A stretch of 52,157 nucleotides of DNA from Methylophilaceae bacterium (lineage in GTDB: Bacteria > Pseudomonadota > Gammaproteobacteria > Burkholderiales > Methylophilaceae): NCBI GenBank assembly GCA_028247015.1, contig JAOKFJ010000006.1:1-52157 (forward strand), read 5' to 3'. This document shows positions 1 to 52,157 of the stretch, in pieces. The notes under the pieces are model-generated. The model worked only from the letters and a program-made list of their open reading frames with translations. It had not been told where the DNA came from and made no database searches. How positions within the stretch are numbered: position 1 is the first letter of the stretch; each line of letters opens with the position of its first letter. The position numbers and the translations under genes are program-made.

Positions 1-439
1 CAAATAAATTACCTATAAAAAACTTAGCCTGCTCAGACGATCTAAATGGTCTTAAATTAATATCTTCTTGTCCATAGAATGGGTGAAGTTTTTTATGCTG
101 ATAGGGTATTTGTCTCAGATCCTGTGGGTGACTAGGATAGCCTCCAGGAAATGCTGGTAATTGAATATCTATTGATGGAGCAGTAGTTATATCAGTACTT
201 ACAACTTCAGGAATAAGAAAAGGAAGTTTAAATAAAATGTGAGACAGCCTAAATCTCATTTCTCTTTTAGGAGTTTTTTTCTCTCTTGGCGAGTACTCTC
301 GAAATTGGTCAGCAACAATAGTTACCCCCATGGATTCAGCCCCCATACTTTGTCTAACAGCATTAGCAAGCACTAAATAGCTTCCAAAATCACTAGTTGT
401 TGGCGCAAACTTTGTATCATAGTAAACATTTAGTTTCAT
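1..439 (-). CDS. Putative glycosyltransferase-like protein, copy 2 (partial, runs off window start)
   Basis: The reading frame is open from an ATG at 439 to the window edge (about 146 codons), so only the N-terminal half is present. The protein begins MKLNVYYD and closely parallels its upstream neighbour (454-1371), including the shared segments GQEDINLRPF and SEQAKFFI. The DNA is also visibly similar: 1-439 lines up with about 918-1371, which indicates a fairly recent tandem duplication. Function is not established. The neighbour's HLR motif and alternating alpha/beta pattern recall nucleotide-sugar glycosyltransferases, but this is weak. The gene starts 14 bases after its neighbour ends and is likely the last visible gene of the 4996-to-1 operon. 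No clear ribosome-binding site is visible. Confidence 0.7.
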   Translation of the reverse strand, partial: MKLNVYYDTKFAPTTSDFGSYLVLANAVRQSMGAESMGVTIVADQFREYSPREKKTPKREMRFRLSHILFKLPFLIPEVVSTDITTAPSIDIQLPAFPGGYPSHPQDLRQIPYQHKKLHPFYGQEDINLRPFRSSEQAKFFIGNLF

Positions 440-453
440 TTAATTTTATTCAT

Positions 454-1371
454 TTATAAATCTAGCGTTTTGAGAATTATATCAGCGTCATCGGCTTCCC
501 AAATTAAATGTTGATTATGGGCGGCCCATTTTAAATCATCTCCATAATCTAGCAATTTTGTGATTTTATGATTTTCTACAGTGGTTAGATGTGTCTCAGA
601 TACCCACTTAAATATAATATAAGGGCAGTCTGAATGTGCTATCGTAGTAATAGATCCAGCGTTAATCATTAAATTATTAATCGCTTTTTCTGCTAGCGCT
701 AATCTCAAATCATGATCAAATGCTGCGGGTTCAAATACTTCCCAATCGTATTTGGAGAAAAGCCTGTTCATAACACAGTCTTCAAAATCAGGAATTACTA
801 TAGGTCTAAATTTTAATCTTTTTAATTCTTGGTAGACCTTATACCATTCATCTAAATTAGAGTTTCTTGATGCTAAATTATAGGATGTTCTAAGGTGTAT
901 CGCCATAACATTATCGCCAAATAAATTATCTATAAAAAACTTAGCCTGCTCAGATGCTTTAAATGGCCTCAAGTTAAGATCTTCTTGCCCATAGAATTGA
1001 TGAAGATAACTGTCGTTGTAAGGTATTTTATGGCGGGCCCATTTTGAATCCTCTAGATTACTAGGAGGATAGCCTCTAGGGAATGATGGTGATTTAGTTT
1101 TAGTTAGTGGGCCAGTAGTTACATCAACACTATCAACTTCTGGGATAAGAAAAGGGAGCCTGGATAAAATATGATTTACTTTAAATTTCATTTCAAATTG
1201 TGGACGGACATTTTCTCTTTGTGTCCGCTTTCTGTATTCTTCAGCCACGATATTTACGCCCATCAATTCAGCACCCATTTTTTGTCTCATTATATTACCA
1301 AGCACTAAAAACGTGGCGAAATTGAAGGTTGCTGGCGCATACTTTAAATCATAGTAAATATTTAGGCGCAT
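454..1371 (-). CDS. Putative glycosyltransferase-like protein, copy 1
   Basis: A soluble protein of 305 residues with no signal peptide or membrane segment. I do not recognise the family with confidence. A central AIHLRTSYN stretch followed by alternating strands and helices (RPIVIPDFED, then AEKAINNLMINAG) resembles the C-terminal nucleotide-sugar-binding half of GT-B or fucosyltransferase-like enzymes; this is inference. The ATG at 1371 is preferred over the adjacent TTG at 1374 because AGGA lies 6 bases upstream and because the tandem copy begins at the equivalent residue. It follows the dehydrogenase gene ending at 1383 by 11 bases, so it is cotranscribed. The context suggests a role in a surface glycan or another decorated metabolite. 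Confidence 0.75.
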   Translation of the reverse strand: MRLNIYYDLKYAPATFNFATFLVLGNIMRQKMGAELMGVNIVAEEYRKRTQRENVRPQFEMKFKVNHILSRLPFLIPEVDSVDVTTGPLTKTKSPSFPRGYPPSNLEDSKWARHKIPYNDSYLHQFYGQEDLNLRPFKASEQAKFFIDNLFGDNVMAIHLRTSYNLASRNSNLDEWYKVYQELKRLKFRPIVIPDFEDCVMNRLFSKYDWEVFEPAAFDHDLRLALAEKAINNLMINAGSITTIAHSDCPYIIFKWVSETHLTTVENHKITKLLDYGDDLKWAAHNQHLIWEADDADIILKTLDL

Positions 1372-1382
1372 CAAATGTCCTG

Positions 1383-2210
1383 TTACAGTGAGTTATTTTT
1401 AGAAAAATCAAAGCCTTTGATGGTATTAGAGAATCCCTCACATATATTTCCTCCACCATCAACGACCAATATTTGGCCCGTAATGTAAGATGATTTTTTA
1501 GAACAAAGAAAAGCTACTGCCTGTGCGATTTCTTTAGTCTTTGCTGGGCGTCCAAGGGGGATTACTTCTTTTACCAGCGCCTTATGCGCTAAATTATCTG
1601 AAAGTTTAGGCCCTTCGTCTCGGTCTACTAGTCCAGGAGAAACTGCGTTAACTCTAATTCCCTCACTCCCAAAACGAACTGCAAGCCAACGAGTTAAGTG
1701 ATTCAATCCTGCTTTAGAAACATGATAAGGCCAAGAGATAGAACCTATTTGCTCACCTAAAACGGATGAGATATTAACAATCGCTCCCTGACCGCTCATT
1801 TTTAAGTGTTTGCTAGCAGCATCAGCTAATATTGCTGGTGCATTCAATACAATATTTTGATGGATATCCCAATCAGCATCAGTTATGTTCCCCGCCTTGC
1901 TCTTATCCCTACTAGGAGCGGCATTGTTTACTAAAATATCAAGGCCTCCAAGTTTATCAACGGCAGTATTTATAATCTGTTGACAAGCCTCTTTAGTTCC
2001 TATGTCTGAACAAATTTTTACTGCGCTCCCACCAAGTTTAAGAATTTTTTTTATCACTTTATCAATGCTATTTTCATTATGATCAACCACAGCTACAATT
2101 GCACCTTCCAAGGCTAGTTCTAGACAGATACCCTCTCCAATCCCTCTTCCTCCTCCAGTGACTATAGCTCGCATACCTTGTAAGGATTGTGTTTTTATTT
2201 CATTCGTCAT
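1383..2210 (-). CDS. Short-chain dehydrogenase/reductase (SDR), classical type
   Basis: A 275-residue NAD(P)-dependent oxidoreductase. Visible SDR landmarks are the cofactor loop TGGGRGIG (18-25), the NNAA motif (95-98), the active-site Ser at 148/149, and Tyr162/Lys166 in YHVSK. The C-terminal GQILVVDGGG is typical of 3-oxoacyl-ACP reductase-like or glucose-dehydrogenase-like SDRs. The frame is open to an ATG at 2261, but that would overlap the preceding gene by 29 bases; the ATG at 2210 gives a normal N terminus and has an AAGAGAAA stretch upstream. The substrate cannot be told. Pairing with a second SDR and a radical SAM enzyme suggests sequential oxidation and reduction of a sugar or lipid intermediate. 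Confidence 0.85.
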   Translation of the reverse strand: MTNEIKTQSLQGMRAIVTGGGRGIGEGICLELALEGAIVAVVDHNENSIDKVIKKILKLGGSAVKICSDIGTKEACQQIINTAVDKLGGLDILVNNAAPSRDKSKAGNITDADWDIHQNIVLNAPAILADAASKHLKMSGQGAIVNISSVLGEQIGSISWPYHVSKAGLNHLTRWLAVRFGSEGIRVNAVSPGLVDRDEGPKLSDNLAHKALVKEVIPLGRPAKTKEIAQAVAFLCSKKSSYITGQILVVDGGGNICEGFSNTIKGFDFSKNNSL

Positions 2211-2232
2211 ATTTTCATTTCTCTTAATTAAT

Positions 2233-2943
2233 TTATTGTGGTCTAGAGGGACGAATTTCAACCCAATTTACGTTCGCTCTCGAATCAGATGCAATGACAT
2301 CGGCAACTACTTTCGCAACATCAATTGGAGACAAGAACCAATCTTGAGGCTCTGAACCTCCAAATCCAGTAGACACTATGCCAGGAGCCACTAAACTAAC
2401 TCTTACCCCATATTGATTTAAATCTAAAAATAATGCCTCAGTAAAGCCTTGGAGACCAAATTTTGTAGTGTTGTAACCAGTACCACCGGCGTATGCATAG
2501 CGACCGGAGCGGCTTCCTAGGTTAACAATGTCTGAAATTTTATTTTCTTTAAGCCACGGCAATGTAGCCCGACAACAATTATAAACGCCTGTGAGATTTG
2601 TGTTGATAATCTCAGCCCATTGATCTGGGGCAATTTCCTCAAACGGAGTGACGAAACCAATCCCAGCATTATTTACTAACACGTCAATATTATCAAAATG
2701 ATCTACTGATTTTTTAATCATTTCCTCTACTGATGCAAGTGAGCCAACATCACATACTGAGCCGCAAACTCTTTCATTCCCAAAAAGTGCGGATAGGTCC
2801 TTTAATACTTTATTTAAATTTATTTCATCTCGACCACAAATGAATACATTATGTCCACGCTCTAGAAATTCACGGGCAATTGCTAATCCAATTCCTTGGG
2901 TTGAGCCTGTAATAATTGCATTTCTAGATTTTTTTGGTTGCAT
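2233..2943 (-). CDS. Short-chain dehydrogenase/reductase (SDR), second type
   Basis: A 236-residue NAD(P)-binding SDR. It has TGSTQGIG (12-19), NNAG (91-94), Ser144 and the catalytic YNTTK (Tyr157, Lys161). It lacks the GG-rich C-terminal signature of its neighbour and ends with an Arg/Pro-rich tail, as in sepiapterin-reductase or YdfG-like SDRs. It is only distantly related to the SDR at 1383-2210, so the pair is not a recent duplication. It lies 31 bases downstream of the radical SAM gene and 22 bases before the next SDR, all on one strand, so one transcript is likely. Substrate unknown. Confidence 0.87.
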   Translation of the reverse strand: MQPKKSRNAIITGSTQGIGLAIAREFLERGHNVFICGRDEINLNKVLKDLSALFGNERVCGSVCDVGSLASVEEMIKKSVDHFDNIDVLVNNAGIGFVTPFEEIAPDQWAEIINTNLTGVYNCCRATLPWLKENKISDIVNLGSRSGRYAYAGGTGYNTTKFGLQGFTEALFLDLNQYGVRVSLVAPGIVSTGFGGSEPQDWFLSPIDVAKVVADVIASDSRANVNWVEIRPSRPQ

Positions 2944-2974
2944 CTATAACTTCAATTAATTATAAAATATTAAA

Positions 2975-4996
2975 TCAAGCTGGTTGTGCATGGCGGAAGA
3001 TTCTATAAACATGTGGATAGCGCATTAACATCTTTCCTAGACCGTCATGTATTTTGCCAAATTCTTTAATGTAGCCATCAATTTTCTCATGCTGCTGAGA
3101 GGAGTGAGAGATTTTAAATTTTGTAGGAGCTTTTAGTTTTATTTCTTTGGCTATTAATTTAAATCCAGATTCTTCAAGTGCCTTAAAGTCAAAATTAAAA
3201 CTTTCTATAAATACATCTTCGTTACCCATTAAGTTTATTTTACGTAAGTGACTAAAGCGACATGCCTCATCTAAGTATTTTTCAGTTTCTGGCTCTAATA
3301 TATTTAATTCAGCAAGCCAACTCTTCATTTCACTGAAAAGAATACTGTTTATCTGATCGAATAAAACCATAAAGCCGGTAGCCTTACCCATTGACATTTC
3401 ATTGGTGCCTTTTTCATCAGCAATTAGATGGTCAATATTTTTAGTAGCAGAAATCTCAAGCTCATCTCTGGTGCTCCATAGTCGGTCAGTAAGACCCTCT
3501 CTAAAGTCGTCATACATCTTACAAATATCATCTCCATAGTTACGTCGATTTTCATAAAAACGAAGAATAAAATCAAACCATGATAGCTTGGCTGTTTCGC
3601 AATATGATTGAAGCTCTTCATAGACTCTTCCGTTATGAAGTAACTCAACGGTAAAATCTAATTCACGAGCCCTCAAATAATCTTCAAAGGGCAGGGTGTT
3701 GTGTTCGTATAATATTTCTTCTGATTCCACGGCAACAAAAGTATTCCCAGCAAGACTATAGCGACCAAAAGATCGAGGCATAATTCGGTGTTTTGATTTT
3801 ATTGCATATTTTCTTCGGCTTGAAGGCGTATTCAGTTCTGTTTGATGCAACATGATTAGCTGGTACATTCTGATGTTATCAAAATTAGCATTCACACAAT
3901 CTCTTAAGCTATTAAGATGACTTTCGAAACTGTCACCAGGAAGGCCTAGGATAATCTCACTGTAGGTTCCTGCCTCAGCTTTGTTAGCAAGTTTTCCGGC
4001 GGAACTAAGCTTTTCAATTGAGATGTTTGACCGTTTAACATTCGCTAGAACATTAGGATCAGTAGATTGAAGGGATGCGGCCATATTTAATGCCCCATCT
4101 AACATTTTCGCAATACTAATAACACGATCTTTTTGATTTTTCCCTGTCGAGACATGAACGTATTTTGGATAGTCATATTCTTTTTGCAGCTCTACTAATA
4201 TTTCAGCTTTTTGAATATCTTGTTTAAACATACCAAAATTAGCGTCGGATATATATAGATCAGAAGGGCCACAGATACGTTTAGCAATATAATGAAGTTC
4301 TTGTTTTAATGTTTCTTGTCGTTGTTCGACTATATTATAGTAGGGCGCACCTTCGGTGCAAAAACTGCAACTAAATGGACAGCCACGTGTGGTGTGAATC
4401 ATAGGACCTAAACTTTCATCAAAGAATTTATCCATTAAACCCATAAGGTAAGGGGATGGGATATCTTCTATTGCCAGTCGAGGAAGGTTGGGCCCAATAA
4501 TAACTTGTCCATCTTCTGAGTAATGACAATTTGGAATTTTTTCCTTATTTGACTTTATTGCTTTAACCGACATATTATTTAAAAGTAATTTTTCAAGAAG
4601 CTTAAGAAATGCATCTTCTCCTTCTCGTGCAATATAAAAATCAATTAGATTATATTTTTCCCAAAAATCATTAATCTCTTCATCCTCTAGTCCGTAATTT
4701 GGCCCTCCAAAAATTACAGTTATTTCAGGATAAAGTTCTTTGATTATTTTTGTATATTGATATCCAAGGTGAAAGTTCCATGAATAATTTGCAAAAGCAA
4801 CTATATCTGGTTTTCTTTTTTCCATCGCAGAACTAAAATCTTCTGGATATTTAAAAAGCTCAACCTCAAAATCATCTGGTCGCTTATTAATTAAATATGC
4901 AGCAATTAAGCCTATAGAAAGGGGGAACACGTTGGAGGATAAAACTAAGCCTCTATGAGTCAAATCTGCAAGATAAACTAGTTTTTTAGATGACAT
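2975..4996 (-). CDS. Cobalamin-binding-domain radical SAM protein
   Basis: A 673-residue protein. Residues 1-150 form a Rossmann-like B12-binding domain of the kind found in class B radical SAM methylases, with the typical FGGPNYGLEDEE and REGEDAFLKLLEKL segments. The radical SAM core follows with the 4Fe-4S motif CxxxCxxC at Cys206, Cys210 and Cys213, preceded by TTRG. The last 250 residues are family-specific and charged. Such proteins use S-adenosylmethionine and often cobalamin to methylate or rearrange unactivated carbons in lipids, sugars or secondary metabolites. It is the first gene of the operon running toward position 1. The window also encodes a cobalamin adenosyltransferase (40464-41009), so corrinoids are handled by this cell. 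Substrate unknown. Confidence 0.88.
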   Translation of the reverse strand: MSSKKLVYLADLTHRGLVLSSNVFPLSIGLIAAYLINKRPDDFEVELFKYPEDFSSAMEKRKPDIVAFANYSWNFHLGYQYTKIIKELYPEITVIFGGPNYGLEDEEINDFWEKYNLIDFYIAREGEDAFLKLLEKLLLNNMSVKAIKSNKEKIPNCHYSEDGQVIIGPNLPRLAIEDIPSPYLMGLMDKFFDESLGPMIHTTRGCPFSCSFCTEGAPYYNIVEQRQETLKQELHYIAKRICGPSDLYISDANFGMFKQDIQKAEILVELQKEYDYPKYVHVSTGKNQKDRVISIAKMLDGALNMAASLQSTDPNVLANVKRSNISIEKLSSAGKLANKAEAGTYSEIILGLPGDSFESHLNSLRDCVNANFDNIRMYQLIMLHQTELNTPSSRRKYAIKSKHRIMPRSFGRYSLAGNTFVAVESEEILYEHNTLPFEDYLRARELDFTVELLHNGRVYEELQSYCETAKLSWFDFILRFYENRRNYGDDICKMYDDFREGLTDRLWSTRDELEISATKNIDHLIADEKGTNEMSMGKATGFMVLFDQINSILFSEMKSWLAELNILEPETEKYLDEACRFSHLRKINLMGNEDVFIESFNFDFKALEESGFKLIAKEIKLKAPTKFKISHSSQQHEKIDGYIKEFGKIHDGLGKMLMRYPHVYRIFRHAQPA

Positions 4997-5366
4997 AGGA
5001 GTAACTAGCCTTTTATAAAAATAGGACTTTTACAAAGTTTCATTGTTATATTAGTAAGCTTCATTATATTTTAATAGCCCTCATGTCATCTATTATACAT
5101 TTTGGTGGGATTTTATCACTATAATCAACCTATTACCTTGGGTTTTGTAAGGTATTTATACGAATAGGTATTTCGATCATAAATTAAATAAATAGACCAA
5201 CCAATATATTAAGAGGATTCATTCATATAATAAACATACTAGGTGGAATTTCTGCAGCATTGTTTCGCTATCTAAATTATCCAGTAAATAGCCAAATTTA
5301 GTAACAATTAATTATTAACTCGATCGAGCACCTACTAAATCGGTAGGATCTATAAAAAGATAAATA
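4997..5366. other. 370-base stretch without a recognisable gene
   Basis: AT-rich DNA between the radical SAM gene and the small-protein genes. I found no convincing coding frame with a start codon, no RNA gene and no T-tract terminator. It contains a perfect 10-base palindrome CTCGATCGAG near 5318-5327, followed at once by a small inverted repeat CCTAC/GTAGG. These lie downstream of the last small membrane-protein gene and upstream of the radical SAM operon. They may be a transcription end or a regulatory site, but neither has the usual sequence context. The promoter of the radical SAM operon must lie here; I see no strong -35/-10 pair. Confidence 0.5.
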
Positions 5367-5489
5367 TTACTTTCCTTTTTTAGTATTTTTTAGCTCGATG
5401 TTTCTAAATTCTAGAACAGTCATTACCGCACCAACTATTGCAAGGACAAAACAAAAGAAACCAACAAAGAATAATAATGGATCTTCCAT
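5367..5489 (-). CDS. Very small membrane protein, 40 residues
   Basis: A 40-residue frame starting MEDPLLFF. It has one strongly hydrophobic segment (about residues 5-25) and then a charged tail ending in Lys-Lys-Gly-Lys, consistent with a single-pass protein with a cytoplasmic C terminus. An AGGAAAG sequence lies 7 bases before the ATG, and the start sits 3 bases past the stop of the 57-residue gene, so the two are probably translationally linked. I recognise no family. The hydrophobic composition, good ribosome-binding site and tight spacing support a real gene despite its size. Confidence 0.6.
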   Translation of the reverse strand: MEDPLLFFVGFFCFVLAIVGAVMTVLEFRNIELKNTKKGK

Positions 5490-5491
5490 GA

Positions 5492-5665
5492 TTAATCTTT
5501 CCTAGCTATTAATTTGAAGTAAATAGCAAAAGTTAAAATTGATGGGATCCACGTTGCTGTAAATAATGCTTCTTCCTTGTTGCCGACGCTAAACCAAAGA
5601 TAAGAAGTTGTTATAAATGCAACTGCTACTGAAATTAAAATACATATGTCTGCTGTTTTTATCAT
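5492..5665 (-). CDS. Very small membrane protein, 57 residues
   Basis: A 57-residue frame starting MIKTADIC with two hydrophobic segments (about 6-24 and 34-51) separated by a short polar hairpin, ending LIARKD. The pattern TATWIPSILTF in the second segment, with a Trp-Ile-Pro kink, looks like a conserved helix, but I cannot assign a family. AAAGG lies 8 bases upstream of the ATG. It is the middle gene of three small membrane-protein genes on the minus strand, 21 bases after the 62-residue gene and 2 bases before the 40-residue gene. Possible roles are small subunits or stabilisers of a larger membrane complex; no partner is visible here. Confidence 0.65.
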   Translation of the reverse strand: MIKTADICILISVAVAFITTSYLWFSVGNKEEALFTATWIPSILTFAIYFKLIARKD

Positions 5666-5686
5666 AATTAAACCTTTATTTAAAAA

Positions 5687-5875
5687 TTAATCTTCATTCC
5701 AAAAAGCCCACGAAGCTATTAATAAGAGAATCACTGCCAACGATGCATGCGCTCTTAAACTTGTTTCTTGGGGTAGCTCTATTAAAAATGGGACTATATC
5801 AATCATGCCGAGTACAAGCCAAATTACCGCTAATATTGCTAGGAAAATTGCAACCTGCCCAATTTTTCTTTTCAT
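5687..5875 (-). CDS. Very small membrane protein, 62 residues
   Basis: A 62-residue protein with a positively charged start (MKRK), a first hydrophobic helix at about 7-30, a short acidic loop and a second helix at about 45-59, ending Trp-Asn-Glu-Asp. AGGA lies 6 bases before the ATG. A perfect TTGACA box lies about 100 bases upstream, so this is probably the first gene of a three-gene operon of tiny membrane proteins. It directly follows mxaL in orientation, but it is not mxaD, the usual next gene in mxa clusters, which encodes a much longer periplasmic protein. No family recognised. Confidence 0.7.
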   Translation of the reverse strand: MKRKIGQVAIFLAILAVIWLVLGMIDIVPFLIELPQETSLRAHASLAVILLLIASWAFWNED

Positions 5876-5910
5876 ATAATCCTTTTTTTGTTAGGTAAAT
5901 AAGCATTAAA

Positions 5911-5937
5911 TTAGCTTGCTAACAATAAGTAAGCTAA
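5911..5937. repeat. Inverted repeat upstream of the small-protein operon
   Basis: Arms TTAGCTT and AAGCTAA form a perfect 7-base inverted repeat separated by 13 bases. It lies between the putative TTGACA promoter and the ATG at 5875, so in the minus-strand transcript it would be in the 5' leader. It has no T tract and does not look like an mxaL terminator. It may be an operator or a leader hairpin. Confidence 0.35.
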
Positions 5938-5951
5938 TTAAACAGTGTAAG

Positions 5952-5979
5952 AGTATGCTTGAGGTATATTTGATGTCAA
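5952..5979 (-). promoter_or_regulatory. Candidate sigma-70 promoter for the small-protein operon
   Basis: On the minus strand a perfect -35 box TTGACA (5979-5974) is followed after 16 bases by CATACT (5957-5952), a 4/6 match to the -10 consensus. It points at the 62-residue gene starting at 5875, leaving a leader of roughly 70 bases. The -35 also sits inside a small inverted repeat (ATATTTG/CAAATAT), so the site could be regulated. The -10 match is modest. Confidence 0.4.
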
Positions 5980-5997
5980 GCCAAATATCGTGATTTT

Positions 5998-6975
5998 TTA
6001 ATTGTATTTTCGAGTGAACTTTCTCAAGATATTTGCTATATAACCTTCAGTATATAAAAGCGCTATCAATATTAATATAATTAACACACTTGGTTTCTCT
6101 AGGAACAGCTCAGACTCAATTTTTTTTCTTGGCTTATTTTTTAAAATAGAATTTATAAACTTGTTAGAGAGATCTCCTTTGAGATATTTTGCGTTTATCT
6201 GGCCTGTAATTTCCAAAAGATAATCTTCATATAATTTTGATAAATAACGGTCATATTCTGCAGACGCTACAGAAGGGTCAGGATCGTCTTTGCCGCTGTC
6301 AATATTTCTTGAGCCTGTCGCACCGGGTAATGAATCATAGATATCTGATCCCCAATAACCAACTAGCATATTTCTAGAGTTATATCTTGGAACAGGAACT
6401 TGCTTATCCCCTCCAACCCCAATAAAAATTATTTCACCTCCTAAATTAAAATTATCAAGATTAACTCTATTTATTGCATTAACTTTAGGTGCCTCATCGC
6501 CGTCTGTAAAGAAAAGTATTTTAGATGGAAAATTTAGACTATCTTGCATTTTGGCTGCAGATTTAATTCCGAAGGTAATTCTTGAATTACCTTTCCAAGC
6601 CATTCTCCATTCAAGTTTATCTATAGTATCTATAAGCTCATCATAATTTTTACATTTCTCTACAGGCTCGACTATAGAGGCAACATTATCAGCAGCAAAT
6701 ATATTGATGCTAAAAAAACTTCCACATTCAGAAGTGTTGATAATTTTTTTGAGTAATACTTTGGTGTACTCCATCCTAGAAATTTTTTTATCCATGTAAG
6801 TTAAATCCTCAGCATTCATAGATTGACTGACATCAACTAATAGCATGTAACTTGTGATGGATTTCTTTAGCTTAACAACTGGGTTATTAATCGCTATCAG
6901 ACAAAGAAGGACGCTGATTAAAAGAACCAGTAATTCTTTCTTTTGAATAATTAAACTAATTAATTTTGATTTCAT
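5998..6975 (-). CDS. mxaL: MxaL-like von Willebrand factor A protein
   Basis: A 325-residue membrane-anchored VWA protein: helix at about 14-30, a metal-ion-dependent adhesion site DVSQS (Asp48-Ser52) at the start of the VWA domain, and a C-terminal helix at about 295-312. In methylotrophs MxaL acts with MxaR, S, A, C and K in maturation of periplasmic methanol dehydrogenase, probably metal insertion; the exact role is not well defined. It is the last gene of the mxaRSACKL run and overlaps mxaK by 4 bases (ATGA). The assignment rests on gene order and domain type, since VWA proteins of Bat operons look similar. Confidence 0.78.
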   Translation of the reverse strand: MKSKLISLIIQKKELLVLLISVLLCLIAINNPVVKLKKSITSYMLLVDVSQSMNAEDLTYMDKKISRMEYTKVLLKKIINTSECGSFFSINIFAADNVASIVEPVEKCKNYDELIDTIDKLEWRMAWKGNSRITFGIKSAAKMQDSLNFPSKILFFTDGDEAPKVNAINRVNLDNFNLGGEIIFIGVGGDKQVPVPRYNSRNMLVGYWGSDIYDSLPGATGSRNIDSGKDDPDPSVASAEYDRYLSKLYEDYLLEITGQINAKYLKGDLSNKFINSILKNKPRKKIESELFLEKPSVLIILILIALLYTEGYIANILRKFTRKYN

Positions 6976-7517
6976 GGTAGACCTATTGGAATATTACTTA
7001 ATTCCTGAACGGCTTGTTCAGAAATAATCTTTGAAGGCTCCTTTGGCATAGACGAATACAAAATACTTAAATTAAACTTTGCTAAATCATTTTGAGGGTT
7101 TATTACGAGAGTCTTCTCGAAGGCAATTGTAGCGCTTTGTAACTTTTGAAAGTTTTCTATTGTCAGTTTTCCATCGTCACTGAGTGGCTTGGAGAGTGCA
7201 TCTTGTAAGTAAACGGTTCCAATATTAAAATAGATAACGTCAATAATTGAAGTACTAGGATATTGTTTGAGAAGTACATTATATTTTTCTATTGCATTTT
7301 CATACTCACCCTGCTTACCTAATAGATAAGCAGAGGAATATAAACTTAGCTCTTCATATTTATCATTAGTGACTAACTCATCGTTATTTATTTTATTATT
7401 AATTTCACGTAATTCTTGAATGTTATTAAATTTATTTACAGCAAGAAATATTGATATTGTTAATATAGAAATAAAGAAAATGCTATTCAAGTTCAATATT
7501 TTTTTTAATAGAAACAT
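6972..7517 (-). CDS. mxaK: MxaK-like tetratricopeptide protein
   Basis: A 181-residue protein with an N-terminal membrane helix (about 9-27) and a periplasmic part carrying TPR-like helices (YSSAYLLGKQGEYENAIEKY, then INPQNDLAKFNLSILY). It lies between two VWA genes, exactly where MxaK sits in mxaACKL clusters. TPR proteins in this position are thought to scaffold the VWA partners. It ends overlapping mxaL and starts 3 bases after mxaC. Sequence conservation in this family is low, so the name depends on synteny. Confidence 0.72.
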   Translation of the reverse strand: MFLLKKILNLNSIFFISILTISIFLAVNKFNNIQELREINNKINNDELVTNDKYEELSLYSSAYLLGKQGEYENAIEKYNVLLKQYPSTSIIDVIYFNIGTVYLQDALSKPLSDDGKLTIENFQKLQSATIAFEKTLVINPQNDLAKFNLSILYSSMPKEPSKIISEQAVQELSNIPIGLP

Positions 7518-7520
7518 ATG

Positions 7521-8480
7521 CTATATCCTAAAATTCTTAATTATGATTAAAGTCATCAGTAGGGCTAATAATATTTTTAAAAGTAATGGATTATAATTTT
7601 TTCCAGGTATATCTTTTTCAATTTTAATTGGTCTTTTCTCTTTCGAGTCGATATCTTTTATTGCCCCTGATAGAGCGTCTGGGTTCTCTGCCTCATAAGC
7701 TTTGTATTCAGTATTAAGAGATTTAAAGAATGAATCTAATTTAATGACCGTTGGCTCCCGTCCCTCTAAATAAGTATTACCAGAAAATAAACTCACATCA
7801 TTTGGCTCTTTTATAATTATCCAATAAAAATTAATTTTTTTCTCAGAAAAAATTGTGGCTATTTTATTTTTTACTCTTTTTGAAATTTTACCTGCACCAT
7901 CAGATAGTAATACCAATGCCTGAGAACCTGTAGTTTCAATTTCATTAAACATGAACAAGCCAGAACTAATACCTGAGCCAATATTTGTTTGATTTACTGA
8001 GGAGCGAGTAGCTGCATCAATCGCAGCGTAGGTATAGCTTCTATTTTTTGTTATTTTAGATCCGTATAAGGCTGAATTAGAAAACCCAACAATACCGATC
8101 ATATCCAATGGCCTCTTTTGAATAAAGTCCTTTAAAATTCTTCTTGTGGCAAGTGACTTTATCTCAGTTATATTTTCATTGTCGCCTCCAATAAAAGGTT
8201 TTGACATACTCACACTCCTGTCAATAACAAAAACTAGTTGAGCACCTTTACCCACCTGAGTAATAGTAGAAGATTTAGCCCATGGATTGGCAAGTATTAG
8301 GATTAAAATAACTATAATTAAAGACATGATGATTTTAGTTAGCACATTAATTTTTTTTGAAAAATTATCTTCATGAAATATATTAATATTACTAATTAGA
8401 AATTTATCAGAGACTGAGATTAGAAAAGGTAAGCAGGCGAGTGGAAGTAAAAGAAGCCAATATGGACTTATGAAGCTCAT
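7521..8480 (-). CDS. mxaC: MxaC-like von Willebrand factor A protein
   Basis: A 319-residue inner-membrane protein with two N-terminal helices (about 6-22 and 48-65), a VWA domain beginning with the metal-binding DRSVS (Asp87-Ser91) and a further LLSDGAG strand, and a C-terminal helix near 298-316. The topology matches BatA/MxaC proteins, with the VWA domain in the periplasm. It is thought to act with MxaA and MxaL in activating methanol dehydrogenase. Start and stop codons lie within 0-3 bases of the neighbouring genes, so the operon is tightly packed. Confidence 0.78.
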   Translation of the reverse strand: MSFISPYWLLLLPLACLPFLISVSDKFLISNINIFHEDNFSKKINVLTKIIMSLIIVILILILANPWAKSSTITQVGKGAQLVFVIDRSVSMSKPFIGGDNENITEIKSLATRRILKDFIQKRPLDMIGIVGFSNSALYGSKITKNRSYTYAAIDAATRSSVNQTNIGSGISSGLFMFNEIETTGSQALVLLSDGAGKISKRVKNKIATIFSEKKINFYWIIIKEPNDVSLFSGNTYLEGREPTVIKLDSFFKSLNTEYKAYEAENPDALSGAIKDIDSKEKRPIKIEKDIPGKNYNPLLLKILLALLMTLIIIKNFRI

Positions 8481-9344
8481 CTAAATTTTTCTTTCTATTG
8501 TTCTAAGAATTTTTGTAAAGCTATAAATTTCATTAAATCTTATTTTAGTAAAAAATGTTTTTGATGAATATATTTCAATGGAAGAAAGATTAATAAAAAT
8601 CTTAATTGCACCTTTGATTTCTTGGTACTTAATATTTTCGGAAATTATTTTCTCGTAATTCGAACTGTCTATATTCTGTTTGAATGATCTGTTAAATGCA
8701 TCAGTTAAAATTAAAATCGATTCAACATAGTTTTCTTTTACATTTTTTTTATGCAATTTTTTTATTTTTCTGTGTGCTTTTGCAAAGGGCCCATTCATTC
8801 TTTTTAATAGAGGGATGTCTATATTTTTATATAAAAGAATTAATATTGTTAATAAAATGACCCCACATAATATGTATAAATGTTTCATTTCAATATCGGT
8901 AACATCAGGTTTTTTTTGTTCGATAGAATTCAGTAAAATATCATTGAGCTTCGAATCAGCTACTCTTGTATACCAGTATAATTTTTTTGGCATTAAAACA
9001 TTATCATCATTTATTTTATATTTGTGGGTTGGAAGTGTGAAATTTCCACTTCCGGTTTTTTGAAAAGTTTGATAAATGATTTTATTTGTAAATATATACT
9101 TACCCGCTTTTTGTTCAATGTTATTTGATTGGCTAATAAATTTTAAATCTTTATTTTTTTTTATGATTAACTCGGGAGTCTGCATAAATTTTTTATTTAT
9201 AATTATTTTATCTTGAACAACTATAAGGTCACCTAGTTGAAAGCCATACTTAATATTTACAATTGAATTACTCTTTTCATAATTTGCTGCAGAAGCAATA
9301 AAAGCAATTAATATTAGGCTACAGAAAAGGAAGATTTTTTTCAT
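8481..9344 (-). CDS. mxaA: MxaA-like protein
   Basis: A 287-residue protein with an N-terminal signal helix (about 4-20), a periplasmic beta-rich segment to about 150, a membrane helix at about 155-172 and a basic cytoplasmic C-terminal part. Size and topology fit MxaA, which in Methylobacterium mutants is linked to calcium insertion into methanol dehydrogenase. The gene overlaps mxaS by 4 bases and abuts mxaC. Sequence similarity within this family is weak and I name it largely from its place between the DUF58 and VWA genes. Confidence 0.7.
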   Translation of the reverse strand: MKKIFLFCSLILIAFIASAANYEKSNSIVNIKYGFQLGDLIVVQDKIIINKKFMQTPELIIKKNKDLKFISQSNNIEQKAGKYIFTNKIIYQTFQKTGSGNFTLPTHKYKINDDNVLMPKKLYWYTRVADSKLNDILLNSIEQKKPDVTDIEMKHLYILCGVILLTILILLYKNIDIPLLKRMNGPFAKAHRKIKKLHKKNVKENYVESILILTDAFNRSFKQNIDSSNYEKIISENIKYQEIKGAIKIFINLSSIEIYSSKTFFTKIRFNEIYSFTKILRTIERKI

Positions 9345-10183
9345 ATATATGTACTCATGAAGTATTTTTGTATACTTTCAATATCAATATATTCATTTAT
9401 AACTATCTGCTTTAATTGTTTTTTTGAAAAAATTTGAAATATTTCTTCTTTTGTATTCTTATAATCTTCTAATATTTTTTCCTTAATACTTGGCCTTAGA
9501 AATACTTCATGCTCTAAATCTAATTCTGAGTCTATAAACTTTCTAAAGCCATACTTTGGCAGCTTTTTAATTTCACCTTCAGAAGAAATAAATAAAGGTA
9601 TTACGTGATGATTTGATAGATGATTTAGTATTTTTTCAATCTTATCAGATGGATAATGAAAATCAGATACCCAAAAGATGAGAGATTTTTCTTCGGGTAA
9701 GTATTTATTTATATCCTCCGCAGCATTACTGGATGACTTATCTGAATTAAATTCAATAGCATCTATCCATTGATTAATATATTCAAGGTTATCTCCAGGC
9801 TCCAGGATAAAATTATTACTGATCATATCGTTATAGCAAAGCATACTAAATCTATCCCCTTGCTCTATTGCCGAGGCAGAAATTATTTTTGATAAATCTT
9901 TAATAATCGTGTTATTTTTTTTATCTACAGACATTGAGCTAGAGATATCACATAAAGCAATTAAATTAATTGGGTTGTTTAAATTGTATGTTTTTACGTA
10001 TATATTTTCGTTGGGGTCAGTAATCGAATTTTTAATATCAATCCGAGTTAAATCAGGGTGATCATTAAAGTTTTTTGATCCACTATACTCAAAGTCATTA
10101 CCTATTTTAGAGCTTAGATTATTCCCGTATTTATTATTCCGTGAGCGCCAAGACACAGAGTAGGAAAATGGAGTTGTTTTCAA
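9341..10183 (-). CDS. mxaS: MxaS-like DUF58 protein
   Basis: A 280-residue soluble protein of the DUF58 type, which are VWA-like cytoplasmic partners of MoxR ATPases. The N-terminal SVSWRSR segment and the MIDAS-like DISSS (Asp79-Ser83) are visible, followed by SLIFWVSDF in the core. The MoxR-DUF58 pair is a widespread chaperone module; in methylotrophs it is MxaR-MxaS. The gene lies 7 bases after mxaR and overlaps mxaA, consistent with one transcript. Confidence 0.8.
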   Translation of the reverse strand: MKTTPFSYSVSWRSRNNKYGNNLSSKIGNDFEYSGSKNFNDHPDLTRIDIKNSITDPNENIYVKTYNLNNPINLIALCDISSSMSVDKKNNTIIKDLSKIISASAIEQGDRFSMLCYNDMISNNFILEPGDNLEYINQWIDAIEFNSDKSSSNAAEDINKYLPEEKSLIFWVSDFHYPSDKIEKILNHLSNHHVIPLFISSEGEIKKLPKYGFRKFIDSELDLEHEVFLRPSIKEKILEDYKNTKEEIFQIFSKKQLKQIVINEYIDIESIQKYFMSTYI

Positions 10184-10190
10184 TTTATTT

Positions 10191-11270
10191 CTATCCTAAT
10201 TCTGGTGTTGGTACTTTTAATAGAATCTCATTTGAAAATTCTCTGAGTAATTCTATTCTGTTATTCTCATATATTCGACTGAGGACTAACCTATGCGCCA
10301 TAACTTCATGAAAAATTTCATTTATATCGATAGGCTCAATATATGTTCTATTGTTTAACCATGCATTAACTTTGGCTGCTTTAATGAGCATAATCATTCC
10401 TCTTGGACTTGCTCCAGCAATAATGAAATCATCTATATCTACATCTTTAATGTTGATACCGAATTTCTTAGGGTTCTCAGTAGCTAGCCATAAATTCTCA
10501 ACATAGTTTTTTATATGATCGCTAGCTTGGATAGCATCTTGGATTGAGTCAGATACTTCATTTAACTCTTTGCAGTCAAATTTAGGGGATGGTATAGCCT
10601 CTACTAATTTTGCGGTATTTTGAAATTTACTTTCAAAGATTATTGAATCACGTAACTTCTTATCCTTGGGTGCTTGAATTGAGATTTCCATCATAAATCT
10701 ATCCCTAGCAGCCGCAGGCAGCTCAAATGTTTCATTCTTTTCCACTTGATTACGATCTGCAAAAACTACCATATGAGGTAAAAAAACATCCTTATTAAAA
10801 GCGCTAATTGATTTTTCTGCCATTGCCCTCAAAAGCAAGGAATGAACTTGTGGCCTTGCCCTGTTAATTTCATTAAAAAAGAAAATTGATAAATCTTCAC
10901 CTTTTTTAAGAATGGGACCATTTGATATGCTAGGTTTTCCTTGGCTATTTATAGAGGCATGATAAATAATATCATTTGGCATTAAATCAACTGTTCCTTC
11001 TACTCGCTCATATTCTCCGCCAATTAGTTTTGTGATAATTTGTAAAAGAGTTGTTTTTCCAACACCAACCCCTCCTTCTAGCAAGACATGCCCCCTTGCG
11101 AATAGACTAATTATGATAAGTTTTACTGCTTTTTCTTGGCCCAGAATAATATTATTAGCATCTGTTTGAATTTTTTTTGCATAACTTCGCCAATCTTCAA
11201 CTGCTGATAAAATTTTTTTTTCTGGTCCATAACTAGGAGTTAGTAATTTATTTGTTGAGTTAGTTTTCAT
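10191..11270 (-). CDS. mxaR: MoxR-family AAA+ ATPase, MxaR
   Basis: A 359-residue AAA+ ATPase of the MoxR type. Walker A is GGVGVGKT (66-73) and the Walker B/INRA motif is FFFNEINRARP (about 130-140), where the usual DE is NE (Asn133, Glu134). The sensor region PAAARDRFMMEI and the C-terminal ASPRGMIMLIKAAKVNAWL are typical. MoxR proteins remodel or activate partner proteins using ATP; in methylotrophs MxaR is needed for active methanol dehydrogenase. It is the first gene of the mxaRSACKL run, transcribed away from the rhodopsin cluster. A TATAAT sequence lies about 40 bases upstream of its ATG. Confidence 0.87.
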   Translation of the reverse strand: MKTNSTNKLLTPSYGPEKKILSAVEDWRSYAKKIQTDANNIILGQEKAVKLIIISLFARGHVLLEGGVGVGKTTLLQIITKLIGGEYERVEGTVDLMPNDIIYHASINSQGKPSISNGPILKKGEDLSIFFFNEINRARPQVHSLLLRAMAEKSISAFNKDVFLPHMVVFADRNQVEKNETFELPAAARDRFMMEISIQAPKDKKLRDSIIFESKFQNTAKLVEAIPSPKFDCKELNEVSDSIQDAIQASDHIKNYVENLWLATENPKKFGINIKDVDIDDFIIAGASPRGMIMLIKAAKVNAWLNNRTYIEPIDINEIFHEVMAHRLVLSRIYENNRIELLREFSNEILLKVPTPELG

Positions 11271-11309
11271 ATTTTTTTATTAAAACTTTTGTAAGAAATT
11301 TCAACAACT

Positions 11310-11315
11310 ATTATA
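11310..11315 (-). promoter_or_regulatory. Candidate -10 box for the mxa operon
   Basis: On the minus strand a perfect TATAAT lies about 40 bases upstream of the mxaR ATG, in the context TCCTATAATAG. No good TTGACA is found 16-18 bases further upstream, so support is partial. The rest of the 11271-11477 region between the two divergent operons is very AT-rich, with a 9-base direct repeat TATAATTTA at 11372 and 11386, and must also hold the proteorhodopsin promoter. Confidence 0.35.
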
Positions 11316-11477
11316 GGAGTATTTGAATAAAATAGAACTAAATTTTTTTTTAAAAACGCCTCTTAATATATTATAATTTATGATGTATAATTTATAATTA
11401 GTATGCGAACAGATATATCTTTACTTAACATTTTTTTTAATCACGTAATATTTTAATTTAAACAGGGGAGTTTTATT

Positions 11478-12164
11478 ATGTTAGATCCAAATGATTTTGT
11501 CGGGGTAAGTTTTTGGCTATTATCCGCGGCAATGGTAGCTGCAACGTTTTTTTTCTGGGTAGAAAGAGATAGAGCTGAAGGTAAATGGAAAACATCACTT
11601 ACAGTTGCTGCAATGGTTACAGGTATAGCAGCGATTCATTATTTCTACATGAGAGGAGTATGGATAGATACAGGTGCTTCACCTACGGTATTTAGATATG
11701 TAGATTGGCTATTAACAGTGCCACTACAAATTGTTGAGTTTTATTTAATATTAGCTGCTATTGCAGTTGTAGCGATATCAGTATTTTGGCGTTTACTAAT
11801 TGCATCAGTAGTTATGCTTGTAGCTGGTTACCTAGGCGAAGTTGGTACTGTAGGCCTGTGGTCTGGTTTCACAGTAGGTATGATAGCTTGGCTATACATC
11901 ATCTACGAAGTATTTGCAGGTGAAGCTAGTAAAATTAGTGCAAGTAAAGGTACTGCCGCAAGTAAAAAAGCATTTAATGCTTTAAGACTCATCGTTACTG
12001 TTGGTTGGTCTATATATCCAATAGGGTATTTCCTTGGTTACACTGGAAGTGCAGATGCAGGTACTTTAAATTTAGTCTATAACCTAGCTGACTTTGTTAA
12101 TAAGATAGCATTTGGTGTAGTTATATGGGCAGCAGCAACATCAGGTTCAAAAGCTACTAGATAA
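11478..12164 (+). CDS. Proteorhodopsin, light-driven proton pump (blue-type)
   Basis: A 228-residue seven-helix microbial rhodopsin. Key residues by comparison with proteorhodopsin: retinal-binding Lys209 in LADFVNK, Schiff-base counterion and proton acceptor Asp76, Thr80, proton donor Glu87 (the D/T/E pump motif in DWLLTVPLQIVE), second counterion Asp205, Arg73 and His54. The spectral-tuning position is Gln84, which in characterised proteorhodopsins gives blue absorption. Unlike many homologues it lacks an obvious N-terminal signal peptide. GGGGAG lies 8 bases before the ATG, a strong ribosome-binding site, and a strong terminator follows, so it may be expressed as its own abundant transcript. 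It lies 207 bases from the divergent mxaR. Retinal would come from the downstream genes. Confidence 0.97.
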   Translation: MLDPNDFVGVSFWLLSAAMVAATFFFWVERDRAEGKWKTSLTVAAMVTGIAAIHYFYMRGVWIDTGASPTVFRYVDWLLTVPLQIVEFYLILAAIAVVAISVFWRLLIASVVMLVAGYLGEVGTVGLWSGFTVGMIAWLYIIYEVFAGEASKISASKGTAASKKAFNALRLIVTVGWSIYPIGYFLGYTGSADAGTLNLVYNLADFVNKIAFGVVIWAAATSGSKATR

Positions 12165-12193
12165 AGTCTTTGGAACTCGAGTATTAGTTTTTT

Positions 12194-12226
12194 AAAAAAC
12201 GCGTCAGGAATGACGCGTTTTTTTTT
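12194..12226 (+). terminator. Rho-independent terminator between the two opsin genes
   Basis: A 13-base perfect stem built on ACGCGTCA/TGACGCGT with a GGAA tetraloop and a run of nine T on the plus strand. It ends 23 bases before the next ATG, leaving no room for a separate downstream promoter. It therefore probably attenuates transcription from the proteorhodopsin gene into the second opsin and carotenoid genes rather than ending the cluster. Confidence 0.92.
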
Positions 12227-12249
12227 AAAGTTAGAAATTAGGAGATAAG

Positions 12250-12987
12250 ATGGAAGTAGTAGATTTCAACTTAATATATAACTCATTGTCTTTTGCTATA
12301 GCAGCTTTTGGTGCAAGCACAGTTTTCTTTTTTGCACAGCGCTCCCAAGTAGCTCCTGCATATAAAACAGCTCTCACATTGTCTGGTTTAGTTTGCCTAA
12401 TTGCTTTTTATCATCACTTAAGAATGTTTGAAAGTTTCAATAATGCTTATACCTTAGTCTATGGTGAGATTATTGTATCGGGTATTCGTTTTGATGTTAC
12501 TTACCGATATCTCAGTTGGTTATTGACTGTTCCTTTACTATTACTTCAATTAGTACTTGTGATGCGCTTAAGCAAAGAGGAAACATATTCTAGGGGAATA
12601 AAGTTAGTATTTGCGGCAATATTGATGCTTCTATTAGGCTATCTTGGAGAAGGGTCGGTTACTTTTAGCCAGCTAGGTGATCGATGGGTCTATTGGTTAC
12701 TTGCGATGATTCCATTCTTATATATTCTTTATAATTTAGTAATAGCTTTAGCACCTTTAATTTTAAAGCAACCAAAAAGCGTTCAAAATTTGATAAGCAA
12801 TACAAGATGGCTACTTATTATTTCGTGGGCTTTTTACCCAATCATATATTTATTTCCAATGATTAACCAAGAAGCTTCTTACGTAGGAATCCAAGTAGGC
12901 TATACATTAGCTGATGTATTATCAATTGGTATTTTTGGTGTGATGATTTATATGATTGCCCAACGCAAATCAGATGCAGGGGCATAA
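12250..12987 (+). CDS. Rhodopsin-fold protein lacking the retinal-binding lysine
   Basis: A 245-residue seven-helix protein that aligns along its length with the upstream proteorhodopsin. Retained: His55, Arg86, Thr93, the YLGE turn of helix D/E, the helix-six Trp193 with Tyr-Pro, and Asp222 (second counterion). Changed: the Schiff-base Lys is Ile226 in LADVLSIGIFG, the proton acceptor Asp is Ser89, and the donor Glu is Gln100. No other lysine lies in helix seven. It therefore cannot form a retinylidene Schiff base at the usual site or pump protons conventionally. The frame is intact, with AGGAG 5 bases before the ATG, so it does not look like a decaying gene. It leads the crtE-blh operon. 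A role as a non-covalent retinal or carotenoid binder, or as a partner of the proton pump, is possible but unproven. Confidence 0.93.
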   Translation: MEVVDFNLIYNSLSFAIAAFGASTVFFFAQRSQVAPAYKTALTLSGLVCLIAFYHHLRMFESFNNAYTLVYGEIIVSGIRFDVTYRYLSWLLTVPLLLLQLVLVMRLSKEETYSRGIKLVFAAILMLLLGYLGEGSVTFSQLGDRWVYWLLAMIPFLYILYNLVIALAPLILKQPKSVQNLISNTRWLLIISWAFYPIIYLFPMINQEASYVGIQVGYTLADVLSIGIFGVMIYMIAQRKSDAGA

Positions 12988-13040
12988 TCAGATTGAAATT
13001 ATTGAATAAAAAAAGATGGCTTTGTAGAAGGTTTTTATAG

Positions 13041-14021
13041 TTGAATAAGATTATGAAAATTTTTTTAGGAAACGAATCTTTTACACCGCCTGAAGCAAAT
13101 AAATTTTTAGATGTAGTTAAAAATGAATTTGCCAAAAGCTTTGAAGTGGAAGACAAATTTTTATCTGCTTGGTTACATCATCATGGAGAATCTCAAGGTA
13201 AATGGCTGCGAGCAAGACTTGCATTAGCAGCAGGGGGGTTGTTAGGTTTATCCAGTCAAACATCTATAAATTGGGCGGTAGTATGTGAATTAATCCACAG
13301 TGCATCCTTACTTCACGATGATGTATGCGATCAGGATTCTCTTAGAAGAGGACAAAGTAGTGTTTGGAAAGCATACGGCATTTCTGCAGCTATTTGCACA
13401 GGCGATTATTTAATTGCTGAATCATTTAGGAAGATTACTGAAATTGAGGAAGGGTGGCACCAAACAATTTTATTGAAATTATTATCTTGTTCAGTTAAGG
13501 AGATAATTTTTGGACAATCTAAAGATGTTAGTTTCGATGTACTTGATATGTCATGGGATGAATATATGAAAATGGTAATAAATAAAACGTCTCCGTTTAT
13601 AGCACTACCAATGATGGGGATGTTCAAATGCAAAGAATGTTCAATTGATGAATGTAATGGGCTTCAAGAAGCATCAAATTATTTAGGTTTGTCCTATCAG
13701 TATCTAAATGACGTTGAGAATTTAGTAGGGATTAACCAAGATATTTTTTCTGATATATATAAAGGTCATCCAAATGGGATGCTAATTAATATTCTAGAAA
13801 AGTTAGATCTAGAGAATAAGTTAAAAATAAAAGAAGAGCCAAAACTACTAATTAACTATATTAATAAAAAATCTATTCGGGAGCAAAAAAGTAATATAAA
13901 TAATTTACTTGAAGATGCAAGAAATCAATTCCATAGAGTCCCTATGGTAGTTCAGCCTGTTTTGGTATCAATTGAAGATGAAATTAATGACAGACTAGAA
14001 AGTCTTATGGAAGAAGAATAG
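13041..14021 (+). CDS. crtE: Geranylgeranyl diphosphate synthase-like polyprenyl synthetase
   Basis: A 326-residue trans-isoprenyl diphosphate synthase. It has GKWLRARL (53-60) and the first Asp-rich motif DDVCD (93-97) with LRRG following, both used to bind the allylic diphosphate and magnesium. The second motif is degenerate: NDVEN (223-227) instead of DDxxD, without the usual downstream Gly-Lys. By context it supplies GGPP for phytoene synthesis. The TTG start at 13041 has GAAGG 9 bases upstream; the ATG at 13053 would shorten it by 4 residues. Its stop overlaps the crtI GTG by one base. A loss of activity, or replacement by another GGPP source, cannot be excluded given the altered motif. 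Confidence 0.85.
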   Translation: MNKIMKIFLGNESFTPPEANKFLDVVKNEFAKSFEVEDKFLSAWLHHHGESQGKWLRARLALAAGGLLGLSSQTSINWAVVCELIHSASLLHDDVCDQDSLRRGQSSVWKAYGISAAICTGDYLIAESFRKITEIEEGWHQTILLKLLSCSVKEIIFGQSKDVSFDVLDMSWDEYMKMVINKTSPFIALPMMGMFKCKECSIDECNGLQEASNYLGLSYQYLNDVENLVGINQDIFSDIYKGHPNGMLINILEKLDLENKLKIKEEPKLLINYINKKSIREQKSNINNLLEDARNQFHRVPMVVQPVLVSIEDEINDRLESLMEEE

Positions 14022-15487
14022 TGAAGACTGTAGCAATTATTGGTGGTGGTTTAGGTGGAATAGCGTCAGCAATTCGGTTTAAATCTAGAGGTTATGAGGT
14101 CTCCTTATATGAAAGGTTAGATGAGCTTGGTGGACGCGCTCAAAAATTTAGTAAAGATGGCTACCTTCACGATGCAGGACCAACAGTTATAACAGCACCT
14201 TACTTATTCAAAGAATTGTTTTCTCTTCTAAATGAAAATATAGATAATTATGTAACATTCAAACCATTAGATCCTTGGTATAGATTTTATTTTAATGATG
14301 GAACAGGATTTGATTACGGACCTGACAGAAGAAAAATGCTTGAACAGATTGATCAAATATCCCCGAAAGATGTTGATGGTTATTTGAGGATGCTTAAAAG
14401 AGCTGAGGAAATATTTGAGCTAGGTTACGAGAGACTTGCTAGTGAACCATTTAATAAGATTTTTAAAATGGTACGGTATGGGCCAGATATTATAAGGTTA
14501 GGAGGATACAAATCAGTTTACGGTTTTGTTTCTAAATACTTAGAGCACCCCAATTTAAGGCAAGCATTTTCAATTCAACCACTTTTAGTTGGAGGCAATC
14601 CTTTTACGACATCTTCAATATATGCCTTGATTCATGCATTAGAGCAAAAGTGGGGGATATCATTTGCAATGGGAGGAACTAATCACTTAGTTAAAGAGTT
14701 AAAGAATCTCATGGAAAGACATGGCGTAAATATTCATTATGAGCATGACGTTGATGAATTTATTACCAATAAAAATTCAGTAAAAAGTATTAAGTTTTTA
14801 AATGGAAAAGAAGTAACAGCCGATATTATTGTAAGTAATGCTGATCCAATTCAGGTAAATAGTGAATTTCTTAGAAATAGTAAAATATCATGGCATAACC
14901 AGATACTTAAAAAATATGCTAAACATTCAATGGGTCTATTTGTATTATTTTTTGGATCAAAAAAACAATATAAAAATGTTGCGCACCATACAATTTGGAT
15001 GGGACCCAGATATAAAGAACTACTAGAAGATATTTTTGACAGGCATCACTTGGCGGATGATTTCTCTATATATCTTCATAGACCGACAGCTACTGACTCT
15101 TCATTTGCTCCAGAAGGTCATGATTCATACTATGCGCTAGTCCCAGTTCCAAATTTAAAGGGAAATTATAATTGGAATGAAATTAAGGATAGCTTTTCTG
15201 AAAAGATATTAGGCTCATTGGATAAAACTATAATGCCAGGAATTTTGACAAATGCTGTTTGTAAATTTAGCATGACTCCAATAGATTTTAAAAATAATTA
15301 TAGAACACCCTATGGAAGTGGTTTCTCTATAGCACCAATTTTGACTCAATCTGCATGGTTTAGGACACACAACCAGGACGATAAATATAAAAATTTGTAT
15401 TATGTTGGTGCCGGGACTCATCCAGGAGCTGGGATACCTGGCGTATTAAATTCTGCAAAAGTAGTCGATAATATAATTCACCCATGA
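14021..15487 (+). CDS. crtI: Phytoene desaturase
   Basis: A 488-residue FAD-dependent desaturase converting phytoene to lycopene. The dinucleotide-binding GGGLGG (8-13) is followed by the family signature YERLDELGGRAQKF and DAGPTVI. The C-terminal GAGTHPGAGIPGVLNSAK is the conserved carotenoid-oxidoreductase motif. The length is normal for bacterial CrtI. The start is GTG, overlapping the crtE stop; the end overlaps crtB as ATGA. It acts at the membrane between CrtB and CrtY in making beta-carotene, the precursor of retinal. Confidence 0.96.
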   Translation: MKTVAIIGGGLGGIASAIRFKSRGYEVSLYERLDELGGRAQKFSKDGYLHDAGPTVITAPYLFKELFSLLNENIDNYVTFKPLDPWYRFYFNDGTGFDYGPDRRKMLEQIDQISPKDVDGYLRMLKRAEEIFELGYERLASEPFNKIFKMVRYGPDIIRLGGYKSVYGFVSKYLEHPNLRQAFSIQPLLVGGNPFTTSSIYALIHALEQKWGISFAMGGTNHLVKELKNLMERHGVNIHYEHDVDEFITNKNSVKSIKFLNGKEVTADIIVSNADPIQVNSEFLRNSKISWHNQILKKYAKHSMGLFVLFFGSKKQYKNVAHHTIWMGPRYKELLEDIFDRHHLADDFSIYLHRPTATDSSFAPEGHDSYYALVPVPNLKGNYNWNEIKDSFSEKILGSLDKTIMPGILTNAVCKFSMTPIDFKNNYRTPYGSGFSIAPILTQSAWFRTHNQDDKYKNLYYVGAGTHPGAGIPGVLNSAKVVDNIIHP

Positions 15488-16341
15488 AAAAGCAATCTCA
15501 TATTATCCAAAAATATGGCAAGACTTTTTACTGGGCGTCTTTTTTTCTTGAAAAAAAGATCAAATTAAGATTATTTTCAATATATGCCTTTTGCAGAAAA
15601 ATTGATGACATAGTAGACAACAATAAAAAAGAACTAAATATAGATCTTAAAAAAAATTTTTATAAAAAAATAGAAGGCTTTATAGGACTAGAAAAAAAAT
15701 TTAATCCATCAAAAGAAATAACTAAACAGTTTATATTAGGACAAAAAAGTGATTTGTCTCATAAACAACCAAGGTCAATTAATGAACTAACTATCTACTG
15801 CTATAGAGTTGCGGGTATTGTTGGATTAATGGTGTGTGATGCATTAGAAGTAAAGAATAGTAATATAAGGCGATATGCAATCGATTTAGGTATAGCAATG
15901 CAATTAACAAATATTTCCAGAGATATAAAAGAGGATTCAGCAATGGGAAGAGTATATTTGCCAAAGAATCTAGTCGGAAGGTTACTAGCTGATGAGGTAA
16001 ATAGCCCTAATAAAGCTACATATAATAAAATTAAAGCATGTCAAAACACGCTGTTAAAATTAGCTGACAAGTATTATGCTAGTGCAGATTTGGCAATCCC
16101 ATTTTTGCCAGGTAGAACATCACTAGCAATAAAAATAGCATCTAAGCTCTACCAAGCTATTGGTAAAAAGATTATCAATAAGGATGTTTCATATTTAAAA
16201 GGTAGGGTATTTGTTACTAAATATGAAAAATTAAGAATAACCTTAGCCAATATTTTTTCAATAACAAATAATCATACTGCGCTAAAAGCCCATAATAAGA
16301 AATTACATACTTCTATTACGAATTTACCAGGAGCACATTAA
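15484..16341 (+). CDS. crtB: Phytoene synthase
   Basis: A 285-residue squalene/phytoene synthase joining two GGPP molecules head to head. Both Asp-rich motifs are intact: DDIVD (41-45) and RDIKED (Asp147, Glu150, Asp151), the latter in the typical context NISRDIKED followed by GRVYLP. It overlaps crtI by 4 bases and is followed after one base by crtY, so translation is coupled. Very Lys/Asn-rich, like the other genes here, which reflects the low GC content. Confidence 0.95.
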   Translation: MKKQSHIIQKYGKTFYWASFFLEKKIKLRLFSIYAFCRKIDDIVDNNKKELNIDLKKNFYKKIEGFIGLEKKFNPSKEITKQFILGQKSDLSHKQPRSINELTIYCYRVAGIVGLMVCDALEVKNSNIRRYAIDLGIAMQLTNISRDIKEDSAMGRVYLPKNLVGRLLADEVNSPNKATYNKIKACQNTLLKLADKYYASADLAIPFLPGRTSLAIKIASKLYQAIGKKIINKDVSYLKGRVFVTKYEKLRITLANIFSITNNHTALKAHNKKLHTSITNLPGAH

Positions 16342-16342
16342 A

Positions 16343-17479
16343 TTGAATAAAAGTTTTGATATTGTAGTTATAGGCGCAGGACTTTCAAGCTTAATGTTCT
16401 TATCAAGATATATTATTAAAAACAAAAATCAGTCTATTTTATTGATTGAAAAAAGAATTAAAAAAAATATTAATCAGACTTTTTGTATTTGGCAGGGCCC
16501 TGATCTAATTGATATAAAAAAAATATACAATTTAAAAGCAAGACATGCCTGGAATAAGATTCGTGTCTCATATGCTGATGAAATTGTTGATAAAGATATT
16601 AGTCCATACTCCTATGAATGTTTTGATGGCAAAGAGACGCTTAAAAATCTCTTAAATCAATGCAAAGATAAAATTACATTTAAGCAAGGGTTAGATGTAA
16701 AAAAAATTAAGAATAATAAGGGTTCAATTGAGATTATTACTAATAAGGGCTCTATATATACTAAATATGTAATTGATAGCCGAAATAAAATTTCAAATAA
16801 ACAGTATAAATCTGCACCTAGTATTCGTCAGGCCTTTATTGGCAATGAAATAATAACTGAAGAAGAAAAATTTAATTCTGACGTGCTTACATTGATGGAG
16901 TTCTCTAATAATACAAAAGATATCGAGTTTACATATACCCTCCCTTTTTCAAATAAAAATGCATTAGTAGAGACTACATTATTTACCAAGAACCCATCTT
17001 TTACTCATATTCAAAAATTACATAATCAGCTACTTTTAAAATATAAGAAATTCCGATCTATAAAAAAAGAATCGGGAGTTTTACCAATGATTTTATCAAG
17101 AGAATCTATAGATAATAATAATATACCAATTGGCTTGTCTGCAGGTATGGCTAGACCATCAACGGGTTACTCAATGATGAGAATTGCCCAATGGGTCAAA
17201 TCTATAGAAAATAATAAAATTGAGAGTAATAATATTAAACGGTTTGAATTCAAACCAAATAAACTATTAGAATGGTTTGATAGTATTTTTCTTACAGTAT
17301 GTTATTTTTGGCCTCACAAAGCGCCTATATTATTTATGAGATTGTTTAGTAATGCTGACATTAAATCTATTATTAGATTTATGTCTGATGTTCCAACATC
17401 AAGAGATATTATTTCTATAATCTTAGGTATGCCAAAAATATTAATGATTCATGGCCTTATTAAAAAATATGTTAAATAA
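16343..17479 (+). CDS. crtY: Lycopene beta-cyclase
   Basis: A 378-residue FAD-dependent CrtY-type cyclase that closes both ends of lycopene to give beta-carotene. It has an N-terminal dinucleotide fold GAGLSS (11-16), a TFCIWQGPD segment and the conserved PSTGYSMMRIAQWV region. The start is TTG, with AGGAG 9 bases upstream. The end overlaps blh. No hydroxylase or ketolase gene accompanies it, so beta-carotene should be the end carotenoid, to be cleaved to retinal. Confidence 0.93.
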   Translation: MNKSFDIVVIGAGLSSLMFLSRYIIKNKNQSILLIEKRIKKNINQTFCIWQGPDLIDIKKIYNLKARHAWNKIRVSYADEIVDKDISPYSYECFDGKETLKNLLNQCKDKITFKQGLDVKKIKNNKGSIEIITNKGSIYTKYVIDSRNKISNKQYKSAPSIRQAFIGNEIITEEEKFNSDVLTLMEFSNNTKDIEFTYTLPFSNKNALVETTLFTKNPSFTHIQKLHNQLLLKYKKFRSIKKESGVLPMILSRESIDNNNIPIGLSAGMARPSTGYSMMRIAQWVKSIENNKIESNNIKRFEFKPNKLLEWFDSIFLTVCYFWPHKAPILFMRLFSNADIKSIIRFMSDVPTSRDIISIILGMPKILMIHGLIKKYVK

Positions 17480-18353
17480 AGTAATTATTCATCAACAGAT
17501 ATTTATTGTATTTTCGTTATTAATATTAATCCTTAATATTTTCTTAAATTTTATCAATAGTTATCTTAATTATTTAATTTGGGTAGCTCTTTTTTTTGTC
17601 AGTACACTTGGGATTAGTCATGGTGCATTAGATGGAAAATTAATATGGGGAGGAATAAATAAAAATTTCCAAAGAATTATTCTATTTAGTCTATATTTAT
17701 CTCTAGTAATATTAGGTTGGTTTTTATGGGTGAGCTATCCCGCAATTGGATTATTGATTTTACTTATCATGTCAATTTTTCATTTTGGAAATTCTGATTT
17801 AAAATTTCTTAAATTATCTGACATAAATATTAGGCTGTCATGGGGTTTTAGTATGACCTTCTTACCAATTTTATTTAAAAGAGATATTGTTGATTCAATT
17901 TTTTATAATTTAATCGGATTCAATATACCTGATTTCTTAATTGTTATTATTTATTGCATTTTGATTCTCAGCATTATTAGGCTGTATTGGAAATTTATAA
18001 GTAATATTGTTAATTCAATATCGATGGTGGTTTGGTTTAAAAATAAAGATGTTTTGTTGGTGCTTGAACTTACCTCTCTAGTTGTTCTCTCTTACTTTAC
18101 TCATCCATTTGTTTGGTTTGCAATCTATTTCTGTGGGTTACATGGAGTTCGTTCTTTAATTGATTCTAATTTTAATTGGAACGTCGATCTTAAATGGCTT
18201 ATTGTATTTACTCTTCCAGTATTAGTATTTATTGGATTTACATATGGTAGATATTGGAATGTAGATGCTTATTCTTTAATATTTCCTATTTTAGGATCCT
18301 TAACTATTGCACATATGTTCTTACCTTCATTATTAAAATTTATAAGAAGATAG
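17451..18353 (+). CDS. blh: Beta-carotene 15,15'-dioxygenase, Brp/Blh family
   Basis: A 300-residue polytopic membrane protein with seven or eight hydrophobic helices. It has the His residues characteristic of Blh: His57 (ISHGALDG), His111 (FHFGNSD), His218, His231 (GLHGVRS) and His288 (AHMF), which bind the iron that cleaves beta-carotene into two retinals. It closes the operon and completes the retinal pathway. The longest frame starts at 17451, overlapping crtY by 29 bases; the ATG at 17469 would cut the overlap to 11 bases and the protein to 294 residues. Neither start has a clear ribosome-binding site. It is convergent with the next gene, with one base between stops and no visible terminator. 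Confidence 0.95.
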   Translation: MALLKNMLNKVIIHQQIFIVFSLLILILNIFLNFINSYLNYLIWVALFFVSTLGISHGALDGKLIWGGINKNFQRIILFSLYLSLVILGWFLWVSYPAIGLLILLIMSIFHFGNSDLKFLKLSDINIRLSWGFSMTFLPILFKRDIVDSIFYNLIGFNIPDFLIVIIYCILILSIIRLYWKFISNIVNSISMVVWFKNKDVLLVLELTSLVVLSYFTHPFVWFAIYFCGLHGVRSLIDSNFNWNVDLKWLIVFTLPVLVFIGFTYGRYWNVDAYSLIFPILGSLTIAHMFLPSLLKFIRR

Positions 18354-18354
18354 A

Positions 18355-19338
18355 TTAATTTATTATTTTATTAATTTCTTGTGCCATCATGAATCCTGCT
18401 TCAAAAGCACTTTCAATTCTACCTTGTGTAATCCAGTCCCCACAAGCGGCAAGCTTATTATCATAGTCAATTAATAAGTCTGATTGGGTCTGTTTGCTTA
18501 TATTCGCATAGTGCCAGGCTTTGAGGCAGACATGGTCTGCATTACCAGTATCATGGCCTATGATTCTTGTTGTCTCCTTGTGTAGATACGAGATAACACT
18601 TTGTGAATCATCAGATAAATGATTTTCTGCCCATGCATTTGTTGAATTAATTAACATAGAAAATGAGTTTCCTCTGTCTGGTTTTGAGCTGTTAATTGAG
18701 ATCCAGCTTATATCTGCATTTCTTATAAGAGCTGCATCCCATAATAATGGAATAGGCTTCTTAAATCCAAGCATCAATGAAAAACAACCTACCATTTTTC
18801 TATCAAGTAGATCTTTATGATACTTAAAATTGACTGGGAGAATTTCTGCAGATTGTATTGCAGGAGCAGTAGATATAACCCAATCAAATTTACCTAAATT
18901 ATTTGAATCATCATCAAATAACTCCCAATTATTAGCATTGTGAACTACTTTATTTATTTTAGTATTTAATTTTATATTAAGCTCCGTAGACAAATATTCA
19001 GCAATCGAATTCATCCCAGGAGTACCAACATAATGAGGATATTCTGCATTCCAAGAGATAGTCCTTAATATTTTATTGTCTATGAATTCAGCAAAGCGGG
19101 CATCCCAGCGTTTGATTATATTTTCTTTGATTAATGGCTTGATGAAATTCTTAAAAATTTTACCTTTAGCGGTGAAAAATTGAGCACCATGATCAAACTC
19201 ATATGGAGTAGAGCGACGAAAAGCCATTCTTCCACCTACACTCTTACTTTTTTCAAAAATTGATACGGTAGCGTTTTTTTTTAAATTTTGAGCAATGGTT
19301 ATGGATGAAATTCCTGCTCCGATAATAGCAATTCTCAT
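18355..19338 (-). CDS. FAD-dependent amine-oxidase-like oxidoreductase
   Basis: A 327-residue flavoprotein. N-terminal dinucleotide fold GAGISS (7-12), acidic FEKSKSVGGRM segment and FDHGAQFFTAKG place it in the small NAD(P)/FAD-dependent oxidoreductase family related to renalase. The C-terminal CGDWITQGRIESAFEAGF is the typical FAD-contacting end. These proteins are common in marine and freshwater phototrophs, but their substrate is mostly unknown. It is convergent with blh, so the link to retinal is only positional. It follows a 25-residue membrane-peptide gene on the same strand by 3 bases. Confidence 0.85.
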   Translation of the reverse strand: MRIAIIGAGISSITIAQNLKKNATVSIFEKSKSVGGRMAFRRSTPYEFDHGAQFFTAKGKIFKNFIKPLIKENIIKRWDARFAEFIDNKILRTISWNAEYPHYVGTPGMNSIAEYLSTELNIKLNTKINKVVHNANNWELFDDDSNNLGKFDWVISTAPAIQSAEILPVNFKYHKDLLDRKMVGCFSLMLGFKKPIPLLWDAALIRNADISWISINSSKPDRGNSFSMLINSTNAWAENHLSDDSQSVISYLHKETTRIIGHDTGNADHVCLKAWHYANISKQTQSDLLIDYDNKLAACGDWITQGRIESAFEAGFMMAQEINKIIN

Positions 19339-19341
19339 TTT

Positions 19342-19419
19342 TTATTTCTTAAAAATAAACCAGACTATAAGAGCTATGCCTATGATTGCCATTCCAATTA
19401 TATTTATATCCATTAACAT
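19342..19419 (-). CDS. 25-residue single-span membrane peptide
   Basis: A short frame ATG-TTA-ATG to TAA encoding 25 residues: a hydrophobic Ile/Ala-rich segment ending Trp-Phe-Ile-Phe-Lys-Lys, exactly long enough for one membrane helix with a basic cytoplasmic end. GGAG lies 7 bases before the ATG, and the stop is 3 bases before the ATG of the FAD oxidoreductase at 19338, as in an operon. It may recruit or regulate a membrane-associated partner, or be a leader peptide. Its size makes chance a real possibility. Confidence 0.5.
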   Translation of the reverse strand: MLMDINIIGMAIIGIALIVWFIFKK

Positions 19420-19445
19420 TTTTAGTCTCCAATTATTAAATGTGA

Positions 19446-20369
19446 TTAATCTAGTCTAAATATTACTGTATCGTCTTCAGAATCTTCAGTCAGAGCTCTA
19501 TTTAAGCTTGCATAATGTAGCCCAATTGGATGACCTTCATGATGTTGTTCAAGATTTACAAAGGTACGTTGAATAGTTATTTCAATGCAAAATCTTTCAT
19601 ACGTTTCGCCAGGCACATCTTTAAAAAAGTTTTTATCAGACGCAAATAGTATGCAAACGCCTTCTGGTTTCATTGTTATTTCTTTATTTCCAGTAATAAA
19701 ATATCCATAGTCTTTATTCATTGGTGTCAAATAAATGAATATTTTAAAATGCCCAGGCGGCAAAAAATCTCTATCTGTGGGATAACAATATGGTACTTTT
19801 CTTATTTGAGGAGGCTTTGTCCAAGCCCTAGTGTTTACTATTGAAAATGGTGATTTAACAGCTCCCGCGATAGCTTCTCTTATCATTTCATGAAGTTTTT
19901 TGATTGCAGGGTGCTTCTTAATTATAAGCATTTTTAGGTCATCATAAGATCCTTCTTCTACAAAATGATCGTATTTTTCTTTATGAGGGGTAGTTGCAAA
20001 AATTTGATCACATACATGATCATTAATTTTATATTCGGACATCCTTGCAGTTTCTAATCCTGATAGATAATTTAATAATTCATCTATGAATGATTTTTCA
20101 GAAATTTGTAACATTATAGAACTTACTGGGGGGAAGAAATTTTTTATTAGGTTATCGTATTCACTAAAGTATTTATTAAAGTGCTTAGTAAAATCTCTTC
20201 TAGAGAATTCGTCATACTTTTCGTATTTAAATTCTGGAGCGTTTCTCCTTTCATTATCTAGAAGAGTAGCTAATTGATTAATAATTTGGTTTTTTTGTTC
20301 AGCCGTAAATTTCTTATCATCAAGTATATTAAAAAAATCAGATCCATTAGTTCTGATGGGATTGTTCAT
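19446..20369 (-). CDS. 2OG-Fe(II) dioxygenase-like protein lacking metal ligands
   Basis: A 307-residue paralogue of the protein at 21266-22162, similar from end to end (SPFSIVNTRAWT, PMNKDYGY, VPGETYER). In that relative the putative iron ligands are HxD and a later His. Here the first His is missing (segment YPTDRD at about 196-201) and the second is Phe249; only an Asp and the cosubstrate Arg259 are retained. It is thus probably catalytically dead as a 2-oxoglutarate/iron oxygenase, or has a new role such as binding. The frame is intact. It lies 3 bases after the methyltransferase gene and is surely cotranscribed with it. Confidence 0.75.
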   Translation of the reverse strand: MNNPIRTNGSDFFNILDDKKFTAEQKNQIINQLATLLDNERRNAPEFKYEKYDEFSRRDFTKHFNKYFSEYDNLIKNFFPPVSSIMLQISEKSFIDELLNYLSGLETARMSEYKINDHVCDQIFATTPHKEKYDHFVEEGSYDDLKMLIIKKHPAIKKLHEMIREAIAGAVKSPFSIVNTRAWTKPPQIRKVPYCYPTDRDFLPPGHFKIFIYLTPMNKDYGYFITGNKEITMKPEGVCILFASDKNFFKDVPGETYERFCIEITIQRTFVNLEQHHEGHPIGLHYASLNRALTEDSEDDTVIFRLD

Positions 20370-20372
20370 AGT

Positions 20373-21137
20373 TTAAACACTCTTCTTTTTAATTAGATAA
20401 TAAGCGCTGAAATGTAACATTTCTTTAAATCTAGGAATAACATGTTCAAATTCTTTCACTATCTGGTCTTTATCTGTACTTTCCAAAAAAAAGTTTTTTT
20501 CCTTAAGTATTAAACTCATTTCAGGAACTGACCATGCATTTTGATGACTAAAACACTTAAAGTCAGGATCTGATTTAGCGATATTGGTTAATTTTTTTGA
20601 TATTTGATTTGGAGACTTAGTGCTTAGAAGAATTTTTAAGTCATTATCGTTAATTACGGCTGGACCAATATATGCTTGTTTTGTTTTATTTATTGCTCTA
20701 CTAAAATGGTCCCCGTACTGTCTGTTCCAATATCCACAGAAATAAGCTGAAATACGATTTTCAAATGTATCTTCTACGTTTTTGCTAGCATGACTCCATA
20801 ATAATGACTCTATTCCAACCCCTATCATGCACTGATAATTTCCTTTACGGTATTGTTCTAAAAACCAATCAAAATCGGGGAATTTTAATAAAAATAAGCC
20901 ACCAGGGCTCATTACTCTCCATATTTCATCCAATGTTCTGCTAACAGTGGCATCTGAAAGATGCTCAAACGTGTGAGAGCAGTAAACAGTAGACACGATG
21001 TTAGAATCTAGAGGCAGAGTGACATCAGGGCTCAATACTAATGGTGTGACACCCTCATAAGTAAGCTCATCGTAATTTATCCAGCCATCCCATTTGGTAG
21101 CACCACTTCCAATATTAATTTTTATTTCTTCTGCCAT
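20373..21137 (-). CDS. Class I SAM-dependent methyltransferase
   Basis: A 254-residue methyltransferase of the type-11 Rossmann class. N-terminal INIGSGATKWDGWIN is motif I in the form common to methyltransferases next to glycan genes; CSHTFEHLSD and IWRVMSPGGLFLLKFPD are motifs II-III. The C-terminal half carries a family-specific insertion (YFCGYWNRQYGDHFSR). It probably methylates a sugar, peptide or small molecule. It sits between two dioxygenase-fold genes on one strand, suggesting one small modification pathway. Confidence 0.85.
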   Translation of the reverse strand: MAEEIKINIGSGATKWDGWINYDELTYEGVTPLVLSPDVTLPLDSNIVSTVYCSHTFEHLSDATVSRTLDEIWRVMSPGGLFLLKFPDFDWFLEQYRKGNYQCMIGVGIESLLWSHASKNVEDTFENRISAYFCGYWNRQYGDHFSRAINKTKQAYIGPAVINDNDLKILLSTKSPNQISKKLTNIAKSDPDFKCFSHQNAWSVPEMSLILKEKNFFLESTDKDQIVKEFEHVIPRFKEMLHFSAYYLIKKKSV

Positions 21138-21265
21138 AATCTATTTGCTGTTTAAATTTTTTTTATATTTTATCATTAAGTGGAAACATTATGGCTCATG
21201 ATATTTGAATGGTTTATTAACTATGAATAACTTTTTGGTAGCATTATTTTACTATCGGATAATGG

Positions 21266-22162
21266 TTAATTGCGCCTAAATATTATTGTTTTGTCTTCTG
21301 AATTTTCAGTCAAGGCTGTATTCAAGCTTGCATAATGCCGGCCAATCGGATGACCGTCATGGCATTGTTCAAGATTTACAAAAGTACGCTGAATAGTTAT
21401 CTCGATACAAACTCGATCATACGTTTCGCCAGGTACACCTCTATGCTCGACCATTGAATTTCTAAATAATATACAGGTACCTGCTGGCTGATCTATTATT
21501 TCATTTTCATTAAATATTATGTAGCCATAATCCTTATTCATAGGATTGAGATATACCATTATTTTTAGATGCCCTGAACAAAAGTGATCGGTATGATTTT
21601 TAAATACCCCTACATGAGCTGTTTTTGGTGAAGTAGTCCAAGCTCTAGTGTTTACAATCGAGAATGGCGATTTAATATCATCTTTGATAGCGCCCCGTAC
21701 AATTTTGTGCAGTTTTTGGATGGTAGGATGTTGTTTTATTTTAAAAAAAGTTAAGGCATTATCATAATCTTGATTAAAATTATACTCAGCAGCAGCTGAT
21801 GGCAGCTTCGCTGCAGCAAAAATTTTATCGCATTTATGGTCATTAATTTTATAGTCGGAGGCTTTTGCAGTTTCTAATCCTACTAAGTAATCTTTTAATT
21901 CATTAATAAACGATTTATCACTTAACTGAAATATTGCATCATTTGCTGGAGGGTAAAATTCCTGTATTAACTCTTCATGTGCTTTAAAGTATTTAAAAAA
22001 GCGCTTACCAAATTCTACGGTCTTAACGTCGGTGTAATTTTCATACTTAAATTTAGGTGCATTCTGCCGCTCATGTAACAAAATATCTCGAAGTTTATTA
22101 ATAACTATATCTTTTTGGTTAGCTGTTAATTTTTCATCACCAAAATCTAATTCTTGAGCCAT
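21266..22162 (-). CDS. 2OG-Fe(II) dioxygenase-like protein with intact metal ligands
   Basis: A 298-residue protein whose C-terminal half (about 165-260) looks like a double-stranded beta-helix: His190-x-Asp192 in NHTDHF, a distal His240 in MVEHRG, and Arg250 ten residues further, the arrangement of 2-oxoglutarate/Fe(II) oxygenases. The N-terminal half is helical and charged. No signal peptide. Such enzymes hydroxylate small molecules, lipids or proteins; the substrate is unknown. The paralogue at 19446-20369 has lost the ligands. A 128-base gap separates it from the methyltransferase gene, so it may have its own transcript. Confidence 0.75.
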   Translation of the reverse strand: MAQELDFGDEKLTANQKDIVINKLRDILLHERQNAPKFKYENYTDVKTVEFGKRFFKYFKAHEELIQEFYPPANDAIFQLSDKSFINELKDYLVGLETAKASDYKINDHKCDKIFAAAKLPSAAAEYNFNQDYDNALTFFKIKQHPTIQKLHKIVRGAIKDDIKSPFSIVNTRAWTTSPKTAHVGVFKNHTDHFCSGHLKIMVYLNPMNKDYGYIIFNENEIIDQPAGTCILFRNSMVEHRGVPGETYDRVCIEITIQRTFVNLEQCHDGHPIGRHYASLNTALTENSEDKTIIFRRN

Positions 22163-22231
22163 TTCATATCACCTATATACAGATAATTAACTTCAGTATA
22201 AAACATTTTCATTAGGTATTTTACTAAATGC

Positions 22232-22264
22232 AATCTAATCCCTTTAATGAAAAGGATTTAGATT
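22232..22264 (-). terminator. Hairpin 3' of tRNA-Ser, possible terminator
   Basis: An almost perfect inverted repeat (AATCTAA ... TTAGATT with internal CCCTTT/AAAGG) of about 14 pairs lies just downstream of the tRNA on the minus strand. It has no T tract on either side, so it may be an RNA 3' processing or stabilising structure instead of a classical terminator. Confidence 0.4.
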
Positions 22265-22269
22265 AAATA

Positions 22270-22362
22270 TGGCGGAGAGCGAGGGATTCGAACCCTCGAT
22301 ACAGTTATAAACCGTATGCATCCTTAGCAGGGATGTGCTTTCGACCACTCAGCCAGCTCTCC
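22270..22362 (-). tRNA. tRNA-Ser (anticodon GCU)
   Basis: 93 bases including an encoded CCA end. The acceptor stem GGAGAGC pairs with GCTCTCC and G is the discriminator base. The anticodon arm CATCC-CTGCTAA-GGATG presents GCU for AGC/AGU serine codons. The long variable arm (ATACGGTTTATAACTGTAT) is the class II feature expected of tRNA-Ser, and the T arm GAGGGTTCGAATCCCTC is intact. It lies 52 bases downstream of lysC on the same strand. Confidence 0.97.
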
Positions 22363-22414
22363 GGAAATTATTGGCGTAACGATACTTTAACTATTTAAAT
22401 AAATCAATAAATGC

Positions 22415-23641
22415 TTAACCTTTTTCTAGTTCAAAAGCTTTATGTAAGGCTTTGACTGCATCATCGAGAAATTTTTCCTCTAGAATGACGGATATCTTAA
22501 TTTCACTGGTAGATATGGTAATTATATTAATTTTTTCATCGGATAAAACCTTAAACATCTTACTTGCGATACCTGCATGAGATCGCATTCCTACTCCTAC
22601 CAATGATAACTTTGCAATTTTTGAATCGCCTATGACTTCCCTAGCATTAATCTTCGCTTTGACCTTATCATTTATTATTTCTATGCTCTTTTGAAGGTCT
22701 CGTTCATGAACTGTAAAGGTAAAATCATTAGATCCACTTTCTCCAACGTTTTGAATAATCATATCTACATCGATATTTGCATCTGCAATTGGTCCTAGAA
22801 TTTGATAAGCAGATCCAGGTATATCTGGGAATCCCCTCACACTTACTTCTGCTTCATCGCGATTAAAAGCAATACCTGAAATTATTGGACTTTCCATTTT
22901 TTCATCTTCCTCAAAAGTGATAATTGTTCCTTCTCCATGAGCATCAAAGCTAGATAGGACCCGAAGTTTAACTTTATACTTTCCAGCAAATTCAACAGAC
23001 CGTGTCTGTAAGACCTTTGATCCTAAGCTTGCCATCTCAAGCATTTCTTCAAAAGTAATTGATTTTAGTCTTCTAGCATCTTTTACAATACGAGGATCAG
23101 TAGTATAAATTCCATCTACATCTGTATAAATCTGACATTCGTCTGCCTTAATTGCTGCCGCAATTGCCACTGCTGTAGTATCCGACCCACCTCTACCTAG
23201 AGTAGTAACATTCCCGTGCTCATCTACGCCTTGGAAGCCAGCAACGACAACAACATTTCCAGCATCCAAATCTTGTTTAATAGCTTTGTCATCAATCTTT
23301 AAAATTCTTGCTTTAGTGTGAGCTTGGTCAGTTAGAATTTTTATTTGATTACCAGAATAACTTTTAGCAGGTATACCTCTATTTATAAGAGCTAATGCAG
23401 TTAATCCAGCTGTTACCTGTTCACCTGTCGAGACTATAGCATCTAGTTCTCTTGGTTCGGGGGACCCCATCATATCTTCAGCAAGCCTTATTAACTTGTT
23501 TGTTTCTCCCGACATTGCTGATACCACAACAATGATTTGGTGGCCTTCTTTTTTAAATTTTCCAACTCGTTCTGCCACAGCATTAATGCGATCAACATTT
23601 GCTACAGAGGTGCCGCCAAATTTTTGGACTATTAAAGACAT
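22415..23641 (-). CDS. lysC: Aspartate kinase
   Basis: A 408-residue aspartokinase with the N-terminal VQKFGGTSVAN motif, the catalytic core (TLGRGGSDTTAVA, YTDVDGIYTTDPR) and two C-terminal ACT domains (about 265-408) that usually confer feedback inhibition by lysine and threonine. Length fits the monofunctional proteobacterial enzyme. It makes aspartyl phosphate, the first step toward lysine, threonine and methionine. It lies 4 bases after alaS on the same strand. Confidence 0.96.
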   Translation of the reverse strand: MSLIVQKFGGTSVANVDRINAVAERVGKFKKEGHQIIVVVSAMSGETNKLIRLAEDMMGSPEPRELDAIVSTGEQVTAGLTALALINRGIPAKSYSGNQIKILTDQAHTKARILKIDDKAIKQDLDAGNVVVVAGFQGVDEHGNVTTLGRGGSDTTAVAIAAAIKADECQIYTDVDGIYTTDPRIVKDARRLKSITFEEMLEMASLGSKVLQTRSVEFAGKYKVKLRVLSSFDAHGEGTIITFEEDEKMESPIISGIAFNRDEAEVSVRGFPDIPGSAYQILGPIADANIDVDMIIQNVGESGSNDFTFTVHERDLQKSIEIINDKVKAKINAREVIGDSKIAKLSLVGVGMRSHAGIASKMFKVLSDEKINIITISTSEIKISVILEEKFLDDAVKALHKAFELEKG

Positions 23642-23645
23642 AAGT

Positions 23646-26270
23646 TTATTTACTTAGATTTTTTTTAACATTCGACATTGCAGTGTCGATCATTGAGATA
23701 TTAGTTCCGCCAGCCATTGCCATATTTTTTCTTCCCCCGCCTTTTCCGTTAACAGACTCACCAAGATATTTTGCAATTTCACCTGCATCGATCTCATTTG
23801 TTAGATCATCTGATACACCTACAGCAAATGAGGCTTTACCATCATTAATAGAGGCTAGTATTATAACGGCTGTTCCAAGTTTTTTCTTTAAATTATCAAT
23901 CATTTCTCTAAGTTCATTTGGACCTTGATTGTCTAGAGTTTTTGCTAAATAAGAAAATGATTTTATTTTTATAGTTTGCCCTAGTAATTCTTCTCCTTCA
24001 GAGCTTGCAAGCTTAGATTTTAATTGATTAATTAATTTATCATTGTCTTTAATTTGAATTAAAAGTTGTTCCGTTTTCGTTATAACTTCATTCGGACTTG
24101 TATTTAAACATTTTGAGAGATTTTCTATCATAATATTTTTTTCTTTTAACATATTTAAAATATTGATACCTGATGTAGCTTCAATACGTCGAATTCCAGA
24201 GGATATTCCTGATTCAGATTGAATTTTAAATAAGCAAATATCCCCTGTTTTTTTGACGTGCGTCCCTCCGCATAGCTCTCGGCTATTTCCAATATCTAGT
24301 ACACGCACTTTTTCCCCATATTTTTCCCCAAACAGCATCATAGCTCCTTTTTCTTGAGCCTCTTTTATTTCCATTAGTCTAGTTTCAGTATTTTCATTTT
24401 TCATTATTTCACTATTCACGATGCTTTCAATTTGATTAATTTCATCAAGCGATAATGATTTCGGGTGAGAGAAATCAAACCTTGTTTTGACTGCCGATAC
24501 TAGGGATCCCTTTTGCTCTACATGATCACCAAGTACAATCTTTAATGCTTTATGAAGAAGGTGAGTTGCCGAATGATTTCTTTTAATATTATCTCGATTT
24601 TCAGAATCAACATTAGCATTTAATGTTTCATTTATTTTAACTGCCCCACTAATTACTTTTCCCCAATGTCCAAATACACCCTCTTTAATTTTATAGGTGT
24701 CTAAAACTTTAAATACTCCAGTTTTTGATTTTAACACTCCAACGTCACCAACTTGCCCGCCTGATTCTGCGTAAAAGGGAGTTTTATCTAGTATTACTAG
24801 ACCTTCTTCATCGTTTTTTAGCTCAGTCACTAGCACGTCATCTTTGAATATTGCATTCACCTTGGCTTGAGATTCTGTTTTTTCATAGCCTATGAAGATA
24901 GTTGCTTCTCCACTGTAATCTAAGGAGACTTTATTTTTGAATTTCCCTGCTTCTCTTGCTCGATTTTTTTGAATGTTCATAGATACATGAAATTCATCTT
25001 CATTAATTTTAATACTTTTTTCTCTACAAATATCTGCTGTTAGATCTAACGGAAATCCATATGTGTCATGAAGTTTAAAAGCAAATTCTCCTGAAAGAAT
25101 TTCTAATTTTTTACTTATAATATATTTAATTTCCTCTTCAAGACTACTCATTCCATTTTCAATTGTTTCAAAAAAACGTTCTTCCTCTATCCTAATTTCA
25201 CTCTCTATCTTTTTAGATTCTGAATCTTTTATTGGATATGCATCTCCCATTGTAGAATTTAATGTGGGAACTAATTTATAAAAAAATGGGTTTCTAATTT
25301 TTAACTTATAACCGTGCCTAATTGCTCGACGAATTATTCTTCTTAGAACATATCCCCGTCCTTCATTTGAAGGGACAACACCATCATTAATTAAATATGT
25401 AGTCGCACGTATGTGGTCAGCTAGAACTTTTAATGATGGATGATTTAGGTCCTTAGTATTTGTAATTGAAGCGGCATGTTTAATAAGTTCTTGAAATGTA
25501 TCAATTTCATAGTTTGAATGTACATTTTGAAGTATAGCCGTAATTCTTTCTAATCCCATCCCAGTATCAACCGAAGGTTTTGGTAGTGGATGCATTACAC
25601 CATTTTCATCACGATTAAATTGCATAAATACTAAATTCCATATTTCTATAAAGCGATCGCCATCCTCATTCTTCGATCCGGGAGGCCCTCCTGCAATTTC
25701 CTTACCATGATCATAAAATATTTCGCTACATGGACCACAAGGCCCAGTATCTCCCATCATCCAAAAATTATCAGAAATATATTTAGTGCCTTTATTATCG
25801 CCAATGCGAATAATTTTCTCATCTTTCAGGCCAATGTTATTTGACCAAATTTTGTAGGCATCTTCATCGTCTGCATAGATAGTCACTAGTAATTTTTCTT
25901 CAGGTATTTGATATATTTTTGTTAGTAGTTCCCATGCATAAGTAATAGCTTTTTCTTTAAAGTAGTCACCAAAACTAAAATTCCCCAGCATCTCGAAGAA
26001 TGTATGATGCCGCGCTGTATATCCAACATTTTCAAGATCGTTATGCTTTCCTCCAGCTCGAACACATTTTTGACTTGATGCAGCTGTAACATAGTTTCTT
26101 TTTTCGAGGCCAAGAAATGTATCTTTAAATTGATTCATTCCTGCGTTTGTAAAAAGAAGTGTTGGATCTTCTTGGGGCACCAGACTGCTAGATTTGACAA
26201 TGCGATGCCCCTGCTCTTTGAAGTAGCTTAAAAAAGTTGATCTTATTTGATGACTAGTTAATTTTTTCAT
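23646..26270 (-). CDS. alaS: Alanyl-tRNA synthetase
   Basis: An 874-residue class II synthetase of normal length. N-terminal LTSHQIRSTFL and SSSLVPQEDPTLLFTNAGM are characteristic; the editing domain has the metal-binding HxxxH (HSATHLLH) and the later RELCGGTHV; the C-terminal GGRKNMAMAGG belongs to the C-Ala domain. It charges tRNA-Ala and clears Ser/Gly mischarging. Its ATG overlaps the recX stop (ATGA), extending the recA-recX-alaS arrangement common in proteobacteria. Confidence 0.98.
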   Translation of the reverse strand: MKKLTSHQIRSTFLSYFKEQGHRIVKSSSLVPQEDPTLLFTNAGMNQFKDTFLGLEKRNYVTAASSQKCVRAGGKHNDLENVGYTARHHTFFEMLGNFSFGDYFKEKAITYAWELLTKIYQIPEEKLLVTIYADDEDAYKIWSNNIGLKDEKIIRIGDNKGTKYISDNFWMMGDTGPCGPCSEIFYDHGKEIAGGPPGSKNEDGDRFIEIWNLVFMQFNRDENGVMHPLPKPSVDTGMGLERITAILQNVHSNYEIDTFQELIKHAASITNTKDLNHPSLKVLADHIRATTYLINDGVVPSNEGRGYVLRRIIRRAIRHGYKLKIRNPFFYKLVPTLNSTMGDAYPIKDSESKKIESEIRIEEERFFETIENGMSSLEEEIKYIISKKLEILSGEFAFKLHDTYGFPLDLTADICREKSIKINEDEFHVSMNIQKNRAREAGKFKNKVSLDYSGEATIFIGYEKTESQAKVNAIFKDDVLVTELKNDEEGLVILDKTPFYAESGGQVGDVGVLKSKTGVFKVLDTYKIKEGVFGHWGKVISGAVKINETLNANVDSENRDNIKRNHSATHLLHKALKIVLGDHVEQKGSLVSAVKTRFDFSHPKSLSLDEINQIESIVNSEIMKNENTETRLMEIKEAQEKGAMMLFGEKYGEKVRVLDIGNSRELCGGTHVKKTGDICLFKIQSESGISSGIRRIEATSGINILNMLKEKNIMIENLSKCLNTSPNEVITKTEQLLIQIKDNDKLINQLKSKLASSEGEELLGQTIKIKSFSYLAKTLDNQGPNELREMIDNLKKKLGTAVIILASINDGKASFAVGVSDDLTNEIDAGEIAKYLGESVNGKGGGRKNMAMAGGTNISMIDTAMSNVKKNLSK

Positions 26271-26719
26271 ATATATTCAAATGACTTACCAGATAGAATT
26301 TTCTGGATAATAAATGGGTCAATTCCTCTCCCCTGAAGAAATCTTGTCTGCTTAGCTTTTTCTTCATTGCTATTAGGAAGATCTTTAAATTTTTTCTTCC
26401 ATATTTCTTGCGCCAATAAAAACTCTTCTGATCTAATAGAGTCAATAGCATGACTAATAATCTGATCGTCTACTCCCTTTAATTTTAATTCATAGGCAAT
26501 CTTTTTAATGCCAAATTTATTTTTCTTTGAGTAAATAAATTGTTCAGTAAAACGCTTATCTGATAACCACGAGTTTTTCTCAAGCTCACTAAGCATATAT
26601 TCAATATCATCTTTACTTATACTTAGAGATTCTGCATATGCTGAAATCTTTTTTTTAAGTTCAGCTTTGGAATATTCTCGTTTCCCTAAATAGTAAAGCG
26701 CTCTTTTTTTTAAAGAAAT
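26267..26719 (-). CDS. recX: Regulatory protein RecX, unusual start codon
   Basis: RecX binds RecA filaments and limits recombination. The conserved N-terminal RALYYLGKREYSKAEL and the C-terminal repeat region (GRGIDPFIIQKIL) are both present, but the first is encoded upstream of the first canonical start (ATG at 26596). The frame stays open up to a TAG within the recA end, and contains no ATG, GTG or TTG before 26596. An ATT at 26719 would give 150 residues, the normal RecX length; a CTG at 26746, overlapping the recA stop, would give 159. The coordinates use the ATT as the best guess. Starting at 26596 would remove a whole conserved repeat. Confidence 0.75.
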   Translation of the reverse strand: MSLKKRALYYLGKREYSKAELKKKISAYAESLSISKDDIEYMLSELEKNSWLSDKRFTEQFIYSKKNKFGIKKIAYELKLKGVDDQIISHAIDSIRSEEFLLAQEIWKKKFKDLPNSNEEKAKQTRFLQGRGIDPFIIQKILSGKSFEYI

Positions 26720-26732
26720 TAGTGGGGGTTGA

Positions 26733-27794
26733 TTAGGTTTTATCAGTTTCTATTTTCCCCTCGTCTTTTTCTTCATCAGCTTCTTCACTAATTTCTTCGG
26801 CTTTAGTTAAGATCGAGTTATTACGAATTGCATCTTCTATTTCTTTTGATATATCTGGATTCTCTTTTAGATACTCACGGACATTGTCTTTACCTTGTCC
26901 AATTTTTTCTCCTTTATATGCATACCATGAGCCAGATTTTTCTATTAGATCTAGATTTACGCCCTGATCAATAATTTCACCTTCCAAAGAAATACCTTCT
27001 CCGTAAAGCACATCAAAAACTGCTTGCCTAAAAGGGGGTGCAACTTTATTTTTTACTACTTTGACTCGTGTTTCTGCTCCAATTATTTCATCGCCCTTTT
27101 TGATAGCACCAATACGACGAATATCTAACCTCACAGAGGCATAAAATTTAAGTGCATTACCACCTGTTGTAGTTTCTGGATTACCAAACATTACACCAAT
27201 CTTCATTCGAATTTGATTGATAAATATAACCATAGTATTTGTTTTCTGAATAGTACCTGTTAGCTTCCGAAGTGCTTGGGACATCAGTCTAGCTTGTAAC
27301 CCCATATGAGAATCACCCATATCTCCTTCGATTTCGGCTCTAGGAGTTAGAGCTGCAACTGAATCAATAACAATAATATCAACAGAACCACTTCTAACAA
27401 GCATCTCTGTTATCTCTAGGGCTTGCTCGCCAGTATCTGGCTGAGAGACTAATAAATCTTCAATATTAACGCCTAATTTGGCAGCATATTGAGTATCAAG
27501 TGCATGCTCTGCGTCAATAAATGCTGCTGTCCCACCTATTTTTTGGAGTTGTGCGATGACTGATAATGTTAAGGATGTTTTCCCAGATGACTCAGGTCCA
27601 TATACCTCTACAACTCGACCACGAGGTAATCCACCAATACCTAAGGCTATATCAAGTCCTAATGACCCAGTTGATACAGACTGAACTCCCTGTACTACTT
27701 GGGTACCATCCATTCTCATGACTGAGCCTTTTCCAAACTGCTTATCAATTTGCGCTAATGCTGAATCTAATGCCTTTTTCTTATTTTCATCCAT
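26733..27794 (-). CDS. recA: Recombinase RecA
   Basis: A 353-residue RecA with Walker [10 protein letters not shown], the [20 protein letters not shown] and [10 protein letters not shown] segments, and an acidic C-terminal tail. It catalyses strand exchange and triggers LexA self-cleavage. It is followed by recX. I looked for a LexA box (CTGT-N8-ACAG-like) in the 44 bases upstream and saw none, so control may differ from E. coli or start further upstream. Confidence 0.98.
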
Positions 27795-27838
27795 TTCTTA
27801 TGTGCCTTTTATTATGTGCTATTTAACGTCTAATTATT

Positions 27839-28339
27839 TCATATTTGAGGGTTCAAAGTAAGCATCAAGAGCTTATTTAATATAAATAAAACCGCTTTAG
27901 CTCTAATCATACTTCTATCCCCAGGAAAACTTGCATGGTATTTGAAGATAATACTTTTTTTATTGCTTATGGCAAAAAACACAGTACCAACCGGCTTTAA
28001 TGCTGACCCACCATCTGGCCCTGCTATACCGGTAATACTAATACTTATATTACCTGCTCCACTGGCAAGTGCACCAATTGCCATTTCATCTGCCGTTTCT
28101 TGACTTACAGCACCATAGTTAGCCAATGTTAACGCATTGAGGTCTAAGCAATCTATTTTTGCTGTGTTCCCATATGTAATAAACCCTCGCTCAAACCAAA
28201 GTGAGCTACCTGGAATATCTGTAATTGATTTCGCTAATAAACCTCCAGTACATGATTCAGCGGTAACCAATAAATAACCATTTGCTATACATTGTTTACC
28301 AAGTGCCTTTGAGAGTAAATAAATTTCTTTAGCGCACAT
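27839..28339 (-). CDS. pncC: Nicotinamide-nucleotide amidase (CinA C-terminal family)
   Basis: A 166-residue stand-alone CinA C-terminal domain. TAESCTGGLLAKSITDIPGS, GFITYGN and SITGIAGPDGG are the family hallmarks. It deamidates nicotinamide mononucleotide to nicotinate mononucleotide in NAD recycling. It lies just upstream of recA, as in many proteobacteria, and overlaps pgpA by 11 bases. Confidence 0.93.
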   Translation of the reverse strand: MCAKEIYLLSKALGKQCIANGYLLVTAESCTGGLLAKSITDIPGSSLWFERGFITYGNTAKIDCLDLNALTLANYGAVSQETADEMAIGALASGAGNISISITGIAGPDGGSALKPVGTVFFAISNKKSIIFKYHASFPGDRSMIRAKAVLFILNKLLMLTLNPQI

Positions 28340-28799
28340 AATCTGTTATTAAATAAATAATTAATGCCATTAATGCTGCAGCAATATCGTCAATCATAAT
28401 TCCGAAGCCACCTGAATACTTTTTTTCTAACCATAAGATGGGATACGGTTTCCAGATATCAAAGATCCGAAATAAGATAAATGCATAAATTAACTGATAT
28501 GTATTTGGATTAATTAAAATTAGCAATAATAAAAAAGCGGCTATCTCATCGATAACAATGCAGGATGGATCCTTAAGTTTTAAAGATTTACTGGTTACAT
28601 TTGATGACCAAATACCAAGAAAAAAAACCATCACAGCAAATAAAAGTTGTAGATAAATATCTGCTTTATTAATAGCTAAGAAAAAAGGAATAGCAACTAA
28701 GGTCCCTAATGTACCGGGTGCTTTTTTATAAAGCCCAGTACCAAATCCCAAGGCTATCATGTGATGGGTATTCTTAAGTATAAAATTTTTATTAAGCAA
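28329..28799 (-). CDS. pgpA: Phosphatidylglycerophosphatase A
   Basis: A polytopic membrane phosphatase making phosphatidylglycerol. FGTGLYKKAPGTLGTLVAIP and VIDEIAAFL are conserved, with GGFGIMIDDIAAAL near the C terminus. The frame is open to an ATG at 28841, but that overlaps thiL by 50 bases and adds a polar stretch. A TTG at 28799, with AAGGGG about 10 bases upstream and an 8-base overlap, gives 156 residues and is preferred. The thiL-pgpA-pncC order is typical. Confidence 0.92.
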   Translation of the reverse strand: MLNKNFILKNTHHMIALGFGTGLYKKAPGTLGTLVAIPFFLAINKADIYLQLLFAVMVFFLGIWSSNVTSKSLKLKDPSCIVIDEIAAFLLLLILINPNTYQLIYAFILFRIFDIWKPYPILWLEKKYSGGFGIMIDDIAAALMALIIYLITDYVR

Positions 28800-29736
28800 A
28801 GTGTTCGTACCCCTTTTTTTTATAAAGTAGAGGTTCACCATCTGACTTTATAATGGCTATGTTTTTTGTTTTAGTCATTAATCCTATGCAACTTATTTTA
28901 ATTTTATTGTCAGCTGCAAATTTAATTATTTTTTTATGGTTATTTTTTGGTGCGGTTAGTAATAACTGGTAATCATCGCCCCCACTCAATACCAAAGGAT
29001 AATTCTTATTATTTCTTATCCATTTTGGCATAGGAAGGTTCTCAATAAAAATATTTGCTCCTAGCCCAGATTTATTAAGGATGTGATTCAAATCAGGAAT
29101 TAAGCCATCTGATAAATCAATTGCACTATTGCATAATGCCGCTAGTTTTTTCATGTTAACTTTAATTGGTAGAGGTTTTTCTAATGCTTTTATTGCTTTT
29201 TTTATAAGGGTCTTGGGAGCATCAAACTTTCTTTTTTTATACTTTAAGCCTAATGCTGCTAGACCCAATTCCCCTGTTACCCAGATATCATCATTTAGCT
29301 TGGCATTACTCCTAAGGAGAGCATTATTTTGTAATGCTTCACCAAGTATACAAATACTTATTGATAAGCTACCTCGTGTAGTGTCTCCGCCTATTAGTTC
29401 AACCCCATAATTTTTGGCGCACTTAAAAAGCCCTGTGGAAAATTTTTTTATCCATACCTGGTTAGCCGATGGAACAGATATAGATAAAAGTGCGTACTTT
29501 GGATTGCCTCCCATTGATAAAATATCAGAAATATTAACTGCTAATGATTTCCACCCTAAATTTTCTGGATCTGTGTTTGATAGGAAGTGGGTGTTAATAT
29601 TTAAAGTGTCTTGAGATATCACCCAAAACTCTTTTTTATTTTTATGGAATAAAGCAGCATCATCTCCAATACCTAGAAAAATTGAAGTGGGTGTTTTTTG
29701 AAAAATTTTTTCAATAATTTCAAATTCTTTTAACAT
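28792..29736 (-). CDS. thiL: Thiamine-monophosphate kinase
   Basis: A 314-residue kinase of the PurM-like ATP-grasp-independent fold. FLGIGDDAALF, QDTLNINTHF, NISDILSMGGNP, GGDTTRG and IDLSDGL are the expected nucleotide and magnesium motifs. It phosphorylates thiamine monophosphate to thiamine diphosphate, the last step to the cofactor. No other thiamine gene is in the window. Confidence 0.95.
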   Translation of the reverse strand: MLKEFEIIEKIFQKTPTSIFLGIGDDAALFHKNKKEFWVISQDTLNINTHFLSNTDPENLGWKSLAVNISDILSMGGNPKYALLSISVPSANQVWIKKFSTGLFKCAKNYGVELIGGDTTRGSLSISICILGEALQNNALLRSNAKLNDDIWVTGELGLAALGLKYKKRKFDAPKTLIKKAIKALEKPLPIKVNMKKLAALCNSAIDLSDGLIPDLNHILNKSGLGANIFIENLPMPKWIRNNKNYPLVLSGGDDYQLLLTAPKNNHKKIIKFAADNKIKISCIGLMTKTKNIAIIKSDGEPLLYKKKGYEHFA

Positions 29737-29742
29737 AGAATA

Positions 29743-30318
29743 TTATTTCTTTTTCGGACGGAATGATTTCACTATAGACTCATTTGTTTCAATGAAAGGA
29801 GCCCCTATTAAATCTAGACAATATGGGATTGCTGAAAAAATTCCTGGCACAATCGTAGTATTATTTTCGTTTTTTAAACCTTCCAGCGTTTGTTCAATTG
29901 ATTTTGGTTGTCCAGGAAGATTAACAATTAGAGTTTTTCCTCTAATAACTGCAGTCTGTCTAGAGAGTATTGCTGTAGGAACAAAATTTAAGCTTATTTG
30001 ACGCATCTGTTCGCCAAATCCAGGCATAACCTTGTCGCTAACACTCAATGTTGCTTCAGGTGTAATATCTCTTGGAGAGGGCCCAGTCCCACCTGTCGTA
30101 AAAATAAGGTCGCATTTTTTTTCATCTGAAAAAAGAATCAATGTTTTTTTCACAAGGTCAATCTCATCATTAATTAGAGAGGATTCTAGAGTAAATTCAT
30201 CAATTAATGCTTTCTTTAACCAATTAGTGAGGGAGGGAACACCTTGGTCCTTATAAATGCCTGCTGAGGCTCGGTCACTTATTGAAATTAAACCAATTTT
30301 AATGAATCTTTTTTCCAA
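29743..30318 (-). CDS. mog: Molybdopterin adenylyltransferase (MogA/MoaB family)
   Basis: A 191-residue MogA-like protein with IGLISISDRASAG at the N terminus, TTGGTGPSPRDITPEA in the active site and LIVNLPGQPKSIEQTL near the C terminus. It adenylates molybdopterin before molybdate insertion. It lies 6 bases upstream of thiL. It is divergent from the PDZ gene at 30376, with 57 bases between the starts. Confidence 0.93.
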   Translation of the reverse strand: MEKRFIKIGLISISDRASAGIYKDQGVPSLTNWLKKALIDEFTLESSLINDEIDLVKKTLILFSDEKKCDLIFTTGGTGPSPRDITPEATLSVSDKVMPGFGEQMRQISLNFVPTAILSRQTAVIRGKTLIVNLPGQPKSIEQTLEGLKNENNTTIVPGIFSAIPYCLDLIGAPFIETNESIVKSFRPKKK

Positions 30319-30375
30319 TTTTTTGTCTCTTGTGTAATTATATAAATAATCTTATCACCTTCATGAAGGAACACT

Positions 30376-31113
30376 ATGCTTAAATCAATTGCTTCATATT
30401 TTTTTCTTGCCTTGTTTTTTATTTCATCTTCTACGGCAGCAGAAAATATCTTCGAGAAAAATTATCAATCACAGAGCCCTAAAGGTTTTAAATCATTTTC
30501 TGAAAATCCTCAGCCTAAAGTTATGAGGGGATGGGAAAAAGAATCAGATAATATAAAAATGCTAGAGAATGGATTTGATTTAATGGGGACTTCCGGCTTT
30601 GTTGGCAAGAATGTACCTCCAAGCGTAGCTTTAAAGCATGCCAAAAAAATTAAAGCAGATATGGTTTTGATATACGACAGACAAATTAATGAGAATACGC
30701 GTGCTTCACAAATTCAAAAAGCTAGAGCAAAAGCTAGAGAGGCTAATCGGATTCAGAAAAAAGGAGAGATAACTGAAATTACGATTACTGAGGAAGACCT
30801 GGCTGATTCAAATGCTAAATATGATTTCTATCTAACTTACTGGGTAAAATTACCTAAGCCTACATTCGGCACACACTTTATTAAGTTATCTGACTCAGAT
30901 GATAATAAAGGCATACAGGTAATTGCAGTTATTAAGGAATCTGCAGCTGAGGCTGCTGGAATCAAAAGGGGTGATAATATTATCTCTGTTAACGGGGCTG
31001 AAGTGAATTCGCCTGATGATTTAATTAAGATCATCCAAAAAAATAAAGGAAAATCAATAAATGTTGCTTTTGAAAGAGGGGGGGAGTCGATTAAAGTTTC
31101 TGTCTCATTGTAA
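30376..31113 (+). CDS. Secreted PDZ-domain protein
   Basis: A 245-residue protein with an N-terminal signal peptide (hydrophobic to about residue 20, cleavage near Ala-Ala-Glu). The middle is charged, with an Ala/Arg/Lys-rich helix, and a C-terminal PDZ domain (about 165-245) carries KESAAEAAGIKRGDNIISVNG. No protease triad is visible, so it is probably a periplasmic adaptor or substrate-binding protein. GAAGGA lies 5 bases before the ATG. Its end overlaps darP by 9 bases on the opposite strand. Confidence 0.85.
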   Translation: MLKSIASYFFLALFFISSSTAAENIFEKNYQSQSPKGFKSFSENPQPKVMRGWEKESDNIKMLENGFDLMGTSGFVGKNVPPSVALKHAKKIKADMVLIYDRQINENTRASQIQKARAKAREANRIQKKGEITEITITEEDLADSNAKYDFYLTYWVKLPKPTFGTHFIKLSDSDDNKGIQVIAVIKESAAEAAGIKRGDNIISVNGAEVNSPDDLIKIIQKNKGKSINVAFERGGESIKVSVSL

Positions 31114-31602
31114 TTTATTGACAATAGCTTTAATGGCTTGAAAGAGCTGCCTGTATGATTTAGGTGGTTTGTTTAAAGCTTTTTCTTTTAAACTGTTTTG
31201 AATGAGCTGCCTAATGGTTTGATTTTCAGAAGATGAGTGCAAAGATATAAACTCAGTGATTGATTCCTTATCGTTAATAAGCCTATCTCGCCATTTTTCA
31301 ATATAATGATCTAGCTGAATTCCTTTTTGGGAGTTTGTTCTTAATTGTTCCATCACAATATGTGCTTCTGTTAGATCAATTGCTCGCAAAAGCTTTCCTA
31401 AATATTGGACTTGTCTTTTTTTTGCAGGATTTGATTTGATGGCTTTAAGATCATATATCGCTTGCTGAATATTTTGAGGAAAGCTAAATTTTTTGATTTC
31501 CTCAATGCCCATTTCTGAGATATATCGACCAAGCGCTTGAATTTTCTTAGAGTCTTTTTTTAGTTCAGTTTTACTTACTATGCTAGGCTCTATAGGATCC
31601 AT
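31105..31602 (-). CDS. darP: Ribosome-associated protein DarP (YjgA family)
   Basis: A protein of the DUF615/YjgA family, with KTELKKDSKKIQALG, KRQVQYLGKLLRAIDL and KSYRQLFQAIK. DarP promotes late assembly of the 50S subunit. The frame extends to a TTG at 31632; the ATG at 31602 gives 165 residues, near the family's length, and is preferred. It is divergent from pmbA, a pairing seen in many proteobacteria. Confidence 0.92.
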   Translation of the reverse strand: MDPIEPSIVSKTELKKDSKKIQALGRYISEMGIEEIKKFSFPQNIQQAIYDLKAIKSNPAKKRQVQYLGKLLRAIDLTEAHIVMEQLRTNSQKGIQLDHYIEKWRDRLINDKESITEFISLHSSSENQTIRQLIQNSLKEKALNKPPKSYRQLFQAIKAIVNKLQ

Positions 31603-31668
31603 CTTTACGTTTAAATACCTTTTTGTGATCAAGTTTCGGTATCATATCATTTTTAATTAGTTTTTTTT

Positions 31669-33012
31669 ATGCAAACTCAGATCCTAAATTTTACACATTC
31701 GAAGCTCTCAGACCTAATTAGTAAAGCTTTGAAAGCTGCTAAAAGTAATGGCGCTACTAGTGCGGAAGCTGAAATTAGTGTTGCAACCGGTAAGAACGTT
31801 TCTGTTCGGCTTGGCAACCTCGAGACGGTAGAACATAACAATGATAAGAGCTTATCATTAACTGTTTATATTGGTCAGCGCCGAGGTGTTGCATCAACTT
31901 CGGATTTTAGTAGCAACGCTATAGATGACTGTGTCAATGCCGCATGCCAAATTGCAAAATATACATCAGAAGATAAAGCATTTGGCCTCCCTGAAAAATC
32001 ACAATTTGCAACTAATGTTAAAGATCTAGATTTGTTTCATCGTTGGGACAAAGACGAATCAATAATGATTGATAAAGCACTATCCTGTGAAGATGCCGCT
32101 CTTTCTTTTGATGGGAAAATAGAAAATTCTGAGGGTGCGCAGATGAGCAACACTGAGGGGATGTTTGTTTATGCAAACTCATCTGGGTTTATAGGTGGAT
32201 TTCCCTCATCAAGGTATTCATTGGGATGCTCTATTATTGCAAAAGATAATAAAGGAATGCAAAGAGATAGCGTGTATAGCTCAGTTAGATGTTTTAGTGA
32301 CCTTAAAGATCCTAGGTTAATAGGTCATGAGGTTGCTCAGCGTGTCTTAAAAAGACTTAATTCTAAGACTATTAAAACAGGTAAATACCCAGTTATTTTT
32401 GAGGCTCCAATTGCAACTTCTTTTATTTCTAGTTTAGTATCCGCAATATCTGGAGGAAATTTGTACCGTGAAACATCTTTTTTATTAGGATCTATTGGTT
32501 CAAAAATAGCTTCTGAGGTACTTACAATTTTTGAAGATCCATTTTTGCTTAGGGGAAACGCAAGTACTTATTTTGATGATGAAGGAGTAGGTGTTAAGCC
32601 CAGAATTTTAGTTGATAAAGGTGTATTAAACGGTTATCTCTTGTCAACCTATTCTGCTAGAAGGTTAAATATGCAGAGTACTGGAAACGCTGGAGGCTCG
32701 CATAATTTAATTGTTCAACCATCTAACAGTGGACTAGAGCAACTAATAAGTAGTATGGGAACAGGTTTGATTGTCACAGAACTTCTTGGTCATGGAGTTA
32801 ATATGGTGACTGGAGACTATTCTCGAGGAGCAGCAGGTCTTTGGGTGGAGGGGGGAGAAATAAAACATGCAGTTGAAGAAATAACAATTGCCGGAAATTT
32901 AAAGGCGATGCTCAATAATGTTGCTGCTGTTGGAGGCGATACTTATAAAAATAGTTCTAAATATACAGGGTCAATCCTAATAAATGAGATGATGATTGCC
33001 TCAAATAACTAG
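31669..33012 (+). CDS. pmbA: Metalloprotease PmbA (TldE)
   Basis: A 447-residue TldD/TldE-family protein. It has the N-terminal VRLGNLETVEHN and the C-terminal GHGVNMVTGDYSRGAAG and GGEIKHAVEEITIAGN segments. PmbA pairs with TldD to degrade or process unfolded peptides; TldD holds the HExxxH, so its absence here is expected. The stop overlaps that of mlaA by 4 bases on the opposite strand. Confidence 0.95.
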   Translation: MQTQILNFTHSKLSDLISKALKAAKSNGATSAEAEISVATGKNVSVRLGNLETVEHNNDKSLSLTVYIGQRRGVASTSDFSSNAIDDCVNAACQIAKYTSEDKAFGLPEKSQFATNVKDLDLFHRWDKDESIMIDKALSCEDAALSFDGKIENSEGAQMSNTEGMFVYANSSGFIGGFPSSRYSLGCSIIAKDNKGMQRDSVYSSVRCFSDLKDPRLIGHEVAQRVLKRLNSKTIKTGKYPVIFEAPIATSFISSLVSAISGGNLYRETSFLLGSIGSKIASEVLTIFEDPFLLRGNASTYFDDEGVGVKPRILVDKGVLNGYLLSTYSARRLNMQSTGNAGGSHNLIVQPSNSGLEQLISSMGTGLIVTELLGHGVNMVTGDYSRGAAGLWVEGGEIKHAVEEITIAGNLKAMLNNVAAVGGDTYKNSSKYTGSILINEMMIASNN

Positions 33013-33800
33013 TCTACAAAACTAACCTTTTCATTATAATCTTTGTCTGAAGTTTCAATACTTACTTGTTCATCTATGTAAGGCTCAAAACCAGAGTCAG
33101 CGGTGTCTTCATAATCAATTTCGCTAGTAGATTTATCATTAACAAGTGCTTCTCTATATTGCAAGTATGCATCTCGTTGAAAAGCATATGGGTCTAATGA
33201 AGCACTACCTAAAATGTCAGATGCATTAATAAGCTCTGCGCGTTTATCAATAATCTGGACTATTCTTATTTGGTTTCGGGTTCGAACATCATCTACATAG
33301 CTAATTGGATCAAACAAAATCGTGTCTGTAGCTAAGCCTGCTCCATCCCTAAGAGAAGATGGTCCTAGAAAAGGGAGAACTAAATATGCTCCGTGACCAA
33401 TACCATAATGTCCAAGAGTTTGCCCAAAATCTTCTTTTCTTCGTTCACCACCATTAATGGTATGAACATCAATAAAACCTAAAATACCTACTGTAGAATT
33501 TAATAAAACTCGACCTGAATCATGAACTGCATGATCTATTTTTAACTGGAGTACATCATTAATTACTGTAATAACATCACGAATATTGTTATAAAAGTTA
33601 TTCACCCCTTTAACGGCAAAATTTGGCATAACTGCTTTGTAGCCTTTTGCTACTGGCTTTATAACTGCTCCATCAACTGCCTCATTGAAGTCGTATACTG
33701 CACGATTCAATCCCTCAAGAGGATCATTATCTTCTGTTGTAAATGCTATAGCTGGAGTAAGAAAAGCTAATATTAAAATGTATTTGATTAATTTTTTCAT
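33009..33800 (-). CDS. mlaA: Phospholipid-retention protein MlaA (VacJ), no lipobox
   Basis: A 263-residue MlaA. DPLEGLNRAVYDFN, RVLLNSTVGILGF and GQTLGHYGIGHGAYLVLPFLGPS are the family signatures. MlaA removes mislocalised phospholipids from the outer leaflet of the outer membrane. Unlike E. coli MlaA it has a signal peptide (about 1-20) with no cysteine at the cleavage site, so it is not an acylated lipoprotein. The acidic C-terminal tail (about 215-263) is longer than usual. Confidence 0.93.
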   Translation of the reverse strand: MKKLIKYILILAFLTPAIAFTTEDNDPLEGLNRAVYDFNEAVDGAVIKPVAKGYKAVMPNFAVKGVNNFYNNIRDVITVINDVLQLKIDHAVHDSGRVLLNSTVGILGFIDVHTINGGERRKEDFGQTLGHYGIGHGAYLVLPFLGPSSLRDGAGLATDTILFDPISYVDDVRTRNQIRIVQIIDKRAELINASDILGSASLDPYAFQRDAYLQYREALVNDKSTSEIDYEDTADSGFEPYIDEQVSIETSDKDYNEKVSFVD

Positions 33801-33876
33801 ATATAAGAATCATTATCCCAGAGTGTTGTATTTAAGTCTATAAGTAATAAAAACTTCACCCCTACTTAGTGTTATA

Positions 33877-33894
33877 TGTTGTTTTTATACAACA
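33877..33894. repeat. Small hairpin after phr
   Basis: TGTTGT/ACAACA with a 6-base loop lies immediately 3' of the photolyase stop. The T run follows only on the plus strand, inside the photolyase end, so it is not a convincing terminator for phr; it may still slow transcription into mlaA. Confidence 0.25.
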
Positions 33895-35310
33895 TTATTT
33901 TTTTTCGGAGTAAATATCTAAAGCTTTTATTCTTTGTTCGGAGTGATTAACTATTGGCATTGGATAATCTACTCCAAGAGTAATTCTTTCACCTATTGTG
34001 TAATATTTTTTTTCTACCCAGGGATCGTGAATTTCACTTGCAGAGAAAGTACTAAGTTCTGGAATATACTTTTTAATAAATTTACCCTCTGAGTCAAATT
34101 TTTTAGATTGTAGAATTGGGTTAAAGATTCGAAACCAGGGCTGGGCATCACAGCCAGTTGATGCGGCCCATTGCCAACCACCATTATTAGCAGAAAAATC
34201 GAAATCAATTAATTTTTCTGCAAAATAAGCTTCTCCCCACCTCCAGTCTATTAATAAGTCTTTCACCAAAAATGAAGCTGCTATCATTCTTAATCTATTA
34301 TGCATATAACCAGTTTTATTTAATTGTCGCATTGCAGCATCAATTATTGGATAGCCAGTCATTCCATCTTTCCAGGCCATGAAGTATTCAGGGTTATTTT
34401 CAAATTTAAGATCATTATATTTTAGTTTAAAAGCTTTGCCTTCATTTACATGCGGGAAATTAAATAAAATTTGAAAATAAAAGTCTCGCCATATTAATTC
34501 ACTTAGCCAAACAGAGGCGCCTTCCGATGAGGCCTTTAATGCTACTTTTGCTAGTTGCCTTATTGAGACTGTTCCAAATCGATTGTGGACTGATAAGTAA
34601 GAAACACCTTTTATGCTTGGGAAATTTCTTTTAGTTCCGTAATCATGAATTCTTTTTTTAAAGTCTTCAATTAATAATGCACCTCCATCTTCACCTACTG
34701 GGATTGGTAAACTTTTTAAATTTGATTCTTTAAATCCAATATCTTCAAGTTTTAGCATTGGTATTGGATTAAGTTTTGCATAATTTTTGCTTAATGATTC
34801 ACAGTTAAATTGATTAATTCCTTCAGAGAATAATTTTTTAAGGTGACTATTTTTGTATGGCGTAAAAACACTATAAGGTGTTTCTGACTTAGTTAAAATT
34901 TCATTTTCTTCGAAAAGAACCTGGTCTTTATATTGAAAGCATTCTATTTTCAACTTGTTAACTATTTCAGTATCTCTTTTTCTTGCGTATGCCTCGTAAT
35001 CTTTATTTATGTATAAGGCATCACATTGGTAATCCTTTACAAGTTCTGGAATTATTTCCTTAGGATCTCCATATTTAACAATTAGATCTGAATTAAATTT
35101 ATTAAGTTGTTTTTTAATTTGAAGTAGAGACTCCCAAATAAACTCGACTCTTTGATCTTTTTTATTTTCAAGGGCTTGTAGAATATTTGAATCAAAAATA
35201 AATATGCAATGTACAGAAGTCGACTCATTGAGGGCATGGAACAGGGCGGCATTATCATATAATCTTAGATCCCTTCTTAGCCATAACAAACTTTTATTAA
35301 ATTTATTCAC
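33895..35310 (-). CDS. phrB: Deoxyribodipyrimidine photolyase
   Basis: A 471-residue photolyase/cryptochrome family protein. The N-terminal LLWLRRDLRLYDNAAL marks the antenna-binding domain; SELIWRDFYFQIL, AAMRQLNKTGYMHNRLRM and WRWGEAYFAEKLIDFD with NNGGWQWAASTGCDAQPWFRI-type residues mark the FAD domain. It repairs UV-induced cyclobutane pyrimidine dimers using blue light, which suits a sunlit-water lifestyle. It overlaps rlmH by 8 bases. Confidence 0.96.
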   Translation of the reverse strand: MNKFNKSLLWLRRDLRLYDNAALFHALNESTSVHCIFIFDSNILQALENKKDQRVEFIWESLLQIKKQLNKFNSDLIVKYGDPKEIIPELVKDYQCDALYINKDYEAYARKRDTEIVNKLKIECFQYKDQVLFEENEILTKSETPYSVFTPYKNSHLKKLFSEGINQFNCESLSKNYAKLNPIPMLKLEDIGFKESNLKSLPIPVGEDGGALLIEDFKKRIHDYGTKRNFPSIKGVSYLSVHNRFGTVSIRQLAKVALKASSEGASVWLSELIWRDFYFQILFNFPHVNEGKAFKLKYNDLKFENNPEYFMAWKDGMTGYPIIDAAMRQLNKTGYMHNRLRMIAASFLVKDLLIDWRWGEAYFAEKLIDFDFSANNGGWQWAASTGCDAQPWFRIFNPILQSKKFDSEGKFIKKYIPELSTFSASEIHDPWVEKKYYTIGERITLGVDYPMPIVNHSEQRIKALDIYSEKK

Positions 35311-35764
35311 GATGATAAGGGTGATTGTTTAATATTGAAAAAGATCGATAGAGTTGTTCAGCAAGAAATATTTTTACTAGGTGATGGGGAAGCGTCATTC
35401 GAGATAAACTTAAAGTAGATGAAGACTTATTAACTACAGATGAGTCAAGGCCATCTGCACCACCAATAATAAACGTAATTGATGAAAAGTTTTCTATCCA
35501 GTTTGACATTTTTTCTGAAAATTCTTTGGAAGAGTATAGTATTCCGCTCTCTTCTAAAGCAATTAAATAAGTATCCTTAGTATGATTAAGTAATTTATTA
35601 CCTTCTTCTTTCTTTTTTTGATAAATAGAATCAAATTTCGTTTCAGACTTTATTTCGATCCATTCTAATGAACATTGATGCTTTATTCTTGATGTATAAG
35701 CCGCTAATGATTCTGACACCCACTGAGGGGGTTTATTTCCAACTGATAATATTCTAATTTTCAC
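35303..35764 (-). CDS. rlmH: 23S rRNA pseudouridine-1915 N3-methyltransferase RlmH
   Basis: A 153-residue SPOUT methyltransferase. ITFIIGGADGLD is the SAM-binding knot and LSRMTLPHHLVKIFLAEQLY with the final HPYHRE is the conserved C terminus. It methylates pseudouridine 1915 in helix 69 of 23S rRNA. It follows rsfS by 16 bases, the usual pairing. Confidence 0.97.
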   Translation of the reverse strand: MKIRILSVGNKPPQWVSESLAAYTSRIKHQCSLEWIEIKSETKFDSIYQKKKEEGNKLLNHTKDTYLIALEESGILYSSKEFSEKMSNWIENFSSITFIIGGADGLDSSVVNKSSSTLSLSRMTLPHHLVKIFLAEQLYRSFSILNNHPYHRE

Positions 35765-35780
35765 GAGAAATAAAAAGCGC

Positions 35781-36107
35781 TCAGCTTCCAGACCATAATT
35801 CTTCTAAATTGTAATATGCTCGAGTTGGTGGTGTCATGATATGGACAATAATATCCCCTACGTCTACTAATACCCAGCTACCTTCTTCTTCTCCCTCAAT
35901 ACCAATAACCTCAATATCAATTTCTTTCATTTTTTCTGCTACGTTTCTTGCAAGAGCTTTAGTTTGTCGGGAGGAGCTTGCACTTGCAATAATCATGAAG
36001 TCTGCGAGCGAGGTCCGCTTTCTTACATCAATAGATATTACATCAAAGGCTTTAATATCCTCTAATGCTAACGTAATTTTCTTTTCTATATTTTTAACTG
36101 AGACCAA
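35781..36107 (-). CDS. rsfS: Ribosomal silencing factor RsfS
   Basis: A 108-residue RsfS/Iojap protein. FMIIASASSSRQTKALARNVAEKM and GSWVLVDVGDIIVHIM are the family motifs. It binds ribosomal protein L14 on the 50S subunit and blocks joining with 30S under low nutrients. It is normally next to nadD and rlmH; here panD takes the nadD place. Confidence 0.95.
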   Translation of the reverse strand: MVSVKNIEKKITLALEDIKAFDVISIDVRKRTSLADFMIIASASSSRQTKALARNVAEKMKEIDIEVIGIEGEEEGSWVLVDVGDIIVHIMTPPTRAYYNLEELWSGS

Positions 36108-36115
36108 GTTTAGAT

Positions 36116-36496
36116 TTAAGCTGCTTGTATTGCAATAGAATGCTTACTTATCGTAATCTCATTCTTATTATTAACATAGACAAGAAGTGGCTGATATTTG
36201 GGCAATTCTTGTTCATTGTAATTTCCATAAGTAGCAATAATTAACATATCGCCAGGATTTGCTTTATGAGCTGCGGCGCCATTAATAGAAATAATTCCAG
36301 AATTCTTTTCCGCAGAGATAGCATAAGTAGTAAAGCGTTCACCATTTGTAATGTTATATATATTAATTTGTTCGTATTCGCTGATATTTGCAGCTTCAAG
36401 GAGCTTTATATCGATAGCGCATGAGCCCTCATACTCTAGTTCAGAGTGTGTAACAGTTACTCGATGTAATTTGGATTTAAGCATTACTCTTTGCAT
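36116..36496 (-). CDS. panD: Aspartate 1-decarboxylase precursor
   Basis: A 126-residue pyruvoyl enzyme making beta-alanine. The self-cleavage site Gly-Ser is visible in YEGSCAID (Gly24-Ser25), with [10 protein letters not shown] upstream and [17 protein letters not shown] downstream. With panC and panB immediately upstream on the same strand it provides beta-alanine for pantothenate. The ATG at 36496 is the conventional MQR start; M6 is an alternative. Confidence 0.95.
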
Positions 36497-36533
36497 ATAT
36501 TTAAATTCTCTTTAAAAATCGTAATCATTATAG

Positions 36534-37373
36534 TCAGTTAGGCTGCCCTATGCAAAATTCTATACTGTCAATTAATCGGACACCTTTGAATGTGCCTGCA
36601 CCCAAAATTACAAGCTCACTGTCATTATATGATGGTTCTCTAAGGTCAGAAACTTTTCTAATTTCAATATATTCAACATCCCAACCCAGACTTTCTAAGT
36701 GTTTTATATTGTCACCAATTGTACTTTGCTTATTATGACCAGATTTTGCTTGATTAACAATATTTTGGAGTGCCTTATAAAGATTTGCAGCATCAATTAA
36801 GTGTTCTTTTGTAAGTAAATTATTACGTGAACTCAGGGCTAAACCATCCTTATTTCTTATTGTCTCCCCTCCAATAATCTTTATTTTAGGGTAATTATGT
36901 TTAGCAAAGTATTTAACTAAAAAAAGCTGTTGATAATCTTTTTTACCAAAAATAACTGATTCTGGCATTACTAAATCAAATAATTTATCAATTACAGTAA
37001 TAACACCATTGAAGTGGCCTGGCCTAAATTTTCCGCAAAGATCATTTGAAATTGGAGGTAAGTCGTAGATATTATTTGTGTGCTCAGGATAAACTTCCTT
37101 TAAATTTGGCATAAAAAGAATTAAATTTTCATATTGTTCAAGCAATTTAATGTCTTTATCAGGGGTTCTTGGGTAGCTATCTAAATCTTTAATTGAGTTA
37201 AATTGAGCAGGATTAATAAAAATAGAAACAACAACAGTTTTAGAGATTGATATAGCTTTATTAATAAGGCTTAAGTGCCCCTCATGAAGATTGCCCATAG
37301 TAGGAACAAATGCAATATGTTCTTTATTGAAAAGTAATTCACGAATATCTCGGATAGTTTCTACTTTATCCAT
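36534..37373 (-). CDS. panC: Pantothenate synthetase
   Basis: A 279-residue enzyme joining pantoate and beta-alanine with ATP. VPTMGNLHEGHLSLI holds the HIGH-like nucleotide motif, and VIFGKKDYQQLFLVK and LSSRNNLL are conserved. It overlaps panB by 8 bases and is 37 bases upstream of panD. All conserved motifs look intact, in contrast to panB. Confidence 0.95.
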   Translation of the reverse strand: MDKVETIRDIRELLFNKEHIAFVPTMGNLHEGHLSLINKAISISKTVVVSIFINPAQFNSIKDLDSYPRTPDKDIKLLEQYENLILFMPNLKEVYPEHTNNIYDLPPISNDLCGKFRPGHFNGVITVIDKLFDLVMPESVIFGKKDYQQLFLVKYFAKHNYPKIKIIGGETIRNKDGLALSSRNNLLTKEHLIDAANLYKALQNIVNQAKSGHNKQSTIGDNIKHLESLGWDVEYIEIRKVSDLREPSYNDSELVILGAGTFKGVRLIDSIEFCIGQPN

Positions 37374-38100
37374 TAGTAGTCTTTTTAGTGCTCTCGATAA
37401 ATCTTATAATTGCAGTCATACAAGATATAGGTTTATTAGAAAATTTATCCTTTTTTACTTTTAAAAATTTAGAAGTTACACCAATTAGGTCATAGATAAT
37501 CTCAACATTTCCGCTACATAAATTTGACGAACGAAAAGCAATAGTTGGAATAGTTAAATTTTTTGTTAGTAATTTATCTGTTTTATTTCCCATCATTGAA
37601 AGCACTATCATTTGAGCTCCATTATCTTCTAACGCTTTTGCTATTTTTAAGGATTTCTCTGAATCTACTTTAGTTGATGGCTTATTCATTGTCTGTGGAA
37701 TATAACCAATATGTGCACAAATCTTTATCTTATTTTCTGATAAGAACTTGACGATAGCTAACATGGAAGTACCGCCCTCTATTTTTATCATATCTGCGCC
37801 TGCATTGATTAGCGCTCTTGCATTTAATAATGCTTCATTTTTAGTTTTTAATGCTGATAAAGGCATATCTGAAATAATAGGAAGGTTACTGGATCCAAGT
37901 CTTACTGCACGGGTGTGGTAGATTATTTCATCTATAGTTACTTTTCTTGTATTTTTTTCTCCCTTAACAACAATACCTAATGAATCACCGACCAGAGCTG
38001 CATCACATTTACATTTTTCTAATAAGTTCGAAAATGTGGCGTCATAACAGGTAATTATGGAAATTTTTTCCTTCCTTAATAATGTACCTATTCTATTCAT
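37366..38100 (-). CDS. panB: Divergent ketopantoate hydroxymethyltransferase
   Basis: A 244-residue PanB-like TIM barrel, about 20 residues shorter than E. coli PanB. N-terminal substrate and metal motifs are kept: CYDATFSN, LVGDSLGIVVKG, SDMPL (metal Asp) and MIKIEGG. In the C-terminal half the catalytic Glu of the usual LVLEC strand is Ser (IVLSMM), and the GIGAG-x-x-x-DGQ loop is replaced by AFRSSNLCSGNVE. It is an intact frame coupled to its neighbours (ATGA with the kinase, 8-base overlap with panC). It may be a functionally shifted or decaying enzyme. Confidence 0.82.
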   Translation of the reverse strand: MNRIGTLLRKEKISIITCYDATFSNLLEKCKCDAALVGDSLGIVVKGEKNTRKVTIDEIIYHTRAVRLGSSNLPIISDMPLSALKTKNEALLNARALINAGADMIKIEGGTSMLAIVKFLSENKIKICAHIGYIPQTMNKPSTKVDSEKSLKIAKALEDNGAQMIVLSMMGNKTDKLLTKNLTIPTIAFRSSNLCSGNVEIIYDLIGVTSKFLKVKKDKFSNKPISCMTAIIRFIESTKKTTNG

Positions 38101-38744
38101 ATTAATTTTGGATTAAAGTATTCTCTAACACTTGAAATTTTATTTATTCTATCAATTAGCATATCTAATGCTGCCTTATCTTCTAGAATATCAAGATCCT
38201 GATTATTAACTATCAATACGTTTGAATTATGATTGTTATGAAAATAATTACTATATGATTCTGCAATTCTCTCAAGATATTCGGTTGTAATTCTTTGTTC
38301 GAATTTAATATTCCTTTTTTCAACACGGTGTCTTAATAAATCAACTGGAGTTTGAAGATAGATCACTAAATCAGGTACAGGAGCCTTAAGCTCTAGATGC
38401 TGATAGATCTGATGGTAAAGTTTGTATTCATCGTTATCAAGATTTAACTTTGCAAAGATAGGGTCTTTTTGTAAAAAGAAATCTGAAATTACACCATTTC
38501 TAAAAAAATCCTTTTGTTTTAGTTCGGTAATTTGATTAGCCCGCTGAAAAAGGAAAAAAAGTTGAGTGGGAAGTGCATAATGTTTCATATTTTCATAGAA
38601 TTTAGGCAAAAAAGGATTTCTTTCAGCTTTTTCAGAAAACATATGAGCATGAAATTGATTTGCTAGTAGCTTTGCTAAAGTCGATTTACCAGAGCCAATT
38701 GGTCCTTCAACCACAATATATGGATATTTAGTAAAAATATTCAA
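38097..38744 (-). CDS. Deoxynucleoside kinase
   Basis: A 215-residue kinase of the deoxyadenosine/deoxyguanosine kinase family. P-loop GPIGSGKST (14-22), QLFFLFQRANQ and a LID-like VEKRNIKFEQ region are visible. It salvages deoxynucleosides. It is embedded between folK and panB, as in many Betaproteobacteria, and overlaps both by 4 bases. Confidence 0.93.
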   Translation of the reverse strand: MNIFTKYPYIVVEGPIGSGKSTLAKLLANQFHAHMFSEKAERNPFLPKFYENMKHYALPTQLFFLFQRANQITELKQKDFFRNGVISDFFLQKDPIFAKLNLDNDEYKLYHQIYQHLELKAPVPDLVIYLQTPVDLLRHRVEKRNIKFEQRITTEYLERIAESYSNYFHNNHNSNVLIVNNQDLDILEDKAALDMLIDRINKISSVREYFNPKLI

Positions 38745-39244
38745 GCTAGAACCTTTTTGATAGTTTGCATTGTTAGTCCTGATATAAGGTTCTTCACTGA
38801 ACCATATTTAGGAATTTGAATTATAGGTGATATTTCTAAAAGGGGTATTAACACAAATAATCTCTCATGCATTCTTGGGTGAGGAATAATTAATGATTCA
38901 CTGTTCAATATTAAATCATCAAACAACAAGATATCAAGGTCTAATGTTCTTGGACCATTCTTTTCTTTTCTAATCCTTCCGAATTTAAGTTCAATATCAA
39001 GTAACTTAATAAGTAGATTATTATAATTTATTGACGAAGAAATTTGTATGACAGCATTAATAAAGTTTGGTTGATCTAAAAAGCCAACGGGGGGAGTCTC
39101 GTACAAGCTTGAGGTAGCTATAATATTGATATCATCTATTTCTTCAATTAAATTAATAGCATCCTTAATTTGTTGTTGAGGATTATCTAAATTACTGCCT
39201 AAACCAATAAATATATTATGCATTTTCTTTAAAGTTATGTTCAT
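38741..39244 (-). CDS. folK: Hydroxymethyl-dihydropterin pyrophosphokinase
   Basis: A 167-residue HPPK with IFIGLGSNLDNP, SSLYETPPVGFLDQPNFIN, GPRTLDLDILLFDD and IPHPRMHERLFVLIPL, all hallmark motifs. It transfers pyrophosphate to the pterin in folate synthesis. The ATG at 39244 gives 167 residues; the Met at codon 8 (39223) places the usual IFIGLGSN start nearer the N terminus. pcnB ends 7 bases upstream. Confidence 0.94.
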   Translation of the reverse strand: MNITLKKMHNIFIGLGSNLDNPQQQIKDAINLIEEIDDINIIATSSLYETPPVGFLDQPNFINAVIQISSSINYNNLLIKLLDIELKFGRIRKEKNGPRTLDLDILLFDDLILNSESLIIPHPRMHERLFVLIPLLEISPIIQIPKYGSVKNLISGLTMQTIKKVLA

Positions 39245-39251
39245 GTGTCAA

Positions 39252-40451
39252 TTAATTTTTCTTATTCTCATCTGCTTCTAAAAATTTTATCCACCAAGAA
39301 GCTGTATTTGTAAGTGTTTTATCCTTGAAGCTTCTAAGTAATAAAAAGTCATATGCTGCTCTAAATCTAGGATGTTTAAATAAACGGTATACTCTTTTTG
39401 GGTTTAAATTCTCAAAACGTGGTTGAAGTCGCCATATTTCTGACATAGTAATAGCAAATCTTTTTTGAATTGGAAATATTCTTGATTGCTTGAGAAGCGT
39501 ATTATCAATTGCCTCATTTAGTGCTGTTGAAGTGTGAATATTTTTAGAATTTTTGTTCCAGGCTAATTTAACGTCTGGCCATAAAAAAACTGCCAGCAGA
39601 AAGCCTGGGTTAATAGATTTATTATTTAAAATTCTATAGTCAGTATTAACAAGTCCTTGGTTTATAAATTCATATGACTCTGGACTAAGTAGAGCTGGAA
39701 AATATTTATGAGCTAATAGAAATTTCTTAAATAGAGTCATACTCTTAACTCCATGCCCAGTTAAAAATAATTTCATAATTTCATCGAACAGTCTGGAGTA
39801 GGGAACCTTATCTAGTAGTGATAGTGATTGATCAATATGGTCAGTTAATAATCTATTTAAGGGCATGCCTAGCTTAGCTGAAAAACGAATAGCCCTTAGA
39901 ATTCTTATCGGGTCCTCATCAAATCGAATTTTTGGATCACCAATTAGATTCAGCTGTTTTTTTTGAATGTCCTTGATACCGCCATAGAAATCAATTAATT
40001 TATTTCTTACTGGATCATAATACAAGGCATTGCAGGTGAAGTCTCTTCTAGCTGCGTCTTCTTTTATGGAGCCAAATTCGTTGTCTTTAAATACTCCATT
40101 CTTCATTTTAACTTTATTTTGAGGTGGTGATCTAAACGTTGATACTTCTATTATTTCAAAATGTCTAATGACATGAACAATTTGAAATCTACGCCCAATA
40201 ATTCTTGATCTTTTAAAAATTGAGCGCACTTGATCGGGGGTAGCATTTGTTGCTATATCAAAATCTTTTGGTTTCTGACCAATTAGAATATCTCTAATTG
40301 CACCTCCTACAATAAAGGCATCAAATTTATTATTTATCAGTGTTTCAATTATTTCGATTGCAAATGGACTAATTAAGTTGTGATCAATTCTTGTAGGACT
40401 AAAGTATGTGCCTATCTTTTTTTTAATAATGTTAAGAAAATTACCGGTCAT
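39252..40451 (-). CDS. pcnB: Poly(A) polymerase PcnB
   Basis: A 399-residue class II nucleotidyltransferase. FIVGGAIRDILIG and PKDFDIATNATPDQV carry the catalytic DxD; RRDFTCNALYYDP and DPIRILRAIRFSAKLG are typical of PcnB. It adds 3' poly(A) tails that promote RNA decay; a CCA-adding role is less likely given the conserved RRIIGRRFQ-like region. The pcnB-folK-dgk-panBC order is a betaproteobacterial pattern. Confidence 0.93.
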   Translation of the reverse strand: MTGNFLNIIKKKIGTYFSPTRIDHNLISPFAIEIIETLINNKFDAFIVGGAIRDILIGQKPKDFDIATNATPDQVRSIFKRSRIIGRRFQIVHVIRHFEIIEVSTFRSPPQNKVKMKNGVFKDNEFGSIKEDAARRDFTCNALYYDPVRNKLIDFYGGIKDIQKKQLNLIGDPKIRFDEDPIRILRAIRFSAKLGMPLNRLLTDHIDQSLSLLDKVPYSRLFDEIMKLFLTGHGVKSMTLFKKFLLAHKYFPALLSPESYEFINQGLVNTDYRILNNKSINPGFLLAVFLWPDVKLAWNKNSKNIHTSTALNEAIDNTLLKQSRIFPIQKRFAITMSEIWRLQPRFENLNPKRVYRLFKHPRFRAAYDFLLLRSFKDKTLTNTASWWIKFLEADENKKN

Positions 40452-40463
40452 GAATTGATAGTG

Positions 40464-41009
40464 CTAAATATTTTTTTTCCAGAAAATATCATTAATATTT
40501 TTGGACTTGTTGAAGTGTCGAGCTAATACGAAAAGAAAATCTGACAATCTATTAATATATTTTAAGGAGAATTCATTTACTTTATCACTTTGATTTAATT
40601 TAAATAAATTCCTTTCCACTCTCCTGCATATAGTTCTGGCTAGATGTGTATAAGCGGATACCTTAGATCCTCCAGGCAGAATAAATTCTTTTAACGCAGG
40701 GAGCTCTTTGTTTATTGTATCAATATTAGACTCTAGAAACTCAACTTTCGATATTGTTAGTTTTGTAAAGTTAGGAATAGAAAGTTCTCCACCTATATCA
40801 AATAAATCATGTTGTATCGTTTTAAGCCATTCTGATTCTTTCGCTGGGATTTCCTCACTAAGAATTATCCCAATAGCAGAATTAAGCTCATCAATACTCC
40901 CTAGCCCTTCAATTCTTGAGTTAAATTTATCTATTCTGGAACCATCACCTAATCCAGTTTTCCCCTCGTCGCCAGTTTTTGTATAAATTTTTGTTAGTCT
41001 ATTTGCCAT
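40464..41009 (-). CDS. PduO-type cob(I)alamin adenosyltransferase
   Basis: A 181-residue adenosyltransferase of the PduO family: IYTKTGDEGKTGLGDG near the N terminus, GSIDELNSAIG in the ATP-binding helix and ARTICRRVERN near the C terminus. It makes adenosylcobalamin from reduced corrinoid. No cobalamin synthesis gene is near, so salvage is more likely. It follows a divergent gap from murI. Confidence 0.93.
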   Translation of the reverse strand: MANRLTKIYTKTGDEGKTGLGDGSRIDKFNSRIEGLGSIDELNSAIGIILSEEIPAKESEWLKTIQHDLFDIGGELSIPNFTKLTISKVEFLESNIDTINKELPALKEFILPGGSKVSAYTHLARTICRRVERNLFKLNQSDKVNEFSLKYINRLSDFLFVLARHFNKSKNINDIFWKKNI

Positions 41010-41071
41010 ATTTTTCCTTAAACTTATTGTACATTAACCTTCTTTATCTAAAGCCTTTATAATGACCTAAA

Positions 41072-41875
41072 ATGAATAAATCTTTTCCTATTGGTATTTT
41101 CGATTCTGGTGTTGGAGGGCTTTCTGTTCTTCAAAGGATTCATTCTAAACTACCGAATGAATCTTTGGTTTATGTGGCCGACTCATTAAATGCACCTTAT
41201 GGGGCCAAGGATGACTCCTTTATATTAGATCGTTCAATCTCTATCGTCGACTTTTTAGTTGTAAACCACCAAATAAAATCATTAGTTATTGCTTGCAATA
41301 CAGCAACAGCCTCTTCTATAGGTAAATTAAGAGAAATTTACGACTTTCCTATTATAGGTATGGAGCCAGCAATAAAGCCAGCTAATGAAGCTTCTAAAAG
41401 TAAAAAAGTGGGTATTTTGGCAACAGAAGGAACAATTAAGAGCTCAAAATTTTCAGCACTTCTCGACTCATATTCTGGTGAAACACAGTTTTTTACGCAA
41501 CCTTGTATTGGTCTAGTAGAGCTTATCGAGCGGGGGCAGATTGAGTCTCATGAAGTAATTTCCTTGTTAAACAAAAATTTAACACCTTTACTAGAGCATA
41601 ATGTTGATGTTGTTGTTTTAGGATGTACTCACTATATTTTTATTAAAAAAAATGTCGAGAATTTTTTTAATAGTGAAATTACTATTATTGAAACTGGTGA
41701 GGCAGTAGCAATGCAAACCCAAAGAATATTGAAAGAATTTAATCTTGAGAGTGATAATCTTGTTGTTCAGCATACGATTTACAGCAATAGCAAAAATTCA
41801 AATATGAATTCAATTGTAAGGTCATTATTAGCTGACTTTGACTTTCTGTATGACTTTCAATCTAATTGGTCTTAG
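41072..41875 (+). CDS. murI: Glutamate racemase
   Basis: A 267-residue racemase supplying D-glutamate for peptidoglycan. IGIFDSGVGGLSV, the first catalytic Cys in ACNTATA and the second in LGCTHY are present. It is a single plus-strand gene between divergent and convergent minus-strand genes. The 62-base gap upstream must hold its promoter. Confidence 0.96.
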   Translation: MNKSFPIGIFDSGVGGLSVLQRIHSKLPNESLVYVADSLNAPYGAKDDSFILDRSISIVDFLVVNHQIKSLVIACNTATASSIGKLREIYDFPIIGMEPAIKPANEASKSKKVGILATEGTIKSSKFSALLDSYSGETQFFTQPCIGLVELIERGQIESHEVISLLNKNLTPLLEHNVDVVVLGCTHYIFIKKNVENFFNSEITIIETGEAVAMQTQRILKEFNLESDNLVVQHTIYSNSKNSNMNSIVRSLLADFDFLYDFQSNWS

Positions 41876-41885
41876 ACTATTTTAG

Positions 41886-42821
41886 CTAATCAATGTGGCT
41901 TAACCAGTGACTGTATTTTTCGTTGTTCCCTTTAACCGCCTCAAAGTATATCGATTGAATTTCGTTTGTTATCTGACCTCGAACTCCACTTCCAATATCT
42001 CTTTTATCTAATTGGCGAATAGGGGTTACTTCTGCAGCTGTTCCAGTAAAAAAAGCCTCATCTGCTGTATATATCTCATCTCGAGTAATATTTCTTTCAA
42101 CAATTTCAATCCCTAGATCTTTAGCAATTGTAATTACTGAATCTCGAGTAATTCCTTCAAGCGCACTAGTTAATGATGGAGTTAAAAGCTTTCCATTTTT
42201 AATAATAAAAATATTTTCTCCAGATCCTTCAGCAACAAAGCCTTGGGTGTCTAATAAAAGCGCCTCATCATAACCGTCAGTAGTCGCCTCTTGATGAGCA
42301 AGGATTGAGTTTAGGTAGTTACCATTAGCTTTGGCTTTGCACATAGTGCTATTTATATGGTGTCTAGAAAAAGAAGAAGTTTTAACAGTAATTCCTTTTT
42401 CTAAGGCTTCTTGACCCATATAAGCGCCCCAGCTCCATGCAGCAACAATTAGGTGAGTTGTAAGTGTTGTTGCAGAAATGCCCATAGCCTCAGACCCATA
42501 AAATGCCATTGGCCTAATATATGCTGACTTTAAGTTATTTTCTCGCACTGCTGCTTTATGAGCTTTGTTTACTGTTTCTTTGTCATAGGGGATTTTCATA
42601 CCAACAATATGCGCGGAATTGAATAACCTTTTTGTATGATCTTCAAGTCTAAATATTGCGGTGCCAGTTTTTGTCTCATAGGCTCTTACTCCTTCAAACA
42701 CACCTAGGCCATAATGAAGAGTGTGAGTTAAAACGTGAGTTTTAGCATCGCGCCATGGAACTAATTTATTATTAAACCAAATAAATCCATCTCTATCGTC
42801 CATTGATTGTGGAATTGACAT
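41886..42821 (-). CDS. ilvE: Branched-chain amino acid aminotransferase
   Basis: A 311-residue class IV PLP aminotransferase. Landmarks are the GVFEGVRAYET N-terminal segment, the catalytic Lys in KAKANGNYLNS, the EGSGENIFI motif and GTAAEVTPI. It makes leucine, isoleucine and valine from their keto acids. It is divergent from the SCO1-like gene. Confidence 0.95.
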   Translation of the reverse strand: MSIPQSMDDRDGFIWFNNKLVPWRDAKTHVLTHTLHYGLGVFEGVRAYETKTGTAIFRLEDHTKRLFNSAHIVGMKIPYDKETVNKAHKAAVRENNLKSAYIRPMAFYGSEAMGISATTLTTHLIVAAWSWGAYMGQEALEKGITVKTSSFSRHHINSTMCKAKANGNYLNSILAHQEATTDGYDEALLLDTQGFVAEGSGENIFIIKNGKLLTPSLTSALEGITRDSVITIAKDLGIEIVERNITRDEIYTADEAFFTGTAAEVTPIRQLDKRDIGSGVRGQITNEIQSIYFEAVKGNNEKYSHWLSHID

Positions 42822-42868
42822 ATTTTTCCTTTAAATATAATTCTTAACAATTCATTTAAGCGTATATT

Positions 42869-42897
42869 TTGACACAAGATAACATGATAAAATAAAT
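42869..42897 (+). promoter_or_regulatory. Candidate promoter of the SCO1-like gene
   Basis: A perfect TTGACA at 42869-42874 is followed after about 17-18 bases by an AT-rich TAAATA-like -10, 25 bases before the start codon. The -10 match is poor, so this is a suggestion only. Confidence 0.3.
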
Positions 42898-42919
42898 AAT
42901 TATTTTTTTGAAACTCATT

Positions 42920-43495
42920 ATGCGTAATTACCTATTATTTTTAGCCCTAATTTTTTTTCTATTTTCTTGTTCAAAAGGCCCTGATTTAAAGTTTAATGGT
43001 TCAGATATTACTGAGGCTAGATTAAATTCCTCCTTTGAATTAACTTCTCATTTAGGTAAGAGCACAAAGATAAAAGACTTCGAGGGGAAGGTAGTGGCAA
43101 TTTTCTTTGGATTTACTTACTGTCCAGATATTTGTCCAACTACGATGTATGAGCTCAAGGCTATAAAAGATTCATTAGGAGATGATGGAGATAAGTTACA
43201 GGTTGTCTTTGTTTCTCTTGATCCAGAGAGGGATACAATAAAAATAATGGAGAGTTATGTTCCATCGTTTGATTCTTCTTTTATTGGACTAACAGGTTCA
43301 GCTGACAATATAAAAAAAATAGCTAGTCAATATAAGATTTTTTATCAGAAAGTTGGAGAGGGAAAAAATTATACAATTGACCATTCTTCAGCCATCTATT
43401 TAATTGATAAAAAAGGAAGTATCCGAGTCCGCCACCCTTATGGATCATCTCAAGAAATGATTATCAGTGACATTCGGTCACTTATATCAATCTAA
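42920..43495 (+). CDS. SCO1/SenC-family copper chaperone, lipoprotein
   Basis: A 191-residue thioredoxin-fold protein. A signal peptide ends in the lipobox LFSC, so it is probably anchored to the membrane facing the periplasm. The copper-binding CxxxC is in YCPDICPTT and the distant His in DHSSAIYLI. SCO proteins deliver copper to the CuA site of cytochrome c oxidase. The ATG at 42920 is preferred over an upstream TTG at 42908. It overlaps the YgjP-like gene by 9 bases tail to tail. Confidence 0.92.
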   Translation: MRNYLLFLALIFFLFSCSKGPDLKFNGSDITEARLNSSFELTSHLGKSTKIKDFEGKVVAIFFGFTYCPDICPTTMYELKAIKDSLGDDGDKLQVVFVSLDPERDTIKIMESYVPSFDSSFIGLTGSADNIKKIASQYKIFYQKVGEGKNYTIDHSSAIYLIDKKGSIRVRHPYGSSQEMIISDIRSLISI

Positions 43496-44209
43496 ATGAT
43501 AAAGTTGAAAGCCTACTAATTTAAGTTGTTTTTGTGTTTCTTTGTAGCTCGGAAAAATTTCTCCAACTAAACTCCAAAATTGTTGTGAATGATCCATAAA
43601 TTTTAGATGAGAAAGTTCGTGACAAATAACATAATCAATAATGGTAGCAGTTGATTGAATAAGCCTCCAATTTAGCCTTACCTCTTTTTTGCTGTTACAT
43701 GACCCCCATTTCGTTTTTGCATTTGATAGCAAAACCTTATTTGGAAAAAGATTATTCTTTTTTGAGTAAAAACTTACTCTTTTCATAAAGTAATCAAGTG
43801 CATATTTCTTGAGCCAATCAATAAAATATTTTTTTAATTTATCTTCCTTACTGATGTCGTTAAAAGATATAAAACATAAATTGTTTTGTAGGTATATTTT
43901 ATTTTCCCCTTCAGTAATTTTGAATATAACTTTTTCTCCAAGAAGATTAAATTCGTGACAATTCTTTAGGGAAAATGGTGGGACCTTTATCTTGATAAGG
44001 TTTAATTTTGACTTAATCCATTGTTCTTTTGAAAAAATTACTTTTTTTATATAATTTTTTGAAACTAATATTGGGGCATTCACAATTAATCCATTTTTGG
44101 TAATTCTTAATCCAATAGAACGCCTATATTTTCTTATCAATAAATAGCTAATTGAACTACCATCGAGTAAATCGATAGATTCTGTGGATTTAAATTGAGC
44201 TTTAAGCAT
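43487..44209 (-). CDS. YgjP-like metallopeptidase
   Basis: A 240-residue protein of the YgjP/DUF45 M48-like family. The zinc motif HELSH is in VICHELSHLKFMDHSQQFW, preceded by the family signature TKWGSCNSKKEVRLNWRL. No signal peptide, so it should be cytoplasmic. The substrate is unknown. It overlaps plsC by 8 bases. Confidence 0.92.
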   Translation of the reverse strand: MLKAQFKSTESIDLLDGSSISYLLIRKYRRSIGLRITKNGLIVNAPILVSKNYIKKVIFSKEQWIKSKLNLIKIKVPPFSLKNCHEFNLLGEKVIFKITEGENKIYLQNNLCFISFNDISKEDKLKKYFIDWLKKYALDYFMKRVSFYSKKNNLFPNKVLLSNAKTKWGSCNSKKEVRLNWRLIQSTATIIDYVICHELSHLKFMDHSQQFWSLVGEIFPSYKETQKQLKLVGFQLYHLD

Positions 44210-44912
44210 TGAATTTAATCATTTCATTTTCTATCCAATCTTTAACAGCACTATTTAACTCTTCAGAAGTTTTCCCTTTGGATGAGATAGGTTTTCCAAT
44301 AGATACCTTAATTACTCCTGGCTTCTTTATGAATGAATTCTTGGGCCAATATAATCCAGCATCATGTGCAACTGGTACAATATCCGTATTAGATTTAATA
44401 GCAAACCATGCTCCTCCAATATGATATTTACCAACTTCTCCTGGTTTTATACGAGTACCCTCTGGAAATATTACAATCCAAAAACCTTTTTTTATTCGAT
44501 CAATTCCTTGGGTAAGCATTTGCTCTAATGATTTTTTTCCTGCTTTACGATCTATTGCAATCGGAGATGTCATAGCTAAACCCCAGCCAAAAAATGGCAC
44601 CCATAACAATTCTCGTTTAAGTACCCATACTTGTGGTGGGAATATTTTTTGAAAGGCTAGAGTTTCCCATGCTGATTGATGCTTAGAAAGAATTAGGGAA
44701 GGATGCTGAGGTATGTTTTTTAAACCATTAACTTTAAAATTAAGATTACAAGTTATCTTTAACCATGAAAGCATTGTTTTTGCCCACAATGATACATATT
44801 TATATCGAGTGTGAGGTTTAAATGGAATAAAAAATAATATTGAAATCGTAAATGGTATTGTAAATAACCACATGCCTAATTGAAAAATTAGTGACCTAAT
44901 AATTAGCATCAT
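44202..44912 (-). CDS. plsC: 1-acyl-sn-glycerol-3-phosphate acyltransferase
   Basis: A 236-residue integral membrane acyltransferase with an N-terminal helix. The catalytic motif is KHQSAWE, with Glu where the classical form has Asp, as in many betaproteobacterial PlsC. The FPEGTRIKPGE motif binds the glycerol phosphate. It makes phosphatidic acid. It lies between gmhB and the YgjP-like gene. Confidence 0.93.
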   Translation of the reverse strand: MMLIIRSLIFQLGMWLFTIPFTISILFFIPFKPHTRYKYVSLWAKTMLSWLKITCNLNFKVNGLKNIPQHPSLILSKHQSAWETLAFQKIFPPQVWVLKRELLWVPFFGWGLAMTSPIAIDRKAGKKSLEQMLTQGIDRIKKGFWIVIFPEGTRIKPGEVGKYHIGGAWFAIKSNTDIVPVAHDAGLYWPKNSFIKKPGVIKVSIGKPISSKGKTSEELNSAVKDWIENEMIKFNA

Positions 44913-44917
44913 AATAT

Positions 44918-45457
44918 TTAATATTTCTCTATTATGGCTTCTGCAGCCTCAAACAAGTCATTAAAAATCCAGGTATTTTTCGGATACTTTTTTTGAAGTA
45001 ATGTTTCCTCGCCATTACCTGTTTTAACTAATATTGGTTGCGCACTAATTTTTTTATATGCTTGAAGGTCTCTTATTGAGTCGCCTACGGCAGGTATTTT
45101 TTTTAATGAAGTAGAAAATCTTTTACTTATTTCCTCATACATTCCAATATCTGGCTTTCTACATTTACAATTATCTTCGTCTGTATGAGGACAGTAAAAA
45201 ATTGCATCTATTGACCCACCTAATTGCCCAAGCATTTTTATCATTTTTCCATGAATGCGATTTAGGCTATCAAAGTCAAAAAGCCCGCGACCAATACCTG
45301 ACTGGTTCGTTGCAATAACAACATAAAATCCATGTTGATTGAGTAAGGTAATTGCTTCCAAACTTTTAGGAATTGGAATCCATTCATTAGGATTTTTGAT
45401 ATGATTAATATTATCTTGATTAATTACTCCATCACGGTCTAAAATAACAATCTTCAT
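44918..45457 (-). CDS. gmhB: D-glycero-heptose-1,7-bisphosphate phosphatase
   Basis: A 179-residue HAD phosphatase. DRDGVIN holds the nucleophile Asp, NQSGIGRG the second motif, and CPHTDEDNCKCRKP is the zinc loop typical of GmhB. It acts in the ADP-heptose pathway for the lipopolysaccharide inner core. It overlaps glyS by one base. Confidence 0.95.
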   Translation of the reverse strand: MKIVILDRDGVINQDNINHIKNPNEWIPIPKSLEAITLLNQHGFYVVIATNQSGIGRGLFDFDSLNRIHGKMIKMLGQLGGSIDAIFYCPHTDEDNCKCRKPDIGMYEEISKRFSTSLKKIPAVGDSIRDLQAYKKISAQPILVKTGNGEETLLQKKYPKNTWIFNDLFEAAEAIIEKY

Positions 45458-47538
45458 TAGTTTGTAACTTTTGAAATATCAGCTACACAATTTAATATTT
45501 CATGTAGCTTGATCAAAAGATTATGCCGATTATTTTTTATTTCAATTTTCTTATCGTTGACCATTACCTTATCAAAAAAATTGTCAATTGGTATTTTTAG
45601 TTCAACTAACACCTTTAGAGCATCAATGTAGTTATTTTCTTTTAGATATTTCTTAACAATAGGCATTTGCTTATTTAATGATTTATAAAGCTCTTGCTCC
45701 TGAGGCTCATTAAGGAGAGAGGGAATAATTTCTGTATTATTTGTTAATTCATATTTTTTTAGGATATTAGATACGCGCTTGTTTGCTGCTGCAAGTTCAT
45801 GGGATTCAGCAAGCGAAGAAAAAACTCTTATTGCTTCAATCTTTTCAATAACATTATGAAGGTAAGGTGGACTGCTAGACATAACTGCATCAATTTCATG
45901 TGAATAATAACTTTTATCTTTTAGATAGTTCACCAGTCTTTCATCAATAAAATTCTTAAGTTCGACTACCTTCTCCACAGAATTTTTAGGCATAAATTTC
46001 TCAATTAATTGCCTGACATTAAGCGAAATATTATTTTCAGCTAAAAGCCTTATTATGCCAATTGCATTTCTTCTTAGCCCAAAGGGATCTTTAACTCCCG
46101 TTGGTTTCTCATTAATTGAGAACAAGCTAATTAATGTTTCAAATTTATCAGCTAGAGCAAAAGATACTCCTAATATACTTCTTGGTAATGAATCACCTGA
46201 AAATTTTGGCTTGTAGTGATCTTCTATGATATCCGCAATATCTATATTCTCATTTGAGTTAAGCGCATAGTATCTTCCCATTATTCCTTGTAGCTCTGGG
46301 AATTCTCCTACCATCAAGCTTACTAAATCAGCTTTTGCTAAAAGTGCAATTCTGTCAAAATCTTTAAAGTCTCCAATAGCTTGTTCGTTGTATATATGCC
46401 GATGAATTTTAGCTACCCTTTTAGCTCTGTCTGACTGAGATCCTAATTTACTATGGTAAATAATTTTATCAAGCTTATGAGACATCTCAAGTAAGGTGTT
46501 TTTCTTATCTTGCTTAAAAAAGAATTCAGCATCTGCTAGCCGTGGACGTATAACTTTTTCATTTCCTTCTATAATTATTTTTGGATCGACTGGAGTAAGG
46601 TTTGAAACTATTAAAAACTGATTAGTAAGTTTATTATTAGAATCTATTATTGGGAAATACTTTTGGTTTGATTTCATAGTAAGTATTAAGCATTCTTGAG
46701 GCACATCTAAATATTTACTCTCAAACTCACCAATTAATATATTTGGCATCTCAACTAATGCAGTCACCTCTTCTAATAAGCTATCATCACATACAGGTAA
46801 AACATTTTTCTTGAGTGATTGTGTTCTAAAATTAATAGTATTTTGGATGAATTTTTTCCTTTTTTCAAAGCTAGCAATTACATTACCTTCTTTTAAAATT
46901 TTTTCTTCATAGTCATTAGAGTGAGCTAGATCTATTATTTTATTTTTTGACTCGAATCTGTGACCAATTGTAGTTCTTGTTGATTTAATTCCAAGAACAG
47001 TGGCATTAATTAATTCGCTACCATGAAGAATGACTAGGTTTTTAGCTGGCCTCACAAAATTAACAGTTTCCCATCCGTCACTTAATTGGTAGGTCATAAC
47101 TTTTTTTATAGGAAGCTTAATAAGAGAATCTAAAATAAGACCTTCTATAATCTCATGTAATTTTTTGCCAACAATATTTTTTTCTATATATAAGTTATCT
47201 TCCTTAGTAATAATTTCTGAAAGAGATGATTCCTTATTCCCGATGGACTCTAGTTTTTTTATTAATGCTTGTTGAGCATTCCCATTTGCATCGAAGCCTA
47301 TTTTCTTTGGCATTAGTTTAATTAGTTTTTTTTCTGTTTTCCCTTCAGATAAGACCTTGGTTATTTTTACTCCTAATCTTCGTGGTGTGCTGAATATCTC
47401 AAAATCTGATGAGGTATTTAGTTTATGGTGTGACAGACCATCGAATATATATTTTCCAAAACTTTCCCCAAGTTGTTTTTGCGATAGGGGAGGTAGCTCT
47501 TCGGTAACAATTTCTATTAATAGGTTTTCATCAATCAT
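45457..47538 (-). CDS. glyS: Glycyl-tRNA synthetase beta subunit
   Basis: A 693-residue subunit of the bacterial alpha2beta2 enzyme. [12 protein letters not shown] at the N terminus, [18 protein letters not shown] and [15 protein letters not shown] are characteristic. With GlyQ it charges tRNA-Gly; the beta subunit binds the tRNA. It overlaps glyQ by 8 bases, so translation is coupled. Confidence 0.97.
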
Positions 47539-48445
47539 TATTGAGTTGATCCGTTACTTCTTTTGCATGAATAGGGTCTGCTAAGGGGAAGCCACGTTTT
47601 TTTCTACTATCCAGATATGAAGCTGCAACTTCACGAGAAATTTTTCTAATCTTAGCAATATAGTCTGCTCTTTCTGTCACACTGATCACACCTCTTGCAT
47701 CAAGCAGGTTAAAAGTATGTGCAGCTTTTAGGACTTGCTCATATGCTGGTAAGGCAAGAGATTTACTAACTAGGCTACTTGCTTGCTTTTCGTATGATTC
47801 AAATGCACTTAATAGGAATTTGGCGTCGCTGTGTTCGAAATTATATGCGCTTTGTTCTATTTCATTTTGAAGAAAAACATCACCATATGTTAAATCACCA
47901 GCCCATTTTATGTCGTAGATGCTATCAACATTTTGTATGTACATAGCTAGTCTTTCTATTCCGTATGTGATTTCGCCAGTTATTGGCTTGCATGCTATCC
48001 CACCGACCTGTTGAAAATAGGTGAATTGTGTAATTTCCATGCCATTTAGCCATACCTCCCAGCCCAATCCCCAGGCACCTAATGTTGGATTTTCCCAGTT
48101 ATCCTCTACTAACCTCACATCATTTTCTTTTAAGTTAAAACCCAAATTTTCTAATGACCCCATGTATAAATCTACAATATTCACTGGTGAAGGCTTAAGC
48201 ACAACTTGAAATTGATAATAATGTTGTAGACGGTTAGGATTTTCTCCATATCGGCCATCCTTAGGTCGACGGCTTGGTTGAACATAAGCAGCCTTCCATG
48301 GCTCTGGCCCTAAAGACCTTAAAAAAGTAGCAGTATGAGATGTTCCAGCACCTACTTCCATATCGTAAGGTTGGATAAGTGCGCATCCTCTATCAGCCCA
48401 GTATTTTTGGAGGTTTAGGATAATTTCTTGGAATGTAAGTTTCAT
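47531..48445 (-). CDS. glyQ: Glycyl-tRNA synthetase alpha subunit
   Basis: A 304-residue catalytic alpha subunit. [48 protein letters not shown] and [18 protein letters not shown]-type residues are the strongly conserved family motifs. It follows lnt by 70 bases and starts the glyQ-glyS-gmhB-plsC run. Confidence 0.98.
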
Positions 48446-48515
48446 AATTTTAATTATATTTTCAATTGATCATTTTACTGTTTTTTTGTGCCACATCAAA
48501 GGGAGGATATATCTT

Positions 48516-50006
48516 TTATTTTTTGAGCCTCACAGTAAATAGAAGATATAAAAAGCACATAATAATAAGCGGGTAATTACCATATCTACTAAATGGGGTG
48601 CTTCCTTTGTATCCTTGAACAAAACCATCTAATAAACCTACTTGATGCTGTGGTAATGAATTTATGAGCCTACCATTTTTGTCAATAATAGCAGTTACGC
48701 CAGTATTGGTCGCTCTTAACATCATTCTTTGAGTCTCCATTGCTCTAGCCTGAGATATTTGAAGGTGCTGACTAGCAGCGATTGATTCCCCATACCAAGC
48801 ATCATTACTAAGATTTACTAATATTGTCGCTTCTGGGAGCGATTTGATGATTTCATAGCCAAAAACATCTTCATAGCAGATATTTAAACCTAACTTTTGA
48901 TTATTTAAATCAATAGGCGGCTGAATTTCTGAACCTCTTGATAAATTACTAAACGGGATCTCTAACCAATTTTCATAGATGTAACCAAAAATTTTTTTAA
49001 ACGGTATAAATTCACCAAAAGGGACTAAATGATATTTCCTATAATATTGCGTTGGGGCAGTTCCAATTGATACAGCGCTGTTATAAAATTCTCCATTCTC
49101 TCTTTCAATGACCCCAAAAATAACGTCCCCATTATTTTTTATTGCATGACTTCTTACCTCGTTAAGATAGCTTTTAGGTATCTGATCGAGCATTAGAGGG
49201 ATTGATGTTTCTGGAAGAATAATTAAGGAGGAGCTAGAACTTTTTATTAAACCCATATACTTTAAAAGACTCTCCCTTAAGAAATTATTATCCCATTTTT
49301 TGTCTTGAGAGATATTTCCTTGGATGAGGCTAACTTTTATTGGGCTATTAATTTTACTGACCCATGATATGTTTTTAAGTAATTCGCCAGACCCCCAAAT
49401 AATTATTAAAAATAAACTAAGCATAATAGACTTTCGATTATATTTTTCTTTAAAAATTTTTAATATTATTGTTAGGGATAGGAGAATTAAAAAAGTTACT
49501 CCGTGGACGCCCAAGATAGAAATATAACCAGCTAAGGGACTGTGTGGAACTTGACTATAACCTAGAGATAACCAAGGAAACCCTGTAAAAATTATACTTC
49601 TGAACCATTCAATAAGTGAAAAAAGAGCTGGTACAAAAAATAAACTTGAGTAGTATTTTTTATAGAAAATAATAGGGTAAAAAAATAGAGATAAAAATAT
49701 ACATAGAATAAATGTAAATAGAGCAGCAAGGAAGAAATGCATCTGCCCATATTGGTTTAGGCATATTACAAGCCAATAAACCCCTGATAAGAAAAATCCA
49801 GTTCCAAAGGTTAGTGCATGATAGTGAGACTTATCATATTTTTCTAGTACTACAAATAAGGCAGCAAAGGTGAGAAAAATAACAAAGGGAAAACTAAATG
49901 GAGCAAAAGAAAAAACACTTAACCCACCCAATAAAAAAGTGAGGATAAGTGGTAAAAAAGTTTTTTTTTCAACGAAACTTGGAAATTTCATAAAGCAATT
50001 GTACAT
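48516..50006 (-). CDS. lnt: Apolipoprotein N-acyltransferase
   Basis: A 496-residue inner-membrane enzyme with six or more helices in the first 200 residues and a C-terminal carbon-nitrogen hydrolase domain. The catalytic triad residues are visible as LPETSIP (Glu), the Lys in YYRKYHLVPFGE and the Cys in NICYEDVFG. It adds the third acyl chain to lipoproteins, such as the SCO1-like lipoprotein here. The ATG at 50006 lies inside a hairpin; the ATG at 49991 (491 residues, MKFPSFVEKK) may be the true start. It is part of the phoH-ybeY-ybeX-lnt order. Confidence 0.94.
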   Translation of the reverse strand: MYNCFMKFPSFVEKKTFLPLILTFLLGGLSVFSFAPFSFPFVIFLTFAALFVVLEKYDKSHYHALTFGTGFFLSGVYWLVICLNQYGQMHFFLAALFTFILCIFLSLFFYPIIFYKKYYSSLFFVPALFSLIEWFRSIIFTGFPWLSLGYSQVPHSPLAGYISILGVHGVTFLILLSLTIILKIFKEKYNRKSIMLSLFLIIIWGSGELLKNISWVSKINSPIKVSLIQGNISQDKKWDNNFLRESLLKYMGLIKSSSSSLIILPETSIPLMLDQIPKSYLNEVRSHAIKNNGDVIFGVIERENGEFYNSAVSIGTAPTQYYRKYHLVPFGEFIPFKKIFGYIYENWLEIPFSNLSRGSEIQPPIDLNNQKLGLNICYEDVFGYEIIKSLPEATILVNLSNDAWYGESIAASQHLQISQARAMETQRMMLRATNTGVTAIIDKNGRLINSLPQHQVGLLDGFVQGYKGSTPFSRYGNYPLIIMCFLYLLFTVRLKK

Positions 50007-50029
50007 TGCTTTATTTTTTGTTGACCTCT

Positions 50030-50437
50030 TTAGAAAATAATATCTTGTTTTTTAATGTCGAACTGTGTTCCTTCGGTTAGATTAGATTCGTTTATGTTGT
50101 TCATAAATGTCACTGACTCTACAAACCCATCAATAATATCCAGCTCTGTTGTAGGAAAATATGTTCCAGACTCATCTGTATTTAGATTATGGTAATACCA
50201 AGTACTAGCAATAATATTATTAGATGACTGCATCTTAATATTTATTTTTTTAGCTGGCTCACCTATGAGCGCAATGATTTCATCTGTAGTAAGTATGCCT
50301 ACTACTTCTACAAACTCATAATATAGAGATGGGAGATTATCTACTATTGGAGATTCTTCAGACTTAGTTGATTCGCTATGATGCTGAGAAAATGAAATAT
50401 TGGAAAGCAGTAAGAGACTAATAAGAAGTATTCGCAT
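50030..50437 (-). CDS. Small secreted protein of unknown function
   Basis: A 135-residue protein with a signal peptide (about 1-17, MRILLISLLLL), a Ser/Glu-rich linker and then a compact domain. The pattern TTDEIIALIGEPAKK followed by STWYYHN and FVESVTFMN resembles the BamE/OmlA-like fold, but the match is weak and no lipobox Cys is present. It sits between ybeX and lnt, which are usually adjacent. AGGA lies 11 bases before the ATG. Function unknown. Confidence 0.7.
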   Translation of the reverse strand: MRILLISLLLLSNISFSQHHSESTKSEESPIVDNLPSLYYEFVEVVGILTTDEIIALIGEPAKKINIKMQSSNNIIASTWYYHNLNTDESGTYFPTTELDIIDGFVESVTFMNNINESNLTEGTQFDIKKQDIIF

Positions 50438-50453
50438 AATAAATTTTTTCCTT

Positions 50454-50472
50454 TAAAGCTGTAGGAGCTTTA
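50454..50472. repeat. Hairpin between ybeX and the small secreted protein gene
   Basis: Perfect 7-base arms TAAAGCT and AGCTTTA with the loop GTAGG. There is no T tract in the minus-strand direction of transcription. It lies between the 135-residue gene's ribosome-binding site and ybeX, and may modulate translation or RNA stability. Confidence 0.3.
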
Positions 50473-50494
50473 GATGAATAGATTAGTTCAATTT

Positions 50495-51325
50495 TTAGCT
50501 TCCATTATTTTCTGGAAGATTAATTTTTATGACTATTGAGTGAATTTGTCTACTATCTGAGCGGAGTATTCGTACCTCAAATGCATCAAATGAAGTTATC
50601 TCATCCTTGATTGGGAGGTACCCAAAATGATGAGTAACCAAGCCCCCAATGGTAGAAAATTCTTCATCACTATAATTTGTTCCAAAATAGTCATTAAAGT
50701 CATTAATTTCGGTTGCAGCCTTTACTCTAAATTCATTTTCTTTTTCTTCAATGATATTATCTTCTGTTTCGTCATAATCGAATTCATCCTCAATGTCTCC
50801 TACTATCTGCTCCAATACATCTTCAATTGTAACGATTCCACTTACGCCACCGTACTCATCTACTACAATAGCTATATGATTACGGTTACTTCGAAATTCT
50901 TTTAGGAGAACATTTAACCGCTTTGACTCTGGAACAAAAATTGCAGGTCTTAATTTATCACGCAATTCAAATTCATCTCCTGCTATATACCTTAGTAGAT
51001 CTTTTGCTAACAAAATACCCAACACATCATTAACATCATCTTCAATTACTGGAAAACGTGAATGCGCAGTCTCAATAACATAAGGGATAAATTCTTCGGG
51101 TTTTTTTGTAATATCAATAAAATCAATTTGTGATCTTGGAATCATAATATCTCTTACTTGCATTTCAGAGACGTTAAGGACCCCCTCTAACATTGTGAGT
51201 GAATCTGAGTCTATAATTCTCTGATCAAAAGCCGCTTTTATAATCTCAGATACTTGTTCCTTGTCTTGAGGTTTAAATAACAGCTTTCTTATATTTTTAA
51301 GTATTCGGCTTTTTTTATTTTTCAT
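50495..51325 (-). CDS. ybeX: CBS-domain protein YbeX/CorC
   Basis: A 276-residue cytoplasmic protein with two CBS domains (about 60-180; DIMIPRSQIDFI, HSRFPVIEDDVNDVLGILLAKDLL, AIVVDEYGGVSGIVTIEDVLEQIVGDIEDE) and a C-terminal transporter-associated domain (about 190-276, TIGGLVTHHFGYLPI). It is linked to magnesium/cobalt efflux and to ribosome-related stress. It lies 3 bases after ybeY. Confidence 0.94.
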   Translation of the reverse strand: MKNKKSRILKNIRKLLFKPQDKEQVSEIIKAAFDQRIIDSDSLTMLEGVLNVSEMQVRDIMIPRSQIDFIDITKKPEEFIPYVIETAHSRFPVIEDDVNDVLGILLAKDLLRYIAGDEFELRDKLRPAIFVPESKRLNVLLKEFRSNRNHIAIVVDEYGGVSGIVTIEDVLEQIVGDIEDEFDYDETEDNIIEEKENEFRVKAATEINDFNDYFGTNYSDEEFSTIGGLVTHHFGYLPIKDEITSFDAFEVRILRSDSRQIHSIVIKINLPENNGS

Positions 51326-51328
51326 TAA

Positions 51329-51778
51329 TTAGATTATATTTGAAGTGTATGGATTCGGAAAACCAAGTCTACTTAATACACTAAGCTCCTTAGCTTCCAT
51401 CTTTTTTGCTTGTTTATCATTTTCATGATCATACCCTAGTAAATGCAGGTAGCCATGAATGACTAAGTGCGCATAGTGCGAAATTATATCTTTTTTTTGC
51501 TGCTTAGCTTCCTCCTTAATAATTGAATGACATAAAATAAGATCTCCTATCAAGGGATTATCATCAATCAAGAAAGATAAAACATTAGTGGGCTTATTAA
51601 TATTTCTATATTGTTTATTAAGTTCTGCCGATTCTTTTTTTGAAACTAGCCTTACCGTAATAAATGATTGTTTTGTGACTATCTCAGATAACCATAATTT
51701 GCAGTCTTTTGCTTTAATTTTTTTAGTGCTACTTATCGTGTCCTGAACTTTTAATGATATATTTGGCTTGAGTGTCAT
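51329..51778 (-). CDS. ybeY: Endoribonuclease YbeY
   Basis: A 149-residue metal-dependent RNase for 16S rRNA 3' end maturation and RNA quality control. The zinc motif HxxxHxxxxxH is in HGYLHLLGYDH, preceded by the family signature TNVLSFL. It lies 4 bases after phoH, the usual arrangement. Confidence 0.96.
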   Translation of the reverse strand: MTLKPNISLKVQDTISSTKKIKAKDCKLWLSEIVTKQSFITVRLVSKKESAELNKQYRNINKPTNVLSFLIDDNPLIGDLILCHSIIKEEAKQQKKDIISHYAHLVIHGYLHLLGYDHENDKQAKKMEAKELSVLSRLGFPNPYTSNII

Positions 51779-51782
51779 TAAA

Positions 51783-52157
51783 TTATTTATCTGAAAAATT
51801 TTCGTATGCGTTAATAATTTTTTGGACTAATGGATGACGAACTACATCGTCTGATTTAAATTGTGTAAATTCGATTCCCTTGATATTAGTAAGAATTTTT
51901 TGTATCTCAATTAAGCCGCTCTGCTGTCCTTTTGCTAAGTCAATTTGAGTTACATCACCTGTAATAACTGACTTTGTTCCAAAACCAATTCTTGTCAGAA
52001 ACATTTTCATTTGTTCGGGTGTAGTATTTTGTGCCTCATCAAGAATTATGAAACTTTGATTTAGAGTTCTACCGCGCATATATGCGAGGGGTGCTACCTC
52101 TAAAACTCCTTTCTCAAATAATTTTGTAACATTATCATAGCCAGCTAAATCATATAA
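51783..52157 (-). CDS. phoH: PhoH-family ATPase (partial, runs off window end)
   Basis: The C-terminal 124 residues of a PhoH/PhoL protein. The frame stays open to the window edge; the visible part has [15 protein letters not shown], the Walker B region [16 protein letters not shown] and [16 protein letters not shown], ending in NFSDK. The Walker A part is outside the window. The family is an RNA-helicase-like ATPase linked to ybeY. Confidence 0.95.

Follow-up and report, generated by a model that had tools for sequence, protein, structure and literature searches.

Xanthorhodopsin-related proteins devoid of the retinal-binding lysine, named Rh-noK, were previously reported in marine betaproteobacteria, where their genes are in tandem with a proteorhodopsin (PR) gene (Yamauchi 2019, PMID 31066906, as cited in PMC10308929) and share a putative operon with it and with genes for retinal synthesis (PMC7714340). 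According to the second-hand account given in PMC10308929, an Rh-noK whose lysine has been restored binds retinal and pumps, and the idea that Rh-noK forms hetero-oligomers with PR is attributed there to Yamauchi 2019. The present analysis concerns a gene found in a stretch of 52,157 nucleotides (the window) from an OM43-type Methylophilaceae genome, 62% complete, whose nearest named relatives include Methylophilaceae AH-578-O07, beta proteobacterium KB13 and Methylophilales HTCC2181. The encoded protein is also xanthorhodopsin-related, lacks the lysine and is encoded in tandem with PR and retinal genes (Table 1); judging from the published descriptions, on which the comparison is based, the gene probably belongs to the same clade as those of Yamauchi 2019. 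The original prediction had supposed that this class of proteins might not be entirely new, which is borne out, but had taken its place beside a canonical pump as a peculiarity; both the lysine-less class and the tandem arrangement with PR are already described as Rh-noK (PMC10308929, PMC7714340). The history of the orthologs, the hairpin slot, an estimate of selection and the exchange of the single gene are not mentioned in the accounts of Rh-noK given by these citing papers, although the original article may contain them.

Lysine-bearing xanthorhodopsin-like rhodopsins (XLRs) of OM43 (KB13, HTCC2181 and LSUCC strains) and of Ca. Methylopumilus are described as heading a crtE-I-B-Y-blh run (PMC6794327) and are orthologous to the gene of the window. 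Unlike it, they have the equivalents of D85 and K216 and, in OM43, they are the only rhodopsin found and lie before the hairpin. Salcher et al. 2019 (PMC6794327) state that marine OM43 carry only a xantho-like rhodopsin; this statement is corrected here, since PR is present in 13 of the 26 rhodopsin-bearing genomes of the OM43 genus. Flotillin-associated rhodopsins, as described in PMC10308929, are alike in that streamlined bacteria of aquatic habitats carry them as paralogs of a bona fide PR, and most of those from freshwater lack the lysine, but they form a clade of the proteorhodopsin family located beside a flotillin gene and outside the crt run; no flotillin match was found among the nine window proteins scanned (10191 to 19338). 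Haloarchaeal and fungal opsin-related proteins share the type 1 opsin fold and carry Arg, Leu or another residue in place of the lysine. However, according to Becker et al. 2016 (PMC4915679), those of haloarchaea are often encoded beside chemotaxis transducers, and they are neither xanthorhodopsin-like nor adjacent to PR or crt genes.

Table 1. Features of the rhodopsin-crt locus of the window.
Feature	Coordinates	Strand	Evidence or remark
Canonical proteorhodopsin (PR)	11478..12164	+	Pfam E 4.6e-47; acceptor D76, donor E87, Schiff-base K209 by alignment
Hairpin and T-run, terminator-like, between PR and lysine-less gene	12197..12226	+	10-bp stem, -14.0 kcal/mol; hairpin-T site on both strands
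Ribosome-binding site AGGAGA	12240..12245	+	Direct reading of the sequence
Lysine-less xanthorhodopsin-like protein (Rh-noK type)	12250..12987	+	Intact ORF, 245 aa, ATG start
Stretch apparently exchanged from a G017-like lineage	12250..12933	+	Left edge near hairpin, right edge near 12933
crtE-type polyprenyl (GGPP) synthase	13041..14021	+	PF00348 E 6.1e-39
crtI-type phytoene desaturase	14021..15487	+	PF01593 E 1e-29; name from position and family
crtB phytoene synthase	15484..16341	+	PF00494 E 6.6e-49
crtY lycopene cyclase	16343..17479	+	PF05834 E 9.8e-35
blh beta-carotene 15,15'-dioxygenase	17451..18353	+	PF15461 E 7e-23

As originally predicted, an intact rhodopsin-fold frame with its own ribosome-binding site lies beside PR at the head of the retinal operon, and its product matches Bac_rhodopsin (PF01036) over residues 14-236 (E 1.2e-30, 107.1 bits for a cut-off of 24.6). 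The AlphaFold2 model (mean pLDDT 79.0, pTM 0.78, residues 1-12 below 50) has the seven-helix fold, with 3ddl as first PDB match (TM 0.85) and xanthorhodopsin-type pumps as the top 11 matches (TM by query length 0.84-0.88); the best PDB sequences are psXR, Kin4B8, Gloeobacter rhodopsin and xanthorhodopsin. We consider it virtually certain that the protein is a member of the xanthorhodopsin-like family and the OM43 ortholog of the lysine-bearing pump. On the minus strand of the window (7521-11270), a MoxR-type AAA ATPase gene and genes of vWA/BatA-type appearance diverge from the rhodopsin run; G020 has this set next to its run too, whereas most of the other relatives inspected do not.

Alignment of the lysine-less protein with the PR of the window agrees with the residue pairs initially proposed: H55/H54, R86/R73, W193/W177 and D222/D205 are kept, whereas S89/D76, Q100/E87 and I226/K209 differ. 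The protein thus has Ile226 in place of the helix G lysine that characterizes Schiff-base rhodopsins, and Ser89 (acceptor) and Gln100 (donor) in place of the helix C carboxylates of outward proton pumps. It had also been claimed that helix seven has no other lysine; none is within reach, and a relocated retinal lysine is ruled out: the six lysines of the protein (39, 109, 118, 173, 176 and 240) are all at positions that are lysine in the lysine-bearing orthologs too (K or R at 109), and the only one in or near helix seven, K240, is at the far end of the predicted helix G (211-244). A carotenoid antenna is ruled out as well, by Trp149 and not Gly at the helix E position that we take to be the fenestration site of carotenoid-antenna xanthorhodopsin; a Trp is also present at this site in the lysine-bearing OM43 orthologs.

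The family-wide search covered 187 genomes and yielded rhodopsin-family matches in 54 of them. The genus of the window accounts for 26 of these 54, out of its 31 genomes; G006, G011, G018, G024 and G025 have no match. Loci were compared in these 26 genomes (the window being G000) and in 13 Methylopumilus-type genomes with matches; gene order and the description given in PMC6794327 indicate that this second genus (g15) is probably Ca. Methylopumilus. The lysine-less gene is present in 13 of the 26 genomes; its absence from close relatives, which would have spoken against the original prediction, is therefore not observed. The anticipated co-occurrence with a lysine-bearing opsin is regular inside the genus: all 13 genomes carry PR, directly upstream in 12, the two genes being at the ends of two contigs in G010. 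The other 13 genomes carry a lysine-bearing ortholog in the same slot before crtE, as the single rhodopsin match of each; PR was not found in them, which does not prove its absence from each genome because four are less than 90% complete and the contig of G004 starts inside the gene. Since the lysine-bearing ortholog occupies the same slot, the lysine-less gene owes its position in front of the crt genes to descent from a pump gene, and this position is not unusual, contrary to what had been thought. All 13 Methylopumilus-type loci have an XLR that retains the lysine, with a different PR in front, and in relatives such as G041 PR directly precedes crtE without any second rhodopsin there.

A scan of viral contigs yielded no relative. 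Outside Methylophilaceae, no adjacent rhodopsin pair was found in even samples of the order (matches in 13 of 399 genomes) and of the class (21 of 369); adjacency was what was scored in these samples, and other cases may exist. Some loci showed particularities of their own. In L049 (G046; position 2547, minus strand), a second, divergent rhodopsin with Lys at the Schiff-base and donor sites lies beside PR, and the genome search reports a TGA inside this match. Two genes of Methylopumilus-type loci, the XLR of L081 (G086) and the PR of L082 (G087), are in pieces, owing either to assembly error or to decay. In L061 (G027), crtI, crtY and blh are in pieces and marker genes contain stops, which looks like assembly frameshifts, while the lysine-less gene of this genome is whole.

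In the rhodopsin protein tree (42 rows, without G004 and G086), the 13 lysine-less genes form one side of a single branch (supports 100/98; 200 of 200 bootstrap trees) that adjoins the lysine-bearing OM43 genes, which shows, at the level of the gene tree, a single origin. The 13 OM43 copies of PR likewise group in a single clade (100/100), which is distant from the PRs found in Methylopumilus and other relatives (tree without G087 and one short G046 gene). The organism tree based on four genes (rpoB, alaS, groEL and argS; 29 rows, without G006, G011 and G018), obtained by a quick method with SH-aLRT supports only, places four lysine-bearing genomes, including G002, inside the lysine-less ones with supports of 96 to 98. 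A tree constrained to unite the lysine-less genomes is worse by 33.8 log units (AU p 0.018), and rpoB alone gives a similarly mixed placement; G027 is a long frameshifted row in this tree, and the markers may themselves have recombined. These trees suggest a swap of the whole locus, in which PR and the lysine-less gene replaced the lysine-bearing gene or the reverse. Because of this apparent swap, the distribution into 13 and 13 genomes does not amount to 26 independent events.

Besides these apparent swaps of the whole locus, the window bears the mark of an exchange restricted to one gene. Informative sites shared with G017 or with G020 number 10 and 75, respectively, in PR, 146 and 25 in the lysine-less gene, and 27 and 279 in crtE (test without the frameshifted G027). 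DNA identity with G020 is 94% for PR, 92% for crtE, 98% for crtI, 97% for crtB and 95% for crtY but 75% for the lysine-less gene; with G017 it is 92% for the lysine-less gene but 85, 65, 70, 58 and 59% for the same five genes. By these site patterns, the window copy of the lysine-less gene arrived by gene-sized exchange between OM43 lineages, and its Ser89 and Gln100 came in with the G017-like allele. When six genes were screened pairwise across 12 genomes, the deviations were strongest for the lysine-less gene (+27 and -19 points). It is nevertheless no unique hot spot of exchange, since values of 23 and 20 points are seen for PR and crtB.

The gene is under constraint. With the codon model GY+F3X4 (all sets without G004, G086 and G087, crt sets also without genes below 150 aa), omega is 0.076 for the lysine-less genes (n = 13), and the log-likelihood of -4659.86 falls to -5239.59 when omega is set to 1 (best of six kappa values), i.e. 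about 580 log units worse. Omega 1 being rejected, the protein is under purifying selection, as the original prediction had held, and decay into a pseudogene is ruled out, all 13 copies having open frames (that of G010 reaches the contig end). The lysine-bearing OM43 genes have about half this value (0.034, n = 12); omega is 0.067 for the Methylopumilus XLR (n = 11), 0.048 for the OM43 PR (n = 13) and 0.032 to 0.139 across the crt and blh genes (crtE 0.066, blh 0.139). By these estimates, the lysine-less protein is constrained about like crtE in the same genomes and less than the lysine-bearing pump.

For the retinal pocket, we use the list and numbering of 21 contact positions of bacteriorhodopsin. 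Among the 13 lysine-less proteins, 19 of these positions are invariant, the exceptions being the acceptor site (Gly in 11, Ser in 2) and the Lys site (Ile in 12, Leu in 1). The chemistry initially described as lost is thus lost as far as Lys and the acceptor are concerned; however, the Ser and Gln of the window do not define the class, S89 being shared by the window with G017 alone and Q100 with G017 and G028 alone, while the donor site is Glu in the other 10 proteins. The majority residue of the lysine-bearing OM43 group is kept at 17 of the 21 positions, and the four changes concern the acceptor, the Lys, an Ala to Ser beside the Lys site and a Phe to Tyr at the place of W189, a Tyr that also occurs in lysine-bearing relatives. 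Entropy is 0.048 bits in the pocket compared to 0.575 elsewhere. Against equally conserved sites, Fisher tests give p = 0.09 with the lysine-bearing OM43 reference (0.019 without D85 and K216) and p = 0.56 and 1.0 with wider references (0.11 and 0.44 without these two sites). As these strict comparisons show no better retention of the pocket, ordinary constraint on the fold could explain it, and we take pocket-specific selection as suggestive of retinal binding and not as proof, the strict reference sets being non-significant.

The lysine-less gene also differs from its ortholog in its position relative to a putative terminator. A hairpin with a CGCG stem followed by a T-run is found 3′ of PR in all 13 lysine-less genomes and 3′ of the lysine-bearing pump gene in the 13 others, but never 3′ of the lysine-less gene (0 of 13; a weaker hairpin of another kind is present there in G017 and G019). 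The pattern occurs at one place per genome, the rhodopsin locus, in the five genus genomes searched (5 of 5). This hairpin marks the boundary between the pump gene and the retinal genes and could be an attenuator setting the pump to enzyme ratio. The consensus terminator scan missed the 12197 hairpin, probably because A-T pairs use up its T tail, and listed another site inside PR. In Methylopumilus, a different terminator follows PR and precedes the XLR in 12 to 13 of 13 loci (two scans); since the XLR located there keeps its lysine, a slot behind the PR terminator does not alone explain the loss of Lys.

Promoter-like matches of the consensus scan (n = 7) are fewer than the shuffle mean (9.0) and hence carry little information; those on the plus strand are all at 11349-11454. 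With no more than 23 bases between the T-run and the start codon in the window, a separate promoter of the lysine-less gene would need to sit in the hairpin or in PR. For the OM43 isolate NB0046, published counts in three of four conditions amount to 16.2 to 36.8 transcripts per cell for the rhodopsin and to 0.52 to 0.67 for GGPP synthase, the gene that follows it (PMC5120137). The ratio that we computed from these counts is 31 to 58-fold, and about 10-fold under nutrient depletion; it comes from an isolate for which one rhodopsin is listed and which is not a lysine-less strain. If the hairpin causes this drop, the lysine-less protein would be made at the level of the retinal enzymes and not at that of the pump. 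The CAI of the lysine-less gene is 0.591, compared to 0.644 and 0.646 for the pump genes, but codon adaptation was set aside as a weak proxy of expression since crtB and crtY also reach 0.62-0.65.

We tentatively favour, with somewhat less than even confidence, the reading in which the lysine-less protein, in substoichiometric amounts, assists PR by handling retinal that it binds non-covalently. In OM43 lineages with PR in the pump slot, the older rhodopsin sits behind the pump terminator; it has lost both its Schiff-base Lys and its acceptor Asp and has since stayed under purifying selection. In this reading, it would no longer pump but would still fold and keep its retinal pocket, in which it may hold retinal or one of its precursors non-covalently. 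Produced in amounts similar to those of the enzymes that make retinal, and much lower than those of the pump, it might take retinal from the blh step to newly made PR, docking on it perhaps through helices A-C. The expression slot and the kept pocket modestly favour a role as retinal carrier, and the second-hand report that lysine-restored Rh-noK binds retinal and pumps fits a pocket that still works (PMC10308929). That the protein is a dedicated shuttle, i.e. that Lys and acceptor were lost so that retinal could be bound and released, and that the gene moved behind the terminator and its product loads retinal onto PR, is rather doubtful. PR in general needs no such partner, since relatives such as G041 have PR without a second rhodopsin.

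The main rival explanation, in which PR oligomers take up the lysine-less protein as a subunit that regulates their pumping or stability, is possible although on the unlikely side. It would account for the adjacent genes, for the constant company of PR and for the near freezing of helices A-C, which form the protomer contacts in rhodopsin oligomers: the majority residue differs between lysine-bearing and lysine-less forms at 4 of 75 positions in A-C and at 39 of 114 in D-G (p = 1.1e-6), and scarce synonymous change is not the reason since fourfold sites differ by 0.62 in A-C and 0.54 in D-G. However, lysine-bearing OM43 and Methylopumilus XLRs exhibit the same bias between themselves (0.17 in A-C compared to 0.45 in D-G), which is therefore not special to the lysine-less form and was dropped as proof of hetero-oligomers. 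Furthermore, the terminator predicts far less lysine-less protein than PR, and the gene of the window, exchanged alone, is now paired with a PR gene whose DNA identity to the partner of the nearest allele is only 85%.

A passive relic, kept through its place between the PR terminator and crtE because its ORF is needed for the translation or transcription of the run, is quite improbable: the gene does hold the place of its pump ortholog, and its omega and its CAI (a weak guide) have drifted from the pump values, but the constraint bears on the amino acids and is tighter than that on blh. We give a similarly low chance to a non-light membrane role apart from retinal (proton path, lipid, assembly or a surface site under exchange), with which the exchange of the gene alone and the highly variable extracellular B-C loop (2 of 17 positions invariant) would agree but not the near-invariant pocket and the position in the retinal run. 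By analogy with haloarchaea, for whose lysine-less opsins, mostly encoded beside transducers, Becker 2016 proposes a sensory role (PMC4915679), the protein could also sense free retinal or a signal other than light; this is very unlikely, as the run includes no transducer gene and its annotated downstream neighbours all encode crt or blh enzymes.

A literature search, with most subscription papers outside its scope, found nothing on a retinal carrier for PR. To our knowledge, how hydrophobic retinal is handed over from the enzyme that makes it to bacterial opsins is not settled, and we know of no retinal-handling role for the microbial rhodopsin fold, of which the lysine-less protein would be the first example if our preferred reading is true. 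OM43 provides a natural experiment, in which close genomes carry either one lysine-bearing pump or PR with a lysine-less relative of that pump. If the retinal-handling reading holds, the handler would be a former pump that acquired an accessory role once its slot had gone to a new pump.
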